Origin: an uncultured Pseudomonadales bacterium
GTDB lineage: Bacteria; Pseudomonadota; Gammaproteobacteria; Pseudomonadales; Azotimanducaceae
DNA: 64,000 bases
NCBI GenBank assembly: GCA_958296025.1
Contig: OY282430.1
Span: 3,100,001-3,164,000, forward strand
Direction of reading: 5' to 3'
Below the pieces are notes generated by a model. The model saw only the letters and a list, made by a program, of their open reading frames with translations. It searched no databases and had not been told where the DNA came from. The position numbers and the translations under genes were made by a program. Shown in pieces: positions 1 to 64,000 of the stretch (positions are counted from its first letter, which is position 1; the number at the start of each line of letters is the position of its first letter).

Positions 1-436
1 GATGGCTGAGCAAATGCACGATGCCGCCCATCTGGCTGGCGCGCAAAACCAGCAGAAACAGCCCCGCCTCTAGGCAAATCACCGTGGCCACGCCCACATG
101 GTTGTCGCCGTAGTCCGGCGCATGCAGGCCAATGGCCGCCGCCACCATCAAGGCCGCCACCGCCACCGGCCCCACCACCAGGTGGCGGGAGGAGCCCAGC
201 ACGCAGTACACCACCATGGGCAGCAGGCAGGCGTACAGCCCCGCCTGGGGCGGCAACCCGGCGAGAAAGGCGTAGGCCACGGCTTGGGGCACGGCGATGG
301 TGGCGACGATCAGGCCGGCGATCAGGTCGTGGTGGAAATCGCCGCGTCGATAGTGCTGCAGAACGCCAATGAGCGGAAGGTGGCTGCGCCAGCCACTCAG
401 TTTGATGTTGGGGGATGCCGATCCTTGGTCCTGCAT
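1..436 (-). CDS. SulP family anion transporter, N-terminal part (cut by window edge)
   Basis: Inner-membrane permease of the SulP family (sulfate, bicarbonate or similar anions). Only the first 145 codons are visible; the rest lies beyond base 1. Reading from the ATG at 436, a short hydrophilic N-terminus leads into LIAGLIVATIAVPQAVAYA (residues 39-56) and then GLPPQAGLYACLLPMVVY. GSSRHLVVGPVAVAAL follows at 81-96. These match the first transmembrane segments and the conserved family signature around TS/SRxLxVGP. The STAS domain expected at the C-terminus is not in view, so the substrate cannot be judged. The gene is 77 bases downstream of a possible small ORF and arfB on the same strand. Family assignment is firm; sulfate as substrate is only a guess. 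Confidence 0.9.
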   Translation of the reverse strand, partial: MQDQGSASPNIKLSGWRSHLPLIGVLQHYRRGDFHHDLIAGLIVATIAVPQAVAYAFLAGLPPQAGLYACLLPMVVYCVLGSSRHLVVGPVAVAALMVAAAIGLHAPDYGDNHVGVATVICLEAGLFLLVLRASQMGGIVHLLSH

Positions 437-512
437 GGACCCGATTGTACCCCGCGCCCAACCGCCAAGACTTGGGTGTTTCGGCCCTCGCTGCCGCGGC
501 TGAGGCGGACGT

Positions 513-617
513 TCAGCCGCCGTCGCCAGTGCCCGCCTTGAGCTGCAGGGCGGACACCCCGGCCAGCGGGCATTCGCTGAAGTAGATTCCGTCGGGAGCT
601 TGGCTGGGGTGCTTCAT
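513..617 (-). CDS. possible 34-aa small protein coupled to arfB
   Basis: An ATG at 617 overlaps the arfB stop codon in an ATGA arrangement and opens 34 codons ending in TGA at 513-515. The peptide begins MKHPSQAPDGIYFSECPLAG. The overlap is what one expects for translational coupling, and the frame lies between arfB and the SulP gene on the same strand. I do not recognise the peptide and see no domain. It could be a chance frame in a 177-base gap. Confidence 0.3.
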   Translation of the reverse strand: MKHPSQAPDGIYFSECPLAGVSALQLKAGTGDGG

Positions 618-1051
618 TGGCCTTGGTCGCGTTCGGGCAAATCGGGGGCGCGGCGACGCTCCTTCACTTCGCTGCGGCGTTGTTTGTCCTCGCGCCGCCG
701 CACCTTGGCCCTTGGCGGGGGGTTGGTGGGGATGCGCGGCTTGGGTGTGCTGGCGGCCCGCTGAAGCAGTGCCGCCAAACGGTCCAAGGCGGCTTGGCGG
801 TTGCGCATCTGAGTGCGGAAGCTATCGACGAAGATCACCACTTCCCCAGCCGCGTTCAGGCGCTTTCCGGCCAGCTTTTCCAGCCGTCGGCGCACATCGG
901 CTTGCAGCTTGGCGCCGTCTAGGCGCAAACGGCATTCCACCGCGGTGGCAACCTTGTTGACGTTCTGGCCGCCGGGCCCCGACGCATGGACGAACTTCCA
1001 AGCCAACGCGGACTCGGGAAGGTCGTGGCCACCGATGTGCAGATCAGGCAT
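614..1051 (-). CDS. arfB: alternative ribosome-rescue factor / peptidyl-tRNA hydrolase ArfB
   Basis: Releases stalled peptides from ribosomes on non-stop mRNAs by hydrolysing peptidyl-tRNA. The 145-aa product carries the catalytic GPGGQ at residues 25-29, followed by NVNKVAT, the class I release-factor GGQ domain. A lysine/arginine-rich C-terminal tail (from about residue 108) is the part that enters the empty mRNA channel in ArfB. The start at 1051 was chosen because a GGAGG Shine-Dalgarno lies about 10 nt upstream and the length then matches the family (about 140 aa); a longer frame reaching 1243 has an unrelated N-terminus. A tmRNA gene is also present at 26.7-27.1 kb, so both rescue routes appear to exist. 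Confidence 0.93.
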   Translation of the reverse strand: MPDLHIGGHDLPESALAWKFVHASGPGGQNVNKVATAVECRLRLDGAKLQADVRRRLEKLAGKRLNAAGEVVIFVDSFRTQMRNRQAALDRLAALLQRAASTPKPRIPTNPPPRAKVRRREDKQRRSEVKERRRAPDLPERDQGQ

Positions 1052-1237
1052 GTGAACAGGGTCCTCCGGCAGCACCCGCAGGCGATTATGACCGAAAGGA
1101 CTGCTCGTTGACCGCGCCACGGCTTGGAGTGCGCCTCCTTGGCGCTTAAGGGCGGTGGGATTGCCGCGGCAAATCGCCAAGATGGGGCAAGACGAACCCT
1201 TGAGGATTGGCCATCGAACCTTTAGCCTCACGGATAG

Positions 1238-2371
<1,134 letters not shown>

Positions 2372-2525
2372 CCGGTTGGCGACGGGGAACTGAAACGATG
2401 GCTGGAATGGGCTGCGCTGATCTGACCGTTGGGTTGGCTGCGCCGCTCTTGCAAGTCGTCACCCTCGGCCTACGCCCCCACGGAGGTCTGAGACAAGGCT
2501 GCGCTGACCGGGCGGACAGGTAGGC

Positions 2526-3551
2526 ATGGATAAAGGCGAATGGCTGAACCAAGTGCAGGAGGACATCCTGGAGCCGGAGCGTCCCATCTGCGACCCACAT
2601 CATCATCTTTGGGACCATCTAAACGTCCCCGGCCTCAAAGGCAGCCGCTATTTGGTTGACGAGCTGCTCGCCGACATCGGCAGCGGCCACAACGTCGTCA
2701 GCACGGTGTTCGTCGAATGCGCCGCCATGTACCGCGCTGACGGGCCGGAGGCCTTGAAGCCCGTTGGAGAGACGGAGTTCGTCAACGGCGTGGCGGCGAT
2801 GTTCGCCAGCGGCAGCTACGGGGAGGTGCGTGCCTGCGCCGGCATCGTCAGCTTTGCGGACCTCACCTTGGGCGCCGAAGTTGGTTCCATCCTAGACGCC
2901 CACATCGCCGCCAGCCGTAGATTTCGCGGCATTCGTCACGCCTCCGGCTGGGATGCCAGCGACGCGGTGCGCAACTCCCACACCAACCCCACCCAACATC
3001 TGCTGGGTGAGGCAGCCTTTCGCAAGGGCTTTGCCGAATTGGGTAAACGCGGCCTGTCCTTCGACGCTTGGCTGTACCACCCGCAAATACCGGAGCTGAC
3101 GGGTCTGGCCCGCGCCTTCCCGGACACCACTATCATCTTCGACCACTTCGGCGGCCCCTTGGGCATAGGCCCCTACGTCGGCAAGCGGGAGGAGATCTAT
3201 CAGCAGTGGAGGAAGGACGTGGCGGCCTTGGCGCAATGCGAAAACGTTTACGCCAAGATCGGCGGCATTCAGATGCCGATCAACGGCTTCGGCTTCCACA
3301 AGCGGGAGCGGCCGGCGACCTCCGATGCAATCGCCGCCGCCGCCGGGCGCTACTATCGCCATGCCATCGACTGCTTCGGCGCAGAGCGCTGCATGTTCGA
3401 GAGCAACTTCCCGGTCGATAAGGCCAGCTGCTCTTACGCCGTGCTGTGGAACGCCTTCAAGAAGCTGGTGGCGGACGCCTCGGAGGCGGAGAAGTCCTGG
3501 CTGTTCCACGACGCCGCCGCGACGGCCTATCGCCTGAACGGCGGCACATAA
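2526..3551 (+). CDS. amidohydrolase-related TIM-barrel hydrolase
   Basis: Belongs to the amidohydrolase_2 group (metal-dependent TIM-barrel hydrolases and decarboxylases). DPHHHLWD at residues 23-30 supplies the HxH metal ligands of strand 1. IIFDHFGGP in mid-protein holds a further conserved histidine, and ERCMFESNFPVDK near 305-317 matches the R-x-MFGSNFP motif of this group. The length of 341 aa is normal. Relatives act on lactones and aromatic acids; the substrate here cannot be named. The gene follows frmA by 154 bases on the same strand. Its Shine-Dalgarno is weak (GGTAGGC). Confidence 0.85.
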   Translation: MDKGEWLNQVQEDILEPERPICDPHHHLWDHLNVPGLKGSRYLVDELLADIGSGHNVVSTVFVECAAMYRADGPEALKPVGETEFVNGVAAMFASGSYGEVRACAGIVSFADLTLGAEVGSILDAHIAASRRFRGIRHASGWDASDAVRNSHTNPTQHLLGEAAFRKGFAELGKRGLSFDAWLYHPQIPELTGLARAFPDTTIIFDHFGGPLGIGPYVGKREEIYQQWRKDVAALAQCENVYAKIGGIQMPINGFGFHKRERPATSDAIAAAAGRYYRHAIDCFGAERCMFESNFPVDKASCSYAVLWNAFKKLVADASEAEKSWLFHDAAATAYRLNGGT

Positions 3552-3601
3552 GCCACCCTAGGCTAAAAGGCCATCGGCGCCGGCTTCGGAGCACCGGCAC
3601 C

Positions 3602-3692
3602 CTGTGGCTGAAGCCGGCGTTGGAGCGGCCGGCGGGCAACTATTGGGAGCCGCAACTAGTGTCCTGTCCCGAGGCCAAGGTTATCCTCACCG
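3602..3692 (+). pseudogene. short sulfotransferase-like remnant (central segment)
   Basis: One frame here reads RPAGNYWEPQLVSCPEAKVI followed by LTARR, then runs into the 3' end of the AAA ATPase gene on the other strand. The pattern W-x(9)-PEAKVIL-T-x-R resembles the central block of the sulfotransferase-like family that includes Sulfotransfer_4 (FWxELxxxxPEAKVILTVRD). No start, no N-terminal PAPS loop and no C-terminus are present, so this can only be a scrap. One copy of the 16-bp repeat CTAGTGTCCTGTCCCG lies inside it. The match is short and needs a profile search. Confidence 0.35.
3656..3671 (+). repeat. dispersed 16-bp repeat CTAGTGTCCTGTCCCG, copy 1
   Basis: Exact copy of the 16-mer also found at 26610-26625 and, inverted, at 40068-40083. 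Here it is not at a gene stop but lies within the sulfotransferase-like remnant, 16 bases before the 3' end of the AAA ATPase gene. Confidence 0.8.
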
Positions 3693-4898
3693 CCCGCCGA
3701 AGGCCCATGCACGGCCCGCTGAAAAACCTGCCTGGTAGGCGGCATCCGCCGCCGGGCCGGCGGACCGCACCACGTTGTCCAAAAGGCTGGGAATGCCCGC
3801 CTCCACGCCTCGCGCCGTCTCCCACAACACGCCGCTGCGCTGCAGGCGACGCCACATGCCATCTACGTCGTCGCAGTGCGGAACCATGGCGGCCAGCACC
3901 AAATCGCAAGATGCCCCTTCCCCGAAACCGTTGATGGCGCCCCAAGCGGCGGCGGCGGGCAGAGTGCCGCCATTGCTCCTGAGTTCACTGCGCCGGCCTT
4001 TGTAGAAGTCCCCCTGGTCCATGTGGAAAGCCTTGGCGGCCCTTGCAGCGATGGGCTTGTCGGCGTGGCGGGCCTGTGCATGGTTCATCGCCTCAACCAG
4101 CCGCCTCCCGAAGAGCTGCAGGAAGAACGGGTAACCCAAGGTCTCCCGCATGGCGATTTCCAAGGCGTCTCGATTCATGAACGCATCCTGCATTTTCAAC
4201 GGCTCGACAAGAGCGCTTGGGGCTGATGCCGCGTCCAAGCGGCCCAAGGGGATTTTACGCCCCCTCTCCCAATGGGAGGCTTTGGCCGACCGCAGCGTGT
4301 CTTCCAATTCCGGGGTGCCCACCAACAGGAGCAGAAGTGGCGCACCGCCGCTACGCAGTTCATGGCTGGCGTTCAGAAGCTGCCGGCATGGGCCTGGCAC
4401 CAACATGTGGGCCTCATCAATGATCACCAAGGATGGGGCTTGAGCGGGCAGGGAAGCCAACGCTTGGGCGACGGTCCAGCCCTCATCCGCTCGGGCAGGC
4501 AGAGATAGGCGGAAGCCGAAGGCGGACGCGCTCCATCCGCGGTCCATCAGTCTTTTGCGCCAAGGTTCCGGTGCCAACAGCCGGGCGAGTGCGTCAGAGT
4601 CGTCCCCGCAGTCCCCGGCGTTGATGCGCACGGGCATACAACTGCGGTGTTGGTCGGCAGTGAAATCCTGAAGCCAAAGCGCTAGGGCTGTCTTGCCGTT
4701 GCCTCTAGGGCCGTACAGGATGATGTTCTGGGGGATGCTTGTCCTCCCCCGCGTATCCTTGCCCTCAAGTTCCTCCGCCGCATCAACCAAGATTTTCTGC
4801 TCGGCCGCTCGCCCAGCCAAAAACGGTGGGCGAGCGCCTTCGCCCGGGCGGAAAAGTGCCCTAGGGATGGGGACCCGGCTTTCTTGGTGGCTGCCCAT
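3687..4898 (-). CDS. AAA-type ATP-binding protein of unknown role
   Basis: A 403-aa P-loop ATPase. Walker A is GPRGNGKT at residues 63-70 and Walker B is SLVIIDEAHML at 156-166. A sensor-like LLLLLVGTPEL follows at about 190-200. This layout resembles ORC/TniB-like and STAND-like ATPases, but I cannot place it in a named system. The start at 4898 follows AAGAGG at good spacing; the frame is open to 5210 but the upstream translation is arginine/glycine-rich and unlike coding sequence. It lies downstream, on the same strand, of two PD-(D/E)XK genes and a decayed gene tail, which suggests a mobile or defence role. The C-terminal third has no motif I recognise. Confidence 0.75.
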   Translation of the reverse strand: MGSHQESRVPIPRALFRPGEGARPPFLAGRAAEQKILVDAAEELEGKDTRGRTSIPQNIILYGPRGNGKTALALWLQDFTADQHRSCMPVRINAGDCGDDSDALARLLAPEPWRKRLMDRGWSASAFGFRLSLPARADEGWTVAQALASLPAQAPSLVIIDEAHMLVPGPCRQLLNASHELRSGGAPLLLLLVGTPELEDTLRSAKASHWERGRKIPLGRLDAASAPSALVEPLKMQDAFMNRDALEIAMRETLGYPFFLQLFGRRLVEAMNHAQARHADKPIAARAAKAFHMDQGDFYKGRRSELRSNGGTLPAAAAWGAINGFGEGASCDLVLAAMVPHCDDVDGMWRRLQRSGVLWETARGVEAGIPSLLDNVVRSAGPAADAAYQAGFSAGRAWAFGGR

Positions 4899-5008
4899 GC
4901 GCCAACCTCTTGAGACAGCCCGCCCATTGTATGGAGGCAGGGCTTCTTGTCCAACGAGAAAGGAATCAGCAGCCGTCTGCGGCCTCCGCCCCGCAAGGGC
5001 CACGACGC

Positions 5009-5251
5009 TCACATGTTCCAAACATCGACCACAGCGCCGCCGGCCGACTGCCGCCGCCACCAGAACACCTTGTTCTCCCAAGTCCGCCCCTCGCGCTGGC
5101 CGAAGATGACCATGTGCCCCGCCTCCGCGGCGCAGCGGTCTTTGTACCCCGCCGTCTGCTCCCCGCCTTCCTAGAACACGCCATCCAAGTGGTGCGCTTG
5201 GACGACGCACGGGACGACAGAGACGCTGGCGTCCGCATCGGGCGCTGGTGG
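5009..5251 (-). pseudogene. decayed C-terminal fragment of an ATPase/nuclease-type protein
   Basis: In one minus frame the sequence reads HHLDGVF, a TAG stop (5171-5173), then EGGEQTAGYKDRCAAEAG and HMVIFGQREGRTWENKVFWW, ending ...VVDVWNM and TGA at 5009-5011. The run GHMVIFGQREGRTWENKVF with a terminal V-W-x-M strongly resembles the C-terminal tail of AAA-like ATPases that end in a PD-(D/E)XK-type domain. Family-like residues continue on both sides of the internal stop, and nothing precedes them after a second in-frame TAG just past 5251. So this is a broken remnant, not a gene. The exact family is uncertain. Confidence 0.5.
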
Positions 5252-5315
5252 CTAACCTTCCCGGGACCCGGTTTCCTCACCTTATGGTGTTTCCCCGTTC
5301 TCCCCTGCCCGCCAA

Positions 5316-6260
5316 TTAGAGTAGGCGCTCCGGCTTCCCGTTCCCGTACCGCCATGTCTCCACTGGCGAAACTCTAGGCGGCAAGTGCCCATTTGCCACT
5401 TGGACCACTTTGCTATACCGCCGCTTAACTTCCTTGCTACCGTCCTTGCCACCTATGGCAACGACTGGTCGGATGTGGTCTGTAATGGACCCAAATGAAG
5501 CCGATAGCCCAAGCTCCACCCTCCTTTCAACCAGTGCCTGCAGTTCAGCCAGCAAATGGCTATTGTCTTGCAGCGCCCTACGCCACTTCCAAATGTAGTG
5601 CAATAGTTGAAACGGCACATAGTAATCCGAGAGAGTTGGCTTAACTTCAATAAGCACCAGTTTTCCTTCGCGATCATACGCCAACAAGTCGAGTTTAAGA
5701 GGCTCCCAATTTCGATTTAGCTTCGCCCAAGTTTTGCCGTCAGCATTGATAACATCATCCAATTCCTTGCGAGCATCGTAAATTTCCAAACAATTAGCGT
5801 AACGATTCCGATGATTCGTTGTCTCGTAGCCCAACCTAGCTTCTCTGTCAAATGTTGTCCAACATCTTGTCTCCTTTGACCAATTTAGTTGTACACGTCC
5901 TTCTCCCTTTCTGAAGCTCGAGTTGACCTGCAGGACGTTGATGTAGGTACTTAGGGCCTCCCCGAATCCTGGATCACCGATAGGCCATTCAGGAAAGAGG
6001 GCTTGACATTGTCGGCTATAGGTTTTGTCCGCTGCGATTCTGATGGATTCCCTCGAATGGTTTAGCTGAACCTCCAAGACGTTTGCCCGCCCACAGTAAA
6101 CCGCAACCACATCGTCCGAGCGAAAATGCACGTCGAGACACAAGTCCTGCACCTCGCGTTCATTCAGATCAAGTAATGGCGAGAGGAACTCTCCCGGTTT
6201 CAATAGTTGCACCAACTCCTTAGACGGAGCACGTCGGTAGCAAGGAAATTTGCCGCTCAT
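5316..6260 (-). CDS. putative PD-(D/E)XK nuclease-fold protein, downstream partner
   Basis: A 314-aa protein without a family I recognise. It contains D191 and then LVLIEVK with E205 and K207 (LDLLAYDREGKLVLIEVK), the D-x(13)-ExK core of restriction-endonuclease-like folds. A helix-rich FQLLHYIWKWRRAL follows, as expected after the core. The ATG at 6260 overlaps the stop of the preceding gene as ATGA, so the two are very likely made together. An N-terminal extension to 6305 exists but would lie inside the partner gene. Base composition is visibly more AT-rich than in the surrounding genes, a sign of transfer. Function is inferred from the motif only. Confidence 0.7.
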   Translation of the reverse strand: MSGKFPCYRRAPSKELVQLLKPGEFLSPLLDLNEREVQDLCLDVHFRSDDVVAVYCGRANVLEVQLNHSRESIRIAADKTYSRQCQALFPEWPIGDPGFGEALSTYINVLQVNSSFRKGEGRVQLNWSKETRCWTTFDREARLGYETTNHRNRYANCLEIYDARKELDDVINADGKTWAKLNRNWEPLKLDLLAYDREGKLVLIEVKPTLSDYYVPFQLLHYIWKWRRALQDNSHLLAELQALVERRVELGLSASFGSITDHIRPVVAIGGKDGSKEVKRRYSKVVQVANGHLPPRVSPVETWRYGNGKPERLL

Positions 6261-7201
6261 GTTCGGCCTCCAAGCATGTAGCGTTCGCGCATGTATTCCG
6301 CCCAATGCCCCAAACCTTCTGTTTCGCCAACTGAAACCATTTCCGATGCTGGGAAAAGTGGGGCGATAGATCCGTCAGGCAATATGCCTCTCCACTTATC
6401 CCAATGTTCTGCAACATCGGTGTTGTCGTCATGGGCGCAGAGGCCGAACCATGCGGCTCCTGCCATACCTTCCTGTTCGAGCGCTTGGGCGATGGCGAAA
6501 TTACGCATGGGCTGTTGCATCTCGTAGGCGAAGGGGCAGGGTCCATGCATGTTCGCATTGGGAAATGCAGCGCGAACGCTGCCGGCGCTAGCCTCGAATA
6601 TTTCCCAATAGCGGCGATCTCGGTGCTTTCTCAAGGGCCTTTGGAGGTAACAGGAACGAGGATTGTCAAAGAAGAGCTCTGCTGACTTGCATACATCCTT
6701 ACGACGGTTCCCTTTGCTATCGCGTCCACGGCAGTTCGTGAAACCGCCCTCACTTAATTTTACCTCCAGCAGCACGACAGCCGACCTCCCATCTTCCAGC
6801 CTACCCCACAAAACCACATCCGCAGCGGTCGCGAGCTCATCCCCAACTGGATGCTCCCCGTCCAATTCGCCAAGGAGATGGCCGGGCGGCACATACTCAA
6901 ATTGCACCCTATTGATGGCCAGATGAGTCCCGATCTTGCTACTTATGTATTCCGATAATCGAGACTTACTCCCCTTCCGAAACGGCAGGAACAAGTTGAA
7001 AGCAAATGCTTGGGAACTGCGCAGGTGGGCAACATGGTCGTGGAGCTTCACGGAGTCGACACGCACCACCTCAGTCACGTCCTCAACATAGTCTGAGTGT
7101 ATTCCGTCCGTCCAAGTGCTCCAGCTGCGCGGCCGCTTAGACAGGCCATCACTCCAAGTCTCCAAGTGCTTTTGCAGGGTTTTGGCAAAGGATGTCGGCA
7201 T
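6257..7201 (-). CDS. putative PD-(D/E)XK restriction-endonuclease-like protein (PGN_0703-like)
   Basis: A 314-aa protein. LRSSQAFAFNLFLPF at residues 60-74 and TAADVVLWGRLEDGRSAVVL with LEVKLSE at 125-151 resemble the PGN_0703 group of predicted restriction endonucleases. Candidate catalytic residues are D128, E146 and K148 (D-x(17)-ExK). DVCKSAELFFDNPRSCYL after the core also fits that group. It is the first gene of a two-gene unit: its TGA overlaps the ATG of the next gene. Its codon choice and composition are lighter in GC than neighbouring housekeeping genes. No methyltransferase is adjacent on this strand; one lies 1.6 kb away on the other strand. Confidence 0.72.
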   Translation of the reverse strand: MPTSFAKTLQKHLETWSDGLSKRPRSWSTWTDGIHSDYVEDVTEVVRVDSVKLHDHVAHLRSSQAFAFNLFLPFRKGSKSRLSEYISSKIGTHLAINRVQFEYVPPGHLLGELDGEHPVGDELATAADVVLWGRLEDGRSAVVLLEVKLSEGGFTNCRGRDSKGNRRKDVCKSAELFFDNPRSCYLQRPLRKHRDRRYWEIFEASAGSVRAAFPNANMHGPCPFAYEMQQPMRNFAIAQALEQEGMAGAAWFGLCAHDDNTDVAEHWDKWRGILPDGSIAPLFPASEMVSVGETEGLGHWAEYMRERYMLGGRT

Positions 7202-7527
7202 CTTGGGTGTTCATAGTTCAGCTTGTGGACAGCAGCATCGCCAAAAGACGACTCGGCGTCAATGCTGCGGCGATGCCAAGCCGCCCCAACAACTGCCGGT
7301 GTCGCCGTGGCTTAGATTCCAGATCATGCCCTCGCCGATGCGTTGGCACCGCAAGGGACTTGCGAGGACACCCAGCTTTGCAGCACCTCAGCGGCGTCAT
7401 CGGACCAAGGCCAAGCGCATCGCCCCTGCCATGAGCCCGATATCACTTCGTAGGACATCTCCCGAATTCCCGTGCGAGCATCGCCATGCACCCTTTTCAC
7501 GAGCCTTCCCGCGGCCACAATGGGCGC
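7202..7527. other. intergenic stretch between divergent nuclease-type genes
   Basis: 326 bases separating the PD-(D/E)XK pair (minus) from the Rpn gene (plus). GC content rises through the stretch from island-like to genome-like. A minus-strand frame at 7324-7458 (44 codons, MSYEVISGSWQGRCAWPWSD...) has a natural-looking composition, but GGGAG directly abuts its ATG and I recognise nothing. I see no convincing promoter, RNA or gene. Confidence 0.5.
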
Positions 7528-8559
7528 ATGGCCACGAGCGACCATCCCTTCAAGCTGATACATGCCGACCCGCGCATGGTGGAGGACACCCTGCGAGGCT
7601 TCATCGCCCCTGACTGGGCCGGCCGGCTGGACTTCAGCACCCTCGCGCCCTTGGACAAGGAGCGCATCGGCCCGGCCCTGCACGGACGCATCGGCGACAA
7701 GGCGTGGCGGGTGGAGCGCCGGGACGGGGCGATGCTGGCCGACGGCCGGCGCCCTTACCTCATCGTCCTGCTGGAGTTTCAGTCGGAAACGGATGCGGAC
7801 ATGGCTTGGCGGATGCACGAGTACCTGTACCTGCTGGAACTGAACCAGCGGGACATCGGCGCACACAGGAGGGAGGGACGCGCACCCGAGGTTCTGGCGG
7901 CGGTCGTCCACAACGGCGCCAAGCCCTGGAGGGCTTCGACCGTCCGGTTCGGCCCCCTGCTGGGGCCGCCGACGGAGGCGGGTCGAACGCTCAACCGATG
8001 GCGGGCCTATGTTGTGATTGACTATCCGAAGCTTGCCGGCGACCATGCGCTCATGCGCCGGCTGCTGCCGGACAACCGCCAGGCGGCGCTGATCCGCTTG
8101 GAGAGCGCCTGCAGCGACGAGTTGCCCAGGCTGCTGACCGAAATGCTCCAGCGGTGGAGTGGGCCGGAGTCCGCCGGGCTGCGTCGGGGCTTCCACGCCC
8201 GGGCCGAGCATTTGCTGCGGCGGCGGGGATTGGCGTTGCCGCCGCTGGCGGACTACGAACGGATGTTGGCGCAGGAGAAAGGAGCAAGAGAGATGACGAC
8301 GTTGATGGAGGCGAGGCTGCAGGAATGGCATGACAACGCCATCGCGCAGGGGGTGCGGCAAGGCTTACAGCAAGGCCAAGCCGATTTGCTGCGCCGCCAA
8401 GCGGAGCGGCGCTTTGACGGGGAAACCGCCCGGCGGCTGTCGGCCCTGCTGGAAGGCACCGACGCGGGCCGCTTGATTGAGGTGGGCGACTGGATTGTTG
8501 AGTGCGCCAGCGGCGACGAACTGCTGGACCGGCTCCGTCAAGCGGGTGCGAAAGGCTAA
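7528..8559 (+). CDS. Rpn family recombination-promoting nuclease / PD-(D/E)XK transposase-like protein
   Basis: Proteins of this family (Pfam transposase_31-like, RpnA-E) are DNA endonucleases that promote RecA-independent recombination. DHPFKLIHADPRMVEDTLRG opens the domain. YLIVLLEFQSETDADMAWRM at about 87-106 carries the ExQ version of the PD-(D/E)XK core, followed by HEYLYLLELN. The last 60 residues (RRQAERRFDG...LLDRL) look like the DUF4351 tail typical of this family. The start at 7528 puts the conserved DHPFKL near the N-terminus; an ATG at 7486 is also possible. Length (343 aa) is full, so it may be active. Members usually sit in mobile or variable regions, as here. Confidence 0.85.
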   Translation: MATSDHPFKLIHADPRMVEDTLRGFIAPDWAGRLDFSTLAPLDKERIGPALHGRIGDKAWRVERRDGAMLADGRRPYLIVLLEFQSETDADMAWRMHEYLYLLELNQRDIGAHRREGRAPEVLAAVVHNGAKPWRASTVRFGPLLGPPTEAGRTLNRWRAYVVIDYPKLAGDHALMRRLLPDNRQAALIRLESACSDELPRLLTEMLQRWSGPESAGLRRGFHARAEHLLRRRGLALPPLADYERMLAQEKGAREMTTLMEARLQEWHDNAIAQGVRQGLQQGQADLLRRQAERRFDGETARRLSALLEGTDAGRLIEVGDWIVECASGDELLDRLRQAGAKG

Positions 8560-8698
8560 AAGCGCGGCATCCCAAAAAATGCTCCCTGATGCAGCTGAGA
8601 GCCGGGCTGCCGATGCACTTGAGTTGACGGGCAGGCCCTTCATGTAGGTTGCCCGCATACAGCCGGAAATCGGCAAGGACAGCGCACCACTTGCGGAC

Positions 8699-8782
8699 AT
8701 GCCGCAGAAACGCTGCGCCAAGGCGGCGCAAGAGCGGCTGGGCTTCGGCCCCTGCTACCACATGATCGAGGCCCTTCAATGA
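8699..8782 (+). pseudogene. short sulfotransferase-like remnant (N-terminal segment)
   Basis: A 27-codon frame ending in QERLGFGPCYHMIEALQ and TGA. LGFGPCYHM is characteristic of the N-terminal region of Sulfotransfer_4-type proteins (ALxxLGYGPCYHMxEV), just after the PAPS-binding loop, which is missing here. The frame stops inside a 17-bp near-tandem repeat shared with the methyltransferase start. It is too short to be functional. Together with the scrap at 3602-3692 it suggests debris of one gene family on both sides of the island. Confidence 0.4.
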
Positions 8783-8795
8783 TCGAGGCATTTCA
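8762..8795 (+). repeat. 17-bp imperfect tandem repeat at the methyltransferase start
   Basis: ATGATCGAGGCCCTTCA at 8762-8778 is followed directly by ATGATCGAGGCATTTCA at 8779-8795 (15 of 17 identical). The second copy supplies the ATG of the methyltransferase, the first lies in the sulfotransferase-like scrap. It may mark a recombination junction. Confidence 0.8.
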
Positions 8796-9711
8796 CTTCG
8801 GCCAAGCGGAGCTTCACCATGCCGACTGCTTTTCCTGGCTTGAACGCCAAGCGCCCAACACCATGCACGGCGTTGTCACGGACCCGCCCTACGGTTTGCA
8901 TGAGTACACGGATGAGCAACAGCGAAAACTGCGCTCCGGCAAGGGGGGCGTTTGGCGCCTACCCCCATCCTTTGACGGCCATCGGCGCTCGCCCTTGCCT
9001 CGGTTCACAACTCTAAATAGGGATCAACTTATTGAAATTAGAGCATTTTTCTCTGCTTGGGGTAATATCTTGTTGCCGGTGCTGGTACCGGGCGCCAACG
9101 TGGTCGTCGCCTCCAATCCGCTAGTCTCGCACATCGTCGCCACCGCCTTGGCTAGCACCGGGCTGGAGCGGCGGGGCGAAATCACGCGGCTGACCATGAC
9201 CATGCGCGGCGGCGACCGGCCCAAGGGCGCCCATGAGGAGTTCAACGAAGTGAGCGTGATGCCGCGCTCCATGTGGGAGCCTTGGCTGCTGTTCCGCAAG
9301 CCCCTTGAAGGAAGGGTTCAAGACAACTTGCGCAAATGGGGAACGGGCGGTTTCCGTCGGCCGGCGCCAGATAAGCCGTTCGGTGACGTCATCGCCTCGT
9401 CACCCACCCGGCGCACGGAGCGGAATATAGCCCCGCATCCAAGCCTGAAGCCGCAGGCCTTTCTCCGCCAGCTCGTGAGGGGAGTGCTGCCCCTAGGCGA
9501 GGGCATCGTCCTCGACCCCTTTGCCGGGGCCGGCTCAACTCTCGCCGCCGGCAACGCCATCGGGTACCGCAGCCTAGGCATCGAAAAGGACAGGGACTAC
9601 TTCCTGCTCGCCAAGGAAGCCATACCCAAACTGACAAACTACGCCGGCAACGGCATAGCATCAGCCCGGCAAACCCAGCGCTCGCGCAGTTTCCTGATGC
9701 CGTCGGCATGA
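8779..9711 (+). CDS. orphan site-specific DNA methyltransferase (beta motif order)
   Basis: Transfers a methyl group from S-adenosylmethionine to adenine-N6 or cytosine-N4. Motif IV, VVTDPPYGL, comes first at residues 32-40 and the SAM-binding FxGxG motif comes later as LDPFAGAGSTLAAG at about 248-261. That order is the beta class. The segment between (about 60-220) would hold the target-recognition domain, with the conserved MWEPWLLFRKPLEG. A closing GIEKDRDY matches motif III-like sequence. No cognate restriction gene is fused or adjacent on this strand; the PD-(D/E)XK pair lies 1.6 kb away. The start lies in a short tandem repeat with an upstream ATG at 8762 in another frame. Confidence 0.9.
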   Translation: MIEAFHFGQAELHHADCFSWLERQAPNTMHGVVTDPPYGLHEYTDEQQRKLRSGKGGVWRLPPSFDGHRRSPLPRFTTLNRDQLIEIRAFFSAWGNILLPVLVPGANVVVASNPLVSHIVATALASTGLERRGEITRLTMTMRGGDRPKGAHEEFNEVSVMPRSMWEPWLLFRKPLEGRVQDNLRKWGTGGFRRPAPDKPFGDVIASSPTRRTERNIAPHPSLKPQAFLRQLVRGVLPLGEGIVLDPFAGAGSTLAAGNAIGYRSLGIEKDRDYFLLAKEAIPKLTNYAGNGIASARQTQRSRSFLMPSA

Positions 9712-9863
9712 AGCGTAGCGGTCCTTGTGCCGAGTTCTCCTCTCTGATTCCTTCTGAAGTCATCCACCGTGACATGACCTAGATAAACTTCGGTGAAGGT
9801 CATCGGGCGCCGATTCACTGCCGGTTCCGTTGTGGCGTCCACCTCGTAAACGAACACGCACAT
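9639..9863 (-). CDS. doubtful small hypothetical protein
   Basis: A 74-codon minus-strand frame, MCVFVYEVDATTEPAVNRRP..., whose middle (TFTEVYLGHVTVDDFRRNQR) has a natural-looking composition. GGGA lies 8 nt before the ATG. It overlaps the last 73 bases of the methyltransferase gene on the opposite strand. I know no relative, and it may be spurious. The rest of the 264-base gap up to 9975 shows nothing else. Confidence 0.25.
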   Translation of the reverse strand: MCVFVYEVDATTEPAVNRRPMTFTEVYLGHVTVDDFRRNQRGELGTRTATLHADGIRKLRERWVCRADAMPLPA

Positions 9864-9975
9864 CCACTGATCCCGTGCGCCCTAGGTATCTACGGCACCG
9901 CCTTTCCACAAGATTCCTGGCCTGCATATTGGCGGCCTAGATTGAGATCAAGGAATCACCAGTGGGAGCAGGCCA

Positions 9976-11031
9976 TCAGGAATACCGATAGGGCGGGCCG
10001 GCTTGGGCCATGGTGGCGTTGTACTGCTTGAGGATTTCCACCACCCGCGCCCTCCGGGGGCTGGTCTTGGCGATCTCGTCCCAGAACTTCAGGGCTTCGT
10101 CCTCCACCTGCTTCCATTCCTCGTCGGGGATGGTGGTCAGTTGCAGTTTCTTGCCGTGGGTGCGCAGGTCCGCCTCGCCGCCCCAGTACCAGTGCAGGCG
10201 GTAGTAGTGGGAGCTGTCCATGCAGACGCGGAACAGTTCCTGCAGGCGTTCGGGCAGGGCGTTCCAGGAGTTGCTGTTGGCGAAGAAGGAGCCGCACCAA
10301 GCGCCGGAGATGTTATTGGTGAGGAAGTAGTTGGTCACGTCCGCCCAGCCGACGGTATAGTCCTCGGTGATGCCGGACCAGGCGATGCCATCCAGTTCCC
10401 CGGTCTGCACGGCCACCTCGATGTCCTCCCAAGGCAGGGTGACCGGCACTACGCCGAAGCGGGACAGGAACCGGCCGGCGGTGGGGAAGGTGAACACCCG
10501 CTTGCCCTTCAGGTCCGCCACGCTACGGATGGGTTCAACGGTGTTGAAGTGGCAGGGGTCCCAGGAGCCGGCGCTGAGCCAGGTGACGCCCTCGATCTCG
10601 TCGTAGGCCTCCTGCCAGATCTCCTTGAGGCCGTAGCGGTTGAACAGCACCGGCACGTCCAAGCCGTAGCGGGTGGCGAAGGGGAAGTAGCCGCCGAACA
10701 CGGCGACGTCAGCGGGTGAGGCCATGGAGTCGTCATCGCTCTGCACCGCATCGATGGCGCCCTTCTGCAGGGCGCGGAACAGTTCCGGCGTCGGCACCAG
10801 CTGATCCGCCGTGTACAGCTCGATGCGCATGTCGCTGCCGGCGATCTTGTTGAAGGCATCCACCGCCGGCTTCACCACATGCTCCGCCAGCGGGCCGCCG
10901 GCGTAGGTTTGCAGCCGCCAGCGAATGCTGGTCTTGGATTCGGCAACCACCGCCGGTGCGCCGACCGCAGCGGCGGCGCCGAGGCCGGCGGTTTTCAGGA
11001 AATTGCGTTTGTTCATGTCCATAGCATCCAA
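9976..11031 (-). CDS. TRAP transporter solute-binding protein (DctP-like), Tat-exported
   Basis: Periplasmic binding protein of a tripartite ATP-independent transporter. The N-terminus MNKRNFLKTAGLGAAAAVGA is a Tat-type signal (R-N-F-L-K) followed by cleavage near VVA-ES. The mature part shows DctP features: a conserved ADLKGKRVFTFPTAGRFL block at about 190, VPVTLPWEDIEVAVQTGELD and GWADVTNYF. Several ATGs lie close together (11031, 11022, 11016); the true start may be one of the later two. The membrane subunits dctQ and dctM are not in the neighbourhood, so this is an orphan binding protein. It is divergent from a TonB-dependent receptor gene. Ligand unknown. Confidence 0.88.
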   Translation of the reverse strand: MDAMDMNKRNFLKTAGLGAAAAVGAPAVVAESKTSIRWRLQTYAGGPLAEHVVKPAVDAFNKIAGSDMRIELYTADQLVPTPELFRALQKGAIDAVQSDDDSMASPADVAVFGGYFPFATRYGLDVPVLFNRYGLKEIWQEAYDEIEGVTWLSAGSWDPCHFNTVEPIRSVADLKGKRVFTFPTAGRFLSRFGVVPVTLPWEDIEVAVQTGELDGIAWSGITEDYTVGWADVTNYFLTNNISGAWCGSFFANSNSWNALPERLQELFRVCMDSSHYYRLHWYWGGEADLRTHGKKLQLTTIPDEEWKQVEDEALKFWDEIAKTSPRRARVVEILKQYNATMAQAGPPYRYS

Positions 11032-11375
11032 CGTCCAAGCAGGTTAGGGCAACGCCACAGGCGGCAAGCATACCCGAAAAGCCATTTGCCGTTGCCGCTC
11101 AGGTCGCCAAGCGCGGATGCTTGGCTGAAAGGTCTAGATGCCCATGGGAAACCTGCGCTTGGCGGCGTCGTTCATCAAGCCCTATCCCCAAGCCTTGCAG
11201 CAAAGCGGAAGTTGGGGACGGCATCAGCTTCAATGTCGCTAAAATCGGTGTGCTTCAGGTTGACGACCAAGTTGGTTTCGCCGGGAACCGCTGCGCTGGG
11301 CACTTGCAGAGAGTTGATATTTAGAAGAAGGGTGATATTTTACCACCTTGTCAATCTGACAGCGGAGAGAACCAA
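11032..11375. other. divergent intergenic region, TRAP binding protein / TonB receptor
   Basis: 344 bases without a convincing gene. It contains an inverted repeat GCCAAGC-n6-GCTTGGC (11108-11127) and a good promoter candidate for the receptor at 11314-11341. Frames here translate to low-quality sequence. Confidence 0.6.
11314..11341 (+). promoter_or_regulatory. candidate sigma-70 promoter for the TonB-dependent receptor
   Basis: TTGATA at 11314-11319 and TATTTT at 11336-11341 are separated by 16 bases, close to the sigma-70 consensus. The site is 35 bases before the receptor ATG, in the only AT-rich part of the gap. A GGAGAG Shine-Dalgarno follows. No Fur-type or other operator was recognised. 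Confidence 0.5.
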
Positions 11376-13796
11376 ATGAGCATTCAAGCAGCAATCACCC
11401 TTGTGCGTGACCGCGGGGCTAGGCTGGCGGGCACGCCTAGTTTGGGGTTCGCGCCCGGCGTCCGCACTTCTTTTCCTGCACAGCGAAGCCTCGCCGGGAA
11501 ACTCGCCACTTTGTTGGCGGCGGCTTCAATTGGGGTTTTGGCCTTGACGCCGCCGTCGCTGGCCCAGTCGGTGGGCGGCGGCGCCAGCGGCTTCACCATT
11601 GAGGAAATCGTGGTCACTGCCCGCAAGCGTGCGGAAGGCCTGCAGGATGCGCCCATCTCCATCACCGCAATGACCGGGGAGGCGTTGGAGCTCCGGCAAA
11701 TCAACTCTTCCGACAAGCTGGCGCAGGTCACCCCCAACTTGACCTTTGACGCCAATGCGCCCACCTCTGGGCACAGCGGCGCCGCGCAGATATACATTCG
11801 CGGCATCGGCCAGCAGGACTTCCTCGGCGTGGTGGACCCAGGCGTCGGCGTGTATGTGGATGGGGTCTATTACGCCCGCACCATCGCCACGGTGTTTGAC
11901 TTTCTTGACGTGGAGCGCATCGAGGTGCTGCGCGGCCCCCAAGGCACCCTGTTCGGGCGCAACACCATCGGCGGGGCCATCACCATCCACAGCCGCAAGC
12001 CGGTCGAGGAACTGGAGGCCGAGGCCGGCGTCAAGGTAGGTTCCGACAGCTTAATTGAAACCCGGTTGAATCTCAGCGGCCCCTTGGCGGACAACCTGCT
12101 CGGTCGGATCACCTTGGGCAGCAAGAATCGGGACGGCTACGTCAAGCGGCTGCAGGACGGCGTCGACCTAGGCGATGACGACATGATCACCGGCCGGGGC
12201 ATGCTGCTGTGGACGCCGGCGCACAACTTGGAGGTCTTCCTAAGCGCCGACTATCTGGACAAGGATGAAAATGGTGCACCCTTGGTGTTTGGGGGCATCA
12301 ACAACGCCCAAGTGGCACCGCAGTTCGCCGCCATATTGAGCGGCTGCCTGCCGCCCACTCCGGCTAGGCTCAACGACCGGACGGACCCGGCCTGCCCAAA
12401 CGATCAGTTCGCCGCCGGCCCCTACGCCAACAACGGCACCGCACCCACCACTTCGGAGATCACCCAATGGGGCCTCAACAGCACCATCGAGTGGGATGTT
12501 TCAGACAGCCTGACGTTCAAGTCCATCACCGCCTACCGGGAAATGGAGGACCGCGCCCTGCGGGATTCCGACAACACTCCGCTGCTGGTGTTCCACTCCG
12601 AGCTTGAAGACGAGCAGGAACAGTTCAGCCAGGAGCTGCAGTTGCTGGGCAACAGCCTCGACCAACGGCTGCAATGGATCCTGGGCGCCTACTACTTCAA
12701 GGAGAAGATCGCCAACCACCAGCCGGTGTTCCTAGGCGCCAACCCGGTGCTCTTCAGGGGCGGGGCGGGGCCGGTGGTGCCCCAATCCTTCCAAGTCGAT
12801 TTCGACGCCGAGAACAAGGCCGTCGCGGCCTTCGCCCAAGCCACCTACGATTTGACGGAGCAATTGAGCCTGACCGCCGGCCTGCGCTACACGGACGAAG
12901 AGAAATCCATCCTGCCCGACCAGCGCGTGCTGTCATCCCTGCTGTTCTTCCCGCCGGGGCATTACTTTGTTCCCAACGCCGAAAAGACGGTGAAATTCGA
13001 TGATCTGACGCCCATGGTCAACCTCTCCTATCAATGGACCAATGACCTAATGGCCTACGCCACCTACTCGGAAGGCTTCAAGAGCGGCGGCCTCAACGGG
13101 CGCAACATTCTCTTCAACGCCGACGCCGAGGTGACGCCGTTCGACCCCGAGCAGGCGCAGACCTACGAGTTGGGGCTCAAGTCCAGCTGGCTGGACAACC
13201 GCCTGACCCTGAACGGCGCCTACTTCAACACCAAGTACGACGACATCCATCTGACGGTACGGTTGGGGATCGCGCCGACGGTCTTCAACGGCGGCAAAGC
13301 CACCATTCAGGGCTTTGAGTTGGAAGGCACCTTCGTGCCCGACGAAAGCTGGCTGATCACGGCGGGCATAGGCCACCTCAGCAACAAATACGACGCCATC
13401 GACCCCACTTTGGCCACCAGAGGGGTCATCGGCGTGACGGATGACGATCAACTTCCCCTCAGCCCCAAATGGTCAGCCAACGTCGGGGTCGCCTACACGC
13501 AAACCTTCGGCAACTGGGTGCTGACGCCGCGCATCGATTGGATCTATACGGACAAGAAGTTCTTTGACGCGGAAAACAACGCCGGGGCCGTGCAGGACGG
13601 CATCAGCTTGTTCAACGCGGCGGTGGCGATGGATTCCGCCGATGACAGGTGGAGCCTGGTTTTCGCGGTAACCAACCTGACCGACAAGCTGTATCTGGCG
13701 GCGGCGACGGACGCCACAGGCACCGGCCTAGGCTATCTTGAGCATGTGTACGCACGGCCCCGGGAGATTTCGTTGCAGGCCAAATATCGGTTCTGA
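11376..13796 (+). CDS. TonB-dependent outer-membrane receptor
   Basis: Imports a bulky or scarce ligand across the outer membrane using energy from TonB-ExbBD. The 806-aa protein has a long N-terminal signal region ending near SLAQS (about 64) and a TonB-box/plug start IEEIVVTARKR at 75-85. The plug continues with IYIRGIGQQDF and VEVLRGPQGTLFGRNTIGGA, followed by a beta-barrel that ends YRF with the terminal phenylalanine needed for outer-membrane insertion. A GGAGAG Shine-Dalgarno supports the ATG at 11376; ATG choices further in would shorten the unusually long signal. The IEEIVVTARK type is common in marine and sphingomonad-like receptors for complex organics. Ligand unknown; the TRAP protein and N-carbamoylase nearby may share its physiology. 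Confidence 0.93.
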   Translation: MSIQAAITLVRDRGARLAGTPSLGFAPGVRTSFPAQRSLAGKLATLLAAASIGVLALTPPSLAQSVGGGASGFTIEEIVVTARKRAEGLQDAPISITAMTGEALELRQINSSDKLAQVTPNLTFDANAPTSGHSGAAQIYIRGIGQQDFLGVVDPGVGVYVDGVYYARTIATVFDFLDVERIEVLRGPQGTLFGRNTIGGAITIHSRKPVEELEAEAGVKVGSDSLIETRLNLSGPLADNLLGRITLGSKNRDGYVKRLQDGVDLGDDDMITGRGMLLWTPAHNLEVFLSADYLDKDENGAPLVFGGINNAQVAPQFAAILSGCLPPTPARLNDRTDPACPNDQFAAGPYANNGTAPTTSEITQWGLNSTIEWDVSDSLTFKSITAYREMEDRALRDSDNTPLLVFHSELEDEQEQFSQELQLLGNSLDQRLQWILGAYYFKEKIANHQPVFLGANPVLFRGGAGPVVPQSFQVDFDAENKAVAAFAQATYDLTEQLSLTAGLRYTDEEKSILPDQRVLSSLLFFPPGHYFVPNAEKTVKFDDLTPMVNLSYQWTNDLMAYATYSEGFKSGGLNGRNILFNADAEVTPFDPEQAQTYELGLKSSWLDNRLTLNGAYFNTKYDDIHLTVRLGIAPTVFNGGKATIQGFELEGTFVPDESWLITAGIGHLSNKYDAIDPTLATRGVIGVTDDDQLPLSPKWSANVGVAYTQTFGNWVLTPRIDWIYTDKKFFDAENNAGAVQDGISLFNAAVAMDSADDRWSLVFAVTNLTDKLYLAAATDATGTGLGYLEHVYARPREISLQAKYRF

Positions 13797-13805
13797 CCCA
13801 ACGGG

Positions 13806-13820
13806 GCGGCGCTTCGCCGC
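13806..13820. other. short hairpin after the TonB receptor gene
   Basis: GCGGCG-CTT-CGCCGC forms a perfect 6-bp stem 9 bases after the stop codon. No run of T follows, so it is not a standard intrinsic terminator; it may protect the mRNA end. Confidence 0.3.
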
Positions 13821-13887
13821 AGATCCCGCCGCTCGGCGGACAGGGTGTCGAAGGGGTCTTCGGGTAGCAGTTGGCGACGGGCTTCCC

Positions 13888-14823
13888 TCACACCTCCACT
13901 CGTGCGCCAACCTGCTCCGCGATGCGGCGGTAATGCTCTGGGCGACGATGCTTGGCGAAGTTGAACACGCTGTTCTTGATGTAGGCACCGAGGTCCAGAT
14001 CGCATTCATGGGCGATGACCTCGTCTTCCTGGGTCAGGGCGCGGGCCACGATTTCGCCGGTGGGGGCGACGATGCAGGAGCCGGCCATGAGTTCCTGGCC
14101 ATCCTCCGCGCCGGCCTTGGCTACGCCCACCACCCAAGTTCCGTTCTGATAGGCGCCGGATTGCAGGGCCAAGTCGTTGTGCAGGGCGCAAAGGTGGGGT
14201 GGCTCCGGGTAGTAGATGTTGCGCGTGGGGGTGTTGTAGCCAATCAGCACCATTTCCACCCCCTGTAGGCCCAACACCCGGTAGGTCTCCGGCCAGCGGC
14301 GGTCGTTGCAGATGGCCATCCCCAAGATGCCGCCGAAGGCCCGCCAAACGGGAAAGCCGAAGTCGCCCACCTCGAAATAGCGTTTCTCAAGATGCTGGAA
14401 GGGGATGTTGGGCCGATGCTCCGCGTGGCCGGGCAGGTGAATTTTGCGGTACTTGCCGATGACGACGCCATCCGCGCCGACTAAAATGGCGCTGTTGAAG
14501 CGGTGCGTGCGCCCGGATTCCCGCACCAACTCGGCGTAGCCTAAATGGAAGCCCACGCCAAGGCGCTTGGCCTCCTCGAACAGCGACCTAGTTTCCTGCC
14601 CAGGCATTTCTCGTTCGAAAAACCGGTCCGTCTCCACCAAGTCGTCGTACCAATAGCGGGGAAAGAAGGTGGTGAGGGCAAGCTCCGGGTAAACCACCAA
14701 TCGACAGCCGGCGCTCGCCGCCTCGTGCATCAGATCGATGAGCCGGGCCACCACCCGCCGGCGGCTGTCCGCCAAGTGAATGGGGCCGAGCTGCGCCGCC
14801 GCCACCTTGAGCGTTCTCGCCAT
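13888..14823 (-). CDS. N-carbamoyl-D-amino-acid hydrolase (carbon-nitrogen hydrolase)
   Basis: Hydrolyses N-carbamoyl-D-amino acids to D-amino acids, CO2 and ammonia. The nitrilase-fold triad is visible: E in VVYPELALTTFFP, K in KYRKIHLPGHAEH and C in GMAICNDRRWPETYRVLGL. The flanking blocks NTPTRN, AGSCIVAPTGEIVA and EDEVIAHECDLDL follow the known Agrobacterium-type D-carbamoylase closely over the whole 311 aa. The start at 14823 gives the normal length; the frame continues to 14979 but adds unrelated sequence. No hydantoinase gene is adjacent. It converges on the TonB receptor. Confidence 0.88.
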   Translation of the reverse strand: MARTLKVAAAQLGPIHLADSRRRVVARLIDLMHEAASAGCRLVVYPELALTTFFPRYWYDDLVETDRFFEREMPGQETRSLFEEAKRLGVGFHLGYAELVRESGRTHRFNSAILVGADGVVIGKYRKIHLPGHAEHRPNIPFQHLEKRYFEVGDFGFPVWRAFGGILGMAICNDRRWPETYRVLGLQGVEMVLIGYNTPTRNIYYPEPPHLCALHNDLALQSGAYQNGTWVVGVAKAGAEDGQELMAGSCIVAPTGEIVARALTQEDEVIAHECDLDLGAYIKNSVFNFAKHRRPEHYRRIAEQVGARVEV

Positions 14824-15272
14824 CGCCACCGCCTCAACGCAAGTTCCCAGTCCCAACCCGTTCAGACCATAGGCGCAATCCGCCCTTGCCGCAAGCAGCG
14901 CGACAGGCCACCTTCGCAGCTCTCCCCCGGCCCCGCCCGGCACACCTTCCCTAACAAAGGCCCCGTCAATCAGCGCCAAGGTCCGGTCTCCGCGATGCCC
15001 CTCCCGTTCGCGATCGCGCCCTAGCTTGTATTAGTATCCGCCCCTTGGCAGGAAGATAATAAGGAGAATTTCGTGGGTCGGCCAGAAACGCCAATATCAG
15101 CGCCGCCGAAGCCGCCACTGCGGACGCCGGCTGGCCGGTTCCCGACTGCGGAGCAAACGGACAAGTGAGCCAAGGTTGGCGGTGCGCAGCTCATGTTTGG
15201 CTTGGCCGCACCGCTATGTCTAGGTGCCGAACCGACCGCTGTCAGTATCCAGCTGGCGGTTGCCAGCCCGGA
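14824..15272. other. intergenic region between N-carbamoylase and LptA-like gene
   Basis: 449 bases between divergent genes. It holds a clear AAGGAG ribosome-binding site at 15061-15066 followed by a GTG-started 31-codon frame (listed separately). No other gene or RNA was recognised. Confidence 0.5.
15073..15168 (+). CDS. possible 31-aa leader peptide upstream of the LptA-like gene
   Basis: AAGGAG is followed after 6 bases by GTG at 15073, a textbook translation start in a gap with few others. The frame encodes a proline-rich peptide beginning GRPETPISAPPKPPLRT after the initiator and ends with a TGA that overlaps a GTG (15165) opening the frame of the LptA-like protein. It could be a coupled leader or a chance frame. 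I recognise no family. Confidence 0.3.
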   Translation: MGRPETPISAPPKPPLRTPAGRFPTAEQTDK

Positions 15273-15761
15273 ATGCGCGGTTGGCGATGGCGTGCATTTT
15301 GCCGGGTGCTTTGCTCGACCCTGTGGTTGCTGGCCGGGGCGGCGCATGGCGCATCCGACCCCATCAACATCGAGGCGGGCCACTTTGAGATGCTGCTGGC
15401 GGAGCACCGGGCGGTGTACACCGACAATGTGGTCGTCGTGCAGGGAGGCCAGGAAATTCGGGCGGACAAGCTGACCGTGTACTTCAATGAAGACAACGAA
15501 GTCGTCTCCATGCTGGCCACCGGCAACCCGGCCGCGCTCTCCGACAAGACGGCCGACCCGCCAATCAGGGTGACAGGCACCAGTTTGGACTACCAAGTGG
15601 AGGAAGCCAGCGTGCGCGCCACCGGCGGCGCCACCCTGATTCAAGGCGACGACCGAGTGACCGCCGAGTTCATCACCTACGACCTTGATGATGAGCGCGC
15701 CCAAGCTTTCAGCGGCAAGCAAGGCCGGGTGCGGCTCACCCTAAAACCCAAGGAGGATTAG
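15273..15761 (+). CDS. lptA: LptA/OstA-like periplasmic lipopolysaccharide-transport protein
   Basis: LptA bridges the periplasm and carries lipopolysaccharide from LptC to LptDE. After a signal sequence (LCSTLWLLAGAAHGAS) the mature part reads DPINIEAGHFEMLLAEHRAV and YTDNVVVVQGGQEIRADKLT, then later IRVTGTSLDYQ and RVTAEFITYDLD, the repeating beta-jellyroll strands of the OstA fold. From the ATG at 15273 the product is 162 aa, normal for LptA. The same frame is open from a GTG at 15165, which would add a cysteine- and arginine-rich stretch before the signal. The usual neighbours lptC and lptB are absent, so it could be a paralogue. Confidence 0.75.
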   Translation: MRGWRWRAFCRVLCSTLWLLAGAAHGASDPINIEAGHFEMLLAEHRAVYTDNVVVVQGGQEIRADKLTVYFNEDNEVVSMLATGNPAALSDKTADPPIRVTGTSLDYQVEEASVRATGGATLIQGDDRVTAEFITYDLDDERAQAFSGKQGRVRLTLKPKED

Positions 15762-15838
15762 GGCCTTACCCGGCTGCAACCCGGCAATTGGCAAGTTTGG
15801 GGGCAACGCATCCTCGAAACGGAAAGACCGTCGCGTTC

Positions 15839-17161
15839 TTAAAAGTAGTAAACCCAACGCAGGAACAGGGTGCGGGCACCGCCGCTGGTGGCATCCAAGC
15901 CGGCCGGAACACCGCCGAACTCCTTGCCGCGCCCCCCCAAAGGGACAACCAAGCCAAGTTGCAGCCTTTGCCGGTCGCCCCGCTCGTGGGTGACGGAGGT
16001 TTGCAGCAGCAGGCTGCCGTCTCCTAGATTGCCAATCAGGGTCAGGGATTGGTTCACAAGCGGATGCCATTCCAGGTTGCCGCCGAGGGCGAGGTAGTCC
16101 CGCATTCGGCTGAAGACCTCGCCCCTTTGCAGTCGGTGCGCCAAGGCCAACGGCAGCGCCTCCCCATCCTTCGGCAGCCGATGCAAGCCAAAACCGTTGT
16201 GGAAGTATTCGGCAAACACATAGGCATTGCGCCGGCCCAAGACGAAACTGGCATCCAGGTTGACGAGGCCGGACCCCTTCCAGCCACCCCTATCGAGCCG
16301 GGTTGCCACGAGGTCAGAGCGCAGCAAGGCCAAGCCCACCGGGAGGCGAAGGCTGACGCCCAGCACCCGATCGGCGTAGTGGCGGGCCGCCAACAGGTCA
16401 AACTCCGCCTGGCCGGCGAAGCCGTGCCATCTCAGCGCCACACTGGTCCGCCCTTGGTTGCGCCACGCCGCCTCTGTGATTGACGCTGCCGCGCCTCTGC
16501 TGCGTTCCAGACTGGGAAAGTGGGCGGAAGCGCCAAGCCCTTGGCGTGTGCGGTGGCCGACGACAAGCAACTGCAAATCGCCGCCGTTCGGCAATAGACG
16601 CTCCACCAATAAGAGGTCATCTCCGGCCTTGTAGTCCCGGTCCACCGTGGTGGGCGCAAAGGGATTGAACAGGTCCATGGGCTGAAACACCAAGCCGCTG
16701 CCCCAACTGACCGCCTGTCGCCCCAAGGTCAGCGCCCAAGGCCCGCCGCGGTACTGAACCGCAAGGCGGTCGAACCGCCCCCAACTGCGATGTCGGGCAC
16801 CCTGGTCGATTTCCCAAGTCAAGTTCAGCGTCCGCTGGTGGTCGCCAGACGGGGATTGATCCAAGGTCGGCTGCAGGGCGTTGGCAAACCCGTGGGAATC
16901 GCCGCTCACCCAGGTCAGGGCGTGATCAGCCAAGAAGGTGAATGGTCCGGCGGTCTGACGCAGCATCAGGCGCAGGTCGGCGTTGCCGTCGTAGGCCGGG
17001 GTGCCGCCCAACCGCCTTTGCAGGTCATGGGCCGGCAAGGCGGAGGCGGTGCCGAAGAGCTTGATCCGAGCATCGAACTCCAGCCCGGCCGCCGGCCCGA
17101 CGCAAAGCGCCGCCACCAGCCCGGCAACACCGTATTGGGCGAATGTCTTTGCCAACCCCAC
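15839..17161 (-). CDS. predicted outer-membrane beta-barrel protein
   Basis: A 440-aa protein with a signal peptide (cleavage near AAG-LEF) and alternating hydrophobic/polar strands throughout, rich in glycine, tryptophan and aromatic girdle residues. It ends LFLRWVYYF, the C-terminal aromatic signature for outer-membrane assembly by BAM. VQYRGGPWALTLGRQAVSWG with SGLVFQPMDLFNPFAP resembles porin-like proteins of the DUF1302 or alginate-export kind (R-Q-x-x-x-W-G-x-G followed by D-x-F-x-P). The cargo cannot be named. It lies just downstream of the SDR and phosphotransferase genes on the same strand and may be co-transcribed. Confidence 0.75.
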   Translation of the reverse strand: MGLAKTFAQYGVAGLVAALCVGPAAGLEFDARIKLFGTASALPAHDLQRRLGGTPAYDGNADLRLMLRQTAGPFTFLADHALTWVSGDSHGFANALQPTLDQSPSGDHQRTLNLTWEIDQGARHRSWGRFDRLAVQYRGGPWALTLGRQAVSWGSGLVFQPMDLFNPFAPTTVDRDYKAGDDLLLVERLLPNGGDLQLLVVGHRTRQGLGASAHFPSLERSRGAAASITEAAWRNQGRTSVALRWHGFAGQAEFDLLAARHYADRVLGVSLRLPVGLALLRSDLVATRLDRGGWKGSGLVNLDASFVLGRRNAYVFAEYFHNGFGLHRLPKDGEALPLALAHRLQRGEVFSRMRDYLALGGNLEWHPLVNQSLTLIGNLGDGSLLLQTSVTHERGDRQRLQLGLVVPLGGRGKEFGGVPAGLDATSGGARTLFLRWVYYF

Positions 17162-17191
17162 AAACCAAGACAGCCAATAGGCTGCGTCAAA

Positions 17192-17959
17192 TTAGAGGCG
17201 CAGGCTCAACGCCGTGCCGGTCACATAGCCTTGCGGCCTTGCCAGCAGACGCGCCAACAACGCCTTGAGGCTGTTTGAAGCCTCGGCGCCCGGTTCGCCG
17301 GAAACATAAACGACGTTGGCGAGCAGCGGCGAGTCTCGGCCGATCGCCTTGTCCACCTGCGGCGTCATGGTGTAACCAGGCAGCAGGCTCTTTACCTGGA
17401 TCTTGTGCGCCTGCCCCGCCAGCCGGCGCCCATAGGCCCGAGTGAGGCCGGCGATGCCGCCTTTCGCCGCGCAATAGGCACTCGCCCCATCCTGGGCGAT
17501 GCGGCTCAACACCGAGGACATGTTAACCACCATGCCGGGGAAACCGCGCCTATCGTAGGCCGCAACGATGGGGCGCAGGCAGTGCTTGAGCCCGTAGTAG
17601 GCGCCGATGAGGTTGACGCGCAGCAGCGACATCAGGGTCTCCGCCGAAGTCTCCTCAATCGGGGCTAAGTGGGCAATGCCGGCATTGTTGATCAGGAAGT
17701 CGAGACGCCCAAAGCGCTTGAGTGTGTCGCTCGCCACCCTGTGCCAATCCGCCTCCAAGCCGACGTCCTGGGGCCGATAAACTACGCTCAGGCCTTGACC
17801 GGTGCAGTCCGCCTCGGCTTGCCGGCCGTCTGCTTCGGTTCGTGCGGTGATGACCACATGCGCACCCGCCCGGGCCAACGCCTCGGCGCATCCGTATCCG
17901 ATCCCGGTGCTGCCGCCGGTGACGATGGCGACGCTGCCCTTCAGTCGGTCCCCTAGCAT
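17192..17959 (-). CDS. short-chain dehydrogenase/reductase
   Basis: NAD(P)-dependent oxidoreductase of 255 aa. The cofactor loop is TGGSTGIG at 14-21, followed by NNAG at about 91-94. The catalytic set is S in VNMSSVLSRIA and the YCAAK motif (Y-x-x-x-K). The C-terminus ends GYVTGTALSLRL, as in classical SDRs. It lies 42 bases downstream of the phosphotransferase gene on the same strand, so the two are likely co-transcribed. Substrate unknown; a hydroxyacyl or alcohol substrate would suit the acyl-CoA dehydrogenase nearby. Confidence 0.9.
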   Translation of the reverse strand: MLGDRLKGSVAIVTGGSTGIGYGCAEALARAGAHVVITARTEADGRQAEADCTGQGLSVVYRPQDVGLEADWHRVASDTLKRFGRLDFLINNAGIAHLAPIEETSAETLMSLLRVNLIGAYYGLKHCLRPIVAAYDRRGFPGMVVNMSSVLSRIAQDGASAYCAAKGGIAGLTRAYGRRLAGQAHKIQVKSLLPGYTMTPQVDKAIGRDSPLLANVVYVSGEPGAEASNSLKALLARLLARPQGYVTGTALSLRL

Positions 17960-18001
17960 CGGCCCGTCCTCCGGTCGCTTGGGTTCATCCTGGTGTGCTC
18001 G

Positions 18002-19180
18002 CTACGGCAATAACCGGAAAAGATCCAGATCGAGAGTGACCGCGCTCTGACGCGCCACCATTTGCGACATCCAAGCAAAGGCCCTCTCATTGGAGGCGTC
18101 CAAAGCACCGGCAACCACGGCGACATACACCCAATTGTAGAGCAGCGCCAGCTGGCAATCGTCCCAAGCCCGCGCCACGCCGTAGTCCTCAACGCCGAGT
18201 GCCTTCAGTTGCCGAGCGTAGCGTTCGACCAAGCCCCGTTGCTGGGCTCGGCGCACTTCAACCTGCGTGCTTTGGCCGAGCATCAGCGCGACGTCGACCA
18301 CGCCCTTGCCCAACAAAGGCCCCTGCCAATCGATGATGGCCACGGGCTGGTGCTGCCGGGCGGTGCCGAAGAAGACGTTCTCCATGCGGAAGTCCCCGTG
18401 CAGCAGCGTAATCGGCCCCGCGTCCATGGCGCCTTGCAGTCGCGGCAATGCCGCAAGGAACGCATCCCCTTTGGCCGCAATGGCCGGATCGATGTGGTCC
18501 GCAAAGATCTTCACCATGTTCGGCCAGCCCACCTTGGCCAAGACGCCCATGTTGGCGGCATGGTAACTGTTGGCGATGTGGGGAACCCAAGCCAGATCGT
18601 CCACCTGGTTCCAAAACGCGGCGTGCAGCTTGGCCAGCTCGTCGATCATGGCTTGCGTGTCCGCAAGGTCCGCACCCGCCACCTGATCACCCACCCGATA
18701 GTCCGCCATGTCCTCCATCAGGATGAGGAAGTTGTCGCCTTGGATGGCGCTGACAAAGGTTTTGGGGGAATAGGCCGTCGTTCGCGAATCGAGTTCAGCA
18801 AAGTAGCGCACCTCCCGTTCGTACAGGTTGTAGGCCATGGCGATTTCCCGGTTGGTGGGGTTGCGGGACGGGAACTTCGCCACGATCGTTCCGGTCAGCT
18901 GGGCGCCGTTCCCCTCGTACGCCAAGCGCAGGCGGGCCAATTCCGACATCATTCCCGCACCGTCGCCGATCTGTTCCCGCGCCACCTTGCCAATGCGCAC
19001 GCCGCCCGGTAGAAAGCCTGCCTGCCTGAGCGCGCCCGTCAACCAATCCGCGGTCAACCCCCTCGGCATGGAGGGCAGTTGGATGGGTTTTGCCACCCGC
19101 CGAGCTCCGTCTTTGCGATCAATGTCTTCGAATCTTAAGGCTAACATTGGTTGGGCGATGGCGGCATCGGAGCAAGGCAT
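18002..19180 (-). CDS. APH/choline-kinase-like phosphotransferase
   Basis: A 392-aa small-molecule kinase of the aminoglycoside-phosphotransferase/ecdysteroid-kinase fold. LLHGDFRMENVFF at 259-271 contains the Brenner catalytic aspartate and metal asparagine, and IIDWQG at about 281-286 supplies the second metal aspartate. GTIVAKFPS at 97-105 holds the ATP-binding lysine, and YEREVRYF at 120-127 the pairing glutamate. These are found near acyl-CoA dehydrogenases in many catabolic clusters. Here an acyl-CoA dehydrogenase lies about 2 kb away and an SDR is directly downstream. The substrate is not known. A second ATG at 19147 is an alternative start. Confidence 0.8.
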   Translation of the reverse strand: MPCSDAAIAQPMLALRFEDIDRKDGARRVAKPIQLPSMPRGLTADWLTGALRQAGFLPGGVRIGKVAREQIGDGAGMMSELARLRLAYEGNGAQLTGTIVAKFPSRNPTNREIAMAYNLYEREVRYFAELDSRTTAYSPKTFVSAIQGDNFLILMEDMADYRVGDQVAGADLADTQAMIDELAKLHAAFWNQVDDLAWVPHIANSYHAANMGVLAKVGWPNMVKIFADHIDPAIAAKGDAFLAALPRLQGAMDAGPITLLHGDFRMENVFFGTARQHQPVAIIDWQGPLLGKGVVDVALMLGQSTQVEVRRAQQRGLVERYARQLKALGVEDYGVARAWDDCQLALLYNWVYVAVVAGALDASNERAFAWMSQMVARQSAVTLDLDLFRLLP

Positions 19181-19262
19181 CGCCTAGCGAGCGCAAAAAT
19201 GACGAGTGGAGAGGAGCGATTAGTATTTTTGCTGATGCCTGCCTGAGGCAAAACCCGACCAG

Positions 19263-20933
19263 ATGGGAACTCGACTGCCCATGCAAAAAATGACAGGCGG
19301 TGAAGCCATGCTGCTGGCCGCCAAGGCAAACGGCATCAAGCAGGTGTTCGGCATCCCAGGCGTGCAGACCTATCCCTTATGGGATGCGTTAAAGCGCCAC
19401 GAGAGCGACTTGGCAACCATCCTCACGAAGCATGAGCAGGGGGCTGCCTACATGGCCTTTGGGGCGGCGAAGTCCACTGGCCGGCCGGCGGCCTGCACGG
19501 TGGTACCCGGTCCTGGCGTACTTAACGCATCCGCTGCCCTATGCACGGCCATGGGGACTTGCTCCCAGGTTCTTTGCTTGACAGGGCAGATCCCCTCCAC
19601 CTTCATGGGCGCCGGCCGCGGCCACCTGCACGAGCTCGCCGATCAGGCCGGCACCTTGCGCAGCATCATCAAGGACGCGATTCACATTGAGGACCCGGTG
19701 CAAACCAGCGCCGCGGTCAACCAGGCGTTTAAGACGATGGCCGGCGGCAGGCCCGGCCCGGTCGCCATCGACATGTCCTGGGATGTCATGGCGCGGGCCT
19801 ACGATGTGTCCATTGGCGAGGGGAACCAGGTCGTTGACAAGCCGGCGTTGGATGAAGACCAACTGGCGGCGGCGGCGAAAGCCATTGCCGCGGCGCGAAG
19901 GCCGATGATCATGTGCGGCGCCGGCGCCCAAGATGCCGCCAACGAAGTGTTGGCGCTAGCCGAACTGCTGCACTGCCCTGTCACCGCGTTTCGCAGCGGT
20001 CGCGGCGTGGTCGCCGAAGATCATCCGCTGGGCATGGCATCCGTGGCCGCAAGGCTGTTGTGGGACCGCTGTGACCTCTTGATCGGCATCGGCTCGCGGC
20101 TGGAAATGCAGTACATGCGTTGGGCCGGAATGGGGATCTACAGGGATCGTCCCGAGGATGGTCGCGTGGTGGTTCGCATCGACATCGATCCGCTGGAGAT
20201 GGAGCGTTTCATCCCCGACTTTCCAGTGGTTGCGGATGCGACGGATGCCTGTGCGGCCTTGGTGTCCGCGCTGACGCCCATCGTCCCTGACCAGCGCCGG
20301 CGCACCGGGGAGATCGCCGCAGCAAAGGCTAAGGCGGAGCGGCTGATTCAGAGGATTCAGCCCCAAGTCGCCTACTGGAAGATCATTCGGAAGCTGTTGC
20401 CAAGGGATGGCTTCATCGTGCCGGAGGTATCCCAAATGGGCTTCACATCCTACTTCGGAGTGCCCATTCTGGAACCTAGAACCTACGTCACCGAGGGCTT
20501 TCAGGGCAATCTGGGCTTCGGGTACCACACCGCGCTCGGCGTCAAGGCCGCCAACCCGGACAAGGCGGTCGTCTGCGTGACCGGGGACGGCGGCTTCATG
20601 TTCGGCGTGCAGGAGCTTGCAACGGCCGCCCACTACAACATCGGGCTGATTACCTTGGTGTTCAACAACGGCGTGTTCGGCAACGTGCTGCGTGATCAGG
20701 ACATCCACTACGCAGGCCGCCACATCGGCGTTCATTTGCATAACCCGGATTTGGCGAAGCTGGCGGAAGTCTTCGGCGTCAAGGGCGTCAAGGCCACCAA
20801 TCCTGACGAACTCCGGCCGATCCTGGCCCGCGCCATTGACGACGATGAACCGGTTCTCATTGACGTTTCCGTCGAAACCGGATCCGAAGCGTCGCCGTGG
20901 GAGTTCATCATGATGGACGAGTCCCCGGCCTAA
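19263..20933 (+). CDS. thiamine-diphosphate-dependent enzyme (acetolactate synthase-like)
   Basis: A 556-aa enzyme with the three-domain layout of the acetolactate synthase/oxalyl-CoA decarboxylase superfamily. The N-terminal domain has the cofactor-activating glutamate in LTKHEQGAAYMA (E58). The central domain (about 195-330) has GAGAQDA and the IDIDPLEMERF motif. The C-terminal domain has the ThDP/Mg motif GDGGFMFGVQELATA at about 441, followed by NNG near 466. The reaction cannot be decided: acetolactate synthase usually has a small subunit nearby, absent here. The start could also be the ATG at 19281. It is divergent from the phosphotransferase gene with an 82-base gap. Confidence 0.88.
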   Translation: MGTRLPMQKMTGGEAMLLAAKANGIKQVFGIPGVQTYPLWDALKRHESDLATILTKHEQGAAYMAFGAAKSTGRPAACTVVPGPGVLNASAALCTAMGTCSQVLCLTGQIPSTFMGAGRGHLHELADQAGTLRSIIKDAIHIEDPVQTSAAVNQAFKTMAGGRPGPVAIDMSWDVMARAYDVSIGEGNQVVDKPALDEDQLAAAAKAIAAARRPMIMCGAGAQDAANEVLALAELLHCPVTAFRSGRGVVAEDHPLGMASVAARLLWDRCDLLIGIGSRLEMQYMRWAGMGIYRDRPEDGRVVVRIDIDPLEMERFIPDFPVVADATDACAALVSALTPIVPDQRRRTGEIAAAKAKAERLIQRIQPQVAYWKIIRKLLPRDGFIVPEVSQMGFTSYFGVPILEPRTYVTEGFQGNLGFGYHTALGVKAANPDKAVVCVTGDGGFMFGVQELATAAHYNIGLITLVFNNGVFGNVLRDQDIHYAGRHIGVHLHNPDLAKLAEVFGVKGVKATNPDELRPILARAIDDDEPVLIDVSVETGSEASPWEFIMMDESPA

Positions 20934-21151
20934 AGCCCCGCGCATCACCGGTCCGAGTTGAAACTTAGGAGACGCCAACGCCCGCCCGGTTCGACAACCC
21001 TGAGCCAGAGTTAGGGGATCGGTCAGCGGTCACCGCCCAAAAGTTGATTGTTTGACCCGCCGACGGGCTGGAGGAATAAGCGGAGAACGGTGCGCCAGTT
21101 TGCAGGCTAACATTTGTCGGGCTTTGCATGGCGAACAACAGGAGACGCACA

Positions 21152-22318
21152 ATGGATTTTGATCTGAGCGAAGATCAGCTCGCAATTCGGGATGCCATAC
21201 AGAAGATCTGCGCACAGTTCCCGGCGGAGTATTGGCTTGACCGGGACAATGACGGCCGTTTCCCAGAGGAGTTCGTAACGGCCATTACGGCCGGCGGCTG
21301 GCTGGGCATCGCCATGCCCGAGGAGCATGGCGGCGCCGGTTTGGGCATTACCGAAGCGGCCATTCTGACCCACACCATTGCCCGCTCCGGCGCGGGTTTT
21401 TCCGGGGCATCGTCCGTCCATCTGAATCTGTTTGGGCCGCACCCCATCGTCGTGTTCGGCACCGAGGCGCAGAAATCCCGTTTTCTGCCCCGCCTGATAA
21501 AGGGCAAGGATCGAGCGTGCTTCGGCGTCACCGAACCGGACGCCGGCCTCAACACCACCCGGCTGAAGACCATGGCGATGCGCCGAGGCGACCACTACGT
21601 CGTCAACGGTCGCAAACTGTGGACCACCACCGCGCAAACGGCCAATAAGATTCTGCTGATCGCCAGAACCTCGCCCTTGGACGGCGACGTTCCGCCAGCC
21701 AAGGGCTTGAGCCTCTTCTACACGGATCTGGACCCTGAGCGCATCGAAGTGCGGGAGATTCCCAAGATGGGCCGCAAGGCGGTGGACAGCAACGCGCTGT
21801 TCATCGACGACCTGATCGTGCCAGTCGAGGACCGCATCGGCGAGGAGGGCCAAGGCTGGAAGTGCCTGCTGCACGGCTTGAACCCGGAGCGCATCCTGGT
21901 GGCGGCCGAGGCCGTGGGGCTGGGGCAGGCGGCCCTGGAGAGGGCCGCAACCTATGCCCGGGAAAGGGTGGTGTTCGACCGGCCCATCGGCAGGAACCAA
22001 GCCATTCAGCACCCGCTGGCCGTCAACTGGATGGAGCTGGAGGCGGCCTACACCATGATGCTCAAGGCGGCCACCCTCTATGATCGGGGCAAGCCCTGCG
22101 GGCGCGAAGCGAACACCGCCAAGTACCTGGCTGCGGAGGCCGGCCTGTCGGCCTGCCAACGGGCGGTGCTCACCCACGGCGGCATGGGCTACGCCAAGGA
22201 GTTCCATGTGGAGCGCTACCTCAGGGAAATGCAGATTCCCGTGATCGCGCCAGTCAGCCAAGAGCTGGTGAAGTCCTTCATCGCCGAGCAGGCCCTAGGT
22301 CAGGAAAAGAGCTATTAA
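21152..22318 (+). CDS. acyl-CoA dehydrogenase
   Basis: FAD-dependent enzyme introducing a 2,3 double bond into an acyl-CoA. The 388-aa product has an N-terminal helical domain (MDFDLSEDQLAIRDAIQKIC) and the FAD/substrate signature ACFGVTEPDAGLNTTRLK. It also has KLWTTTAQTANKILLIART, then VVFDRPIGRNQAIQHPLA and HGGMGYAKEFHVERYLRE near the C-terminus. An AGGAG 8 bases before the ATG at 21152 decides that start over the ATG at 21128. The specific acyl chain is unknown. It follows the ThDP enzyme on the same strand after 218 bases, which may hold its own promoter. Confidence 0.93.
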   Translation: MDFDLSEDQLAIRDAIQKICAQFPAEYWLDRDNDGRFPEEFVTAITAGGWLGIAMPEEHGGAGLGITEAAILTHTIARSGAGFSGASSVHLNLFGPHPIVVFGTEAQKSRFLPRLIKGKDRACFGVTEPDAGLNTTRLKTMAMRRGDHYVVNGRKLWTTTAQTANKILLIARTSPLDGDVPPAKGLSLFYTDLDPERIEVREIPKMGRKAVDSNALFIDDLIVPVEDRIGEEGQGWKCLLHGLNPERILVAAEAVGLGQAALERAATYARERVVFDRPIGRNQAIQHPLAVNWMELEAAYTMMLKAATLYDRGKPCGREANTAKYLAAEAGLSACQRAVLTHGGMGYAKEFHVERYLREMQIPVIAPVSQELVKSFIAEQALGQEKSY

Positions 22319-22463
22319 CCGCAACTCAATCACCGCGGCAACGCGCTTCAGCCCCGCCCGCTTGGGGATGCTTCGCCTCAGGCTGCTCCGTGAATGGAAC
22401 CCTTTCCTCAACTCACAAGCCTAACTTCCTGTACCCTACCACCCCTCGGCGGAGATCCATGAC

Positions 22464-23624
22464 ATGGACACTGGCTTCGATTACAGCCAAGCTGGCTTTG
22501 CCATCCGCAACGACATAGCAACGGCGCACCGTGCGATCTGGCACAAGATCGGCGAGCCCGGAAACTGGTGGCGCGGGGCGGAGCGCAGGGCCATTGTGCG
22601 GGAGGCCCGCAATGCGCGGTCGTGCTCGGCCTGCAAGCAGCGCAAAGCATCCCTCTCACCCGAAGTTGCCTGTGCGCCCCACAATACAAGCAGCAATTTG
22701 TCGGATGCGGCCGCCGACGCGGTGCATCGCATAGCAACCGATCCCGCACGTCTGTCGAAACACTGGCTCGAGTCGCTGGAAGCGGACGGTCTGAGTGATG
22801 GCCACTACGTCGAACTGCTTGGGGTACTAGTGGCCGCCATCAGCATCGACGCCTTTCATCGCGCCTTGGGGTTGCCGCTTGAGCCCTTGCCCAAACCCGT
22901 TCCTGGTGAGCCAAACGGCTACCGCCCACCCGGTGCCCGCGATTCCGGCGCTTGGGTGCCTAGGGTGCAGCCGGAAGACGCCGGCGAGGCGGAGGCCGAC
23001 CTCTATCCAAGCAATGCGGTGCCCAACGTCATCTCCGCGATGAGCTTGGTGCCGGATGCGGTGCGGATGCAGCAGCAACTCGGCCGCGTTCACTATTTGC
23101 CGCTTCAGTCTGTGATGACGCCGAACGACAACGGCGGCCGGGCCATTTCCCGCCTGCAGATTGAGCTGCTGGCGGGGCGCGTTTCGTCGCTGAGCCAGTG
23201 CTTCTACTGAACCAGTGCACATGCGTTTATGCTCCGTGCGAGCAGCCAAACCAGCGGTGACGATGTTGACCTGACAGGCATCGTCACGGGGGGAGCCCTC
23301 AGCTGGGGAGCGCGAGGGGGAACCCCTCGCAAGAATGCAGTCGAAACCGGCATCGTCGGCGACAAGGTGCTTTTAGCCTTCGTAGAAACCGCCTTGGACG
23401 ATGACGCCCAGGCAACCGCTGCGACCAGAAACGCCGTCATCGAGACGCTCGGGGAAGCTGCGATGATCGATGCCGCCGCCGTCATCGCCCACTTTCAGCG
23501 CATGGTGCGCATTGCCGACGGCACCGGCATTCCGCTGGACACCTCCTTCGCCGTCCAGACGGCGGACATTCGTGAGGAGCTTGGCATCAACGATTATGGG
23601 AGAGCACCGCAAAACTCCGGGTAA
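22464..23624 (+). CDS. AhpD-like two-domain protein, probable selenoprotein (in-frame UGA = Sec249)
   Basis: Codons 1-248 and 250-386 are in one frame, interrupted only by TGA at 23208-23210. The protein resembles AhpD/carboxymuconolactone-decarboxylase peroxidases. The first half has RGAERRAIVREARNARSCSA with CxxC at C54/C57. The second half has ELLAGRVSSLSQCFY, then UGA, then TSAHAFMLRASSQTSG. The UGA falls exactly on the second cysteine of the AhpD core CxxCxxxH (C246-F-Y-U249-T-S-A-H253). Family-like sequence continues to VIAHFQRMVRIADGTGIPLD near the end. A SECIS-like hairpin follows. In the family this pair reduces peroxide through a disulfide (or selenenylsulfide). The alternative is a Cys-to-stop mutation. 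Shine-Dalgarno GGAG lies about 10 nt upstream. Selenocysteine genes selA-D are not in the window. Confidence 0.75.
23222..23256 (+). promoter_or_regulatory. candidate bacterial SECIS element
   Basis: Just after the UGA the mRNA can fold into one hairpin. The top stem is UGCUC (23230-23234) with GAGCA (23240-23244). The loop is CGUGC (23235-23239). An internal loop (A23229 against 23245-23247) separates it from GUUU (23225-23228) paired with AAAC (23248-23251). A two-base bulge (23252-23253) is followed by GC/GC and a U-G pair. The loop contains GU near its top and begins 25 nt after the UGA, within the range described for bacterial SECIS elements. Pairing was done by eye; no energy was computed. 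Confidence 0.6.
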
Positions 23625-23782
23625 ATCGGGAACACCATGCATTCGGGCACAGGGCGCGGGAGGGCCTCGTCCGTCGGGATGGCGACGGGCGTTGAGTTTT
23701 GCTGGGCCTGTTGACAGCCCCTTTCTTCGGCGCCTCGTTCCCAAGTAAAATACCCCGCCGAAAGCGGCGCGGAGCCTTGTTC

Positions 23783-24682
23783 TTGCAGCTCACCCATCTT
23801 CAACGGCTTGAGGCCGAGAGCATTCACGTCATGCGGGAGGTGATGGCCGAGGCGGAGCGCCCGGTGATGCTCTACTCCATCGGCAAGGACTCCTCGGTGA
23901 TGCTGCACTTGGCGCTCAAGGCATTTCATCCGTCGCCGCCCCCCTTTCCCCTGCTGCACGTCGATACCGGCTGGAAGTTCCGGGAGATGATCGCCTTCCG
24001 CGACCGTCGCGCCAAGGCGCTCGGCTTGAACCTCATCGTCCATCAGAACTCCGAGGGGCTGGCCAAGGGCATCGGTCCCATCAGCCACGGATCCGAGGTT
24101 CACACCGACGTGATGAAGACCCAAGCACTGAAGCAGGCCCTGGACGCGCACCGCTTCGACGCGGCCTTCGGCGGCGCCCGCCGGGACGAGGAGAAGTCCC
24201 GCGCCAAGGAGCGGGTGTTCTCCTTCCGCAACGAACATCACCGCTGGGACCCGAAAAACCAACGCCCGGAGATGTGGCGCCTGTACAACGGTCGGGTGCG
24301 GCCCGGTGAGAGCATCCGCGTGTTCCCCCTGTCCAACTGGACGGAACTGGACATCTGGCTGTACATCCGTAAGGAGAGCATCCCCATCGTGCCCCTCTAT
24401 TTCGCCGCCATGCGCCCCGTCGTGGAGCGGGAAGGACAACTCATCATGGTCGATGACGATCGCCTGCCCTTGCGCCCCGGCGAAGCGCCGCGGCAAAGGC
24501 GGGTGCGCTTTCGCACCCTGGGCTGCTATCCCCTCACTGGCGCTATCGAATCCGACGCAAAGGATTTGGACGGCATCATCCGGGAAATGCTGCTGGCCCG
24601 CACGTCGGAGCGGGAGGGCCGGCTGATCGACCACGACGCCACCGCCTCCATGGAGAAGAAAAAGCAGGAAGGCTACTTTTGA
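23783..24682 (+). CDS. cysD: sulfate adenylyltransferase subunit 2
   Basis: Catalytic ATP-pyrophosphatase subunit that makes adenosine 5'-phosphosulfate from sulfate and ATP together with CysN. The PP-loop motif is in [20 protein letters not shown], and the family blocks follow: [49 protein letters not shown] and [15 protein letters not shown] chose the TTG at 23783: the family starts with LTHLxxLEAESIHIMRE, a GGAG lies 9 bases upstream, and a -10-like TAAAAT at 23746-23751 would put transcription start near 23758. An ATG at 23699 is in frame but adds an odd N-terminus. It ends in TGATG overlap with cysNC. Confidence 0.93.
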
Positions 24683-26613
24683 TGCGCGAAACCGCGGCCA
24701 TGCCCGTGCCCCAAGCCGGCTCCGCGGCGCCAACCGAGATGGCGCCGCACTTGCGCCAACAGACGACGCACACCGTCCTGCGCTTCCTCACCTGCGGCAG
24801 CGTGGATGACGGCAAGAGCACCCTGATCGGGCGCCTGCTGTACGACGCCAAACTGCTGTTCGAGGATCAGCTTGCGGCGTTGAATGCCGACAGCAAAATC
24901 CATGGCACCCAAGCTGGCGACATCGATTTCGCCCTGCTGGTGGACGGCCTAGCGGCGGAGCGGGAACAAGGCATCACCATCGACGTGGCCTACCGCCACT
25001 TCACCACGGACCGACGCAAGTTCATGGTCGCCGACGCCCCCGGCCATGAGCAGTACACCCGCAACATGGCAACCGGCGCCTCCAACTGCGAACTGGCCGT
25101 CATCCTGGTCGATGCCCGCAAGGGAGTGCTCACCCAAACCAAGCGGCACAGCTACATCGCCTCCCTGTTCGGCATCCGCCACTTTGTGCTGGCCGTGAAC
25201 AAGATGGATTTGGTCGAATACCGACAGGCGGTCTTCACGGAAATCGAGGCGGCCTACCGGAGTTTCGCCAAGCAACTCGGGGTGCTGTCCATCACGGCCT
25301 TGCCCATCTCCGCCCTCAAGGGCGACAACGTCACCCAAGTCAGCGCCGCCATGCCTTGGCACCAAGGCCCTTCCCTGCTACGCCACCTGGAGGAAGTGGA
25401 GGTGAGGGAAGCCGCGGACGACGGCCCGTTCCGCCTGCCGGTGCAGTGGGTCAACCGGCCAAACCCGGACTTTCGGGGCTTCAGCGGCACCGTCGCCAGC
25501 GGCACGGTGCGCCCTGGCGAAGAGGTGGTGGCGCTGCCTTCCGGTAGGACGTCCCAAGTGCGGCGCATCCACACCTTCGATGGAGATCTGCCCACTGCTG
25601 GGCCGGGCCAAGCCGTCACCCTGACCTTGGCCGACGAAATCGACGTCAGCCGGGGGGATGTGCTTTGCGCTTCGACCCAGCCGTCGCCCACATCCGATCA
25701 ACTGGAGGCGCATCTGCTGTGGATGATCGACGATGACCTGATCCCCGGCCGCCAATACCGGCTGAAGTGCGCCACCCGCACGGTCAACTGCGTGGTCACC
25801 GAGCTCAAATACGCCGTCAACATCAACACCTTGGAGCATCGGGCGGCGAAGAAGCTGGAGCTCAACGGCGTCGGCGTGGCCAACCTCGCCCTCAGCGAAC
25901 GCATCGCCTTCGAGCCCTTTGCGCAAAACCCCACCTTGGGCGGCTTCATCCTGATCGATCGGCGCTCCAACGCCACCGCTGGGGTGGGGGTGTTCGACTT
26001 CTCCCTGCACCGGGCGGACAATCTGGTCTGGCAGACGCTCACTGTCGATAAAGACCACCGCGCCGCCATCAAGCACCAAAGGCCCTGCGTGGTCTGGCTG
26101 ACCGGCCTGCCCGGCTCCGGCAAATCCACCATCGCCAACCTGCTCGAAAGCCGCCTGCACAACCTGCACCGCCACACCTACACCCTGGATGGCGACAACG
26201 TGCGCCACGGCCTGACCAAGGACCTCGGCTTCACCGAGACGGATAGGGTGGAGAACGTGCGCCGCATCGGCGAAACCGCCAAGCTGATGGTGGACGCCGG
26301 CTTGATCGTCATCGTCGCCTTCATCTCCCCCTACCGCTCCGACCGCCGCATGGTGCGCCGCCTGTTGGACGAGGGCGAGTTCATTGAAGCTTTCGTCGAC
26401 ACCCCCTTGGCCGTCTGCGAAGACCGCGACCCCAAAGGCCTGTACAAAAAGGCCCGCGCCGGCGAAGTCCCCAACTTCACCGGCATAGACGCCGAATACC
26501 AACCCCCGGAGCAACCGGAACTGACCTTGGACACCGTGGCCATGAGCGCCGAGCAGTGTACGCAGAAGGTCCTGGAACATCTCCAGGCGGCAGGGGTGCT
26601 GGCTTTGACCTAG
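24682..26613 (+). CDS. cysNC: bifunctional sulfate adenylyltransferase subunit 1 / adenylylsulfate kinase
   Basis: A fusion of the CysN GTPase, which drives sulfate adenylation, and the CysC APS kinase, which makes PAPS. The N-terminal part has G1 [10 protein letters not shown]3 [10 protein letters not shown] and G4 VNKMDLVEY, then the EF-Tu-like barrel domains up to about residue 440. The C-terminal part has [20 protein letters not shown], then [11 protein letters not shown] and FISPYRSDR, the APS-kinase P-loop, substrate and lid motifs. It is translationally coupled to cysD by TGATG. Making PAPS fits assimilatory reduction or sulfation. Its TAG stop is the start of one copy of the 16-bp dispersed repeat. 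Confidence 0.95.
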
Positions 26614-26625
26614 TGTCCTGTCCCG
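26610..26625 (+). repeat. dispersed 16-bp repeat CTAGTGTCCTGTCCCG, copy 2
   Basis: Exact copy whose TAG (26611-26613) is the stop codon of cysNC. See also 3656-3671 and 40068-40083. Confidence 0.85.
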
Positions 26626-26722
26626 TAATAAGTACGCTTTGGATGCGAGGGATTTTTGGCTCCTGGCAAAGCGCGGCAACGCCGCCGGGCCGAACAACGG
26701 TTCGACCCTTCGGGTTGCGCCT

Positions 26723-27079
26723 TGGTGGAGGCGGCGGGAGTCGAACCCGCGTCCGTAGGCTCGCCGCAATCGGCTCTACATGCTTAGGCACGTCCATTGA
26801 TTTAACCGCAAGCGGCCCGACGGCCAGGGCGCTTTTGGCGAGCCCGGAAAAGTTTGACGCAACCGCCGCCGGGCGTCGGCGACTGCGCGATCCTGCTGTC
26901 CTTGCCGCCGGCTTCTTCCCGCAGGAAAGGAATGGCCGGCGTTAGCAGCGACTAGGCTGCTAGTGCGTAGTTGTCTTCTTCGGCAACTATTTGGTTCGCA
27001 GCGATTGTTTAGCGAGAGCCGCCGCCCTCTCGGCATGCACCTTTTGCTTTGATGCCGACGTCGAGACCGTATCGCCCCC
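26723..27079 (-). ncRNA. ssrA: transfer-messenger RNA (tmRNA)
   Basis: Rescues stalled ribosomes by adding a degradation tag. On the minus strand the RNA starts GGGGGCGATACGGTCTCGAC at 27079 and ends GGTTCGACTCCCGCCGCCTC + CACCA at 26723. The first seven bases GGGGGCG pair with CGCCUCC before ACCA to form the acceptor stem (one G-U). The T-arm GGTTCGACTCC is clear. The tag frame, with resume codon GCG at 26997-26999, reads ANQIVAEEDNYALAA and ends in TAG at 26952-26954. The ALAA end is typical of gammaproteobacteria. Length is 357 nt. smpB is not next to it. Confidence 0.95.
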
Positions 27080-27188
27080 AAGTCGGAATCCGCCAGTCTT
27101 CTTGACAGCAGCGCCGGCTAACAATAAAACCAACGCCTCATTGGCCTGACAGCGGACTGGCGGCGCAGTTTAACACGGCAATGGCGAG

Positions 27189-28313
27189 ATGATGCGGATG
27201 GTGGCGGCAAACCATATTAGGTGCGGCGGGCGCCAAAGCGCCCGGATGGCGGTGCGGCTGGCTAAGGTGACCGCCAGGGCGGCCTGGCTGACCCTGCTGC
27301 TGACCGGCGCCGCCAGCAAAGAGGCCACCGCCTTCGACGCCCGCGCCCACATCGCCAAGGCGAACGAACTGATTCAACAAAGCCGGTTTGCCTTCGCCCG
27401 AGTCTGGCTAAATCCGGCCCTTATCGCCCCTGGTCTGTCGGCACAGGAGCGCTCTCGCGCCTACTACATGCGCGGGTTTAGCCTCCAGGCCGAGAAGTTC
27501 CACGTCTCCGCCGCCCAGGACTACGCCAGAGCCATTGAGTTCAACGCCGGCAATCCGGCGGCTTTGAACGCCTTGGGATACCTGCACCTCGGCGGTGAGG
27601 GTGTGCGTCAGGACCAAACGCTGGCCTTCGCCTTTTTCGCGCAGGCGGCGGACCTAGGCCACCCCGAAGGCCAGTTCAGGGTCGGCGTCGCCTATCTGAC
27701 CGGGGCCGGCACCGCCCCTGACTTGGATGCCGCCCGCACATGGCTGCGACGCTCCGCCGAACAGGGCTGGGGCGCAGCCATGGCCCATCTCGCCGCCAGC
27801 TATCGCGCCGCCTACACAGATGCACCGGACCCGGCACAGGCACGGCGCTGGTACGTCCGGGCAATCGCCGCCGGCGAGGTCGATGGGCTGGTCGCGCTCG
27901 GCTTCATGGCCCGCAACGGTGAAGGCGGACCGCCCTCGGCGGAAGCCGCCGCCCGTTACTTCAAGCAGGCCGCCGATGCCGGCTCCGGAGACGGCATGGT
28001 CAACCTGGCCTACGCCCATCTGAGCGGACAGGGCGCCCCCCAAGACTACGCCGCCGCCCGCAGTTGGTTCACCCAGGCGGCGCAACTCGGCACTGCCGGC
28101 AGCTTTGTTGGGCTTGGGCACATCTTTGAGGCAGGGCTGGGCGTCCAGCCAGACAGCAGCAAAGCCGCGCAATGGTATCGGCAGGGTGCGCAACGGGGCT
28201 TCCCGCAACCCAGCCAACGACTGGCGCAGCTGCTGCTGGCCGAAGGCGACGAGGCCGCAGCCGCAAAATGGTGGGGGCCACCGCCCGCAGCCGACGCCGA
28301 CGCCGTCCCCTGA
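27189..28313 (+). CDS. Sel1-like repeat protein, probably exported
   Basis: Built from about six Sel1/TPR-like repeats, each with the pattern A-x-x-x-L-G-x(3)-x-G-x-G-V-x-x-D-x-x-x-A-x-x-W-F-x-x-A-A-x-x-G (for example ALGYLHLGGEGVRQDQTLAF, GVAYLTGAGTAPDLDAARTW, GLGHIFEAGLGVQPDSSKAA). A signal-like stretch VTARAAWLTLLLTGAASKEA precedes the repeats, so it probably acts in the periplasm as a protein-binding scaffold. The ATG at 27246 would give a cleaner signal peptide, but a perfect 7-bp hairpin (27227-27244) lies directly before it; the ATG at 27189 is used here. No partner can be named. Confidence 0.8.
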   Translation: MMRMVAANHIRCGGRQSARMAVRLAKVTARAAWLTLLLTGAASKEATAFDARAHIAKANELIQQSRFAFARVWLNPALIAPGLSAQERSRAYYMRGFSLQAEKFHVSAAQDYARAIEFNAGNPAALNALGYLHLGGEGVRQDQTLAFAFFAQAADLGHPEGQFRVGVAYLTGAGTAPDLDAARTWLRRSAEQGWGAAMAHLAASYRAAYTDAPDPAQARRWYVRAIAAGEVDGLVALGFMARNGEGGPPSAEAAARYFKQAADAGSGDGMVNLAYAHLSGQGAPQDYAAARSWFTQAAQLGTAGSFVGLGHIFEAGLGVQPDSSKAAQWYRQGAQRGFPQPSQRLAQLLLAEGDEAAAAKWWGPPPAADADAVP

Positions 28314-28431
28314 TTCGCACCGTTGGCCTCTTTGCGATCCAGACCACGGCAGGGCCGCGCTCAGCAGCACTGGCGAGAGGGCGCCTTTTTTGGTACAAAG
28401 CCCGCCTGTTCCGGTTGTGGAGTTTTCCCCT

Positions 28432-28695
28432 TTGAGCATTGAGCGCAAGCGCACCGAAACCCTGTACGGGTTGATCTGCGAAGTCGTGCAGGCTGGGCAA
28501 AGTGAGTTTCGTCCCGGAGACATCTGCTCCCTGCTACGGGAACGCAACCAACCCTTGGGGGCATGGATGGTGCGTCGGGAGTTCTCCGCGTTGGAGGCCC
28601 TTGGGCTGATCGCCATCGACCCGGCGACCGGCTTCTGGCGGCGCACCGGCAAGCAGCTGGACTTGGCCAAGCAACGCCCGTCGAACGCAGCTTGA
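28432..28695 (+). CDS. conserved-looking small hypothetical protein
   Basis: About 87 aa: after the start, SIERKRTETLYGLICEVVQA, then GEFRP-like GQSEFRPGDICSLLRERNQP and SALEALGLIAIDPATGFW. The helix-turn-helix-like layout resembles small winged-helix proteins, but I cannot name it. TTG at 28432 has GGAG about 9 bases upstream; GTG at 28417 is an alternative. It ends 3 bases before xseB on the same strand, so the two are likely co-transcribed. Confidence 0.6.
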   Translation: MSIERKRTETLYGLICEVVQAGQSEFRPGDICSLLRERNQPLGAWMVRREFSALEALGLIAIDPATGFWRRTGKQLDLAKQRPSNAA

Positions 28696-28698
28696 ACC

Positions 28699-29022
28699 AT
28701 GACGCAAAATACCGAACGCGAACCAGCAGGCCAACTGGACAAGGTTGGCGACGGCTTGCCACTTCCCGAAGCTGAACGAACCGGTGCCGAGGCCGAAGCC
28801 GAGGTTGACTTCGAGGCCTCCCTGAAAGCCTTGGAGGCCCTGGTCAAGCAAATGGAGTCCGGCGAACTGGGGCTGGAGGAATCCTTGGTCGCCTTTGAAC
28901 GGGGCGTCAAGCTCACCCGGCGCTGCCAAGCGGCCCTTCGCCACGCGGAGTTGCGGGTGCAGGCGCTGACCGATCGGGGGGAGTTCAAGGACCTGGACGT
29001 CGGGAACTTGGCAGATGGCTGA
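28699..29022 (+). CDS. xseB: exodeoxyribonuclease VII small subunit
   Basis: Small subunit of ExoVII, which degrades single-stranded DNA from both ends. The family core is residues about 36-85: [20 protein letters not shown], then [20 protein letters not shown] and [12 protein letters not shown]. The first 35 residues are an acidic, low-complexity extension not typical of the family. It overlaps the ispA start by 8 bases, the common xseB-ispA arrangement. The large subunit gene xseA is at 48.9 kb. No dxs gene follows ispA here. Confidence 0.92.
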
Positions 29023-29887
29023 TCGGGAGGCTATCCTTGCCGCCATCGAAGACGCTCTGCCCCGCCATCTTCCCGAACGCTCGCCCATCGCCCAAACGCT
29101 GATCGACGCCATGCGCTACGCCGCCGTGAGCGGCGGCAAACGCTACCGGCCCATGCTCACCTGCGCCGCCTGCCTCGCCTTCGGAGGGCGCCTGGAGGAC
29201 GCCTTGGCCCCCGCCTGCGCGGTGGAGTTCATCCACGCCTACTCCTTGGTTCACGACGACCTGCCGGCCATGGACGACGATGACTTGCGGCGGGGGGCGC
29301 CGAGCTGCCACGCCGCCTATGGCGAAGCGACGGCCATCCTGGCCGGCGATGCCTTGCAGACCTTGGCTTTCGAGACCTTGGCCGCAGCCGATGGCGCATC
29401 GATGGATGCCCGCCTATCCGCCATCCGCATTTTGGCGGAGGCCAGCGGCTGGCGGGGCATGGCCGGCGGTCAGTGCTTCGACTTGGCCAGCGTCGGCAGG
29501 GATCTGAGCTCGTCCCACCTGCAGGTCCTGCACAGCGCCAAGACCGGTGCCCTGATCGCCGCCGCCGTGTGCATCGGCGCATTGTTCGCCGGGGCGGATG
29601 GGGCGGCGGTAACCTTGGCCGGGGCGTTCGGCGAACGGGTCGGCCTCGCCTTCCAAATCCAGGACGATATCTTGGATGCGACGGCGGACACCGCCACCTT
29701 GGGCAAAACAACGGGTTCCGATCAACCCGCCGGGCGCAGCACCTTCGCCACCGCCATGAGTGTGCAGGAAGCTCGCGCCAAGGCCGACGCCTCTGTGGCC
29801 GACGCGCTGACGCTGCTGGAAGGGGCCCGCTTGCAAGACAGCTTGCTGGCCGAGATGGGCGCCGCTGCCGTCAACCGGCACCGCTGA
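29015..29887 (+). CDS. ispA: farnesyl diphosphate synthase (geranyltranstransferase)
   Basis: Condenses isopentenyl diphosphate with DMAPP and then GPP to make farnesyl diphosphate for quinones and undecaprenyl carriers. The first aspartate-rich motif is [15 protein letters not shown] (about 80-94), and the second is QIQDDILD near 214-221. [12 protein letters not shown] holds the conserved K-R-x-R-P pocket. Length (290 aa) is normal. It is translationally coupled to xseB by an 8-base overlap and converges on thiL. Confidence 0.95.
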
Positions 29888-30007
29888 AGGCTTCGATATC
29901 GGCCAATATCCTAACCCGTTCATTAGGTCGCGCCACCTTCTCCCGCAAATGGCCCGCGTCGTTTTGAACCCGGTGCAACAGTGGCGGAAGCAAGGCGGCG
30001 CCTTCCC

Positions 30008-31006
30008 TCAAAAGTGGCGGAAGCCCTTGGAATTGGTGGCTTTCCCGTCCAGCCGCAGGCCTTGTTCGGCGGTGATTTCGCCAATCACTGGGAACCGATC
30101 CCGCAGCGGCCCATGCATCGTGGTGAAGGCCAAAACGTAGTCGTCGCTGCTGCCGAGGACATCCTGCGGCTGGGCGCCGGGCAGCAAGGGAATGGCGTCG
30201 CTGTGCAACAGGACGCCGACGCCGCTGGCGGCGCACAGATGGCCGAGGTCCTGCAGTAGGCCGTCGGAAATGTCGATGCCGCTGCTGGCGTGGCGGCGCA
30301 GCTCCGCGGCTAGGTCGAAGGGCGGCTGGGGACGCCAGTAGCAGCACTCCAATGCATTCAACCGGCCAGGGACGGACTTCGCCAAGTCCAAGCCGGCCAG
30401 CGCTCTGGCGGATCCGCCGAGCGGAGCGCTGACGCAGATCGCATCGCCGGGACGGGCACCGCTGCGGCGCAGCATCGAACCGGCCGGCGCCCAGCCATGC
30501 GCACTGAGGGTCACAGCGGTCGGTCCGGCAGCCAAGTTGCCGCCGGCGATCTGAACGCCCGTCTCCCGCGCCGCTTCCGCCAAGCCGCGGCACAGTCCGA
30601 GCGCCCACTGCGCATGGTCGGTGGTGAGCACCCTGGCGCCGCCCGCCATCGCGGTTGAGTTTGCGGTGCCGCTGTCGATCACCGCGGCCGCATCGCTGTC
30701 TTGGCGGGGCAGCGGGCGGGGTTGCCCAGCCAAACTCAGGGCGACGAGCACCCAGGCCGGGGTTGCCGCCATGGCGGCGAGGTCGGAGAGGCTGGCCATC
30801 ATGCAGCGGTAGCCGATCAGCTCCGGGTGCGCCGCCGCCGGAAAGTGGACGTCAGGCAGGAAGCTGTCGATGGAGCTGGCCAATTCATGTCCCGGAGGCG
30901 GCTGCGCAACGCAGGCATCATCACCCGGCCCCAAGGTCAGCCAAACCGGGGCGTCATCCACCGCCAATTCGGCAAGGATGTGTTCGATCAGGGTGAATTC
31001 ATCCAT
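30008..31006 (-). CDS. thiL: thiamine-monophosphate kinase
   Basis: Phosphorylates thiamine monophosphate to thiamine diphosphate, last step of vitamin B1 synthesis. The 332-aa protein has GPGDDACV (ATP/Mg) at 27-34, SLSDLAAMAA at about 72-81, and GIDISDGLLQDLGHLC with the conserved D-x-SDG-L. It ends GFRHF. The ATG at 31006 opens MDEFTLIEHILAELAVDDA. Just upstream is a partial, imperfect duplicate of this 5' end, listed separately. thiL follows nusB on the same strand, the usual gammaproteobacterial order; pgpA, which often follows, is absent. Confidence 0.94.
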   Translation of the reverse strand: MDEFTLIEHILAELAVDDAPVWLTLGPGDDACVAQPPPGHELASSIDSFLPDVHFPAAAHPELIGYRCMMASLSDLAAMAATPAWVLVALSLAGQPRPLPRQDSDAAAVIDSGTANSTAMAGGARVLTTDHAQWALGLCRGLAEAARETGVQIAGGNLAAGPTAVTLSAHGWAPAGSMLRRSGARPGDAICVSAPLGGSARALAGLDLAKSVPGRLNALECCYWRPQPPFDLAAELRRHASSGIDISDGLLQDLGHLCAASGVGVLLHSDAIPLLPGAQPQDVLGSSDDYVLAFTTMHGPLRDRFPVIGEITAEQGLRLDGKATNSKGFRHF

Positions 31007-31083
31007 CGGAACGTCTTAGCCGTAACAATTGGTCTTCCATCGCCAAGCTGTCCAGGATGCGTTCGATCAGCAGGAATTCATTC
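30953..31083 (-). repeat. imperfect tandem duplication of the thiL 5' end, period 79 bp
   Basis: The segment 31032-31083 matches 30953-31004, the start of thiL, at about 40 of 52 positions by eye. It encodes NEFLLIERILDSLAMEDQ, against DEFTLIEHILAELAVDDA in thiL. The upstream copy lies between nusB and thiL in a frame that ends at a TGA overlapping the thiL start and has no own ATG in frame at its head. It appears to be an old, decaying duplicate. Confidence 0.75.
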
Positions 31084-31539
31084 GTCGGGATGCCTTGGCC
31101 GCAGCTGGCCGGCCACTTTGTCGAGTACGCCGTTGATGTATTTGTGGCTGTCTTGGGCGCCGAACAGCTTCGCCAACTCCACATACTCATCGATCACCAC
31201 CGGCCCCGGCACATCCTCACGGCACTTCAGTTCGCAGACGCCCAAACGGAGAATGGCGCGCTCCACGCCATCCAACCGCTTCAGGTCGCGGTCCAGAACG
31301 CCTTCATACAGGCCGTCAAACTCCTCCGTCCGGGCGATAACCGCGGCGAGAATTTCCGCAAAGAAGGGGCGGTCCGCAGTCTTGAGAGCGCCGTCGGCGG
31401 CGTACTCCGAGGTCAGGGCGGCGGCGTTGCTGGCGTTCATCTGCCATTGATAGACCGCCTGCACCAAGACTCGGCGCGCTTGGCGACGCCCGCGCACGTC
31501 CAGCTTGGCCCCAGCGCCCGAATGCTCGCGCCGCGCCAT
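31078..31539 (-). CDS. nusB: transcription antitermination factor NusB
   Basis: Binds boxA RNA with NusE (S10) in rRNA antitermination. After a basic N-terminus it shows GRRQARRVLVQAVYQWQMN at 17-35, then FFAEILAAVIARTEEFD, RDLKRLDGVERAILRLGVCE, and PGPVVIDEYVELAKLFGAQD with SHKYINGVLDKVA, the full helical fold. Length 153 aa is normal. It lies 3 bases downstream of ribD. The usual ribH between ribD and nusB is missing here. Its stop is followed at once by the thiL duplicate. Confidence 0.94.
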   Translation of the reverse strand: MARREHSGAGAKLDVRGRRQARRVLVQAVYQWQMNASNAAALTSEYAADGALKTADRPFFAEILAAVIARTEEFDGLYEGVLDRDLKRLDGVERAILRLGVCELKCREDVPGPVVIDEYVELAKLFGAQDSHKYINGVLDKVAGQLRPRHPDE

Positions 31540-31542
31540 TCC

Positions 31543-32673
31543 CTAAGCCCGCGCCAAACGCACCCGTAAATCCGCGCCGAACGCCTTGGTGTCCAGGATC
31601 CGCCCGCGCACCGCTTGTTCAAGATGTTCCAAAGCAAAATCGAATAGGGGCCGCGCCGAAGCCCCCAACAGCTTAGGCGCCAGATACAACAGGATCTCGT
31701 CCCAAAGGTCGGCGGCGATGAAGGCGCCGGTCAAGGTGGGACCCGCTTCCACCAAAACCTCGTTGCATGGCTTGGCCGCCAACAACTCAAGAAGCCCCCC
31801 AAGGTCCACCGGCTCGGCACCGCCGCGGGCGCCTTGAACCGGCCCTTCGGCGGCCGGTGGGGGGAAGGCCATCAGGACCGGCCCGGACGCCCTGAACACC
31901 GTCGCATCGGGCCGCGGTGTGGCGTGGGCCATCAGGATCGGCCCGGACGCCTTGAACAGCCTCGCTTCGCCCGGGGCGCGCAGGCGGCTGTCAACCACCA
32001 CCCGCAGGGGCTGGCGCAGGCGGCCATCGGCGGCGAAACGCTGATCGCGCACGTTCAGCTGGGGGTCATCGGCCAGCAGGGTGCCGATGCCGGTCACCAC
32101 CGCGCAGCTGCGCGCCCGCCAGTGCTGCCCGTCAAGCCGCGCCGCCGGCCCGGTGATCCACTGGCTTTGCCCAGAGGCCATGGCGGCGCGGCCATCCAAG
32201 GAGCCGGCCATCTTGATGCGCACCCAAGGGCGGCCGCTGACCAGGCGATGGCGCAGAGGCGCGTTGAGCGCCTGGGCGGCCTCGTGCTGAGCGACCTCCA
32301 CGGCGATGCCGGCTTTCTGCAGCTGACGCACACCCTTGCCGTTGACGCGGGGATCAGGGTCCAAGGCACCGACCACCACCCGGCGCACCTTGGACGCGAT
32401 CAAGGCATCAACGCAAGGCGGGGTCATGCCCTGAACGCAGCAGGGTTCCAAGCTGACGTAAACCGTGGCGCCGACGACATCGCCGCCGGCCTCCTGCAAC
32501 GCCCGCACCTCGGCGTGGGCCTCCCCCCACCATTGGTGCCAGCCGCGCCCCAGCACGACGCCGTCCCGAACGATGAGGCAACCGACGCGAGGGTTGGGCG
32601 CCGTGGTGTAGAGGCCGCGTTCGGCCAAGGCGACCACCTCTTCGAGATGGGCTAGGTCGGCACCGCTAGGCAT
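31543..32673 (-). CDS. ribD: riboflavin biosynthesis deaminase/reductase
   Basis: Bifunctional: the N-terminal domain deaminates the pyrimidine and the C-terminal domain reduces the ribose in riboflavin synthesis. Zinc/catalytic residues are HAEV (about 52-55) and the LEPCC...TPPC pair near 74-87; the common HHGRTPPC is VQGMTPPC here. The reductase domain starts about 148 with RPWVRIKMAGSLDGRAAMAS, then GQSQWITG. An internal 20-aa repeat, ASGPILMA and ASGPVLMA (about 240-272), is an insertion relative to the family. Starts at 32673, 3 bases after nrdR. Confidence 0.93.
   Translation of the reverse strand: MPSGADLAHLEEVVALAERGLYTTAPNPRVGCLIVRDGVVLGRGWHQWWGEAHAEVRALQEAGGDVVGATVYVSLEPCCVQGMTPPCVDALIASKVRRVVVGALDPDPRVNGKGVRQLQKAGIAVEVAQHEAAQALNAPLRHRLVSGRPWVRIKMAGSLDGRAAMASGQSQWITGPAARLDGQHWRARSCAVVTGIGTLLADDPQLNVRDQRFAADGRLRQPLRVVVDSRLRAPGEARLFKASGPILMAHATPRPDATVFRASGPVLMAFPPPAAEGPVQGARGGAEPVDLGGLLELLAAKPCNEVLVEAGPTLTGAFIAADLWDEILLYLAPKLLGASARPLFDFALEHLEQAVRGRILDTKAFGADLRVRLARA
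31868..31958 (-). repeat. 60-bp direct duplication inside ribD
   Basis: GGCCATCAGGACCGGCCCGG at 31868 recurs as GGCCATCAGGATCGGCCCGG at 31928, and the match continues about 11 more bases with one further change. The offset is exactly 60 bases, keeping frame, so ribD carries two copies of F-x-ASGP(I/V)LMA in its reductase domain. Confidence 0.85.
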
Positions 32674-32676
32674 GGT

Positions 32677-33138
32677 TCATGGTGCTTGGTTCTTCTCCAG
32701 GCGAGCGATCTCCGAAAGGAACTCCCGCACGTCCTGGAAGTCCCGATAGACCGAGGCGAAGCGAACGTAGGCCACCGGGTCCAAGCGGCGCAGTTCGCCC
32801 ATGACCGCCTCGCCCACCTGCCCCGAGTTGACTTCGCGCTCACCGGATTGGCGGAGGCGGTGCATCACCCGGTTCACTGCCGCGTCCAACGCGTCGTCGG
32901 AGACGGGCCGCTTCTCCAAGGCCTTCTCCAACCCCCGCCGCAGCTTGATTTCGTCAAAGGGCTCCCGCAGACGATTGCTCTTGACGATCTTCGGCATCAG
33001 TAGTTCAGCGTTCTCGAAGGTGGTCCAGCGCTCCCCGCAAGGGCCACACTCCCGGCGACGGCGCACGGACTTGCCCTCGCTGACCAGGCGCGAGTCGATC
33101 ACCTTGGTGTCACCGGCCCCACAAAACGGACAATGCAT
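32677..33138 (-). CDS. nrdR: transcriptional repressor NrdR
   Basis: Represses ribonucleotide reductase genes in response to ATP/dATP. The zinc ribbon is [18 protein letters not shown] with a second pair CGPCGERW at about 31-38, followed by TTFENAEL. The ATP-cone runs from about 45: [20 protein letters not shown] ... [18 protein letters not shown]. The start at 33138 gives 153 aa, the family length; the frame is open further upstream without homology. It is 5 bases from the glyA end. No NrdR boxes were sought successfully; the nrd genes are not in the window. Confidence 0.95.
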
Positions 33139-33143
33139 GAGGG

Positions 33144-34430
33144 TCAAGCCGCTTGGGCAACCTCCCCTGAAGGCCATTCCCCATAGACCGGAAAGGCGCG
33201 GCACAGCTCCACCACCTTGCCCCGGACCGCAGCGATTCTGGAGGCATCGGTGATGTCCTGCAGAATGTCGCACATCCAGCCGCTCAGCTGGGCGCATTCG
33301 GCCTCCTTGAAGCCCCGGGTGGTGACCGCTGGAGTGCCAAGGCGCAACCCGCTGGTGACGAAAGGGGAGCGTGGGTCATTGGGCACGGCGTTCTTGTTGA
33401 CGGTGATGTTGGCGCGGCCCAAGGCGGCGTCCGCGTCCTTGCCGGTGATGCCGTTCGCGATCAGGTCCAAGAGGAACAGATGGTTGTCGGTGCCCCCGGA
33501 AACCACCTTGAAGCCCCGCTCCACGAAGCCGGCGGCCATGCAGCGGGCGTTGGCCAACACCTGGGCTTGGTAGCGCTTGAACTCCGGTGACAGGGCCTCC
33601 TTGAAGCAGATCGCCTTAGCGGCGATGACATGCATCAGCGGACCGCCTTGGGAACCGGGGAAGAGCGCCGAATTGAGTTTCTTCTCCACCTCCGAATTGG
33701 CCTTGGCCAGGATGACACCACCGCGCGGGCCGCGCAACGTCTTGTGGGTGGTGGAAGTGGTCACGTCGGCGATTTGCACCGGGCTGGGATAGAGGCCGGC
33801 GGCCACCAAGCCGGCCACATGGGCCATGTCCACCAACAGGTAGGCGCCCACCTCGTCGGCGATGACGCGGAAGGCGGACCAGTCCATCCACCGGGAGTAG
33901 GCGGAGAACCCGGCCACGATGAGCTTCGGGCGATGGGTGCGGGCCAAGCGGGCCACCTCGTCGTAGTCCACTTCTCCCGTGTCCGGGTTCAGGCCGTACT
34001 GCACTGACTGGTAGAGGCGCCCGGAGAAGTTGACCTTGGCCCCGTGGGTGAGATGGCCGCCGTGGGCGAGGCTCATGCCCAACACCCTGTCGCCGGCATT
34101 CAGCAGCGCCAAATAGGCCGCGGCGTTGGCCTGGGAACCGGAGTGCGGCTGCACATTGGCGTAATCCGCCTGGAACAACGCCTTGACCCGTTCGATGGCC
34201 AAGGTCTCCGCCTGATCGACGTATTCGCAACCGCCGTAATAGCGCTTGTGCGGATAGCCCTCGGCGTACTTGTTGGTCAACGCGCTGCCCTGGGCCAGCA
34301 TCACCGCCGGGCTGGTGTAATTTTCCGAAGCGATCAACTCGATGTGCTGCTCCTGGCGGCGGCGCTCTTCGTCAATGGCCTTGGCGATCTCCGGATCGAC
34401 TTCAGCGACGGAAAGATTGGGTGCAAACAT
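33144..34430 (-). CDS. glyA: serine hydroxymethyltransferase
   Basis: PLP enzyme interconverting serine and glycine with tetrahydrofolate, the main source of one-carbon units. [20 protein letters not shown] and [19 protein letters not shown] give the substrate-binding region. [17 protein letters not shown] and [13 protein letters not shown] carry the PLP aspartate/histidine and the Schiff-base lysine. Length 428 aa is normal. It heads the glyA-nrdR-ribD-nusB-thiL run. Confidence 0.97.
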
Positions 34431-34614
34431 TGGGGTTCCGGCCTTCGCTTGGGTGAGGCCGATATCCTAGCCGCATTGCCGCTCGGATGCGGCCTTTCTT
34501 GCTGAATTCTTTGCGGTTTGCTCTTGAACTTCTTTGCCCGCCCCCCTGCGTTTGCTGACACTAGGGAACAGACCCAAGCCCTTGCGTTTGAGGCGATGCG
34601 GCACTGCACCCGCC

Positions 34615-35973
34615 TCATAGGGAAGCGACGGCGTCCAAGGCGGCGCCTAGGCCCTTGACGCCATGTACCGCCATGCCCTCGATCACCTGAGGCGGCCGGT
34701 TGGCGTAAGGAATGATGGCGGCCTTGAAGCCGTGCTTGCGCGCCTCGCGCAGACGCTCTTGGCCGTTGGGGACCGGACGCACCTCGCCGGTCAGTCCCAA
34801 TTCGCCGAAGACGATCAGGTGCTTGGGCAGGGGCCGATTGCGAAAGGACGACAGCACGGCGAGCAGCAGCGCTAAGTCCGCCCCCGTCTCGGCGATGCGC
34901 AGGCCGCCGACCACGTTGGCAAACACATCCTGATCCCCCAGCTGAACGCCGCAGTGGCGCTGCAGCACCGCCAAGTGCATGGCCAACCGCTGCTGATCCA
35001 GACCCACCGCAACCCGACTGGAGTGGCCGCCCTGCACTGGGTTCACCAAGGCCTGGATCTCCACCAGAATGGGGCGGGTGCCCTCCCAAATCACGGTGGC
35101 GACGCTGCCGGGGGCTTCCAAGTCACCGCGCTGCAGGAAGATCGCCGAAGGGTTGACCACCTCCCGCATCCCCCGCCCGGTCATGGCGAAGACGCCGAGT
35201 TCGTTGACCGCGCCGAAGCGGTTCTTGAAGCCGCGCAGGGTGCGGTAGCGGCTGCCGGCGGGGCTGTCGAGCATCAGGAAGCAGTCGATCATGTGTTCCA
35301 AAACCTTGGGGCCGGCCAGATTGCCCTCCTTGGTGACATGGCCCACCAACACCACCACGACGCCGCCGGCCTTGGCCAAGCGGGTGAAGTAGGCAGCGGT
35401 CTCGCGCACTTGACCGACGCTGCCGGGGGTGCCTTCGACGCTTTCCAGCTGCATGACCTGCACCGAATCGAGCACCACCAACCTAGGTCGGCGCTGCTCA
35501 ATCAACCCGGCGATGACCTCAGCGCGGGTTTCCGCGACGGCTTCCAAGGGGGCCGCCGCCAGCCCCAGCCGCGCCGAGCGCAAGGCCAGCTGCTCCAAGG
35601 ATTCCTCTCCGGTGACGTAAAGCGCGGGATGTTGGGTGGCGACCGCGGCGCACACCTGCAGCAGCAAAGTGCTCTTGCCGGCGCCCGGGTCGCCGCCGAT
35701 GAGCACCACGGCACCGGGCACCAGCCCGCCGCCAAGCACCCGGTCGAGTTCGGCGAAGCCCGTGGGCAGCCGGTCCGCCGCTTCCGTATGCACCTCGGAG
35801 AGCTTGCGAACCACCGCCGCCTCGCCGCCCAAGCCGGCCGCCGGCAGCGCCGCCGCAAGGCGCAGGCGGGACAGGCTGTTCCACTCCCCGCAGGCGCTGC
35901 ATCGCCCCTGCCATTGCCTGTGCTCGGCGCCGCAAGCGCCGCAGAGGTAGGCGGTTTGGGATTTAGCCGCCAT
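34615..35973 (-). CDS. radA: DNA repair protein RadA
   Basis: RecA-like ATPase that processes recombination intermediates and drives branch migration. The N-terminal zinc finger is CGACGAEHRQWQGRCSACGE at 11-30. Walker A is GGDPGAGKST at about 91-100, and the RadA-specific KNRFG motif is in LRGFKNRFGAVNELG. The C-terminal Lon-like domain runs from about 300 (VEIQALVNPVQ) to the end. Length 452 aa is normal. It lies 39 bases downstream of dnaB, same strand. Confidence 0.96.
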   Translation of the reverse strand: MAAKSQTAYLCGACGAEHRQWQGRCSACGEWNSLSRLRLAAALPAAGLGGEAAVVRKLSEVHTEAADRLPTGFAELDRVLGGGLVPGAVVLIGGDPGAGKSTLLLQVCAAVATQHPALYVTGEESLEQLALRSARLGLAAAPLEAVAETRAEVIAGLIEQRRPRLVVLDSVQVMQLESVEGTPGSVGQVRETAAYFTRLAKAGGVVVVLVGHVTKEGNLAGPKVLEHMIDCFLMLDSPAGSRYRTLRGFKNRFGAVNELGVFAMTGRGMREVVNPSAIFLQRGDLEAPGSVATVIWEGTRPILVEIQALVNPVQGGHSSRVAVGLDQQRLAMHLAVLQRHCGVQLGDQDVFANVVGGLRIAETGADLALLLAVLSSFRNRPLPKHLIVFGELGLTGEVRPVPNGQERLREARKHGFKAAIIPYANRPPQVIEGMAVHGVKGLGAALDAVASL

Positions 35974-36012
35974 GCGGCGTCATGCGGCTGGGCGCTGGCT
36001 GGCGGCCATGGG

Positions 36013-37410
36013 TCAGATCGGATGGCCGTGGTCGTCGTAGTCTTCGCGCGCCAATTCCTCAAACTTGGTGAGGTGGTTGAGGAAGCTGAGGCGCACCGTC
36101 CTGCCGGAGACGCCGTTGCGTTGCTTGCCGATGTTGATTTCGGCGATGCCCTTGTCCTCGGAATCCTCGTTGTAGATCTCGTCCCGATAGATGAACAGGA
36201 TGAGGTCCGCGTCCTGCTCAATGGCGCCGGACTCCCGCAGGTCGGACATCATGGGGCGCCTGTTGGCGCGCTTCTCCACTTCACGGTTGAGCTGAGAGAG
36301 CGCGATGACGGGGCAGCGCATCTCCTTAGCCAGAGCCTTCAACGAGCGGGATATCTCGGAAATCTCCATGGTTCGATTGTCCGTTCTTCCCGCCACCTGC
36401 ATCAGTTGCAGATAGTCCACCACGATCAGGCCAAGACGGCCGACCTCCCGGTGGACGCGGCGCACGCGCACACGCAGGTTCTCCGGCGTTAGGGCGGGGG
36501 TGTCGTCGATGTATAGGGGCTTGCCCCGAAGCTGTTCCACCGCGGCGGAAAACTTCGTCCAGTCATGGTCCTGCAACTTCCCAACCTGCATGTGGCTCTG
36601 GTCGATGCGGGCTAACGACGACAACAGACGCATCACCAACTGCTCCGCCGACATCTCCATGCTGAACACCAAGCTGGGGGTATCGCCGCCGACCACCGCA
36701 TGCTCCACGATGTTCATGGCCAGCGAGGTCTTGCCCATGGCCGGCCGGCCGGCGATGACGATGAAGTCGGCGCTTTTGAAGCCGGCGGTCAGTTTGTCCA
36801 AGTCCTTGAAACCGCTGGACAGGCCGGGCAGTTCCCCTTGGTGGGCGGCCAGGAAGCGCAACTGTTCAACGGCGGGATCCAGCAGGGACGTGACGGCCTT
36901 CGGGCCGACGTGCTCCAAGCGCCGCTCGGCGATGCCAAAGACCTCGCTTTCCGCGAACTGAACCAATTCGTCGCCGCGCCGCCCTTCCGGCTCGAAACCG
37001 GCGGCGGCAATGCGCTGTCCGGCCTGGATGAGTTGGCGCAACGTCGAGCGTTCCCGCACGATTCGGGCGTAAGCGGCCACGTTGCTGGCGCCCGGCGTGT
37101 TTTCGGCAAGGTCGAGCAGGTAGTCCGCGCCGCCGATGCGTTCGAGCAGCTTGGTGGCCCGCAGGGCTTCCGCCAAGGTGACGGCGTCGATGGGCTGGTT
37201 GTCTCGCCAAAGGGCGCCCATCGCCTCGAACATGAGCCGGTGCTCGGTGCGGTAGAAATCATTGCCGTTAATGATGTCGGCCACGCGCAGCCAAGCCTCG
37301 TTCTCCAACAGCAGGCCGCCGAGCACGGACTGTTCGGCCTCTACGGAGTGCGGCGGAATCTTCAGGGTGCGGGTCTCCGCCGGCGGGCGTGCGGTCGCTG
37401 TTTCTGACAC
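36013..37410 (-). CDS. dnaB: replicative DNA helicase DnaB
   Basis: Ring helicase that unwinds DNA at the replication fork. The N-terminal primase-binding domain starts KIPPHSVEAEQSVLGGLLLE. The RecA-like motor has GRPAMGKTSLAMNIVEHAV (Walker A), LIVVDYLQLM (Walker B) and QLNREVEKRANRRPMMSDLR with the arginine finger region. I chose the GTG at 37410: AAAGG lies upstream and 465 aa suits the family; the frame is open to 37551 with no homology. No intein is present. Confidence 0.96.
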   Translation of the reverse strand: MSETATARPPAETRTLKIPPHSVEAEQSVLGGLLLENEAWLRVADIINGNDFYRTEHRLMFEAMGALWRDNQPIDAVTLAEALRATKLLERIGGADYLLDLAENTPGASNVAAYARIVRERSTLRQLIQAGQRIAAAGFEPEGRRGDELVQFAESEVFGIAERRLEHVGPKAVTSLLDPAVEQLRFLAAHQGELPGLSSGFKDLDKLTAGFKSADFIVIAGRPAMGKTSLAMNIVEHAVVGGDTPSLVFSMEMSAEQLVMRLLSSLARIDQSHMQVGKLQDHDWTKFSAAVEQLRGKPLYIDDTPALTPENLRVRVRRVHREVGRLGLIVVDYLQLMQVAGRTDNRTMEISEISRSLKALAKEMRCPVIALSQLNREVEKRANRRPMMSDLRESGAIEQDADLILFIYRDEIYNEDSEDKGIAEINIGKQRNGVSGRTVRLSFLNHLTKFEELAREDYDDHGHPI

Positions 37411-37695
37411 GGCGCTGACCTTTACGGTGGACTGGGGGAAGGGGAATAGTCGAAATTTATCGGCGGTATTGCAAGGGGAAATTGGCGCCGCAGCGCAATT
37501 TTTTTTCGGCTTTCGGGAAGCGCTTTCATGTCCCTTTGAAGATGTGCGCACAACCCACTGATTGGCTGTGGTTTCCCGTCCGAGGTTGCCCGAGAGGGGG
37601 CCGGCCCCGAACAGAAGCGCCCTGCTACGGGTTGTATGGGCTGCGCCGCTTGCGCGAAAATGTAAGCCTGACGAAACGAGGCGGGAGAAACGCCA

Positions 37696-39084
37696 ATGGA
37701 TGGGAATTCGGAATCAAGGCACGGCATGTGGTCCAGCCGCTGGATGTTCGTGCTGGCGGCGGCCGGCTCCGCCGTGGGGCTGGGCAACCTTTGGCGCTTC
37801 CCCTACATCACCGGCGAAAACGGCGGCGGCGCCTTCGTGCTGATCTATCTGGCCTGCATCGCCTTGGTCGGCATCCCCATCATGATGGCCGAGGTGCTCA
37901 TTGGGCGCCAAGGCCGGCAAAGCCCTGTGAACAGCATGCTTACCCTGACCCAGCAGCACCACCGCGACAGCTCCTGGGTGCTGGTCGGCTGGATGGGCGT
38001 ACTGGCCGGCTTTCTGATCCTCTCCTTCTACGCCGTTATCGCCGGTTGGGCACTGAAGTACATCTTCAGCCTCGCCAGCGGCGCCTTTGCCGGGGCCTCT
38101 GGCGAACACGCGACCAAGGCGTTCGAGGAATTCCTGGCCAGCCCTTGGGAGATGATCTTCTGGCACAGCCTGTTCATGGTCTTCGTGATCTTCATCATCG
38201 CCCGGGGGGTGGCGTCCGGCCTGGAGACCGCCGTGCGCTGGTTCATGCCCTTGCTGTTCGTGCTGCTGGCGGTTCTGGTGGGATACGGCGTCACCTCCGG
38301 CGGCTTCGCCCAAGGCGTTGACTTCATGTTCGCCTTCGAGTGGAGCAAGGTCACGGACACCGCCCTGTACGAGGCCCTGGGCCACGCCTTCTTCACCCTC
38401 AGCCTAGGCATGGGGGCCATCATGGCCTACGGCGCGTATGTGCCCAGCGCCGTCTCCATCACCGGCACGGTGGTGACCATCGCCGTGCTGGACACCTTGG
38501 TCGCTTTGGCCGCTGGACTGGCCATCTTTCCGGTGGTGTTCGCCAACGGGCTGGAGCCGGCCCAGGGCCCCGGCCTGATGTTCGTCACGATTCCCCTAGC
38601 CTTCGGTCACCTGCCTCTGGGCGCCCTGTTCGGCACCCTGTTTTTCATTCTGGTGAGCTTCGCCGCCATCACCTCGGCCATTTCGCTCACCGAGCCGGCC
38701 TTGGCCTACCTAGTGGAGCAGCACAACGTCAAGCGGTCCCGCGCGGCGATCGGCATCGGCTTGGCCTGCTGGCTGCTGGGCATCGGCACGGTGCTTTCCT
38801 TCAACGAATGGTCCGACGTGCATCTGCTTGGGGAGAAGAACTTCTTCGACGTCTTGGATTACTTCACGCAAAACATCCTGCTGCCCCTAGGCGGGCTGTT
38901 CATCGCCTTGTTCGCCGCATGGGCGCTGCCGAAGGCCGTCACCAAGCACCAATTGGGCCTCAAGACGGCTTGGCAGGAAAACGGCTGGCTGCTGCTGGCT
39001 GGGGTCGTCGCGCCGCTGGGGGTGTTGACGGTGTTTCTGGTAACGCTCATCGGCATCGACAACATCCGCAACTGGCTCTCTTAG
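37696..39084 (+). CDS. sodium-dependent transporter, neurotransmitter:sodium symporter family
   Basis: Eleven or twelve transmembrane segments of the LeuT/SNF type. Segment 1 has the signature AAAGSAVGLGNLWRFPYITG with ENGGGAF, where sodium and substrate bind. Segment 6-7 has FFTLSLGMGAIMAYGAYVPS. The ligand is probably an amino acid, but bacterial members are diverse. Length 462 aa is normal. A 285-base gap separates it from the divergent dnaB; the gap holds an A/T-rich spot (T8 at 37499-37506) but no promoter I trust. Confidence 0.92.
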   Translation: MDGNSESRHGMWSSRWMFVLAAAGSAVGLGNLWRFPYITGENGGGAFVLIYLACIALVGIPIMMAEVLIGRQGRQSPVNSMLTLTQQHHRDSSWVLVGWMGVLAGFLILSFYAVIAGWALKYIFSLASGAFAGASGEHATKAFEEFLASPWEMIFWHSLFMVFVIFIIARGVASGLETAVRWFMPLLFVLLAVLVGYGVTSGGFAQGVDFMFAFEWSKVTDTALYEALGHAFFTLSLGMGAIMAYGAYVPSAVSITGTVVTIAVLDTLVALAAGLAIFPVVFANGLEPAQGPGLMFVTIPLAFGHLPLGALFGTLFFILVSFAAITSAISLTEPALAYLVEQHNVKRSRAAIGIGLACWLLGIGTVLSFNEWSDVHLLGEKNFFDVLDYFTQNILLPLGGLFIALFAAWALPKAVTKHQLGLKTAWQENGWLLLAGVVAPLGVLTVFLVTLIGIDNIRNWLS

Positions 39085-39195
39085 AGGGATACGCGCCCTT
39101 GGCTTGCATGCGGGGCGGCGGGGCGTCAATGATCCAGGCGCATCTCCCACCCAGCGTCCGCTCGTCCTGCACAGGCACGGCCTCGTTGCCCAACC

Positions 39196-39474
39196 ATGCG
39201 GATTGAAGTGGCCTACGCCGACCCCCGCCGGCAAGCGGTGGTTGCCTTAAACCTCGATGAGGGCGCCACCGTGGCGGAGGCGCTGCAGGCCGTCAGTTCC
39301 CACGAAGCCTTCGCCGGCCTGGACCTTGACGCCATGCCGACGGGTATTTACGGCGCTGCCGCGCCGCGCAGCCAAACGCTGCAGCAAGGCGACCGGGTCG
39401 AACTGTACCGGCCCTTGGCCATGGACCCGCGGGAGGCCCGTCGCCGCCGAGCGCAGGCCGACGCCAAAGGGTAG
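39196..39474 (+). CDS. rnfH: RnfH family protein
   Basis: Small ubiquitin-fold protein of the UPF0125/RnfH family, 92 aa. The family pattern is visible: MRIEVAYADPRRQAVVALNL, then GATVAEALQAV, the GIYGAAAPRSQTLQQGDRVE block, and LYRPLAMDPREARRRRAQ. Its biochemical job is unknown; it was named from association with the rnf electron-transport genes in Rhodobacter. It sits next to bamE as in E. coli, but converges on it. Confidence 0.92.
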   Translation: MRIEVAYADPRRQAVVALNLDEGATVAEALQAVSSHEAFAGLDLDAMPTGIYGAAAPRSQTLQQGDRVELYRPLAMDPREARRRRAQADAKG

Positions 39475-39568
39475 CCGTCCGCCTTGGCGCAACGGCCGCC
39501 CATGTGGGCCAGAGGCTGATTGACGCCCGGCCGCACCGCGGCAATCGATCCGGCCCGGCGAATGCAAT

Positions 39569-39577
39569 GGACACTAG
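39569..39577 (-). repeat. short form (CTAGTGTCC) of the dispersed repeat, at the bamE stop
   Basis: The first 9 bases of the 16-mer recur here, with TAG (39574-39576) as the bamE stop codon. Nine bases could match by chance; it is listed because of the shared position at a stop. Confidence 0.4.
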
Positions 39578-39975
39578 GGTGCCGGCCCGGTGGGCGAAGA
39601 ACCGCGCACGGCGCTTGGCGCATAGTCCCCGGAAAAGGAGGCGAGCAGCCCGTTCTCAAAGTAGAGGGTGACGCGCTTCTCGTCCTCGAAGCGGCCCGGC
39701 GCGTTGATGGTGTAGATGTAGTCCCAGCGGTCCTGATTGAAGGTGTTGCGGACCACCGGTTCGCCCATGACGAAGGCCACCTGCTCCTTGGTCATGCCCG
39801 GCTTCAGCCGGTCGATCATCTCCTGGGTGATGACGTTGCCTTGCTGCACCGTGATCTTATGCACACGCGGCATCTTCAAGCTGAACTTGGGCATCTTCGG
39901 CATCTTAGGCTTGGGCACAGCGCATCCCGTCAGCAAGATGCCGACGAGCAGCAGGCCGATCATGCGCTTGGTCAT
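39574..39975 (-). CDS. bamE: outer membrane assembly lipoprotein BamE
   Basis: Lipoprotein subunit of the BAM complex that inserts beta-barrels into the outer membrane. The signal MTKRMIGLLLVGILLTGC ends in a lipobox (LLTGC), so the protein is lipidated. The SmpA/OmlA fold follows: GNVITQEMIDRLKPGMTKEQ and VAFVMGEPVVRNTFNQDRWD with YIYTI. The start at 39975 is preceded by GAGGG. Adjacent to recN, divergent order kept from E. coli (recN-bamE-rnfH). Its stop codon coincides with a short copy of the dispersed repeat. Confidence 0.93.
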   Translation of the reverse strand: MTKRMIGLLLVGILLTGCAVPKPKMPKMPKFSLKMPRVHKITVQQGNVITQEMIDRLKPGMTKEQVAFVMGEPVVRNTFNQDRWDYIYTINAPGRFEDEKRVTLYFENGLLASFSGDYAPSAVRGSSPTGPAP

Positions 39976-40067
39976 GCCCTCAAGCGTCTTCGCCAAGGAA
40001 GTTGCCACCAACCAAAGGACTCGAGGGGCTGATTATAAGTCCCGCGCCAACAAAACCCACCGATTTG

Positions 40068-40083
40068 CGGGACAGGACACTAG
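40068..40083 (-). repeat. dispersed 16-bp repeat CTAGTGTCCTGTCCCG, copy 3
   Basis: Exact copy on the minus strand, reading in the same direction as recN; its TAG (40080-40082) is the recN stop codon. Confidence 0.85.
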
Positions 40084-41741
40084 GCATCGCCACCCGCCTC
40101 TTCCTTGGCGCCGGCGAGCAACGTCCGCGCATAGGTTCGGGTCTCGTCGGTCAAGTCCGCCCCGGCGAGCATGCGGGCCACTTCCTCCACCCGGTTCGCG
40201 CCGCTGACGGGGCGCAGATGCACATCCTGGGCGGCGTCCTTCTCCACCACCAAATGGTGATCGCCGAGGGCGGCCACCTGCGGAGCGTGCGTGACGCAGA
40301 TGACTTGAGTGCGAGCGCCGAGGTCGCGCAACAGGCGGCCGACGATGTCGGCTGTGGCGCCGCCCACCCCGACATCCGCTTCGTCGAGCACGAGGGAAGG
40401 TAGCCGTGCCCTCTGTGCGGCGATCACGCAGATGGCCAAGTTGATGCGGGCGCGTTCGCCGCCGGAAGCGATTTTCGCCAAGCTGCCGGCCGGATACTTG
40501 GGATTGGTGGTGACCTCGAACTCCAGGGTCTCCAGGCCGCGCTCCGAATCGGCCGCCTCGAAGCGGATGTGCAATGCGCCGCCCTTGATGCCCAAGGCAT
40601 TGATGCGGGTGCCCACATCGGCGGCGAATCTCTTCGCCGACTGACGGCGCTGGCGGCTGACTAGGCCGGCCTGACGCTCAAACTCCTTCCTATGCCCGGC
40701 GGCCTCGGCTTGCAAAGCCTGCACTTCGTCACGCCCGGCTTGCAGGGAATTGAACTCCCTTTCGAGACGTTGCGCCTGCTCGGCGAGCTGCTCAGGGGCG
40801 CAGCGGTGCTTGCGGGCCAATTCGTGGATGCGGTCCAAGCGCTCGGACAGCTGCGCCAAATGATCCGCATCCATCTCAAAGGCGTCGATGTAGCCACCGA
40901 GATCGCGCACCGCGTCATCGACCAACTCCACCGCCGAACCAAGCGCCGCCTTAGCACCGGCGAGGCGCGGATGGTCATCGTCGATGGCGGCCAGTTGCCG
41001 CCCCGCCTGGCGGGCATCGGCCAAGTCCGCAAGGCGTTCAATGGCGTCATGCACGGTCCCCTGAATGCTCTGTGCCTGGGAAAGGCGCCGGAACTCGCCC
41101 TGCAAGGATTCGAACTCGCCTTGTGCCAGGTTCAGGTTGCGCAACTCATCCAGCTGATACCCCAACAGGCTGGCCCGGTCATCGACATTGACCTGTTCGG
41201 CTTGCAACGCCGCCAAGGCTTTCTGCGCCCGCCGCCATGCCCGGTGCGCTTGGGCCATGTCGCGTCGGTCCGCCGCCGCCACCCCATAGGCGTCCAACAG
41301 GTCCAGCTGCACGTCCCTTCTGGTCAAGCGCTGGTTCTCGTCCTGACCGTGGACATCCACCAACCCCTCGGTGAGTTCGCGCATCACCTGCAAAGTGACC
41401 GGTACGCCATTGACGAAAGCTCGGGAGCGCCCGTCCCTGCCGAGCAGTCGCCGGGACAGGCAGCGGTGCGGATGATCCGCATCGACAAGCTCCCGCTCCG
41501 CCAGATAGTCCAGCGCCCGCCTGTTGCCGGCGAGGTGGAACTCCGCGGTCACCTCGGCGCGGCGAGCCCTTGGTCGGATGAGGTCGGCGCCAGCCCTTTG
41601 CCCCAGCACCAAGGCCAGCGCGTTCATCAGGATGGACTTGCCGGCGCCGGACTCCCCGGTCAGCACCGTCAGACCGCTGTCAAAACCAACGTCCAACCGG
41701 GCGACCAAGGAAAAATCGAGAATGGTCAGCTGCTTGAGCAA
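40080..41741 (-). CDS. recN: DNA repair protein RecN
   Basis: SMC-like ATPase acting in double-strand break repair. Walker A is TGESGAGKSILMNALALVLG at 28-47. The two central coiled-coil arms span roughly 150-370, rich in leucine, glutamine and arginine. The C-terminal ABC signature region has ASGGERARINLAICV, followed by Walker B LVLDEADVGVGG. Length 553 aa is normal. No LexA box was recognised upstream, though RecN is an SOS gene in many relatives. Confidence 0.96.
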   Translation of the reverse strand: MLKQLTILDFSLVARLDVGFDSGLTVLTGESGAGKSILMNALALVLGQRAGADLIRPRARRAEVTAEFHLAGNRRALDYLAERELVDADHPHRCLSRRLLGRDGRSRAFVNGVPVTLQVMRELTEGLVDVHGQDENQRLTRRDVQLDLLDAYGVAAADRRDMAQAHRAWRRAQKALAALQAEQVNVDDRASLLGYQLDELRNLNLAQGEFESLQGEFRRLSQAQSIQGTVHDAIERLADLADARQAGRQLAAIDDDHPRLAGAKAALGSAVELVDDAVRDLGGYIDAFEMDADHLAQLSERLDRIHELARKHRCAPEQLAEQAQRLEREFNSLQAGRDEVQALQAEAAGHRKEFERQAGLVSRQRRQSAKRFAADVGTRINALGIKGGALHIRFEAADSERGLETLEFEVTTNPKYPAGSLAKIASGGERARINLAICVIAAQRARLPSLVLDEADVGVGGATADIVGRLLRDLGARTQVICVTHAPQVAALGDHHLVVEKDAAQDVHLRPVSGANRVEEVARMLAGADLTDETRTYARTLLAGAKEEAGGDA

Positions 41742-41921
41742 GTTCTTGACGCCGCCGGAAAATCAACCATATTACTTGAGGCGCGGGTCGGCCTTCATCC
41801 GCATCATCCCCGTTGGGCGGGCTTAGCCTCCCTAGGGCAACTGCCGGGCCAATTCAATTGGGGGGACCGACCGCAAAACGGCGCTTCGGCTGAACGGGAG
41901 CAATTGCCGCGGAAAACGGCT

Positions 41922-42959
41922 ATGAAGGGCTTTGACAAGGTCGATGACCGGACCGAACGGATCTTCAAGCTGCTGGTGGAGTCCTACATCAGCAACGGCC
42001 GGCCGGTGGCCTCCAAAGCCCTAGCCGGGCAGCCCAGCGTGGCGGTCAGCGCCGCCACAGTGCGCAACATCATGGCCCGCTTGGAGAGCCAAGGCTTGGT
42101 CAGGTCCCCGCACACTTCGGCCGGCAAGGTACCCACCAGCCAAGGCCTGCGCTTCTTCGTTGACAGCCTGCTGACCGTGGAGCCTCTCCACGAGACCGAG
42201 CAGCGCACCCTGGAAGGGGAGTTAAACGCGGACTTGCCGCCCTCCGAACTGATTGAAACCGTCTCTCAATTGCTGTCCCGCATCACCGAGTTGACCTGCG
42301 TGGTCACCCTGCCGCGGCGCCACCAATCGGCGCTGCGCCATGTGGAGTTCGTTAATCTGGACGGGGACCGCGTGCTGGTGATCCTGGTGTTCAACGACCG
42401 CGAGGTGCAGAACCGGGTGATCCACACCGACCGTAAGTACGAGGACGCTGACTTGGTGCGGGCCGCCAACTTCATCAACCAAGAGTTCGGCGGCCTTTCC
42501 CTAATGGAGGTGCGGGCCGGTCTCATCGCCTCCATGCAACGGGACAAGGACCGCATGGACAGCCTCCTGCAAGCGGTCCTGGACGTGGCCGCCAGGGCTT
42601 TTGCGGCAGCGCCGGCGCAGAGCAAGGGTTTCGTCGTGGCCGGGGAGTCCAACCTGCTGGACCTCAGCGAGGACACCGAAACCGTGCGCGGGCTGTTCGA
42701 GGCCTTCTCCCGCAAGGGCAGCGTCCTGCACCTGCTGGACCGCTGCCTGAACACCGAGGGCATTCAGCTGTTCATCGGCGAGGAGTCCGGCTACAACGTG
42801 CTCGACGAACTGGCCTTGGTGTCATCCGCCTACTCCGTCAACGGCCAGGTGGCCGGCGTGCTTGGCGTGGTGGGGCCAACCCGCATGGCTTACCAAAGAG
42901 TCATCCCGGTGGTGGACGTCACCGCCCATTTGCTCGGCGAGGCGCTGAAGCATCCCTGA
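41922..42959 (+). CDS. hrcA: heat-inducible transcription repressor HrcA
   Basis: Repressor of chaperone genes that binds CIRCE operators and needs GroE to stay folded. The N-terminal winged helix is at about 5-75: DDRTERIFKLLVESYISNGR, then ALAGQPSVAVSAATVRNIMA and LESQGLVRSPHTSAGKVPTS. The GAF-like middle and the C-terminal dimer region follow (IGEESGYNVLDELALVSSAY, GVVGPTRMAYQRVIPVVD). The start at 41922 gives 345 aa; the same frame continues far upstream only as antisense of recN. It heads the grpE-dnaK-dnaJ cluster. I found no CIRCE sequence in the window. Confidence 0.94.
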   Translation: MKGFDKVDDRTERIFKLLVESYISNGRPVASKALAGQPSVAVSAATVRNIMARLESQGLVRSPHTSAGKVPTSQGLRFFVDSLLTVEPLHETEQRTLEGELNADLPPSELIETVSQLLSRITELTCVVTLPRRHQSALRHVEFVNLDGDRVLVILVFNDREVQNRVIHTDRKYEDADLVRAANFINQEFGGLSLMEVRAGLIASMQRDKDRMDSLLQAVLDVAARAFAAAPAQSKGFVVAGESNLLDLSEDTETVRGLFEAFSRKGSVLHLLDRCLNTEGIQLFIGEESGYNVLDELALVSSAYSVNGQVAGVLGVVGPTRMAYQRVIPVVDVTAHLLGEALKHP

Positions 42960-43043
42960 CCGGCCCTACACGCGGCGGGGGCAATCCGGCTTCAGGCCCG
43001 CCCGTCCTCCGCAACAAAAGTCAACGCGAAGCGGATGAACGGG

Positions 43044-43070
43044 TTGAATCCAAGGCGGTCGGCCCCATTT
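43044..43070 (+). promoter_or_regulatory. sigma-32 heat-shock promoter for grpE
   Basis: TTGAA at 43044-43048 and CCCCATTT at 43063-43070 with a 14-base spacer match the sigma-32 consensus (CTTGAA, CCCCAT-T). The -10 lies 31 bases before the grpE ATG. Confidence 0.75.
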
Positions 43071-43101
43071 CCTTGGGCTGGAAATTGGCAACGAGCGCAT
43101 T

Positions 43102-43722
43102 ATGGCGAAGAAGGACCCCAAGCACTCGGAAGCAGCGCCAACCGAAGAGGCGGCGGCCTCGGCTGCGGAGCAGCCCACCGGGGAAGCGCAGGCCGAGGCA
43201 GCAGCCTCGGCGGGGGCGGGCAGCGACGCCGATAGCCAGGACGCCGCCGCCCTGCAGGCCGCCTTGCAGGCGACCGAACAGGAGGTCGAGCGCCTGAAGG
43301 ACGCCGCCCTGCGCGCCCAAGCGGAGGTGGAGAACATCCGCCGTCGCGCCACCAAGGACGTGGAGAACGCCCACAAGTTCGCCTTGGAGCGCTTCACATC
43401 GGCCCTGCTGCCGGCCTTGGATGGCTTGGAGAAGTCCGTGGACAGCGCCGCCTCCACGGAGGACGTCAAGGCCGTGGCGGAAGGCGTGGCGCTGTCCCTG
43501 AAGCTGCTGCTGGACGCCCTGCGGAAAAACGGCATCAACCAGGTGGACCCCTTGGGCGAACCCTTCGACCCCGCCCAATCCGAAGCCATGGCTTTGGTGG
43601 AGAATCCCAACGTGGAGCCCAACTCCGTCATGGAGGTGATGCAAAAAGGCTATCTGCTCAACGGGCGGCTGGTCCGCGCCGCCAAAGTCATCGTCGCCAA
43701 GGCCCCGGAAAAGGCGGATTGA
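43102..43722 (+). CDS. grpE: nucleotide exchange factor GrpE
   Basis: Releases ADP from DnaK. The 206-aa protein has an alanine/glutamate-rich disordered N-terminus, then a long coiled coil (QATEQEVERLKDAALRAQAE with VENIRRRATKDVENAHKFAL). The head domain follows (FTSALLPALDGLEKSVDSAA, GINQVDPLGEPFDPAQSEAM, VMQKGYLLNGRLVRAAKVIV). The gene has its own sigma-32 promoter and is followed by dnaK after 116 bases with a second one. Confidence 0.95.
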   Translation: MAKKDPKHSEAAPTEEAAASAAEQPTGEAQAEAAASAGAGSDADSQDAAALQAALQATEQEVERLKDAALRAQAEVENIRRRATKDVENAHKFALERFTSALLPALDGLEKSVDSAASTEDVKAVAEGVALSLKLLLDALRKNGINQVDPLGEPFDPAQSEAMALVENPNVEPNSVMEVMQKGYLLNGRLVRAAKVIVAKAPEKAD

Positions 43723-43736
43723 GGGCATTGGACACA

Positions 43737-43763
43737 TTGAAATGACCCGCCGCGCCCCCAATT
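43737..43763 (+). promoter_or_regulatory. sigma-32 heat-shock promoter for dnaK
   Basis: TTGAA at 43737-43741 and CCCCAATT at 43756-43763, spacer 14 bases, same geometry as the grpE promoter. It lies 75 bases before the dnaK ATG, leaving a leader of about 65 nt. Confidence 0.65.
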
Positions 43764-43838
43764 CAGGGTTAACGAAATTGGGCGCCCGGCCAGTCTCTGG
43801 ACTGAACGGAACGAACGCAAAATTTGGAGCAACGGAAA

Positions 43839-45767
43839 ATGGGCAAAATCATCGGCATCGACCTGGGCACCACCAACTCCTGCGTGGCCGTCCTTGAAGG
43901 CGGGGATGGCAGGGTCATCGAAAACTCCGAAGGGGACCGCACCACCCCCTCCATCATCGCCTACACGGACGACGGCGAAATTCTCGTTGGCCAGAACGCC
44001 AAGCGGCAGGCCGTCACCAACCCGAAGAACACCCTGTTCGCCATCAAGCGGCTGATCGGGCGCAAGTTCAAGGACGACGTGGTGCAGAAAGACATCAAGA
44101 TGGTGCCCTACCAGATCGACAGCGCCGCCAACGGGGACGCCTGGGTCACCGTCAAGAGAGACAAGCTGGCGCCGCCGCAGGTTGCCGCCGAAGTGCTGAA
44201 GAAAATGAAGAAGACCGCCGAGGAGTACCTAGGCGAAGCAGTGTCCGAGGCGGTCATCACCGTGCCGGCCTACTTCAACGACTCCCAACGCCAAGCCACC
44301 AAGGACGCTGGCAAGATCGCCGGCTTGGACGTCAAGCGCATCATCAATGAGCCCACTGCCGCCGCGCTGGCCTACGGCTTGGACAAGAAACGGGGGGACG
44401 CAAAGATCGCCGTCTATGACTTGGGCGGCGGCACCTTCGACATCTCCATCATCGAAATTGCCGAAATCGACGGCGAGCATCAGTTCGAGGTGCTCTCCAC
44501 CAACGGCGACACCTTCCTCGGCGGAGAGGATTTCGACCTGACGGTCATTGACTATCTGGCCGATGAGTTCAAGAAGGAGCACGGCATCGACTTGCACAAG
44601 GATCCGCTGGCCCTGCAGCGCCTCAAGGAGGGCGCGGAGAAGGCCAAGATGGAGTTGTCCAACAGCCAGCAGACCGAGATCAATTTGCCCTACATCACCG
44701 CCGACCGAACCGGGCCGAAGCACTTGGTGCTGAAGCTGTCCCGGGCCAAGCTGGAGTCCTTGGTGGAGAACTTGGTGGACCGCACCATAGGCCCGTGCCG
44801 CACCGCCATCCAAGACGCCGACCTTGGCGTCAGCGGCATCGACGACGTCATCTTGGTCGGCGGCCAAACGCGGATGCCGTTGGTGCAGGAGAAGGTCAAG
44901 GCGTTTTTCAACAAGGAGCCGCGCCGGGACGTCAACCCGGACGAGGCGGTGGCCATCGGCGCGGCCATCCAGGCCGCGGTGTTGTCTGGGGACGTCAAGG
45001 ACGTGCTGCTGCTGGACGTGACGCCCCTTTCCCTCGGCATCGAGACCCTGGGCAAGGTGATGAGCGTTCTGATCGAGAAGAACACCACCATACCCACTAA
45101 GAAGACCCAAGTGTTTTCCACCGCGGACGACAACCAAACCGCGGTGACCATCCATGTGCTGCAAGGGGAGCGCAAGCAGGCGGCGCAGAACAAGTCCCTC
45201 GGCCAGTTCGACCTGCGGGACATTCCGCCAGCCCCCCGCGGCATGCCGCAAATTGAGGTCAGTTTCGACTTGGACGCCAACGGCATACTGAACGTCTCCG
45301 CCAAGGACAAGGCCACCGGCAAGGAGCAGTCCATCGTCATCAAGGCGTCCAGCGGCCTGTCCGACGAAGAGATTGAACAAATGGTGCGGGACGCGGAGGC
45401 GCACGCCGCTGACGACGAGAAGTTCGCCGAGATGGTCAACCTGCGCAACCAAGCGGATGCGATGATTCATGCGTCCCGCAAGGCGGTCAAGGACAGCGGA
45501 GGCAAGGTCGCCAATGCGGAAAAAGAGGCGGTGGAGTCTGCCGCCACCGCCTTGGAGGAGGCCCTAAAGAGCGAAAACAAAGCGGAGATTGAGGCTAAGA
45601 TTCAGGCTCTGTCGGAAGCCTCGGTCCAGTTCGCGCAAAAGGCTTCCGCTAACGCGACGGCCGGCGGCGGCGATGCTGAAGGCGGCGGCAGCGGCAAGGC
45701 CACCGACGGCGACACGGTGGATGCCGAATTTGAAGAGGTGAAGGACGACGACAAGAAAGACAAGTAA
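43839..45767 (+). CDS. dnaK: chaperone DnaK (Hsp70)
   Basis: ATP-driven chaperone that binds exposed hydrophobic peptides. The nucleotide-binding domain has [52 protein letters not shown] and [20 protein letters not shown]. The substrate-binding domain starts near 390 ([19 protein letters not shown]). A helical lid follows, and the tail ends in acidic [19 protein letters not shown] 9 bases upstream fixes the ATG at 43839. Length 642 aa is normal. The transcript continues to dnaJ through a strongly structured gap. Confidence 0.98.
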
Positions 45768-45780
45768 GGTGCGCCCAAAC

Positions 45781-45945
45781 CCGGACGCCGGGCGTCCGGC
45801 CCTTGCCCCAACTGGGGGAGCATCCCGGATCTGGAAGCGGCGCTGCAGAACCCTGAGCCCGAAACGACGGGGATGCTCCGAAGGGCAAGTACGGCGCACA
45901 TTGTGGTCGGGGGCGGAAGCGTCCCGCCCACAAGCCTTGTGGGCG
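45781..45945 (+). promoter_or_regulatory. three hairpins between dnaK and dnaJ
   Basis: The 209-base gap contains CCGGACGC-CGG-GCGTCCGG (45781-45799). It also contains a long-range pair GGAGCATCCC (45817-45826) with GGGATGCTCC (45870-45879), and CGCCCACAA-GCC-TTGTGGGCG (45925-45945). None is followed by a T run. They may stabilise or attenuate the operon mRNA. Confidence 0.5.
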
Positions 45946-45976
45946 CACTTGACTTGCTGAGCACGGGAATGGACTG

Positions 45977-47107
45977 ATGGCGAAACGCGACTACTACGAA
46001 GTGCTGGGCCTGAACCGGGATGCCGGCGGCGACGACGTCAAGAAGGCGTACCGCCGCCTCGCCATGAAATACCATCCGGACCGCAACCCAAATGACGCCA
46101 ACGCCGAAGAGCAGTTCAAGGAAGCCTCCGAAGCCTATGAAGTTCTTTCCGATCGGGAGAAGCGCAGCGCCTACGATCAGTTCGGCCACGCCGGGGTGGA
46201 CCCAAGCGCCGGCGGCATGGGCGGCGCCGGCTTTAACGGCAGCTTCGCCGACATCTTCGGCGATGTGTTCGGCGATTTCTTCAACGGCGCCCGCGCCGGC
46301 CGCAGCCGCGGCAACCGGGGGGGCGACCTTCAGTACACCCTGCAGCTGGATCTGGAGCAGGCCGTGCAGGGCGACACCGTGGAGGTCTCCGTGCCGGTGC
46401 TGGCCACCTGCGAGGACTGCGACGGCAGCGGCGCCAAGGCCGGCACCCAGCCCAGCACCTGCCCCGAGTGTTCCGGAACCGGGCAAATCCGCGTCTCCCA
46501 AGGCTTCTTCTCCTTGCAGCAAACCTGCCCCCGTTGCCGCGGCGCCGGACAGGTCATCACCGACCCGTGCCGCCGCTGCGGTGGGCGCGGGCGCATGGAA
46601 AAGCGCAAGAAGCTGTCGGTGCGCATCCCCCCCGGAGTGGACACCGGGGACCGCATCCGCCTCAGCGGCGAAGGCGAGGCCGGCCCCCGCGGCGGACCGG
46701 CCGGTGACCTCTATGTCCAGATGGAGGTGCGCGAACACCCCATCTTCGTGCGCGAAGGCCGCCATCTGTTCTGCGAAGTGCCCATATCCTTCGTCGATGC
46801 CGCCCTAGGCGGGGAAATGCAAGTGCCCACCCTAACGGGGCGGGTGAAGCTGCGGGTGCCGCCGGAAACCCAAACCGGCAAGCTGTTTCGCCTGCGCGGC
46901 AAGGGGCTGACCCCGGTGCGCGGCGGTTCGGTGGGGGATCTGCACTGCAAGGTGGTGGTGGAAACGCCGGTCAAGCTGAATGAGACGCAAAAGGAGCTGC
47001 TGCGCAAGTTCAAACGCAGCCTCAAACAGGGCAGCGAAGAGCACTCCCCCAAGGAAAGCGGCTGGTTTCAGGGCGTCAAGGACTTCTTTGAAGACCTGAA
47101 GTCCTAG
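45977..47107 (+). CDS. dnaJ: chaperone DnaJ (Hsp40)
   Basis: Co-chaperone that delivers substrates to DnaK and triggers its ATPase. The J domain carries YHPDRNP (HPD at about 33-35). A glycine/phenylalanine-rich segment ([20 protein letters not shown]) is followed by four zinc-binding repeats: [32 protein letters not shown]. The C-terminal substrate domains end in DFFEDLKS. Length 376 aa is normal. Its TAG stop begins an 11-base copy of the dispersed repeat. Confidence 0.97.
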
Positions 47108-47114
47108 TGTCCTG
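47104..47114 (+). repeat. partial dispersed repeat CTAGTGTCCTG at the dnaJ stop
   Basis: The first 11 bases of the 16-mer recur, then diverge (CCAACACC). TAG at 47105-47107 is the dnaJ stop codon. Confidence 0.6.
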
Positions 47115-47259
47115 CCAACACCGTCACCCCGGCCGCACCCAGTTACCCGCGACTTTGGGATGACCTTGGGAGCATTTCCACTTTGCGTTGACAATGAGGT
47201 TCCGTGCAGTTTGGGCAGGGAGGCCAATCCTGTAAACTGCATGGCTTGTTGACATGAAG

Positions 47260-47279
47260 GCGGGCGTTGAATCGCCCGC
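47260..47279 (+). other. hairpin in the dapB leader
   Basis: GCGGGCG-TTGAAT-CGCCCGC, a perfect 7-bp stem ending 15 bases before the dapB ATG, close enough to affect ribosome access. No lysine-riboswitch features were recognised around it. A weak promoter (TTGGGC 47211-47216, TAAACT 47233-47238) lies upstream. Confidence 0.4.
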
Positions 47280-47294
47280 GGGGCTTGGTTGACC

Positions 47295-48098
47295 ATGACG
47301 GGCACAATGCGGGTCGCCGTTGCCGGCGCCGCCGGGCGCATGGGACGCACCCTGATTCAAGCGGTCTTTGAGGACGACGAACTGCAATTGGGCGCCGCCA
47401 CGGAGCGCCCTAGCGCTCACGAACTAGGCGCGGACGCCGGAGAGCTCGCCGGGGTCGGCGCCATGGGCGTGCCGCTGGTGGGTTCCGTTGCCGAAGTGCT
47501 GGAAGGCTTCGACACACTCATCGACTTCACCGTCCCCCAAGCGACCTTGGGCGCTTTGCACAGCTGCTGCGCCACTGGCAAGGGGGTGGTCATCGGCACG
47601 ACCGGCTTTGATGAGGCGGGCTTGGCGCAAATCCGCCAAGCCGCGCAGATCATCCCCATTCTGATGGCGCCCAACATGAGCATAGGCGTCAATCTGATGT
47701 TTCGCTTGGTGGAGCAGGCGGCGCAGGCGCTCGGCAACGAAGTGGACATTGAAGTCGTCGAAGCCCACCACCGCCATAAGATGGACGCCCCTTCCGGCAC
47801 CGCCGTGCGTCTCGGCCAAATCCTGGCGAAGGCGCTGGGGCGGAACTTGGACGAAGTGGCCGAATACGGGCGCCAAGGCCAAACCGGTGCCCGCGCCCGG
47901 CGCGCCATCGGCTTCAGCGCCCTGCGCGGCGGCGACATCGTGGGCGAGCACACAGTCATGTTCGCCGGGGAAGGCGAACGCATCGAAATCACCCACCGCG
48001 CCGGCAGCCGCATGAACTTCGCCAAGGGTGCCCTTAGAGCCGTCAAGTTCCTGGCGGACAAGCGCAACGGGCTTTACGACATGGGGGATGCACTGTAG
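47295..48098 (+). CDS. dapB: 4-hydroxy-tetrahydrodipicolinate reductase
   Basis: Reduces the DapA product with NAD(P)H in lysine and diaminopimelate synthesis. The dinucleotide motif is VAVAGAAGRMGRTLIQAV near the N-terminus. GTTGFDEAG and APNMSIGVNLMF follow, and EAHHRHKMDAPSGTA holds the catalytic histidine and lysine. ATG at 47295 is preferred over an in-frame TTG at 47289. Length 267 aa is normal. It follows dnaJ, a common arrangement; carA, which often follows, is absent. Confidence 0.96.
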   Translation: MTGTMRVAVAGAAGRMGRTLIQAVFEDDELQLGAATERPSAHELGADAGELAGVGAMGVPLVGSVAEVLEGFDTLIDFTVPQATLGALHSCCATGKGVVIGTTGFDEAGLAQIRQAAQIIPILMAPNMSIGVNLMFRLVEQAAQALGNEVDIEVVEAHHRHKMDAPSGTAVRLGQILAKALGRNLDEVAEYGRQGQTGARARRAIGFSALRGGDIVGEHTVMFAGEGERIEITHRAGSRMNFAKGALRAVKFLADKRNGLYDMGDAL

Positions 48099-48197
48099 GG
48101 AACCCAGCCCAACTCGGTTCGCAGCCCAAGGCCCAACGGCCCGGCGTTGAAGCTCGGCGATGTGCCGCCCATCCGCGGCAGCACCTGCATTCGGTCC

Positions 48198-48722
48198 CTA
48201 GCCCAAGCGGGCGCGCAGCAGGAAGGCCAAGCGCTCCACCATTGAGAGCAGAGTACTAGCCACCAGCAGCCATGCGGCCGCATAGGCCCAAACCGCCGGC
48301 AGCCAAGCCAAGCCAAGCCATTGCGGAAAGACGATGAGGCCGGTCAGAACGAAATAGCCAATGCCGTTGGCCTTGCCAATGCGGTTGGTGCGCAGCCTTT
48401 GGCCGGCGAGGGCGCGGGAGTCAAAAACATATTGAACGAAGGCTAGGGGAATCAACGCCGGCAGCAACCAAGGCACCCAATTGGCGCTGGCCAAGCCTCC
48501 CAATGCACAGGTGACAAACAGGCAGTCCGCCCCATGGTCGAGCAGGCCGCCCTGGTTTGAGGCTTGGCCCAACCGCCGGGCAAGAAAGCCGTCCAGCAGA
48601 TCGGTGCCGATGGCCAGCAGCAGCAGCAACGCCGCCGCCGTCCAGTTTGCGCCCATTCCTGCCGAAGCAGCAAAGGGCGCCGCCGCCAAGCGCAAGGCCG
48701 TGACCAAGTTGGGCCAATTCAT
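48198..48722 (-). CDS. CDP-alcohol phosphatidyltransferase family protein
   Basis: Integral membrane enzyme of 174 aa that transfers a phosphatidyl group from CDP-diacylglycerol, or a similar group, to an alcohol. The signature D-G-x2-A-R-x8-G-x3-D-x3-D is present: LLDGFLARRLGQASNQGGLL followed by DHGAD. About six hydrophobic segments surround it. It resembles PgsA in size, but the acceptor alcohol cannot be told. It stands alone, converging on dapB and divergent from xseA. Confidence 0.85.
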   Translation of the reverse strand: MNWPNLVTALRLAAAPFAASAGMGANWTAAALLLLLAIGTDLLDGFLARRLGQASNQGGLLDHGADCLFVTCALGGLASANWVPWLLPALIPLAFVQYVFDSRALAGQRLRTNRIGKANGIGYFVLTGLIVFPQWLGLAWLPAVWAYAAAWLLVASTLLSMVERLAFLLRARLG

Positions 48723-48944
48723 TGGCGAATATTACCGCCCCTTCCCGGCAAAGCACCGCCCCGGACACACAGGATTTTGAGATGGTCCTGGCGGACGCCC
48801 CGTGAGCGGTGCCCGGCACCTTGACTTCGGAGGCACGATGGACGGACGATTGGCCCTCGCGCAAAAGGGTTTCGGCAACATCCCCGCTGCCTGCGGGCCA
48901 TTAGCGGCGCCGTTTTGTCATTCATTTCGTTCAGCAGCAGCGCC

Positions 48945-50396
48945 ATGTCCGCATTCGACAAGGAACAAGCGAAAAAAACGGACACGCTCTTGCATCCCAG
49001 TTCGGGAGGCGAGCCGCCATCCGTAGGAAGGATGATCAGATCTCCCGTCCTCACCGTGAGCCTTCTGAACGAACGGGTCAGGCTGCTGCTTGAGCGAAAC
49101 TTCGATCTGGTCTGGATTCGCGGGGAGATATCCAACTTCCGGCGCCCCGGGTCCGGACACTGGTACTTCACGTTGAAGGATGACCGGGCGCAGGTGCGCT
49201 GCGCCATGTTCGTCAACCGCAACCGTTACTGCCGGATGCGGCCCGTCGATGGTACACAGGTGCTGCTGGTCGGGCGCGTCAGCCTCTATGAGGAGCGGGG
49301 CGCGTTCCAAGTGATCGTGGATCGGTTGGAGACGGCTGGAGAGGGCGCCCTACGGGCCGCTTTCGAGGCGTTGAAGGAGCGCTTGGCCGCCGAGGGCCTT
49401 TTCGCGGCGGAGCGCAAGCGCAGTTTGCCGGCGTTTCCCAAGCATCTCGCCGTGGTTTCATCCCTCTCTGGCGCCGCGTTGAAGGACGTGCTCAGCGTTG
49501 TGCGGCGACGGTTTCCGCTGCTGCGGGTCAGGGTGCTGCCGGTGGCCGTTCAGGGTGCGGAGGCGCCTGGGCAGATCGTCGAAGCCTTGGCCCGGGCCGC
49601 CAAGTGGGTTCCCGACCTGGTGCTGCTGACCCGGGGCGGCGGCAGCTTGGAGGACCTTGCCGCCTTCAACTCGGAGGCGGTGGCCCGAGCCATCGCCGCC
49701 TGCCCCGTACCCACGGTGTCGGCGGTGGGCCATGAAACGGATATCACCATCGCCGACTTCGCAGCCGACCTGCGGGCGCCGACGCCCTCGACGGCGGCGG
49801 AGTTGATTACCCCGGACGGCCCCGCCTTGGCGGAGGAGTTGGCCCTTGCACAGCAACGCTTGGAGCGTATCGCCGCGACGCTGTTGGAGCTGTCCAAGCA
49901 TCGGCTAAACGGATTGCAGGCGCGTTTGATCAATCCCCGCCATCGCCTGCATCAGCTCATGCAACGGGCCGACGACCTGGATGAGCGGCTGCGCCGCTGC
50001 TTGGCCGCACGAATGGCGCAGTCCCGCATTCGATTGGAAGGGTTGCGCCAGCGGGTCTGGTGGCGGCATCCGCGCCCGATAATGATGGAATGCGCCGCGA
50101 CCCTGCGGACTTTGCTGCAAGACGCGCAGCGCTCGCTGCAGGCAAGGCTCCGGCAAAACCGCCAACAGGTCGATGCGCTGGTCCGCACCTTGGAGGCCGT
50201 CAGCCCCCTAAGCGCACTAGCTCGAGGGTACGCCATCATCACCCGTCCTGGGGGCGGCGCCATCACCCATTCCCAACAAGCCGCTGCCGGGGAAGCCATT
50301 GAAGTGAATTTTCACGATGGCCTCATCGACGCCGTGGCGCAAGGGCAGCGGCCGTTGCCGCAACGCTGGCGGACGCCGGAGAAAGACATCCAGTGA
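48945..50396 (+). CDS. xseA: exodeoxyribonuclease VII large subunit
   Basis: Catalytic subunit of ExoVII. An OB-fold opens the family region (VSLLNERVRLLLERNFDLVW, IRGEISNFRRPGSGHWYFTL). The nuclease domain has LLTRGGGSLEDLAAFNSEAV, VSAVGHETDITIADFAADLR and APTPSTAAE. A coiled coil follows, and the end (SPLSALARGYAIITR) is typical. Family sequence begins near codon 30; the ATG at 48945 is used, but 49032 is possible with AGGAAGG directly before it. xseB is 20 kb away. Its TGA overlaps the GTG of the peptidase gene. Confidence 0.95.
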   Translation: MSAFDKEQAKKTDTLLHPSSGGEPPSVGRMIRSPVLTVSLLNERVRLLLERNFDLVWIRGEISNFRRPGSGHWYFTLKDDRAQVRCAMFVNRNRYCRMRPVDGTQVLLVGRVSLYEERGAFQVIVDRLETAGEGALRAAFEALKERLAAEGLFAAERKRSLPAFPKHLAVVSSLSGAALKDVLSVVRRRFPLLRVRVLPVAVQGAEAPGQIVEALARAAKWVPDLVLLTRGGGSLEDLAAFNSEAVARAIAACPVPTVSAVGHETDITIADFAADLRAPTPSTAAELITPDGPALAEELALAQQRLERIAATLLELSKHRLNGLQARLINPRHRLHQLMQRADDLDERLRRCLAARMAQSRIRLEGLRQRVWWRHPRPIMMECAATLRTLLQDAQRSLQARLRQNRQQVDALVRTLEAVSPLSALARGYAIITRPGGGAITHSQQAAAGEAIEVNFHDGLIDAVAQGQRPLPQRWRTPEKDIQ

Positions 50397-51190
50397 AGCC
50401 TTTGTCCGTTGCCGCAACATTCGCGGCTTGGCTGGCGTCGTGCGGCGCCGCGCATGGAGCCGTGCCGGGGGGCGTCTATCTGCTGCCGCTGCCGTCCGGC
50501 ATGGATTCCGCCACCTACCAAGGCCGATCGGTGCTCATCCATCAGGGCCGCGCCTTAGTGGGCGTCCACGTTAACGCCAAGCCGGGCGAGCACAGGCTCA
50601 GTTTGGTCGGCCCGGCTGGCGCAGCGACCCATCGCTTCACCGTGGCGCCCAAGCAATATCCAGAGGAGCATCTGACCATCGCCAATCAACGCATGGTTAC
50701 CCCGGAATCGGCGGACCTCGCCCGCATCAAAGCGGAAACGCAACGGCAACTGGCTCTTTACCAACGCTTCACGTCCCGTCCTTTGGACATCACACCCTTC
50801 AACCAACCCCTCAAAGGCCGTGTCTCCAGCGTCTTCGGCAAACGTCGGGTGCTGAACGGCCAACCGCGAAGTCCCCACTCCGGACTGGACCTAGCCGCCG
50901 ATACCGGCACCCCCGTGCGCGCCCCGGCGCCAGCGCAAGCGGTGTTGGCCGACGACCTGTACTTCAACGGCAAGACCCTGTTCCTGGACCACGGCCGAGG
51001 CCTCGTCACCATGTACTGCCATCTGAGCGCCATCCTGGTTCACGAAGGGGATGCGGTGGAACGCGGCCAAGTGATCGGCCAAGTCGGCGCCACCGGCCGG
51101 GCCACCGGCCCGCATCTTCATTGGTCGGTCAGCCTCAACGGCAACCGGGTGGACCCGGTGCGGGTGATGGCCATTCTGAACCGGGAGTGA
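50393..51190 (+). CDS. M23 family (LytM-type) peptidoglycan endopeptidase
   Basis: Exported zinc peptidase that cuts peptidoglycan cross-links. A signal peptide (FAAWLASCGAAHGAV) is followed by a linker domain. The LytM domain shows all expected ligands: H162 and D166 in PHSGLDLAAD, H210 in TMYCHLSAI, and H241/H243 in GPHLHWSV. So it should be active rather than a degenerate EnvC/NlpD-type activator. The GTG start overlaps the xseA stop as GTGA. Length 265 aa. Confidence 0.93.
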   Translation: MKPLSVAATFAAWLASCGAAHGAVPGGVYLLPLPSGMDSATYQGRSVLIHQGRALVGVHVNAKPGEHRLSLVGPAGAATHRFTVAPKQYPEEHLTIANQRMVTPESADLARIKAETQRQLALYQRFTSRPLDITPFNQPLKGRVSSVFGKRRVLNGQPRSPHSGLDLAADTGTPVRAPAPAQAVLADDLYFNGKTLFLDHGRGLVTMYCHLSAILVHEGDAVERGQVIGQVGATGRATGPHLHWSVSLNGNRVDPVRVMAILNRE

Positions 51191-51297
51191 AGCGCGGCAG
51201 ACTAGGGGCGGTTGCGCCTCTGTAGCGGCGGCCCGGCGGTGTTGGCGGCAGCAGCGGATGAGCCTCAATGCGCGGCCCTCGGCCTCTCCCCGCCCAA

Positions 51298-52800
51298 TCA
51301 ACGGCCGCGACGATGCCGCAGCAACCGCTGACGCCGGCGCTGCTGGCGCGGGGTGAGCGGGTTGCGCTTGCCGGCGTAGGGGTTGTGGGTGGTCTTGAGT
51401 TCGATGCGCACGGGGCTGCCGACGAGGTTGAATGCCTCCCGAAAGCCATTCTCCAGATAACGGACGTAGCTGGCCGGCAGGGCCTCGGTTTGGTTCCCAT
51501 GAATGCCGATGGACGGCGGATGACCGCCCAGCCGGTGGGCGTAGCGTAGCTTGATGCGGCGGCCGCGCACGGTCGGCGGCGGATGCGCCTTAAGCAGCCC
51601 TTGCAGCACTCGGTTGAGCGCTGTGGTGCCGACCTCGAAGCGGCCTGCTTGGGAAACGACCTTGACGGCCTCCATCAAGCGACCGACGCCGGCACCCTCA
51701 AGGGCGGAGATGCAACGCAGGGGCGTCCAAGGTGCGAACTCGAGGCGGCGGTTGAAGACGGCCTGCCGTTGGCGCTTCTCCGCCACGCCTAAGAGATCCC
51801 ATTTGTTGGCGGCAATGACGAGACCGGCGCCGGCCTCAATGGCGATCTTGAGCACATGCAAGTCCTGATCCACCAAACCCTCCCGACCGTCCACCAGCAA
51901 CAGCGCGGTCTCGGCCCGCCGCATCGCCCGCAGCGCCTGGACAACGGAGAACTTTTCCGCCACGCCCTGCACCCTTCCCTTGCGCCGAACCCCGGCGGTG
52001 TCGATGAGAAGATAGGGGTCGCCACCCCAGGCGCAGGGGACGTCGATGGCATCCCTGGTGGTGCCGGGCTGGTCGAAGACAATCTGCCGCTCCTCCCCCA
52101 CCAAGCGGTTGATGAGGGTGGACTTGCCGACGTTGGGGCGGCCGATGATGGCGACGCGGATGCGGTCCGGCGCGTCCTTCGTAAGCGCCGGCAGCGAATC
52201 GCCCGGCCCAAAACGCCGCCTTGTCGAGGGCGCTTCGTCCGCAAGCGCCGGCGTTGCCGGCTGCCCGCTTAGCGCTGAGCAGGACGCTGCCGAGGGTCCT
52301 TCCTCCGCCGGCGGATCCGCCAACAGGCCGGCCAACAACCTGCTCAAGGCGGTCAAGCCGCGGCCTTGGCGCGCCGACACCAAGGACTGATCGGCGAAAC
52401 CTAGGGCGGCGAACTCGGCGGCGGCCTGTGGGTTCACGCCGTCGATCTTGTTCACCACCAGCACCACCCGCCTGCCGCTGCGTCTAAGGTCCGCAGCGAT
52501 GGCTTGGTCGCTGGCGGTCAGCCCGGCGCGGGCATCGACGATGAACAGCACTATGGCGGCGTCGGCGAGGGCCGCCCAGGCTTGGCGGCCCACCAACGCG
52601 GCGAAGTCCCCGTCCGCGTCCAAGCCGCCGGTGTCGATCAGGATGCAAGGCTTGCCGCCGACTTTGGCGCGTCCGTATTGCCGGTCTCGAGTCAGGCCGG
52701 GCACATTGGCCACCAGCGCGTCGCGGGCGCCGGTGAGCTTGTTGAACAGGGTGGATTTGCCGACGTTGGGCCGGCCGGCCAAGACCAGTTGCGGTATCAC
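51298..52800 (-). CDS. der: ribosome-associated GTPase Der
   Basis: Essential double-GTPase needed for 50S assembly. The first G domain has LAGRPNVGKSTLFNKL at residues 6-21; the second has AIIGRPNVGKSTLINRL near 218. A KH-like C-terminal domain follows (IKLRYAHRLGGHPPSIGIHG with NQTEALPASYVRYLENGFRE). The linker between G domains (about 170-215) is long and proline/alanine-rich. GTG start overlaps the bamB stop as GTGA. The 500-aa length is near normal. Confidence 0.97.
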   Translation of the reverse strand: MIPQLVLAGRPNVGKSTLFNKLTGARDALVANVPGLTRDRQYGRAKVGGKPCILIDTGGLDADGDFAALVGRQAWAALADAAIVLFIVDARAGLTASDQAIAADLRRSGRRVVLVVNKIDGVNPQAAAEFAALGFADQSLVSARQGRGLTALSRLLAGLLADPPAEEGPSAASCSALSGQPATPALADEAPSTRRRFGPGDSLPALTKDAPDRIRVAIIGRPNVGKSTLINRLVGEERQIVFDQPGTTRDAIDVPCAWGGDPYLLIDTAGVRRKGRVQGVAEKFSVVQALRAMRRAETALLLVDGREGLVDQDLHVLKIAIEAGAGLVIAANKWDLLGVAEKRQRQAVFNRRLEFAPWTPLRCISALEGAGVGRLMEAVKVVSQAGRFEVGTTALNRVLQGLLKAHPPPTVRGRRIKLRYAHRLGGHPPSIGIHGNQTEALPASYVRYLENGFREAFNLVGSPVRIELKTTHNPYAGKRNPLTPRQQRRRQRLLRHRRGR

Positions 52801-54110
52801 CGGGCCTCAATCTCAATGGCGTGCAGCGCCCCGGAATTGCCGAGGAAGTACAGGGTGCGCCCGTCCGCCACCGCCATGCCGGAGCGAATGCCCTTGCCGT
52901 CCAGCTTGCGTCGGGCCAGAAAGCGCCCGTCGCTCTGCGCCAGCACATGCAGGTAGCCTTCATCGTCCCCCACCACTAGGTAGTTGCTGAAAGCCACCGG
53001 ACTGGACAGCTTGCGCCGATACAGCCCCCCCTGCCGCCAAACCTCCTCCGCGGACTGCTGATCGATGGCGATAACCACGTCCGTGTCGTCCACCACATAA
53101 ACGTGGCCGTAACCAGTGGCTAGGTCCAGATGGCTGGATATCTCCTGCTGCCACAACGGGGCGCCGTCGGCGCGGCGCAGGGCCTTCAAGCGCCCTTGAT
53201 AGGAGACGACGTACAGCACGGGGCCTTCGACCAAGGGCGAACCGTCGATATCGACCATGCGGTCCAGTTCGGAGCGGCCCTCCGGCAGCATCACCCGATG
53301 TTCCCAAAGAGGCTCGCCGTTGTCGGTCTTGATGGCGCTGACCATGCCGTTGTCGAACCCGGCATAAACGATGTCCCCGACAAAGACCGGGGAGGCGCTG
53401 CCGCGCAGGGTGAGGATGGGCACTTGGTTGTCATGGCTCCAGCGCACCGCGCCATCGTCCTGCTCCAAGGCCAGTAGCCGTCCATCCAGGGTATGCACCA
53501 GCACAGCGCCGTCGCCGGCCGCCGGCCGGCTGAGGATTTCGCTGCCGACATAGGCCCGCCAAACCTCGCCGCCGTCGGCCGCGGAGAGGGCCACCAAGTG
53601 CCCCTCCACGGTGCCGATCAACACAAAGCCGCCGCCGGCCCCCACGCCTCCGCTGACGAAGCTGACATCGCGCCGGTCGAACAGCCTGATGCGGGGAACC
53701 ATGCGCAGGCGGCCAGTGCGGCCCCGACGGGCCTTGCCGATGGAGGTGCGCCAAACTCGTTTGCCGGTAAAGCGGTCACGGGCCTCCACCACCCCATAGC
53801 CGTCCGCCGCATAGACCCGGTCCGCCAGCACCGCCGGGTCCAAGCGCAGGTACTTGCGTCCGAGGCCCTTGCCGATGGAGGCTTTCCACAGCCGTTCGAT
53901 GCGCACTTCGGCGTCGAAATCCTGCAGTTTGGCCGGCTCCAGCTTCTTGTCCTTGTCATCGCTCTTGTCGCCGATGCCGGGCACCCAAGAGAACCAACTG
54001 CACCCACCGGCCAGAACGCCAACCGCCAACAGGGCGGCAACCCGCCGAAGCCGACAGGCCCGTCTTGCCGTTTTGAACGGATCAGGTGGCGTCAGCGGGG
54101 GCTGTGTCAC
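52797..54110 (-). CDS. bamB: outer membrane assembly lipoprotein BamB
   Basis: Eight-bladed beta-propeller subunit of the BAM complex. A basic N-terminus and VAALLAVGVLAGGC give a lipobox with C37. The body contains repeated PQQ-like blades (VYAADGYGVVEARDRFTGKR with VW; HLVALSAADGGEVW; LLALEQDDGAVRW; KALRRADGAPLWQQE; LHVLAQSDGRFLARR). It starts with GTG at 54110 inside the yfgM 3' end (29-base overlap). Classic yfgM-bamB-der order. Confidence 0.93.
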   Translation of the reverse strand: MTQPPLTPPDPFKTARRACRLRRVAALLAVGVLAGGCSWFSWVPGIGDKSDDKDKKLEPAKLQDFDAEVRIERLWKASIGKGLGRKYLRLDPAVLADRVYAADGYGVVEARDRFTGKRVWRTSIGKARRGRTGRLRMVPRIRLFDRRDVSFVSGGVGAGGGFVLIGTVEGHLVALSAADGGEVWRAYVGSEILSRPAAGDGAVLVHTLDGRLLALEQDDGAVRWSHDNQVPILTLRGSASPVFVGDIVYAGFDNGMVSAIKTDNGEPLWEHRVMLPEGRSELDRMVDIDGSPLVEGPVLYVVSYQGRLKALRRADGAPLWQQEISSHLDLATGYGHVYVVDDTDVVIAIDQQSAEEVWRQGGLYRRKLSSPVAFSNYLVVGDDEGYLHVLAQSDGRFLARRKLDGKGIRSGMAVADGRTLYFLGNSGALHAIEIEAR

Positions 54111-54708
54111 GAGCCTTCATCTTCAAAATGGGCATCTCCTGCCCTTGTGGAGCTTCGCCTTGGGCGAAGGCGTAGGCTTCGTGGGCCTTCTCCCGCGCAC
54201 CAAGGGCTAGGTGAATGTCCCCCATGAGCTCCTGCACCTGCCATCTGAAGCCGGCACCGCGCACCTTGGCCAAAACGGCCAAGGCCGCGTCGCTATCGCC
54301 CTGCTGTTGATGCAGCCGAGCTTGGCGGATACGGGCCACATCCTTGAGCGGCGCCTTCACGTCCGCGTCGATGACGCGCTGCAGCAAAACGATGGCGCCT
54401 TCGATGTCATCCTGCTCCACCGCCTCCTTTGCCCGGTGCAACAGGGTGAAGGCCTGGTACGAAGTATTGGGGACTTCCATGTCCACCCGTTCGGCCAAGG
54501 CGGCCCGGTCCTCCCCGGCAGCGGCCAAATAGGACTCATACAGATCCGAGGCGGCCTCCATGCCGGCGGTGGCGGAGGCGTCATACCAGCGCCAACCCAC
54601 CAACCCGGCCACGGCCAAGGCCAAGCCCACGACCAAAGCGGTGCCATTGGCGGCCCACCAACTCTTGAGCCGTTCAAGCTGTTCCTCTTCGGTGAGATAG
54701 TCCGCCAC
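54082..54708 (-). CDS. yfgM: YfgM-like inner-membrane TPR protein
   Basis: Single-pass inner-membrane protein of the YfgM family (SecYEG-associated, works with PpiD). The start is DYLTEEEQLERLKSWWAANG, the family N-terminus, followed by one transmembrane helix (TALVVGLALAVAGLVGWRWY) and TPR-like helices in the periplasm. GTG at 54708 fits the family start; the frame is open to 54774 inside hisS. It is 16 bases downstream of hisS. Confidence 0.88.
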   Translation of the reverse strand: MADYLTEEEQLERLKSWWAANGTALVVGLALAVAGLVGWRWYDASATAGMEAASDLYESYLAAAGEDRAALAERVDMEVPNTSYQAFTLLHRAKEAVEQDDIEGAIVLLQRVIDADVKAPLKDVARIRQARLHQQQGDSDAALAVLAKVRGAGFRWQVQELMGDIHLALGAREKAHEAYAFAQGEAPQGQEMPILKMKARDTAPADAT

Positions 54709-54724
54709 TGGGCGTTCCCAATCC

Positions 54725-55996
54725 TCAGGTTGAATCCATGCCGGCGGTGCGCAACCGCTCGACCAAGGCCGCAAGGCCCAAAGTTTCCTGGGGTGTCTCG
54801 TTGCGCAGATCCTTCAGGCCCATGCGATTTTCCCTCAATTCGTCCTCTCCAAACAATAGGGCCCAGCGGGCGCCGCATTGATCCGCCCGGCGCATTTGGT
54901 TCTTCAGCCTGCCGCCTCCTGCATGAACGCGAAAGCGCAGGTTGGGGAGCCCGTCGCGCAGGGCCCGCACCCGCGCCATGGCCACGCCCTGGTGCTCCGG
55001 CTGCAGGACGCAGCAATAGACATCCACCGGCGGCGGCGCCCCGGCACCATGCACCGCCTCATGCAGCAGCAGGGTGCGCTCCAGCCCTAAGGCGAACCCG
55101 ACGCCCGGCACGGGCTTGCCGCCGATGATTTCGGCCAAGCCGTCATAACGCCCCCCGGCGCAGACGGCGCCTTGGGCGCCCAGACGTTCCGTGGTCCATT
55201 CAAATACGGTCCTGCTGTAGTAGTCCAACCCCCGAACCAGCAGGGGATTCTCCACATAGGCGACGCCAAGGCCGTCCAGCAGGCGCTTGAGGCCCTCGTA
55301 ATGCCGGACGCTGTCGTCGTCAATGTAGTCCGCAAACTTCGGCGCCTCCGCCAGCAGGGACCGGGTAGCGGGAAACTTGCTGTCCAAGATGCGCAACGGG
55401 TTGCGCTCCAAGCGCTTGGCGCTGTCCCCATCCAAATCCCCCTGCCGGGGCCTGAGGTAACGCACCAAGGCACCCCGCCAAGCGGCGCGGGCTTCGCTGC
55501 AGCCCAGGGTGTTGAGCTCCAGTTGAATTTCGCCTTCAATGCCCAGAACCCGCCAGATTTCCGCGCCCATTTGGATCAGCTCCGCGTCCACGTCCGGTCC
55601 GACCATGCCGAAGGCTTCCGCCCCCACTTGGTGGAACTGACGGTGGCGGCCCAGCTGCGGGCGTTCACTGCGAAACATCGGGCCACGGTAGTGGATCCGC
55701 TGCGACTGATTGTGCAGCAAACCGTGCTGCAGCAGGGCGCGAACGCAAGAGGCGGTGCCTTCCGGGCGCAGGGCGATGCTGTCGCCGTCCCGGTCGGACA
55801 GGCCGAACATCTCCTTCTCCACGATGTCCGTAGCCGCACCGATGCCGCGCGTGAACAGCTCGGCGGCCTCTAGCAACGGCAGGCGCACCTCTTCGTAGGC
55901 GAAGCGGTCCAGCACATCGACGATGGCCCGCTCCACCATGCGCCAACGCCGCGCCTCCTCGGGCAGCACATCGCGCATACCTCGCAACGCCTGCAT
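54725..55996 (-). CDS. hisS: histidyl-tRNA synthetase
   Basis: Class II aminoacyl-tRNA synthetase. Class II motif 2 is in YRGPMFRSERPQLGRHRQFH, with QVGAEAFG after it. The histidine-specific LVRGLDYYSRTVFEW and the motif 3 region FALGLERTLLL are present. The anticodon-binding domain follows from about 320 (DVYCCVLQPEHQGVAMARVR). ATG at 55996 is used; a GTG directly before it is possible. It lies five bases downstream of rodZ, where ispG usually intervenes. Confidence 0.97.
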   Translation of the reverse strand: MQALRGMRDVLPEEARRWRMVERAIVDVLDRFAYEEVRLPLLEAAELFTRGIGAATDIVEKEMFGLSDRDGDSIALRPEGTASCVRALLQHGLLHNQSQRIHYRGPMFRSERPQLGRHRQFHQVGAEAFGMVGPDVDAELIQMGAEIWRVLGIEGEIQLELNTLGCSEARAAWRGALVRYLRPRQGDLDGDSAKRLERNPLRILDSKFPATRSLLAEAPKFADYIDDDSVRHYEGLKRLLDGLGVAYVENPLLVRGLDYYSRTVFEWTTERLGAQGAVCAGGRYDGLAEIIGGKPVPGVGFALGLERTLLLHEAVHGAGAPPPVDVYCCVLQPEHQGVAMARVRALRDGLPNLRFRVHAGGGRLKNQMRRADQCGARWALLFGEDELRENRMGLKDLRNETPQETLGLAALVERLRTAGMDST

Positions 55997-56001
55997 CACG
56001 G

Positions 56002-56883
56002 CTAGTAGCCCAGCACCAGCGTGGCGACGTAGTCCCGAGTGTGCGGCGCCAAGGGAACGGAGACGCCGTTAAACAGCAAATTTACCCCGGGCGCGTAGCC
56101 GAGCTTCACATCAAAAGGCCCCTCGCCGACCAAGCGAAGCGTCTGCTCGGGCCTGCCGAGGTCCGCGTACAGATAGTCGCCGTTCATGCCCTTCACTTCC
56201 ACCCAACAATCCTCGCTGAACTGAAACCACAGCTCCGCATCGCCGGTCGGCGTCACACGCTGCACATTCTCCTGATCAATGGGCCGGTCGGCGGGAACCT
56301 CGTCGGCGGCTGGCACCGGCAGCAACCCGCCGTCCTCTCCGACCGGCAGCATTTCCGCGGTAGGGATCGAAGAGCCTGCATCGGCAACTTGGCCGATGGC
56401 GGACTCGACCGGGACGAGGTCCGCCGCATTCACCGCAGTTGCAGGATTAGGGTTCGGCAGTTGTGCGGCGGTTTCCGCAACCGCCGTTTCATCCGCGGCC
56501 CACTGAATGACAAACCAGCTCACTGCCGCAACCAACAACAACACCAAAACGACACCCGCGACAAGAAACCACAGGGCGGGCCGCTTCCCCAAGTACAGGC
56601 TAATGGGCGTCAACTGAACGATCTGCCCGGTGGTGACGCGGTTATCCTTGCCCTCATAGCGGCTCAGCAAGGCATCCTCGTCCAAGCCGACCAAGTGGGC
56701 GTAGTTGCGGATGTAGCCGCGCACGAACACCGGTGCCGGCATCCGGTTCCAATTCTCCGCCTCCAAGGCCCGCAACGTGGTCACTGACAGCATCAGGGAC
56801 TCCGCTGCCCGCTCGATGGACAGACCACGGGCCTCCCGGCCAGTGCGCAGGGCCTGCCCCAATCCTTCGCTTTCCTCAGCCAT
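56002..56883 (-). CDS. rodZ: cytoskeletal morphology protein RodZ
   Basis: Links MreB to the cell-wall elongation machinery. The N-terminal Xre-type HTH is GLGQALRTGREARGLSIERA ... SVTTLRALEAENW, which binds MreB in the family. A basic stretch and one transmembrane helix (ALWFLVAGVVLVLLLVAAVS) follow at about 102-121. A proline/alanine linker leads to a periplasmic DUF4115 domain (ELWFQFSEDCWVEVKGMNGD). Length 293 aa is normal. It lies 10 bases downstream of rlmN. Confidence 0.92.
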   Translation of the reverse strand: MAEESEGLGQALRTGREARGLSIERAAESLMLSVTTLRALEAENWNRMPAPVFVRGYIRNYAHLVGLDEDALLSRYEGKDNRVTTGQIVQLTPISLYLGKRPALWFLVAGVVLVLLLVAAVSWFVIQWAADETAVAETAAQLPNPNPATAVNAADLVPVESAIGQVADAGSSIPTAEMLPVGEDGGLLPVPAADEVPADRPIDQENVQRVTPTGDAELWFQFSEDCWVEVKGMNGDYLYADLGRPEQTLRLVGEGPFDVKLGYAPGVNLLFNGVSVPLAPHTRDYVATLVLGY

Positions 56884-56893
56884 GACCGGCGGA

Positions 56894-57988
56894 TTAAGCA
56901 GCCGCTTCCCGCAGCAATTGCAGACCGGCGCGATAGCGGGCCTGCCGGCGGGTGCGATCGACCACCGAGCCAGTCAACTGACCGCAGGCGGCACCGATGT
57001 CCTCTCCCCTGGTGGTGCGCAGCATGGCGGCCTGGCCGGCGTTCATCAGGGTGGTTTGAAAGGTGCGCACAACCTCCGCCGAGGGCCTGGCAAAGCCTGA
57101 ACCGGAGAACGGATTGAAGGGAATGAGGTTGACCTTGCAGCGTAGGCCGCGCAGCAACCGCGCCAACTGCTTGGCCTGAGCAGGGCTGTCGTTGACGCCT
57201 TTAAGCAGGGTGTACTCCATGGTGAGCGCCCGCCGGTCGCCCAAACTGCTGAGATAGTGGCGGCAGGCGTCCAGCAATTCCGCCAAGGGATACTTGCGGT
57301 TGAGGGGCACCAGCTGATCGCGCAGGGCGTCGGTGGACGCATGCAGGGAAACGGCCAAGGATACGTCCGTGACGCCGGCCAGCGCACGGATGGCCGGCGC
57401 AACCCCGGCCGTGGAGATGGTCACCCGCCGCTTCGAGATGCCAAAGGCGAGGTCGTCGAGCATGAGGCTGACGGCGGGCAAGACCGCTTCGCAATTCAGC
57501 AGCGGTTCGCCCATGCCCATCAGCACCACGTTGCTGACGCATTGACCGCGCTGCTTGAGTTCCTCGTTGACCAACCAGACCTGGCCGATGATTTCCGCCG
57601 TGGTCAAGTTGCCGTTGAACCCCTGCTTGCCGGTGGCGCAAAAGGCGCAGTCCAACATGCAGCCCACTTGCGAGGACACGCACAGGGTGTTGCGCCCCCG
57701 TTCCGGAATGAGCACCGTTTCCACGCAGTCCCCGTTGCCGATGCGCATGGCCCACTTGATCGTGCCGTCGGCGGAGGCCCGCCGGCGCACCGCCTGAAGC
57801 GGGGTGAAGCTCGCCGTTTCATCCAGCCAAGTGCGCAAACCCTTGGCCAAGTCCGTCATGCCGGCGAAGCCCAAGCAGCCGCGGTGATAGGCCCACTTCA
57901 TCACTTGCCGGGCGTGGAAGGCACGGTGGCCGGCCGCTTGAAAGCGGGCTTCCAATCCGGCCCGATCGTAGTCAAACAGGTTCGCCAT
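56894..57988 (-). CDS. rlmN: 23S rRNA / tRNA adenine-C2 methyltransferase RlmN
   Basis: Radical-SAM enzyme that methylates A2503 of 23S rRNA and A37 of some tRNAs. The 4Fe-4S motif is CMLDCAFCATG (CxxxCxxC). The N-terminal accessory domain has FHARQVMKWAYHRG. The second catalytic cysteine lies near the C-terminus in EDIGAACGQLTG. GMGEPLLN is the SAM-binding GxP-type motif. ATG at 57988 is used; an in-frame TTG lies 12 bases earlier. Standard position between ndk and rodZ; pilF, often next, is absent. Confidence 0.96.
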   Translation of the reverse strand: MANLFDYDRAGLEARFQAAGHRAFHARQVMKWAYHRGCLGFAGMTDLAKGLRTWLDETASFTPLQAVRRRASADGTIKWAMRIGNGDCVETVLIPERGRNTLCVSSQVGCMLDCAFCATGKQGFNGNLTTAEIIGQVWLVNEELKQRGQCVSNVVLMGMGEPLLNCEAVLPAVSLMLDDLAFGISKRRVTISTAGVAPAIRALAGVTDVSLAVSLHASTDALRDQLVPLNRKYPLAELLDACRHYLSSLGDRRALTMEYTLLKGVNDSPAQAKQLARLLRGLRCKVNLIPFNPFSGSGFARPSAEVVRTFQTTLMNAGQAAMLRTTRGEDIGAACGQLTGSVVDRTRRQARYRAGLQLLREAAA

Positions 57989-58009
57989 GGTGAAGGTCAA
58001 AGCCTACCC

Positions 58010-58438
58010 TCAGGAACGTGGACAGATCTCCGACGGCTTGAAAAAGTACGCGATTTCCCGGCGGGCGGAGGCCGGGGAGTCCGAGCCATGCACGGCGTTG
58101 GCATCCACGGACTCGGCGAAGTCCCCTCGGATAGTGCCCGGTGCTGCTTGCGCCGGATTGGTGGCGCCCATCAGCTTGCGGTTGGCGCTGATGGCGTCCT
58201 CACCCTCCAACACCTGCACCAAGATGGGCCCTGAGGTCATGTAGTCGCAGAGGGATCCGTAAAACGGCTTGCTTTCATGCTCCGCGTAAAAGCCAGCCGC
58301 CTTGGCCCGGCTCAAGCGCAGCATCCTGGCGGCGACGATGCGCAAGCCGCCGCGCTCAAAGCGGCAAAAGATCTCGCCGATGAGGTTGCGGGCAACCGCA
58401 TCGGGCTTGAGGATGGATAGGGTGCGCTGCACAGCCAT
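58010..58438 (-). CDS. ndk: nucleoside-diphosphate kinase
   Basis: Balances NTP pools by phosphate transfer through a histidine. [19 protein letters not shown] starts the fold, and the active-site histidine is in [20 protein letters not shown]. The product is 142 aa, ending [12 protein letters not shown] six bases upstream fixes the ATG at 58438; the frame is open slightly upstream without homology. The 267 bases between ndk and iscS hold no feature I recognise. Confidence 0.97.
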
Positions 58439-58705
58439 ACCGTTCTCCGCCACCACCGGAATTCTCCTAGACGCGGAGAACTCAACAACCAAGCCGAGTT
58501 TTCAACCGCGCCGCCTTCGCCCGTGCGCCGAGGGCAAAACCTAACCGAACGCTTCGGGGGGAAGGCCATCGCACTCAGTGAGCGCTTGCAATCGAACATG
58601 CATTATACGCATTCCGCAAGCGGATGGCGGCGGGGCGGACGGCGCTGAGGGAGGAAGGGCGAGGCGCTCCAATCGGAAAGGGGAAACCAGCGGCGGGGCG
58701 ACGCA

Positions 58706-59854
58706 TCAGGCGGCCGGGCGCAGCCGCCCCACCACCTCCGCCACCCGGCGGGCGGCGTAATCCACCTGCTCCTCCGTGGTGAAGCGGCCGATGGTGAAGC
58801 GCAGGCTGGCGTGGGCCACGTCATCCGGCACCCCCAAGGCGCGCAGCACATAGGAGGGCTCGACGCTGGCGGAGGTGCAGGCGGAACCGCTGGACACGGC
58901 GATGTCGTCCAAGGCCAACAGCAGGGTCTCCCCATCGACCCCGGCAAAGCCAACGTTCAGGTTGCCCGGCAGCCGCTGCTGCGCATCGCCGTTCAGCACG
59001 GTTCCCGGCACCTGCTTCAAATGCGACCAAAGGCGGCGGCGCAGAGCCAGTATGCGGGCGTTCTCCTGCTCCATTTCCCGTTTCAGGATGGCGCAGGCTT
59101 CGCCCATGCCAACGATCTGATGGGTGGGCAGGGTGCCGGAGCGCATGCCCCGTTCATGGCCGCCGCCGTGAATCAGGGCGCGGAGGCGCAGGGCCGGGTC
59201 CCGCCGCACATAGAGCGCGCCGACGCCCTTGGGTCCGTAGATCTTGTGGCCGGAAATGCTGATGAGGTCGATCGCCATGGTCTTGACGTCCAGCGGCACC
59301 TTGCCGGCGCTCTGCGCCGCATCGACGTGCAAGCGCACCTTGGCGGCGCGGCAGACTTCGCCGATGGCGGCCACATCGTTGATGACGCCGATCTCGTTGT
59401 TCACATGCATCAGGGAAACCAGCAAGGTGTCCTCGCGCAGGGCCGCAGCCACCTGCTCCGGGCGGATGATGCCGTCCGGCGGCGGCTTCAGGTAAACCAC
59501 GGTGAAGCCCCGGCTCTCCAACCAAGCGCAGCTGTCCAGCACGGCCTTGTGCTCGATGGCGCTAGTGACGATGTGGCGCCGGGCGGCACCCTCGGCCAAG
59601 CCCTTGATGGCAAGGTTGACGGACTCCGTGGCGCCCGAGGTCCAGACGATCTCCCGAGGGTCCGCGTTCACCAGCGCCGCCACCTGAGTGCGCGCCTCCT
59701 CCACCGCTTCCTCGGCCTGCCATCCGAAGACGTGGCTGCGCGAGGCGGGATTGCCAAAGTTCCCCTCAAGGGTGAGGCAGGCGCTCATCTTCTCGGCCAC
59801 CCGAGGATCCACCGGCGCCGTGGCCGAATAGTCTAGATACACCTGCATACGCAT
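58706..59854 (-). CDS. iscS: cysteine desulfurase IscS
   Basis: PLP enzyme that takes sulfur from cysteine for Fe-S clusters and tRNA thiolation. [14 protein letters not shown] opens the fold, [20 protein letters not shown] holds the PLP lysine, and [20 protein letters not shown] contains the catalytic cysteine on its mobile loop. Length 382 aa is slightly short of E. coli IscS. iscR, iscU and iscA are not adjacent, although trmJ, which precedes iscR in E. coli, is directly upstream. Confidence 0.93.
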
Positions 59855-59902
59855 CTTGCCGGCACCCTATCATAGTTCCGTGCGATTACACCCCGGCCAG
59901 CC

Positions 59903-60631
59903 CTAGCCGCTTCGGTCGTCGTCGAACTTCTGCAAATGATGGGCGATGCCGCGCAGCATATGGACTTCCGTCCGGTCGAGGCCCACGCGCACGGCGAGGC
60001 GACGCAGGCGGGTCAGGGTTTGGCCGGGGTTGTCCGGCTTCAGGAAGCCGGAGACGACCAGCACCTGCCGCCAGTGCTCCAGCATGGCGTCCACCTCGGC
60101 GGCGGTGGCCGGTGGGCGATCCCATACTGGCTCAACAGGCACCGCTTCGCTTTGCAGGTGTAGTTCGTAGGCCACCACCTGCACGGCCATCGCCAAGTTC
60201 AGGGAGGGGTACTTGGGCGATGCGGGAATGCGCAATTGCAGGTTGCAGCGCTGCAGCTCATCGTTGCTGAGGCCATCCGTCTCCCGCCCGAACAGCACCG
60301 CCACCGGGCCGACAGCGGCCTGCTCCAGCAACTTGACGGCGGCGGCGCGGACATCCGCCACCGGCCAAGGGATGCGCCTGGACCGCCCGCTGGTCCCCAC
60401 CACCCAATGGCAACCGGCCACCGCCTCGTCCAAGCTGGGGCAAATCCGGCAGGCGTCCAGCACATCCACTGCGGAGGCCGCCCGCCAATCCGCTTGCGGG
60501 TCCGGGTAGCGTTCCGGGTTGACCAACACCAATCGTTGCAGGCCCATGGTCTTCATGGCCCGGGCGGCGGCGCCGATGTTGCCGGGGTGGCTCGGCTGCA
60601 CCAAGACGATGTTGATGTTGTTTAGGCGCAT
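59903..60631 (-). CDS. trmJ: tRNA (cytidine/uridine-2'-O-)-methyltransferase TrmJ
   Basis: SPOUT-fold enzyme that 2'-O-methylates position 32 of tRNAs. INIVLVQPSHPGNIGAAARA with MKTMGL at the N-terminus and VAVLFGRETDGLSNDELQRC and PSLNLAMAVQVVAYEL are the knot-forming motifs. The C-terminal helical tail matches TrmJ length (242 aa). The start at 60631 is divergent from suhB by 21 bases, so their promoters must overlap. Confidence 0.94.
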   Translation of the reverse strand: MRLNNINIVLVQPSHPGNIGAAARAMKTMGLQRLVLVNPERYPDPQADWRAASAVDVLDACRICPSLDEAVAGCHWVVGTSGRSRRIPWPVADVRAAAVKLLEQAAVGPVAVLFGRETDGLSNDELQRCNLQLRIPASPKYPSLNLAMAVQVVAYELHLQSEAVPVEPVWDRPPATAAEVDAMLEHWRQVLVVSGFLKPDNPGQTLTRLRRLAVRVGLDRTEVHMLRGIAHHLQKFDDDRSG

Positions 60632-60652
60632 GGTGCTGTAGGCTACCGCTCC

Positions 60653-61456
60653 ATGCAGGCAATGGCCAACATCGCGTTGCGCGCCGCCCGCCGCGGCGCC
60701 CAGGTTTTGCTGCGGGCCATGAACTGGCTTGACGAACTCAAGGTGGAGGAGAAGGCACCGGACGACTTCGTCTCCAACATCGACCGGGAGGCCGAGCGGG
60801 TCATTGTCGATGCGCTGCTGAAGACCTATCCGGACCACGCCATCCTAGCCGAGGAGGGCAGCGCCGCAGGGGTCAACGAAGGCGCTGAATGCACCTGGAT
60901 CATCGACCCCTTGGACGGCACCCTGAACTATCTGCAGGGCATCCCCCACTTCGCCGTCTCCATCGCCATGCGGCGGGGGCGGCAGCTGGAGCATGGCGTC
61001 ATCATCGATCCGGTGCGCAACGAAGAATGGGTGGCCAGCCGCGGCAGCGGCGCCCAGCTCAACGGCAAGCGCATCCGCGTCGGCAAGGCGCAGCGCCTCA
61101 GCGAAGCGGTCCTCGCCACCGGGCTGCCGGCGCCGGCCAAGGGGCGGGCCGCCTCCTACAACAGCCAGTTGGCGCAGTTCACCCCCGCCTGCCGAAGCCT
61201 TCGCCGCTTGGGCTCCGCCGCGCTCGACCTCGCCTACACCGCCGCCGGCCGAGTGGATGGCTTTTGGGAAATGGGCTTGGCGCCTTGGGACATCGCCGCC
61301 GGCGTACTCATCGTTAAGGAGGCCGGCGGCTTCGTCGGCGACCTTGGCGGCGGCGAGCACTACTTCGACAGTGGCGACATCGTGGCCGCCAACCCCAAGT
61401 GCTTCAAACTGATGGTGGCCAAGCTGCGGCAAGCCCGGCGGAGCGGCGAACCCTAA
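60653..61456 (+). CDS. suhB: inositol-1-monophosphatase SuhB
   Basis: Mg-dependent phosphatase that also acts in rRNA antitermination with NusB/NusG in E. coli. The motifs are EEGSAAG (metal glutamate), WIIDPLDGTLNYLQGIPHFA and, near the end, WEMGLAPWDIAAGVLIVKEA with GG. Length 267 aa equals the family norm. Divergent to trmJ as in E. coli. Confidence 0.95.
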   Translation: MQAMANIALRAARRGAQVLLRAMNWLDELKVEEKAPDDFVSNIDREAERVIVDALLKTYPDHAILAEEGSAAGVNEGAECTWIIDPLDGTLNYLQGIPHFAVSIAMRRGRQLEHGVIIDPVRNEEWVASRGSGAQLNGKRIRVGKAQRLSEAVLATGLPAPAKGRAASYNSQLAQFTPACRSLRRLGSAALDLAYTAAGRVDGFWEMGLAPWDIAAGVLIVKEAGGFVGDLGGGEHYFDSGDIVAANPKCFKLMVAKLRQARRSGEP

Positions 61457-61531
61457 GCTTAGGCCCTGCCTTGCGCCCAAAACCCGCCCGGCAGCATTGA
61501 TGCCGCGCAGTATCGATTCCCCTGAATGCCC

Positions 61532-62452
61532 TCAAGGATAGGATTCCTTGGCGTTCTCCTTTTCCGGCGGCAGCAGGTCCTCCCGGGAGATGTTCATCAG
61601 CACCAGGATGTTGGCGGCGATGTAGATGGACGAGTAGGTGCCGATCACCACGCCAATGGTCAAGGCCGCGGCGAAGCCGCGGATGCCCTCGCCGCCGGCG
61701 AGCAGCAAGGCCAGCAGCACCAGCAGGGTGGTCATCGAGGTCACCAGGGTGCGGCCTAGGGTTTGGTTCAGGGACTTGTTGATGATGTCGATGGACGTCC
61801 CCCGGCGAACGGTGCGGAAGTTCTCCCGGATGCGGTCCGAAACGACGATGGTGTCGTTCAACGAGTAGCCGACCACGGCGAGGACGGCCGCCACCACCGC
61901 CAAGTCGAAGGTCCATTGAAAAATCGAAAAGAGGCCAAGCACCAAGGTGACGTCGTGGGCCAAGGCGCCCACGGCGCCCACCGAGAACTGCTTGGTGAAG
62001 CGAAACAGGATGTACAGCATGACCACCGCCAAGGCGGTGAGGATGGCGAGGCCGGCGCTCTCCGCCAACTCCTCCCCCACTACGGGGCCGACGAAGTTGG
62101 ACTGACGCATGGCCGCGTCCGGCACCTTGGCCTGAATGGTGGAAAGAATGCGGTCGCCCAAGGCGGCCGGGTCCCCAGTCGCTTGTGGCGGCATGCGCAC
62201 CAGAACCTCCCGGTCGGAGCCGAAGTGCTGCACCACGCCATTGAGGAAGCCGGCCTCATCCAGTTGGCTGCGCACCCGCTCTGGGTCCACGGGTTCCGGA
62301 AAGCCCACCTCAACCAAGGTGCCGCCAGTGAAGTCCAGACCAAAATTGAGGCCATTCAGCGTCAACGAAGCGATGGAGACCAGCACCAGCGCGATGGAGC
62401 AGACGCCGGCGACCTTGCGCTTGGCCATGAAGTCAAAGATCGGCAGCTTCAT
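61532..62452 (-). CDS. secF: protein translocase subunit SecF
   Basis: RND-type partner of SecD that uses the proton or sodium gradient to complete protein export. Six transmembrane segments: one near the N-terminus (VCSIALVLVSIASLTLNGLN), then a periplasmic domain, then five more. FGLDFTGGTLVEVGF and the family block YSLNDTIVVSDRIRENFR are clear. The ATG overlaps the secD stop as ATGA. Length 306 aa is normal. Confidence 0.96.
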   Translation of the reverse strand: MKLPIFDFMAKRKVAGVCSIALVLVSIASLTLNGLNFGLDFTGGTLVEVGFPEPVDPERVRSQLDEAGFLNGVVQHFGSDREVLVRMPPQATGDPAALGDRILSTIQAKVPDAAMRQSNFVGPVVGEELAESAGLAILTALAVVMLYILFRFTKQFSVGAVGALAHDVTLVLGLFSIFQWTFDLAVVAAVLAVVGYSLNDTIVVSDRIRENFRTVRRGTSIDIINKSLNQTLGRTLVTSMTTLLVLLALLLAGGEGIRGFAAALTIGVVIGTYSSIYIAANILVLMNISREDLLPPEKENAKESYP

Positions 62453-64000
62453 ATCCTGAGCGCCTCCAGCTTGCGTCCGCCATAGATCAGATTGACCAAG
62501 GACCTCGTGCCCATGACGGCGGTGAACACCGAGGTGACGATGCCTACGGCCAAGGTCACGGCAAAGCCCTTCACGGGGCCGCTGCCTATGGAGAACAGGA
62601 TGATGGCCACGAAGAAGGTGGTGATGTTGGCGTCCAGAATGGTCAGCACGGCGCGGTCAAATCCCGCTTGGATGGCTTGCTGTGGCGGCCTTTCCTTCAG
62701 CTCCTCGCGGATGCGGGAGAAGATCAGCACGTTGGCGTCCACCGCCATGCCCACGGTCAGCACGATGCCGGCGATGCCGGGCAACGTCAAAGTGGCACCG
62801 AGAATCGACATCACCGCCATCAGCAGCATGAGGTTGGCGGTCAGCGCCAAGTCTGCGGCCAGGCCAAAGCCCCGGTAGTGGAACACCATGAACAGCATGA
62901 CGAGGATGAAGCCAACGATGACCGACAGACGACCTCGTTCGATGTTTTCCTCCCCCAGGCTTGCGCCGACCGTGCGCTCCTCGACGATGTACATGGGTGC
63001 GGCCAGGGCGCCGGCGCGCAGCAGCAGGGCGAGGTCCCGGGCTTCGCCGAGCTCCAGCCCCGTGATGCGGAAGTTGTAGCCCAGCGCCGATTGAATGGTG
63101 GCCACGCTGATGAGCCGCCGCTCCTCCTCGGAGTAGCGCTCCACCACCTCCTCGCCATCCACCACTCGGGTACGCGCCCTAGGCTTCTGCTCAATGAAGA
63201 TGATGGCCATGGAGCGCCCCACGTTGTCCCGGGTGGCCTCGTTCATGCGGCGCCCGCCATCGCTGTCCAAGCCGATGCTCACCTGTGGCTGGGAAGTCTC
63301 TGGGTCATAGTCCTGGTTGGCTGAGGTCACTTGGTCGCCGGTGACGATGTTCTTGCGCAGCAGGGTGACCGGGCTGCCCTCGTAGTCGTAAACCTCGGTT
63401 AGGGAACTGCGGTCACCGGGCATGGCCACCAAGCGGAACTCCAGATTGGCGAACTTGTTGATGATGCGCTTCGCCTCGGCGCTGTCTTGGATGCCGGGCA
63501 GGTCCAGCACGATGCGCTCCCGGCCCAAGCGCTGCACCAAGGGTTCGGAGACGCCCAATTCGTTCACCCGGTTGCGCAGGCTCTGCAGGTTCTGCGAGAT
63601 GGCGGCGTCCTCCATCTGACGCAGATGCTCCTCCAGCATGCTGAACTGCAAGGCCGGCTGATCACCTTCATCGATGTTGGACAGCTCAAAACCTTGAAAC
63701 TGAGCGGCCAACAGTTCAGCGGCCTGATCCCGCCCGGCGACGTCCCGAAAGGGGATCAGCACACGAGTGCCGTCCACCCAATTCCGGCCCACATAGCGGA
63801 TGCGGGCATCGACCAAGGCGTCTCGGGCGGTTTCTTGCATGGCCCGCATGCGATCGCCGATGAATTTGTCCATATCCACTTGCAGCAGCAAATGCACGCC
63901 GCCGGACAAATCCAACCCGAGGGACATGGGCTTGGCCCCCAGGTCCTGCAGCCAAGTCGGGGTGGTGGACAGGCGGGTGAGGGCGACGATGTAGTGGTCC
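62449..64000 (-). CDS. secD: protein translocase subunit SecD (N-terminus cut by window edge)
   Basis: Large RND-type subunit of the SecDF complex. The visible 516 codons contain LGLDLSGGVHLLLQVD, the periplasmic P1 domain, and the C-terminal six-helix region with GMAVDANVLIFSRIREELKE and YVVERTV-like block IVEERTVGASLGEENI. The frame runs past 64000, with TWLQDLGAKPMSLGLDLSGG showing that the true start is upstream. So an ATG at 63927 is internal. Confidence 0.96.
   Translation of the reverse strand, partial: DHYIVALTRLSTTPTWLQDLGAKPMSLGLDLSGGVHLLLQVDMDKFIGDRMRAMQETARDALVDARIRYVGRNWVDGTRVLIPFRDVAGRDQAAELLAAQFQGFELSNIDEGDQPALQFSMLEEHLRQMEDAAISQNLQSLRNRVNELGVSEPLVQRLGRERIVLDLPGIQDSAEAKRIINKFANLEFRLVAMPGDRSSLTEVYDYEGSPVTLLRKNIVTGDQVTSANQDYDPETSQPQVSIGLDSDGGRRMNEATRDNVGRSMAIIFIEQKPRARTRVVDGEEVVERYSEEERRLISVATIQSALGYNFRITGLELGEARDLALLLRAGALAAPMYIVEERTVGASLGEENIERGRLSVIVGFILVMLFMVFHYRGFGLAADLALTANLMLLMAVMSILGATLTLPGIAGIVLTVGMAVDANVLIFSRIREELKERPPQQAIQAGFDRAVLTILDANITTFFVAIILFSIGSGPVKGFAVTLAVGIVTSVFTAVMGTRSLVNLIYGGRKLEALRI

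Follow-up and report, generated by a model that had tools for sequence, protein, structure and literature searches.

An in-frame UGA in an AhpD-related gene of an uncultured Pseudomonadales bacterium: a probable selenoprotein of the NF041238 family

The stretch of 64,000 nucleotides analyzed here (the window), from the genome of an uncultured Pseudomonadales bacterium, contains an AhpD-like gene with a TGA inside its reading frame, which raises the question of whether this codon is a lesion, the end of a shorter protein or a site of selenocysteine (Sec) insertion. One frame of 386 codons was found on the plus strand by translation, running from the ATG at 22464 to the TAA at 23622–23624, and the TGA, codon 249, was its sole internal stop. 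An earlier note, made from the DNA letters only, had described this TGA as the only interruption of the frame and had placed it at the second cysteine position of the AhpD motif, and both observations were borne out, since the codon occupies the second redox position of C-F-Y-U-T-S-A-H.

22464–23624, plus strand: AhpD-related gene of family NF041238, very probably encoding a selenoprotein of 386 residues with Sec249
23208–23210, plus strand: UGA predicted to be read as selenocysteine (Sec249), from the translation and the alignment of relatives
23199–23222, plus strand: active-site motif C246-F-Y-U249-T-S-A-H253, from the translation and the alignment

Ordinary gene callers would end the product of such a recoded gene at residue 248, and this premature call would lose the presumed catalytic Sec and the remainder of the active-site domain. 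When the protein was read with Sec at the TGA, it matched the NCBIfam model NF041238 “AhpD_rel_CFYUT” (alkylhydroperoxidase-related (seleno)protein) with 442 bits over model positions 1–355 of 357, the curated cut-off being 175 bits. The CFYUT motif of this family was present as C246-F-Y-U249-T250, its UGA falling on the second redox position. The partial match to TIGR01926 (34.8 bits) fell below the cut-off of 81.8, the score against Pfam CMD PF02627 (12.9 bits, gathering score 23) indicated a distant relative only, and no match to NF041047 was obtained in the family profile search.

At the sequence level the NF041238 family dates back to 2005, when four Sec sequences, with CxxU as their motif and a SECIS predicted, were described as “hypothetical protein 1” in the selenoproteome of the Sargasso Sea (PMC1088965), and a 2026 review lists it under the name “AhpD-related protein (hypothetical protein 1, Sargasso Sea metagenome)” with the motif CxxU (PMC13188914). 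Given that description, the curated model and the recent listing, this kind of protein is already known, in agreement with the claim of the earlier note that AhpD-like proteins are among the known selenoprotein families, and the window gene is a new member. The full-length match, CFYUT, CxxU with UGA and a SECIS-like hairpin with a loop G were all shared with the family, from which nothing of substance differs; identity to the other aligned members was 32–54%. Other AhpD-like selenoprotein families (NF041047, TIGR01926-type and PF02627-type) share CxxU in the AhpD/CMD core and are kept separate from NF041238 in the review (PMC13188914). In the literature consulted, no enzymatic evidence or biochemistry was found for the NF041238 family.

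Relatives were obtained from draws of the same order and of the same taxonomic family. The gene was present in 17 of 391 genomes of the order, in 19 copies that all contained a single internal TGA, and in 39 of the 61 genomes drawn from the taxonomic family, with at most three copies per genome in the latter. In the taxonomic-family draw nearly every match over the cut-off contained one internal TGA; the exceptions were a gene that also had a TAG and a gene in two pieces, of which the N-terminal one stops before the site. Several family genomes, e.g., G1103, G1105, G1112 and G1102, carried two or three copies of this type of selenoprotein gene, and one copy in G1102 appeared to be split between its two halves. 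Class- and phylum-wide draws gave no further member above the NF041238 cut-off, as expected of a patchy family, no relative was carried on plasmid records, and the contig search added one distant fragment only, of alphaproteobacterial origin (L017).

The window gene, 18 full-length copies from the same order and the fragment L017 were aligned (n = 20). TGA was observed at the Sec249 codon in all 20 sequences, which came from many genera and were open on both sides, and C246, Y248 and H253 were equally invariant. Neither the draw of the order nor that of the taxonomic family yielded a Cys form (TGC/TGT). The comparison of this column with homologues had been proposed in the earlier note; it returned Sec (UGA) in every aligned member and Cys in the 28 of 28 AhpD/peroxidase-related matches of the class outside the family that had a readable motif. 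One rival reading is a pseudogene, a Cys-type AhpD gene in which the TGA arose by nonsense mutation or is an error of sequencing. This reading would need only a single chance stop and is compatible with the window sequence taken alone, but it was rejected on the conserved TGA and is extremely improbable, given the lack of TGC/TGT members in the draws and the constrained hairpin codons described below. In particular, an error of sequencing is very unlikely to have recurred at one codon across independent genomes, and the relatives exclude a chance hit on this codon, for which the earlier note had also seen no reason.

It could also be proposed that two proteins are made, a 248-residue N-terminal one ending at the TGA and a second one initiated at the ATG at 23229, which opens an ORF of 131 residues. 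Such an arrangement would split the CxxU motif and H253, though the residues on either side of the TGA are invariant; the downstream ATG is not universal, being CTG, TTT, GCG or TCG in several relatives; and the curated NF041238 model spans the site. The two-gene reading was rejected on these grounds and retains hardly any probability.

The reading of the TGA as Sec calls for a decoding machinery, and the earlier note had proposed a search of the genome for it. All four genes, selA, selB, selC and selD, were present in the source genome (3.92 Mb, one contig). The tRNA-Sec gene (selC; anticodon tca, 76.6 bits) was located at C1:1658954-1659042 and adjoined selB (402 bits) and selA (511 bits), the three forming a cluster on the minus strand that spans C1:1658954-1662262. 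A selD gene (263 bits) was found about 3 kb from this cluster, within a frame of 818 codons. It makes up the end of that frame (L020, G000:C1:1654872-1655771 plus the part upstream), whose preceding part resembles an FAD/NAD(P)-dependent oxidoreductase, so that the two appear to be fused.

Furthermore, selB was detected in 16 of the 16 gene-carrying genomes listed in the selB draw, against 55 of 383 across the order; the 17th gene-carrying genome of the order (G1094) lies outside that listing and has a tRNA-Sec. Four carriers fall outside the main family, and most belong to that one family, so the co-occurrence events are not independent and the association of selB with the gene is partly phylogenetic. 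In one genome, G757, the AhpD selenoprotein gene was found directly upstream of selA, selB and tRNA-Sec (L076, G757:C321:378-5332).

Bacterial SECIS elements are stem-loops lying just downstream of the UGA, with a small apical loop that contains a G (PMC1088965). A hairpin of this kind was delimited in the window gene:

23230–23244, plus strand: SECIS-like hairpin UGCUC-CGUGC-GAGCA, from codon constraint and RNAalifold

Its stem starts 20 nt past the UGA codon and its loop, CGUGC, includes a G. In the 20 sequences, codons 8–11 past the UGA read CTC CGT Gnn AGY with almost no exceptions. Taking expected counts from the codon usage of each gene, Leu was encoded by CTC in 19 of 20 cases (4.2 expected), Arg by CGT in 16 of 19 (3.1 expected) and Ser by AGY in 20 of 20 (8.4 expected). 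The residue at +10 varied (Ala, Val, Leu, Gly, Glu) with a third base G in 19 of 20 sequences; in the exception, L054, the third base was A and its partner T, so that the pair was kept. The same 5-bp hairpin was obtained with RNAalifold; 97% of its cells were paired, and sliding the stem gave poor pairing. One double change, CG to UA, was seen in one sequence, and the covariation score did not exceed that of column shuffles. Formal covariation support is therefore thin, and the hairpin is better supported by the codon constraint. Folding of the single sequence of 71 nt around the UGA (23200–23270) revealed no unusual stability (z +1.38). On the sequence evidence, the conserved hairpin fits a bacterial SECIS.

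The NF041238 match, the sel genes, the conserved TGA column and the constraint on the hairpin all supported the Sec assignment of the earlier note, and the gene can be taken, with little doubt as far as sequence comparison goes, as encoding an AhpD-related selenoprotein of family NF041238. The SelA, SelB, SelC and SelD of the bacterium itself would decode the UGA at 23208–23210 as selenocysteine, directed by the hairpin at 23230–23244. The window was also scanned for other read-through frames, and no convincing second selenoprotein was found.

Two probable AhpD-like halves were distinguished in the protein:

22464–22931, plus strand: N-terminal AhpD-like domain with CxxC, predicted from the AlphaFold model, Foldseek and a weak resemblance of its profile to that of the C-terminal half
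22623–22634, plus strand: CSAC motif, C54/C57, from the alignment
22980–23621, plus strand: C-terminal AhpD/peroxidase-related domain, approximately residues 173–386, from hmmsearch, the partial TIGR01926 match and the fold search
23163–23165, plus strand: Glu234, invariant, with the spacing to the motif of Glu74 in YP_296737.1

The C-terminal domain was aligned by hmmsearch to the solved AhpD-type structures 6k40, 3c1l, 2oyo and 2prr. For the N-terminal half, no significant match among solved structures was obtained by sequence-profile search. Modeled alone, this half reached an AlphaFold pLDDT of 91.4, and its first 22 Foldseek matches were all AhpD/CMD proteins, with E-values of at least 0.065 and large rmsd. 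Comparison of the profiles of the two halves was weak (E 0.012, probability 3.7%), with the CxxC in register with the CxxU. The full-length model (pLDDT 89.9) matched AhpD proteins first and then Sestrin2. The models and the profile comparison together suggested that the protein is likely a single-chain fusion of two AhpD folds, CxxC first and CxxU second. The earlier note had correctly pointed to the N-terminal CxxC and had considered the combination unusual; it is instead a trait of the family, since C54 and C57 were Cys in 19 of the 19 sequences covering the region, together with H73. An invariant CxxC and CxxU in one chain offers a concrete, testable lead on function.

Among known systems, the peroxidase-related AhpD proteins (TIGR01926; 6k40, 2prr, 3c1l, 2oyo) align with the C-terminal half and have an equally spaced E...CxYC...H relay, although these have Cys in place of Sec and a single AhpD domain. 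E234, C246, Y248, U249 and H253 stood at AhpD spacing and were invariant in 20 of 20 sequences, the E-12-C, CxYU and +4 H intervals being equal to those of Glu74/Cys86/Tyr88/Cys89/His93 in YP_296737.1 (PMC4674687). Sestrins and several bacterial proteins have been described as fused AhpD pairs (PMC11429811), and two AhpD-like domains per chain would be shared with them (PMC4674687, PMC11429811). Sestrin2 (9lvj) aligned with the full model over 382 columns (TMq 0.44, TMt 0.53), a weak match with E 0.38 and rmsd 12.7. Sestrin differs from the window protein in that its active Cys lies in the N-terminal domain, CxxC and CxxU are absent, and there is a DDYDY hinge. No match to the sestrin Pfam model was obtained up to E = 1 and DDYDY was absent from the translation; the protein was rejected as a sestrin by sequence.

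By analogy with AhpD, E234, Y248 and H253 may act as the proton relay that activates Sec249, which would attack a peroxide or an oxidized partner thiol; C246 would resolve the product as a selenenylsulfide, to be re-reduced by a thiol system, possibly with the N-terminal CxxC handing on electrons. A peroxide/disulfide redox mechanism of this type, with Sec as the attacking residue, is the course that we moderately favor. A further, rather speculative proposal, for which the chances appear low, is that the chain comprises an AhpD “heterodimer” in a sestrin-like layout, the CxxC dithiol domain being the built-in reductant of the CxxU selenol domain in a self-recycling selenoperoxidase; if true, it could be a model for sestrin-like fusions.

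The main role of the selenoprotein might instead be something other than peroxide reduction, such as that of a protein-disulfide or peroxiredoxin reductase or some other AhpD/CMD chemistry. AhpD itself reduces AhpC (PMC11429811), the superfamily includes other chemistries, the debrominase Bmp8 being a weak fold match, and in one relative (L062) the gene is followed immediately by a peroxiredoxin-like frame that has a UxxC motif. Nevertheless, the proton-relay residues that are typical of AhpD-type peroxidases do not vary, and we regard such a role as a serious possibility that falls short of being probable. The frame in L062 (900–1500, minus strand, directly downstream of the AhpD gene) is peroxiredoxin/ResA-like with an in-frame TGA in UxxC (SVDWUPFC), and it is probably a second selenoprotein beside the first.

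Additionally, the surroundings of the gene were inspected. No conserved gene neighborhood was found in the relatives beyond the gene itself. In the window, an acyl-CoA dehydrogenase gene lies upstream and cysD and cysNC lie downstream, neighbors that give no hint of a redox partner or substrate. Directly after cysNC, a tmRNA gene with the tag AEEDNYALAA was identified at 26723–27079 on the minus strand.
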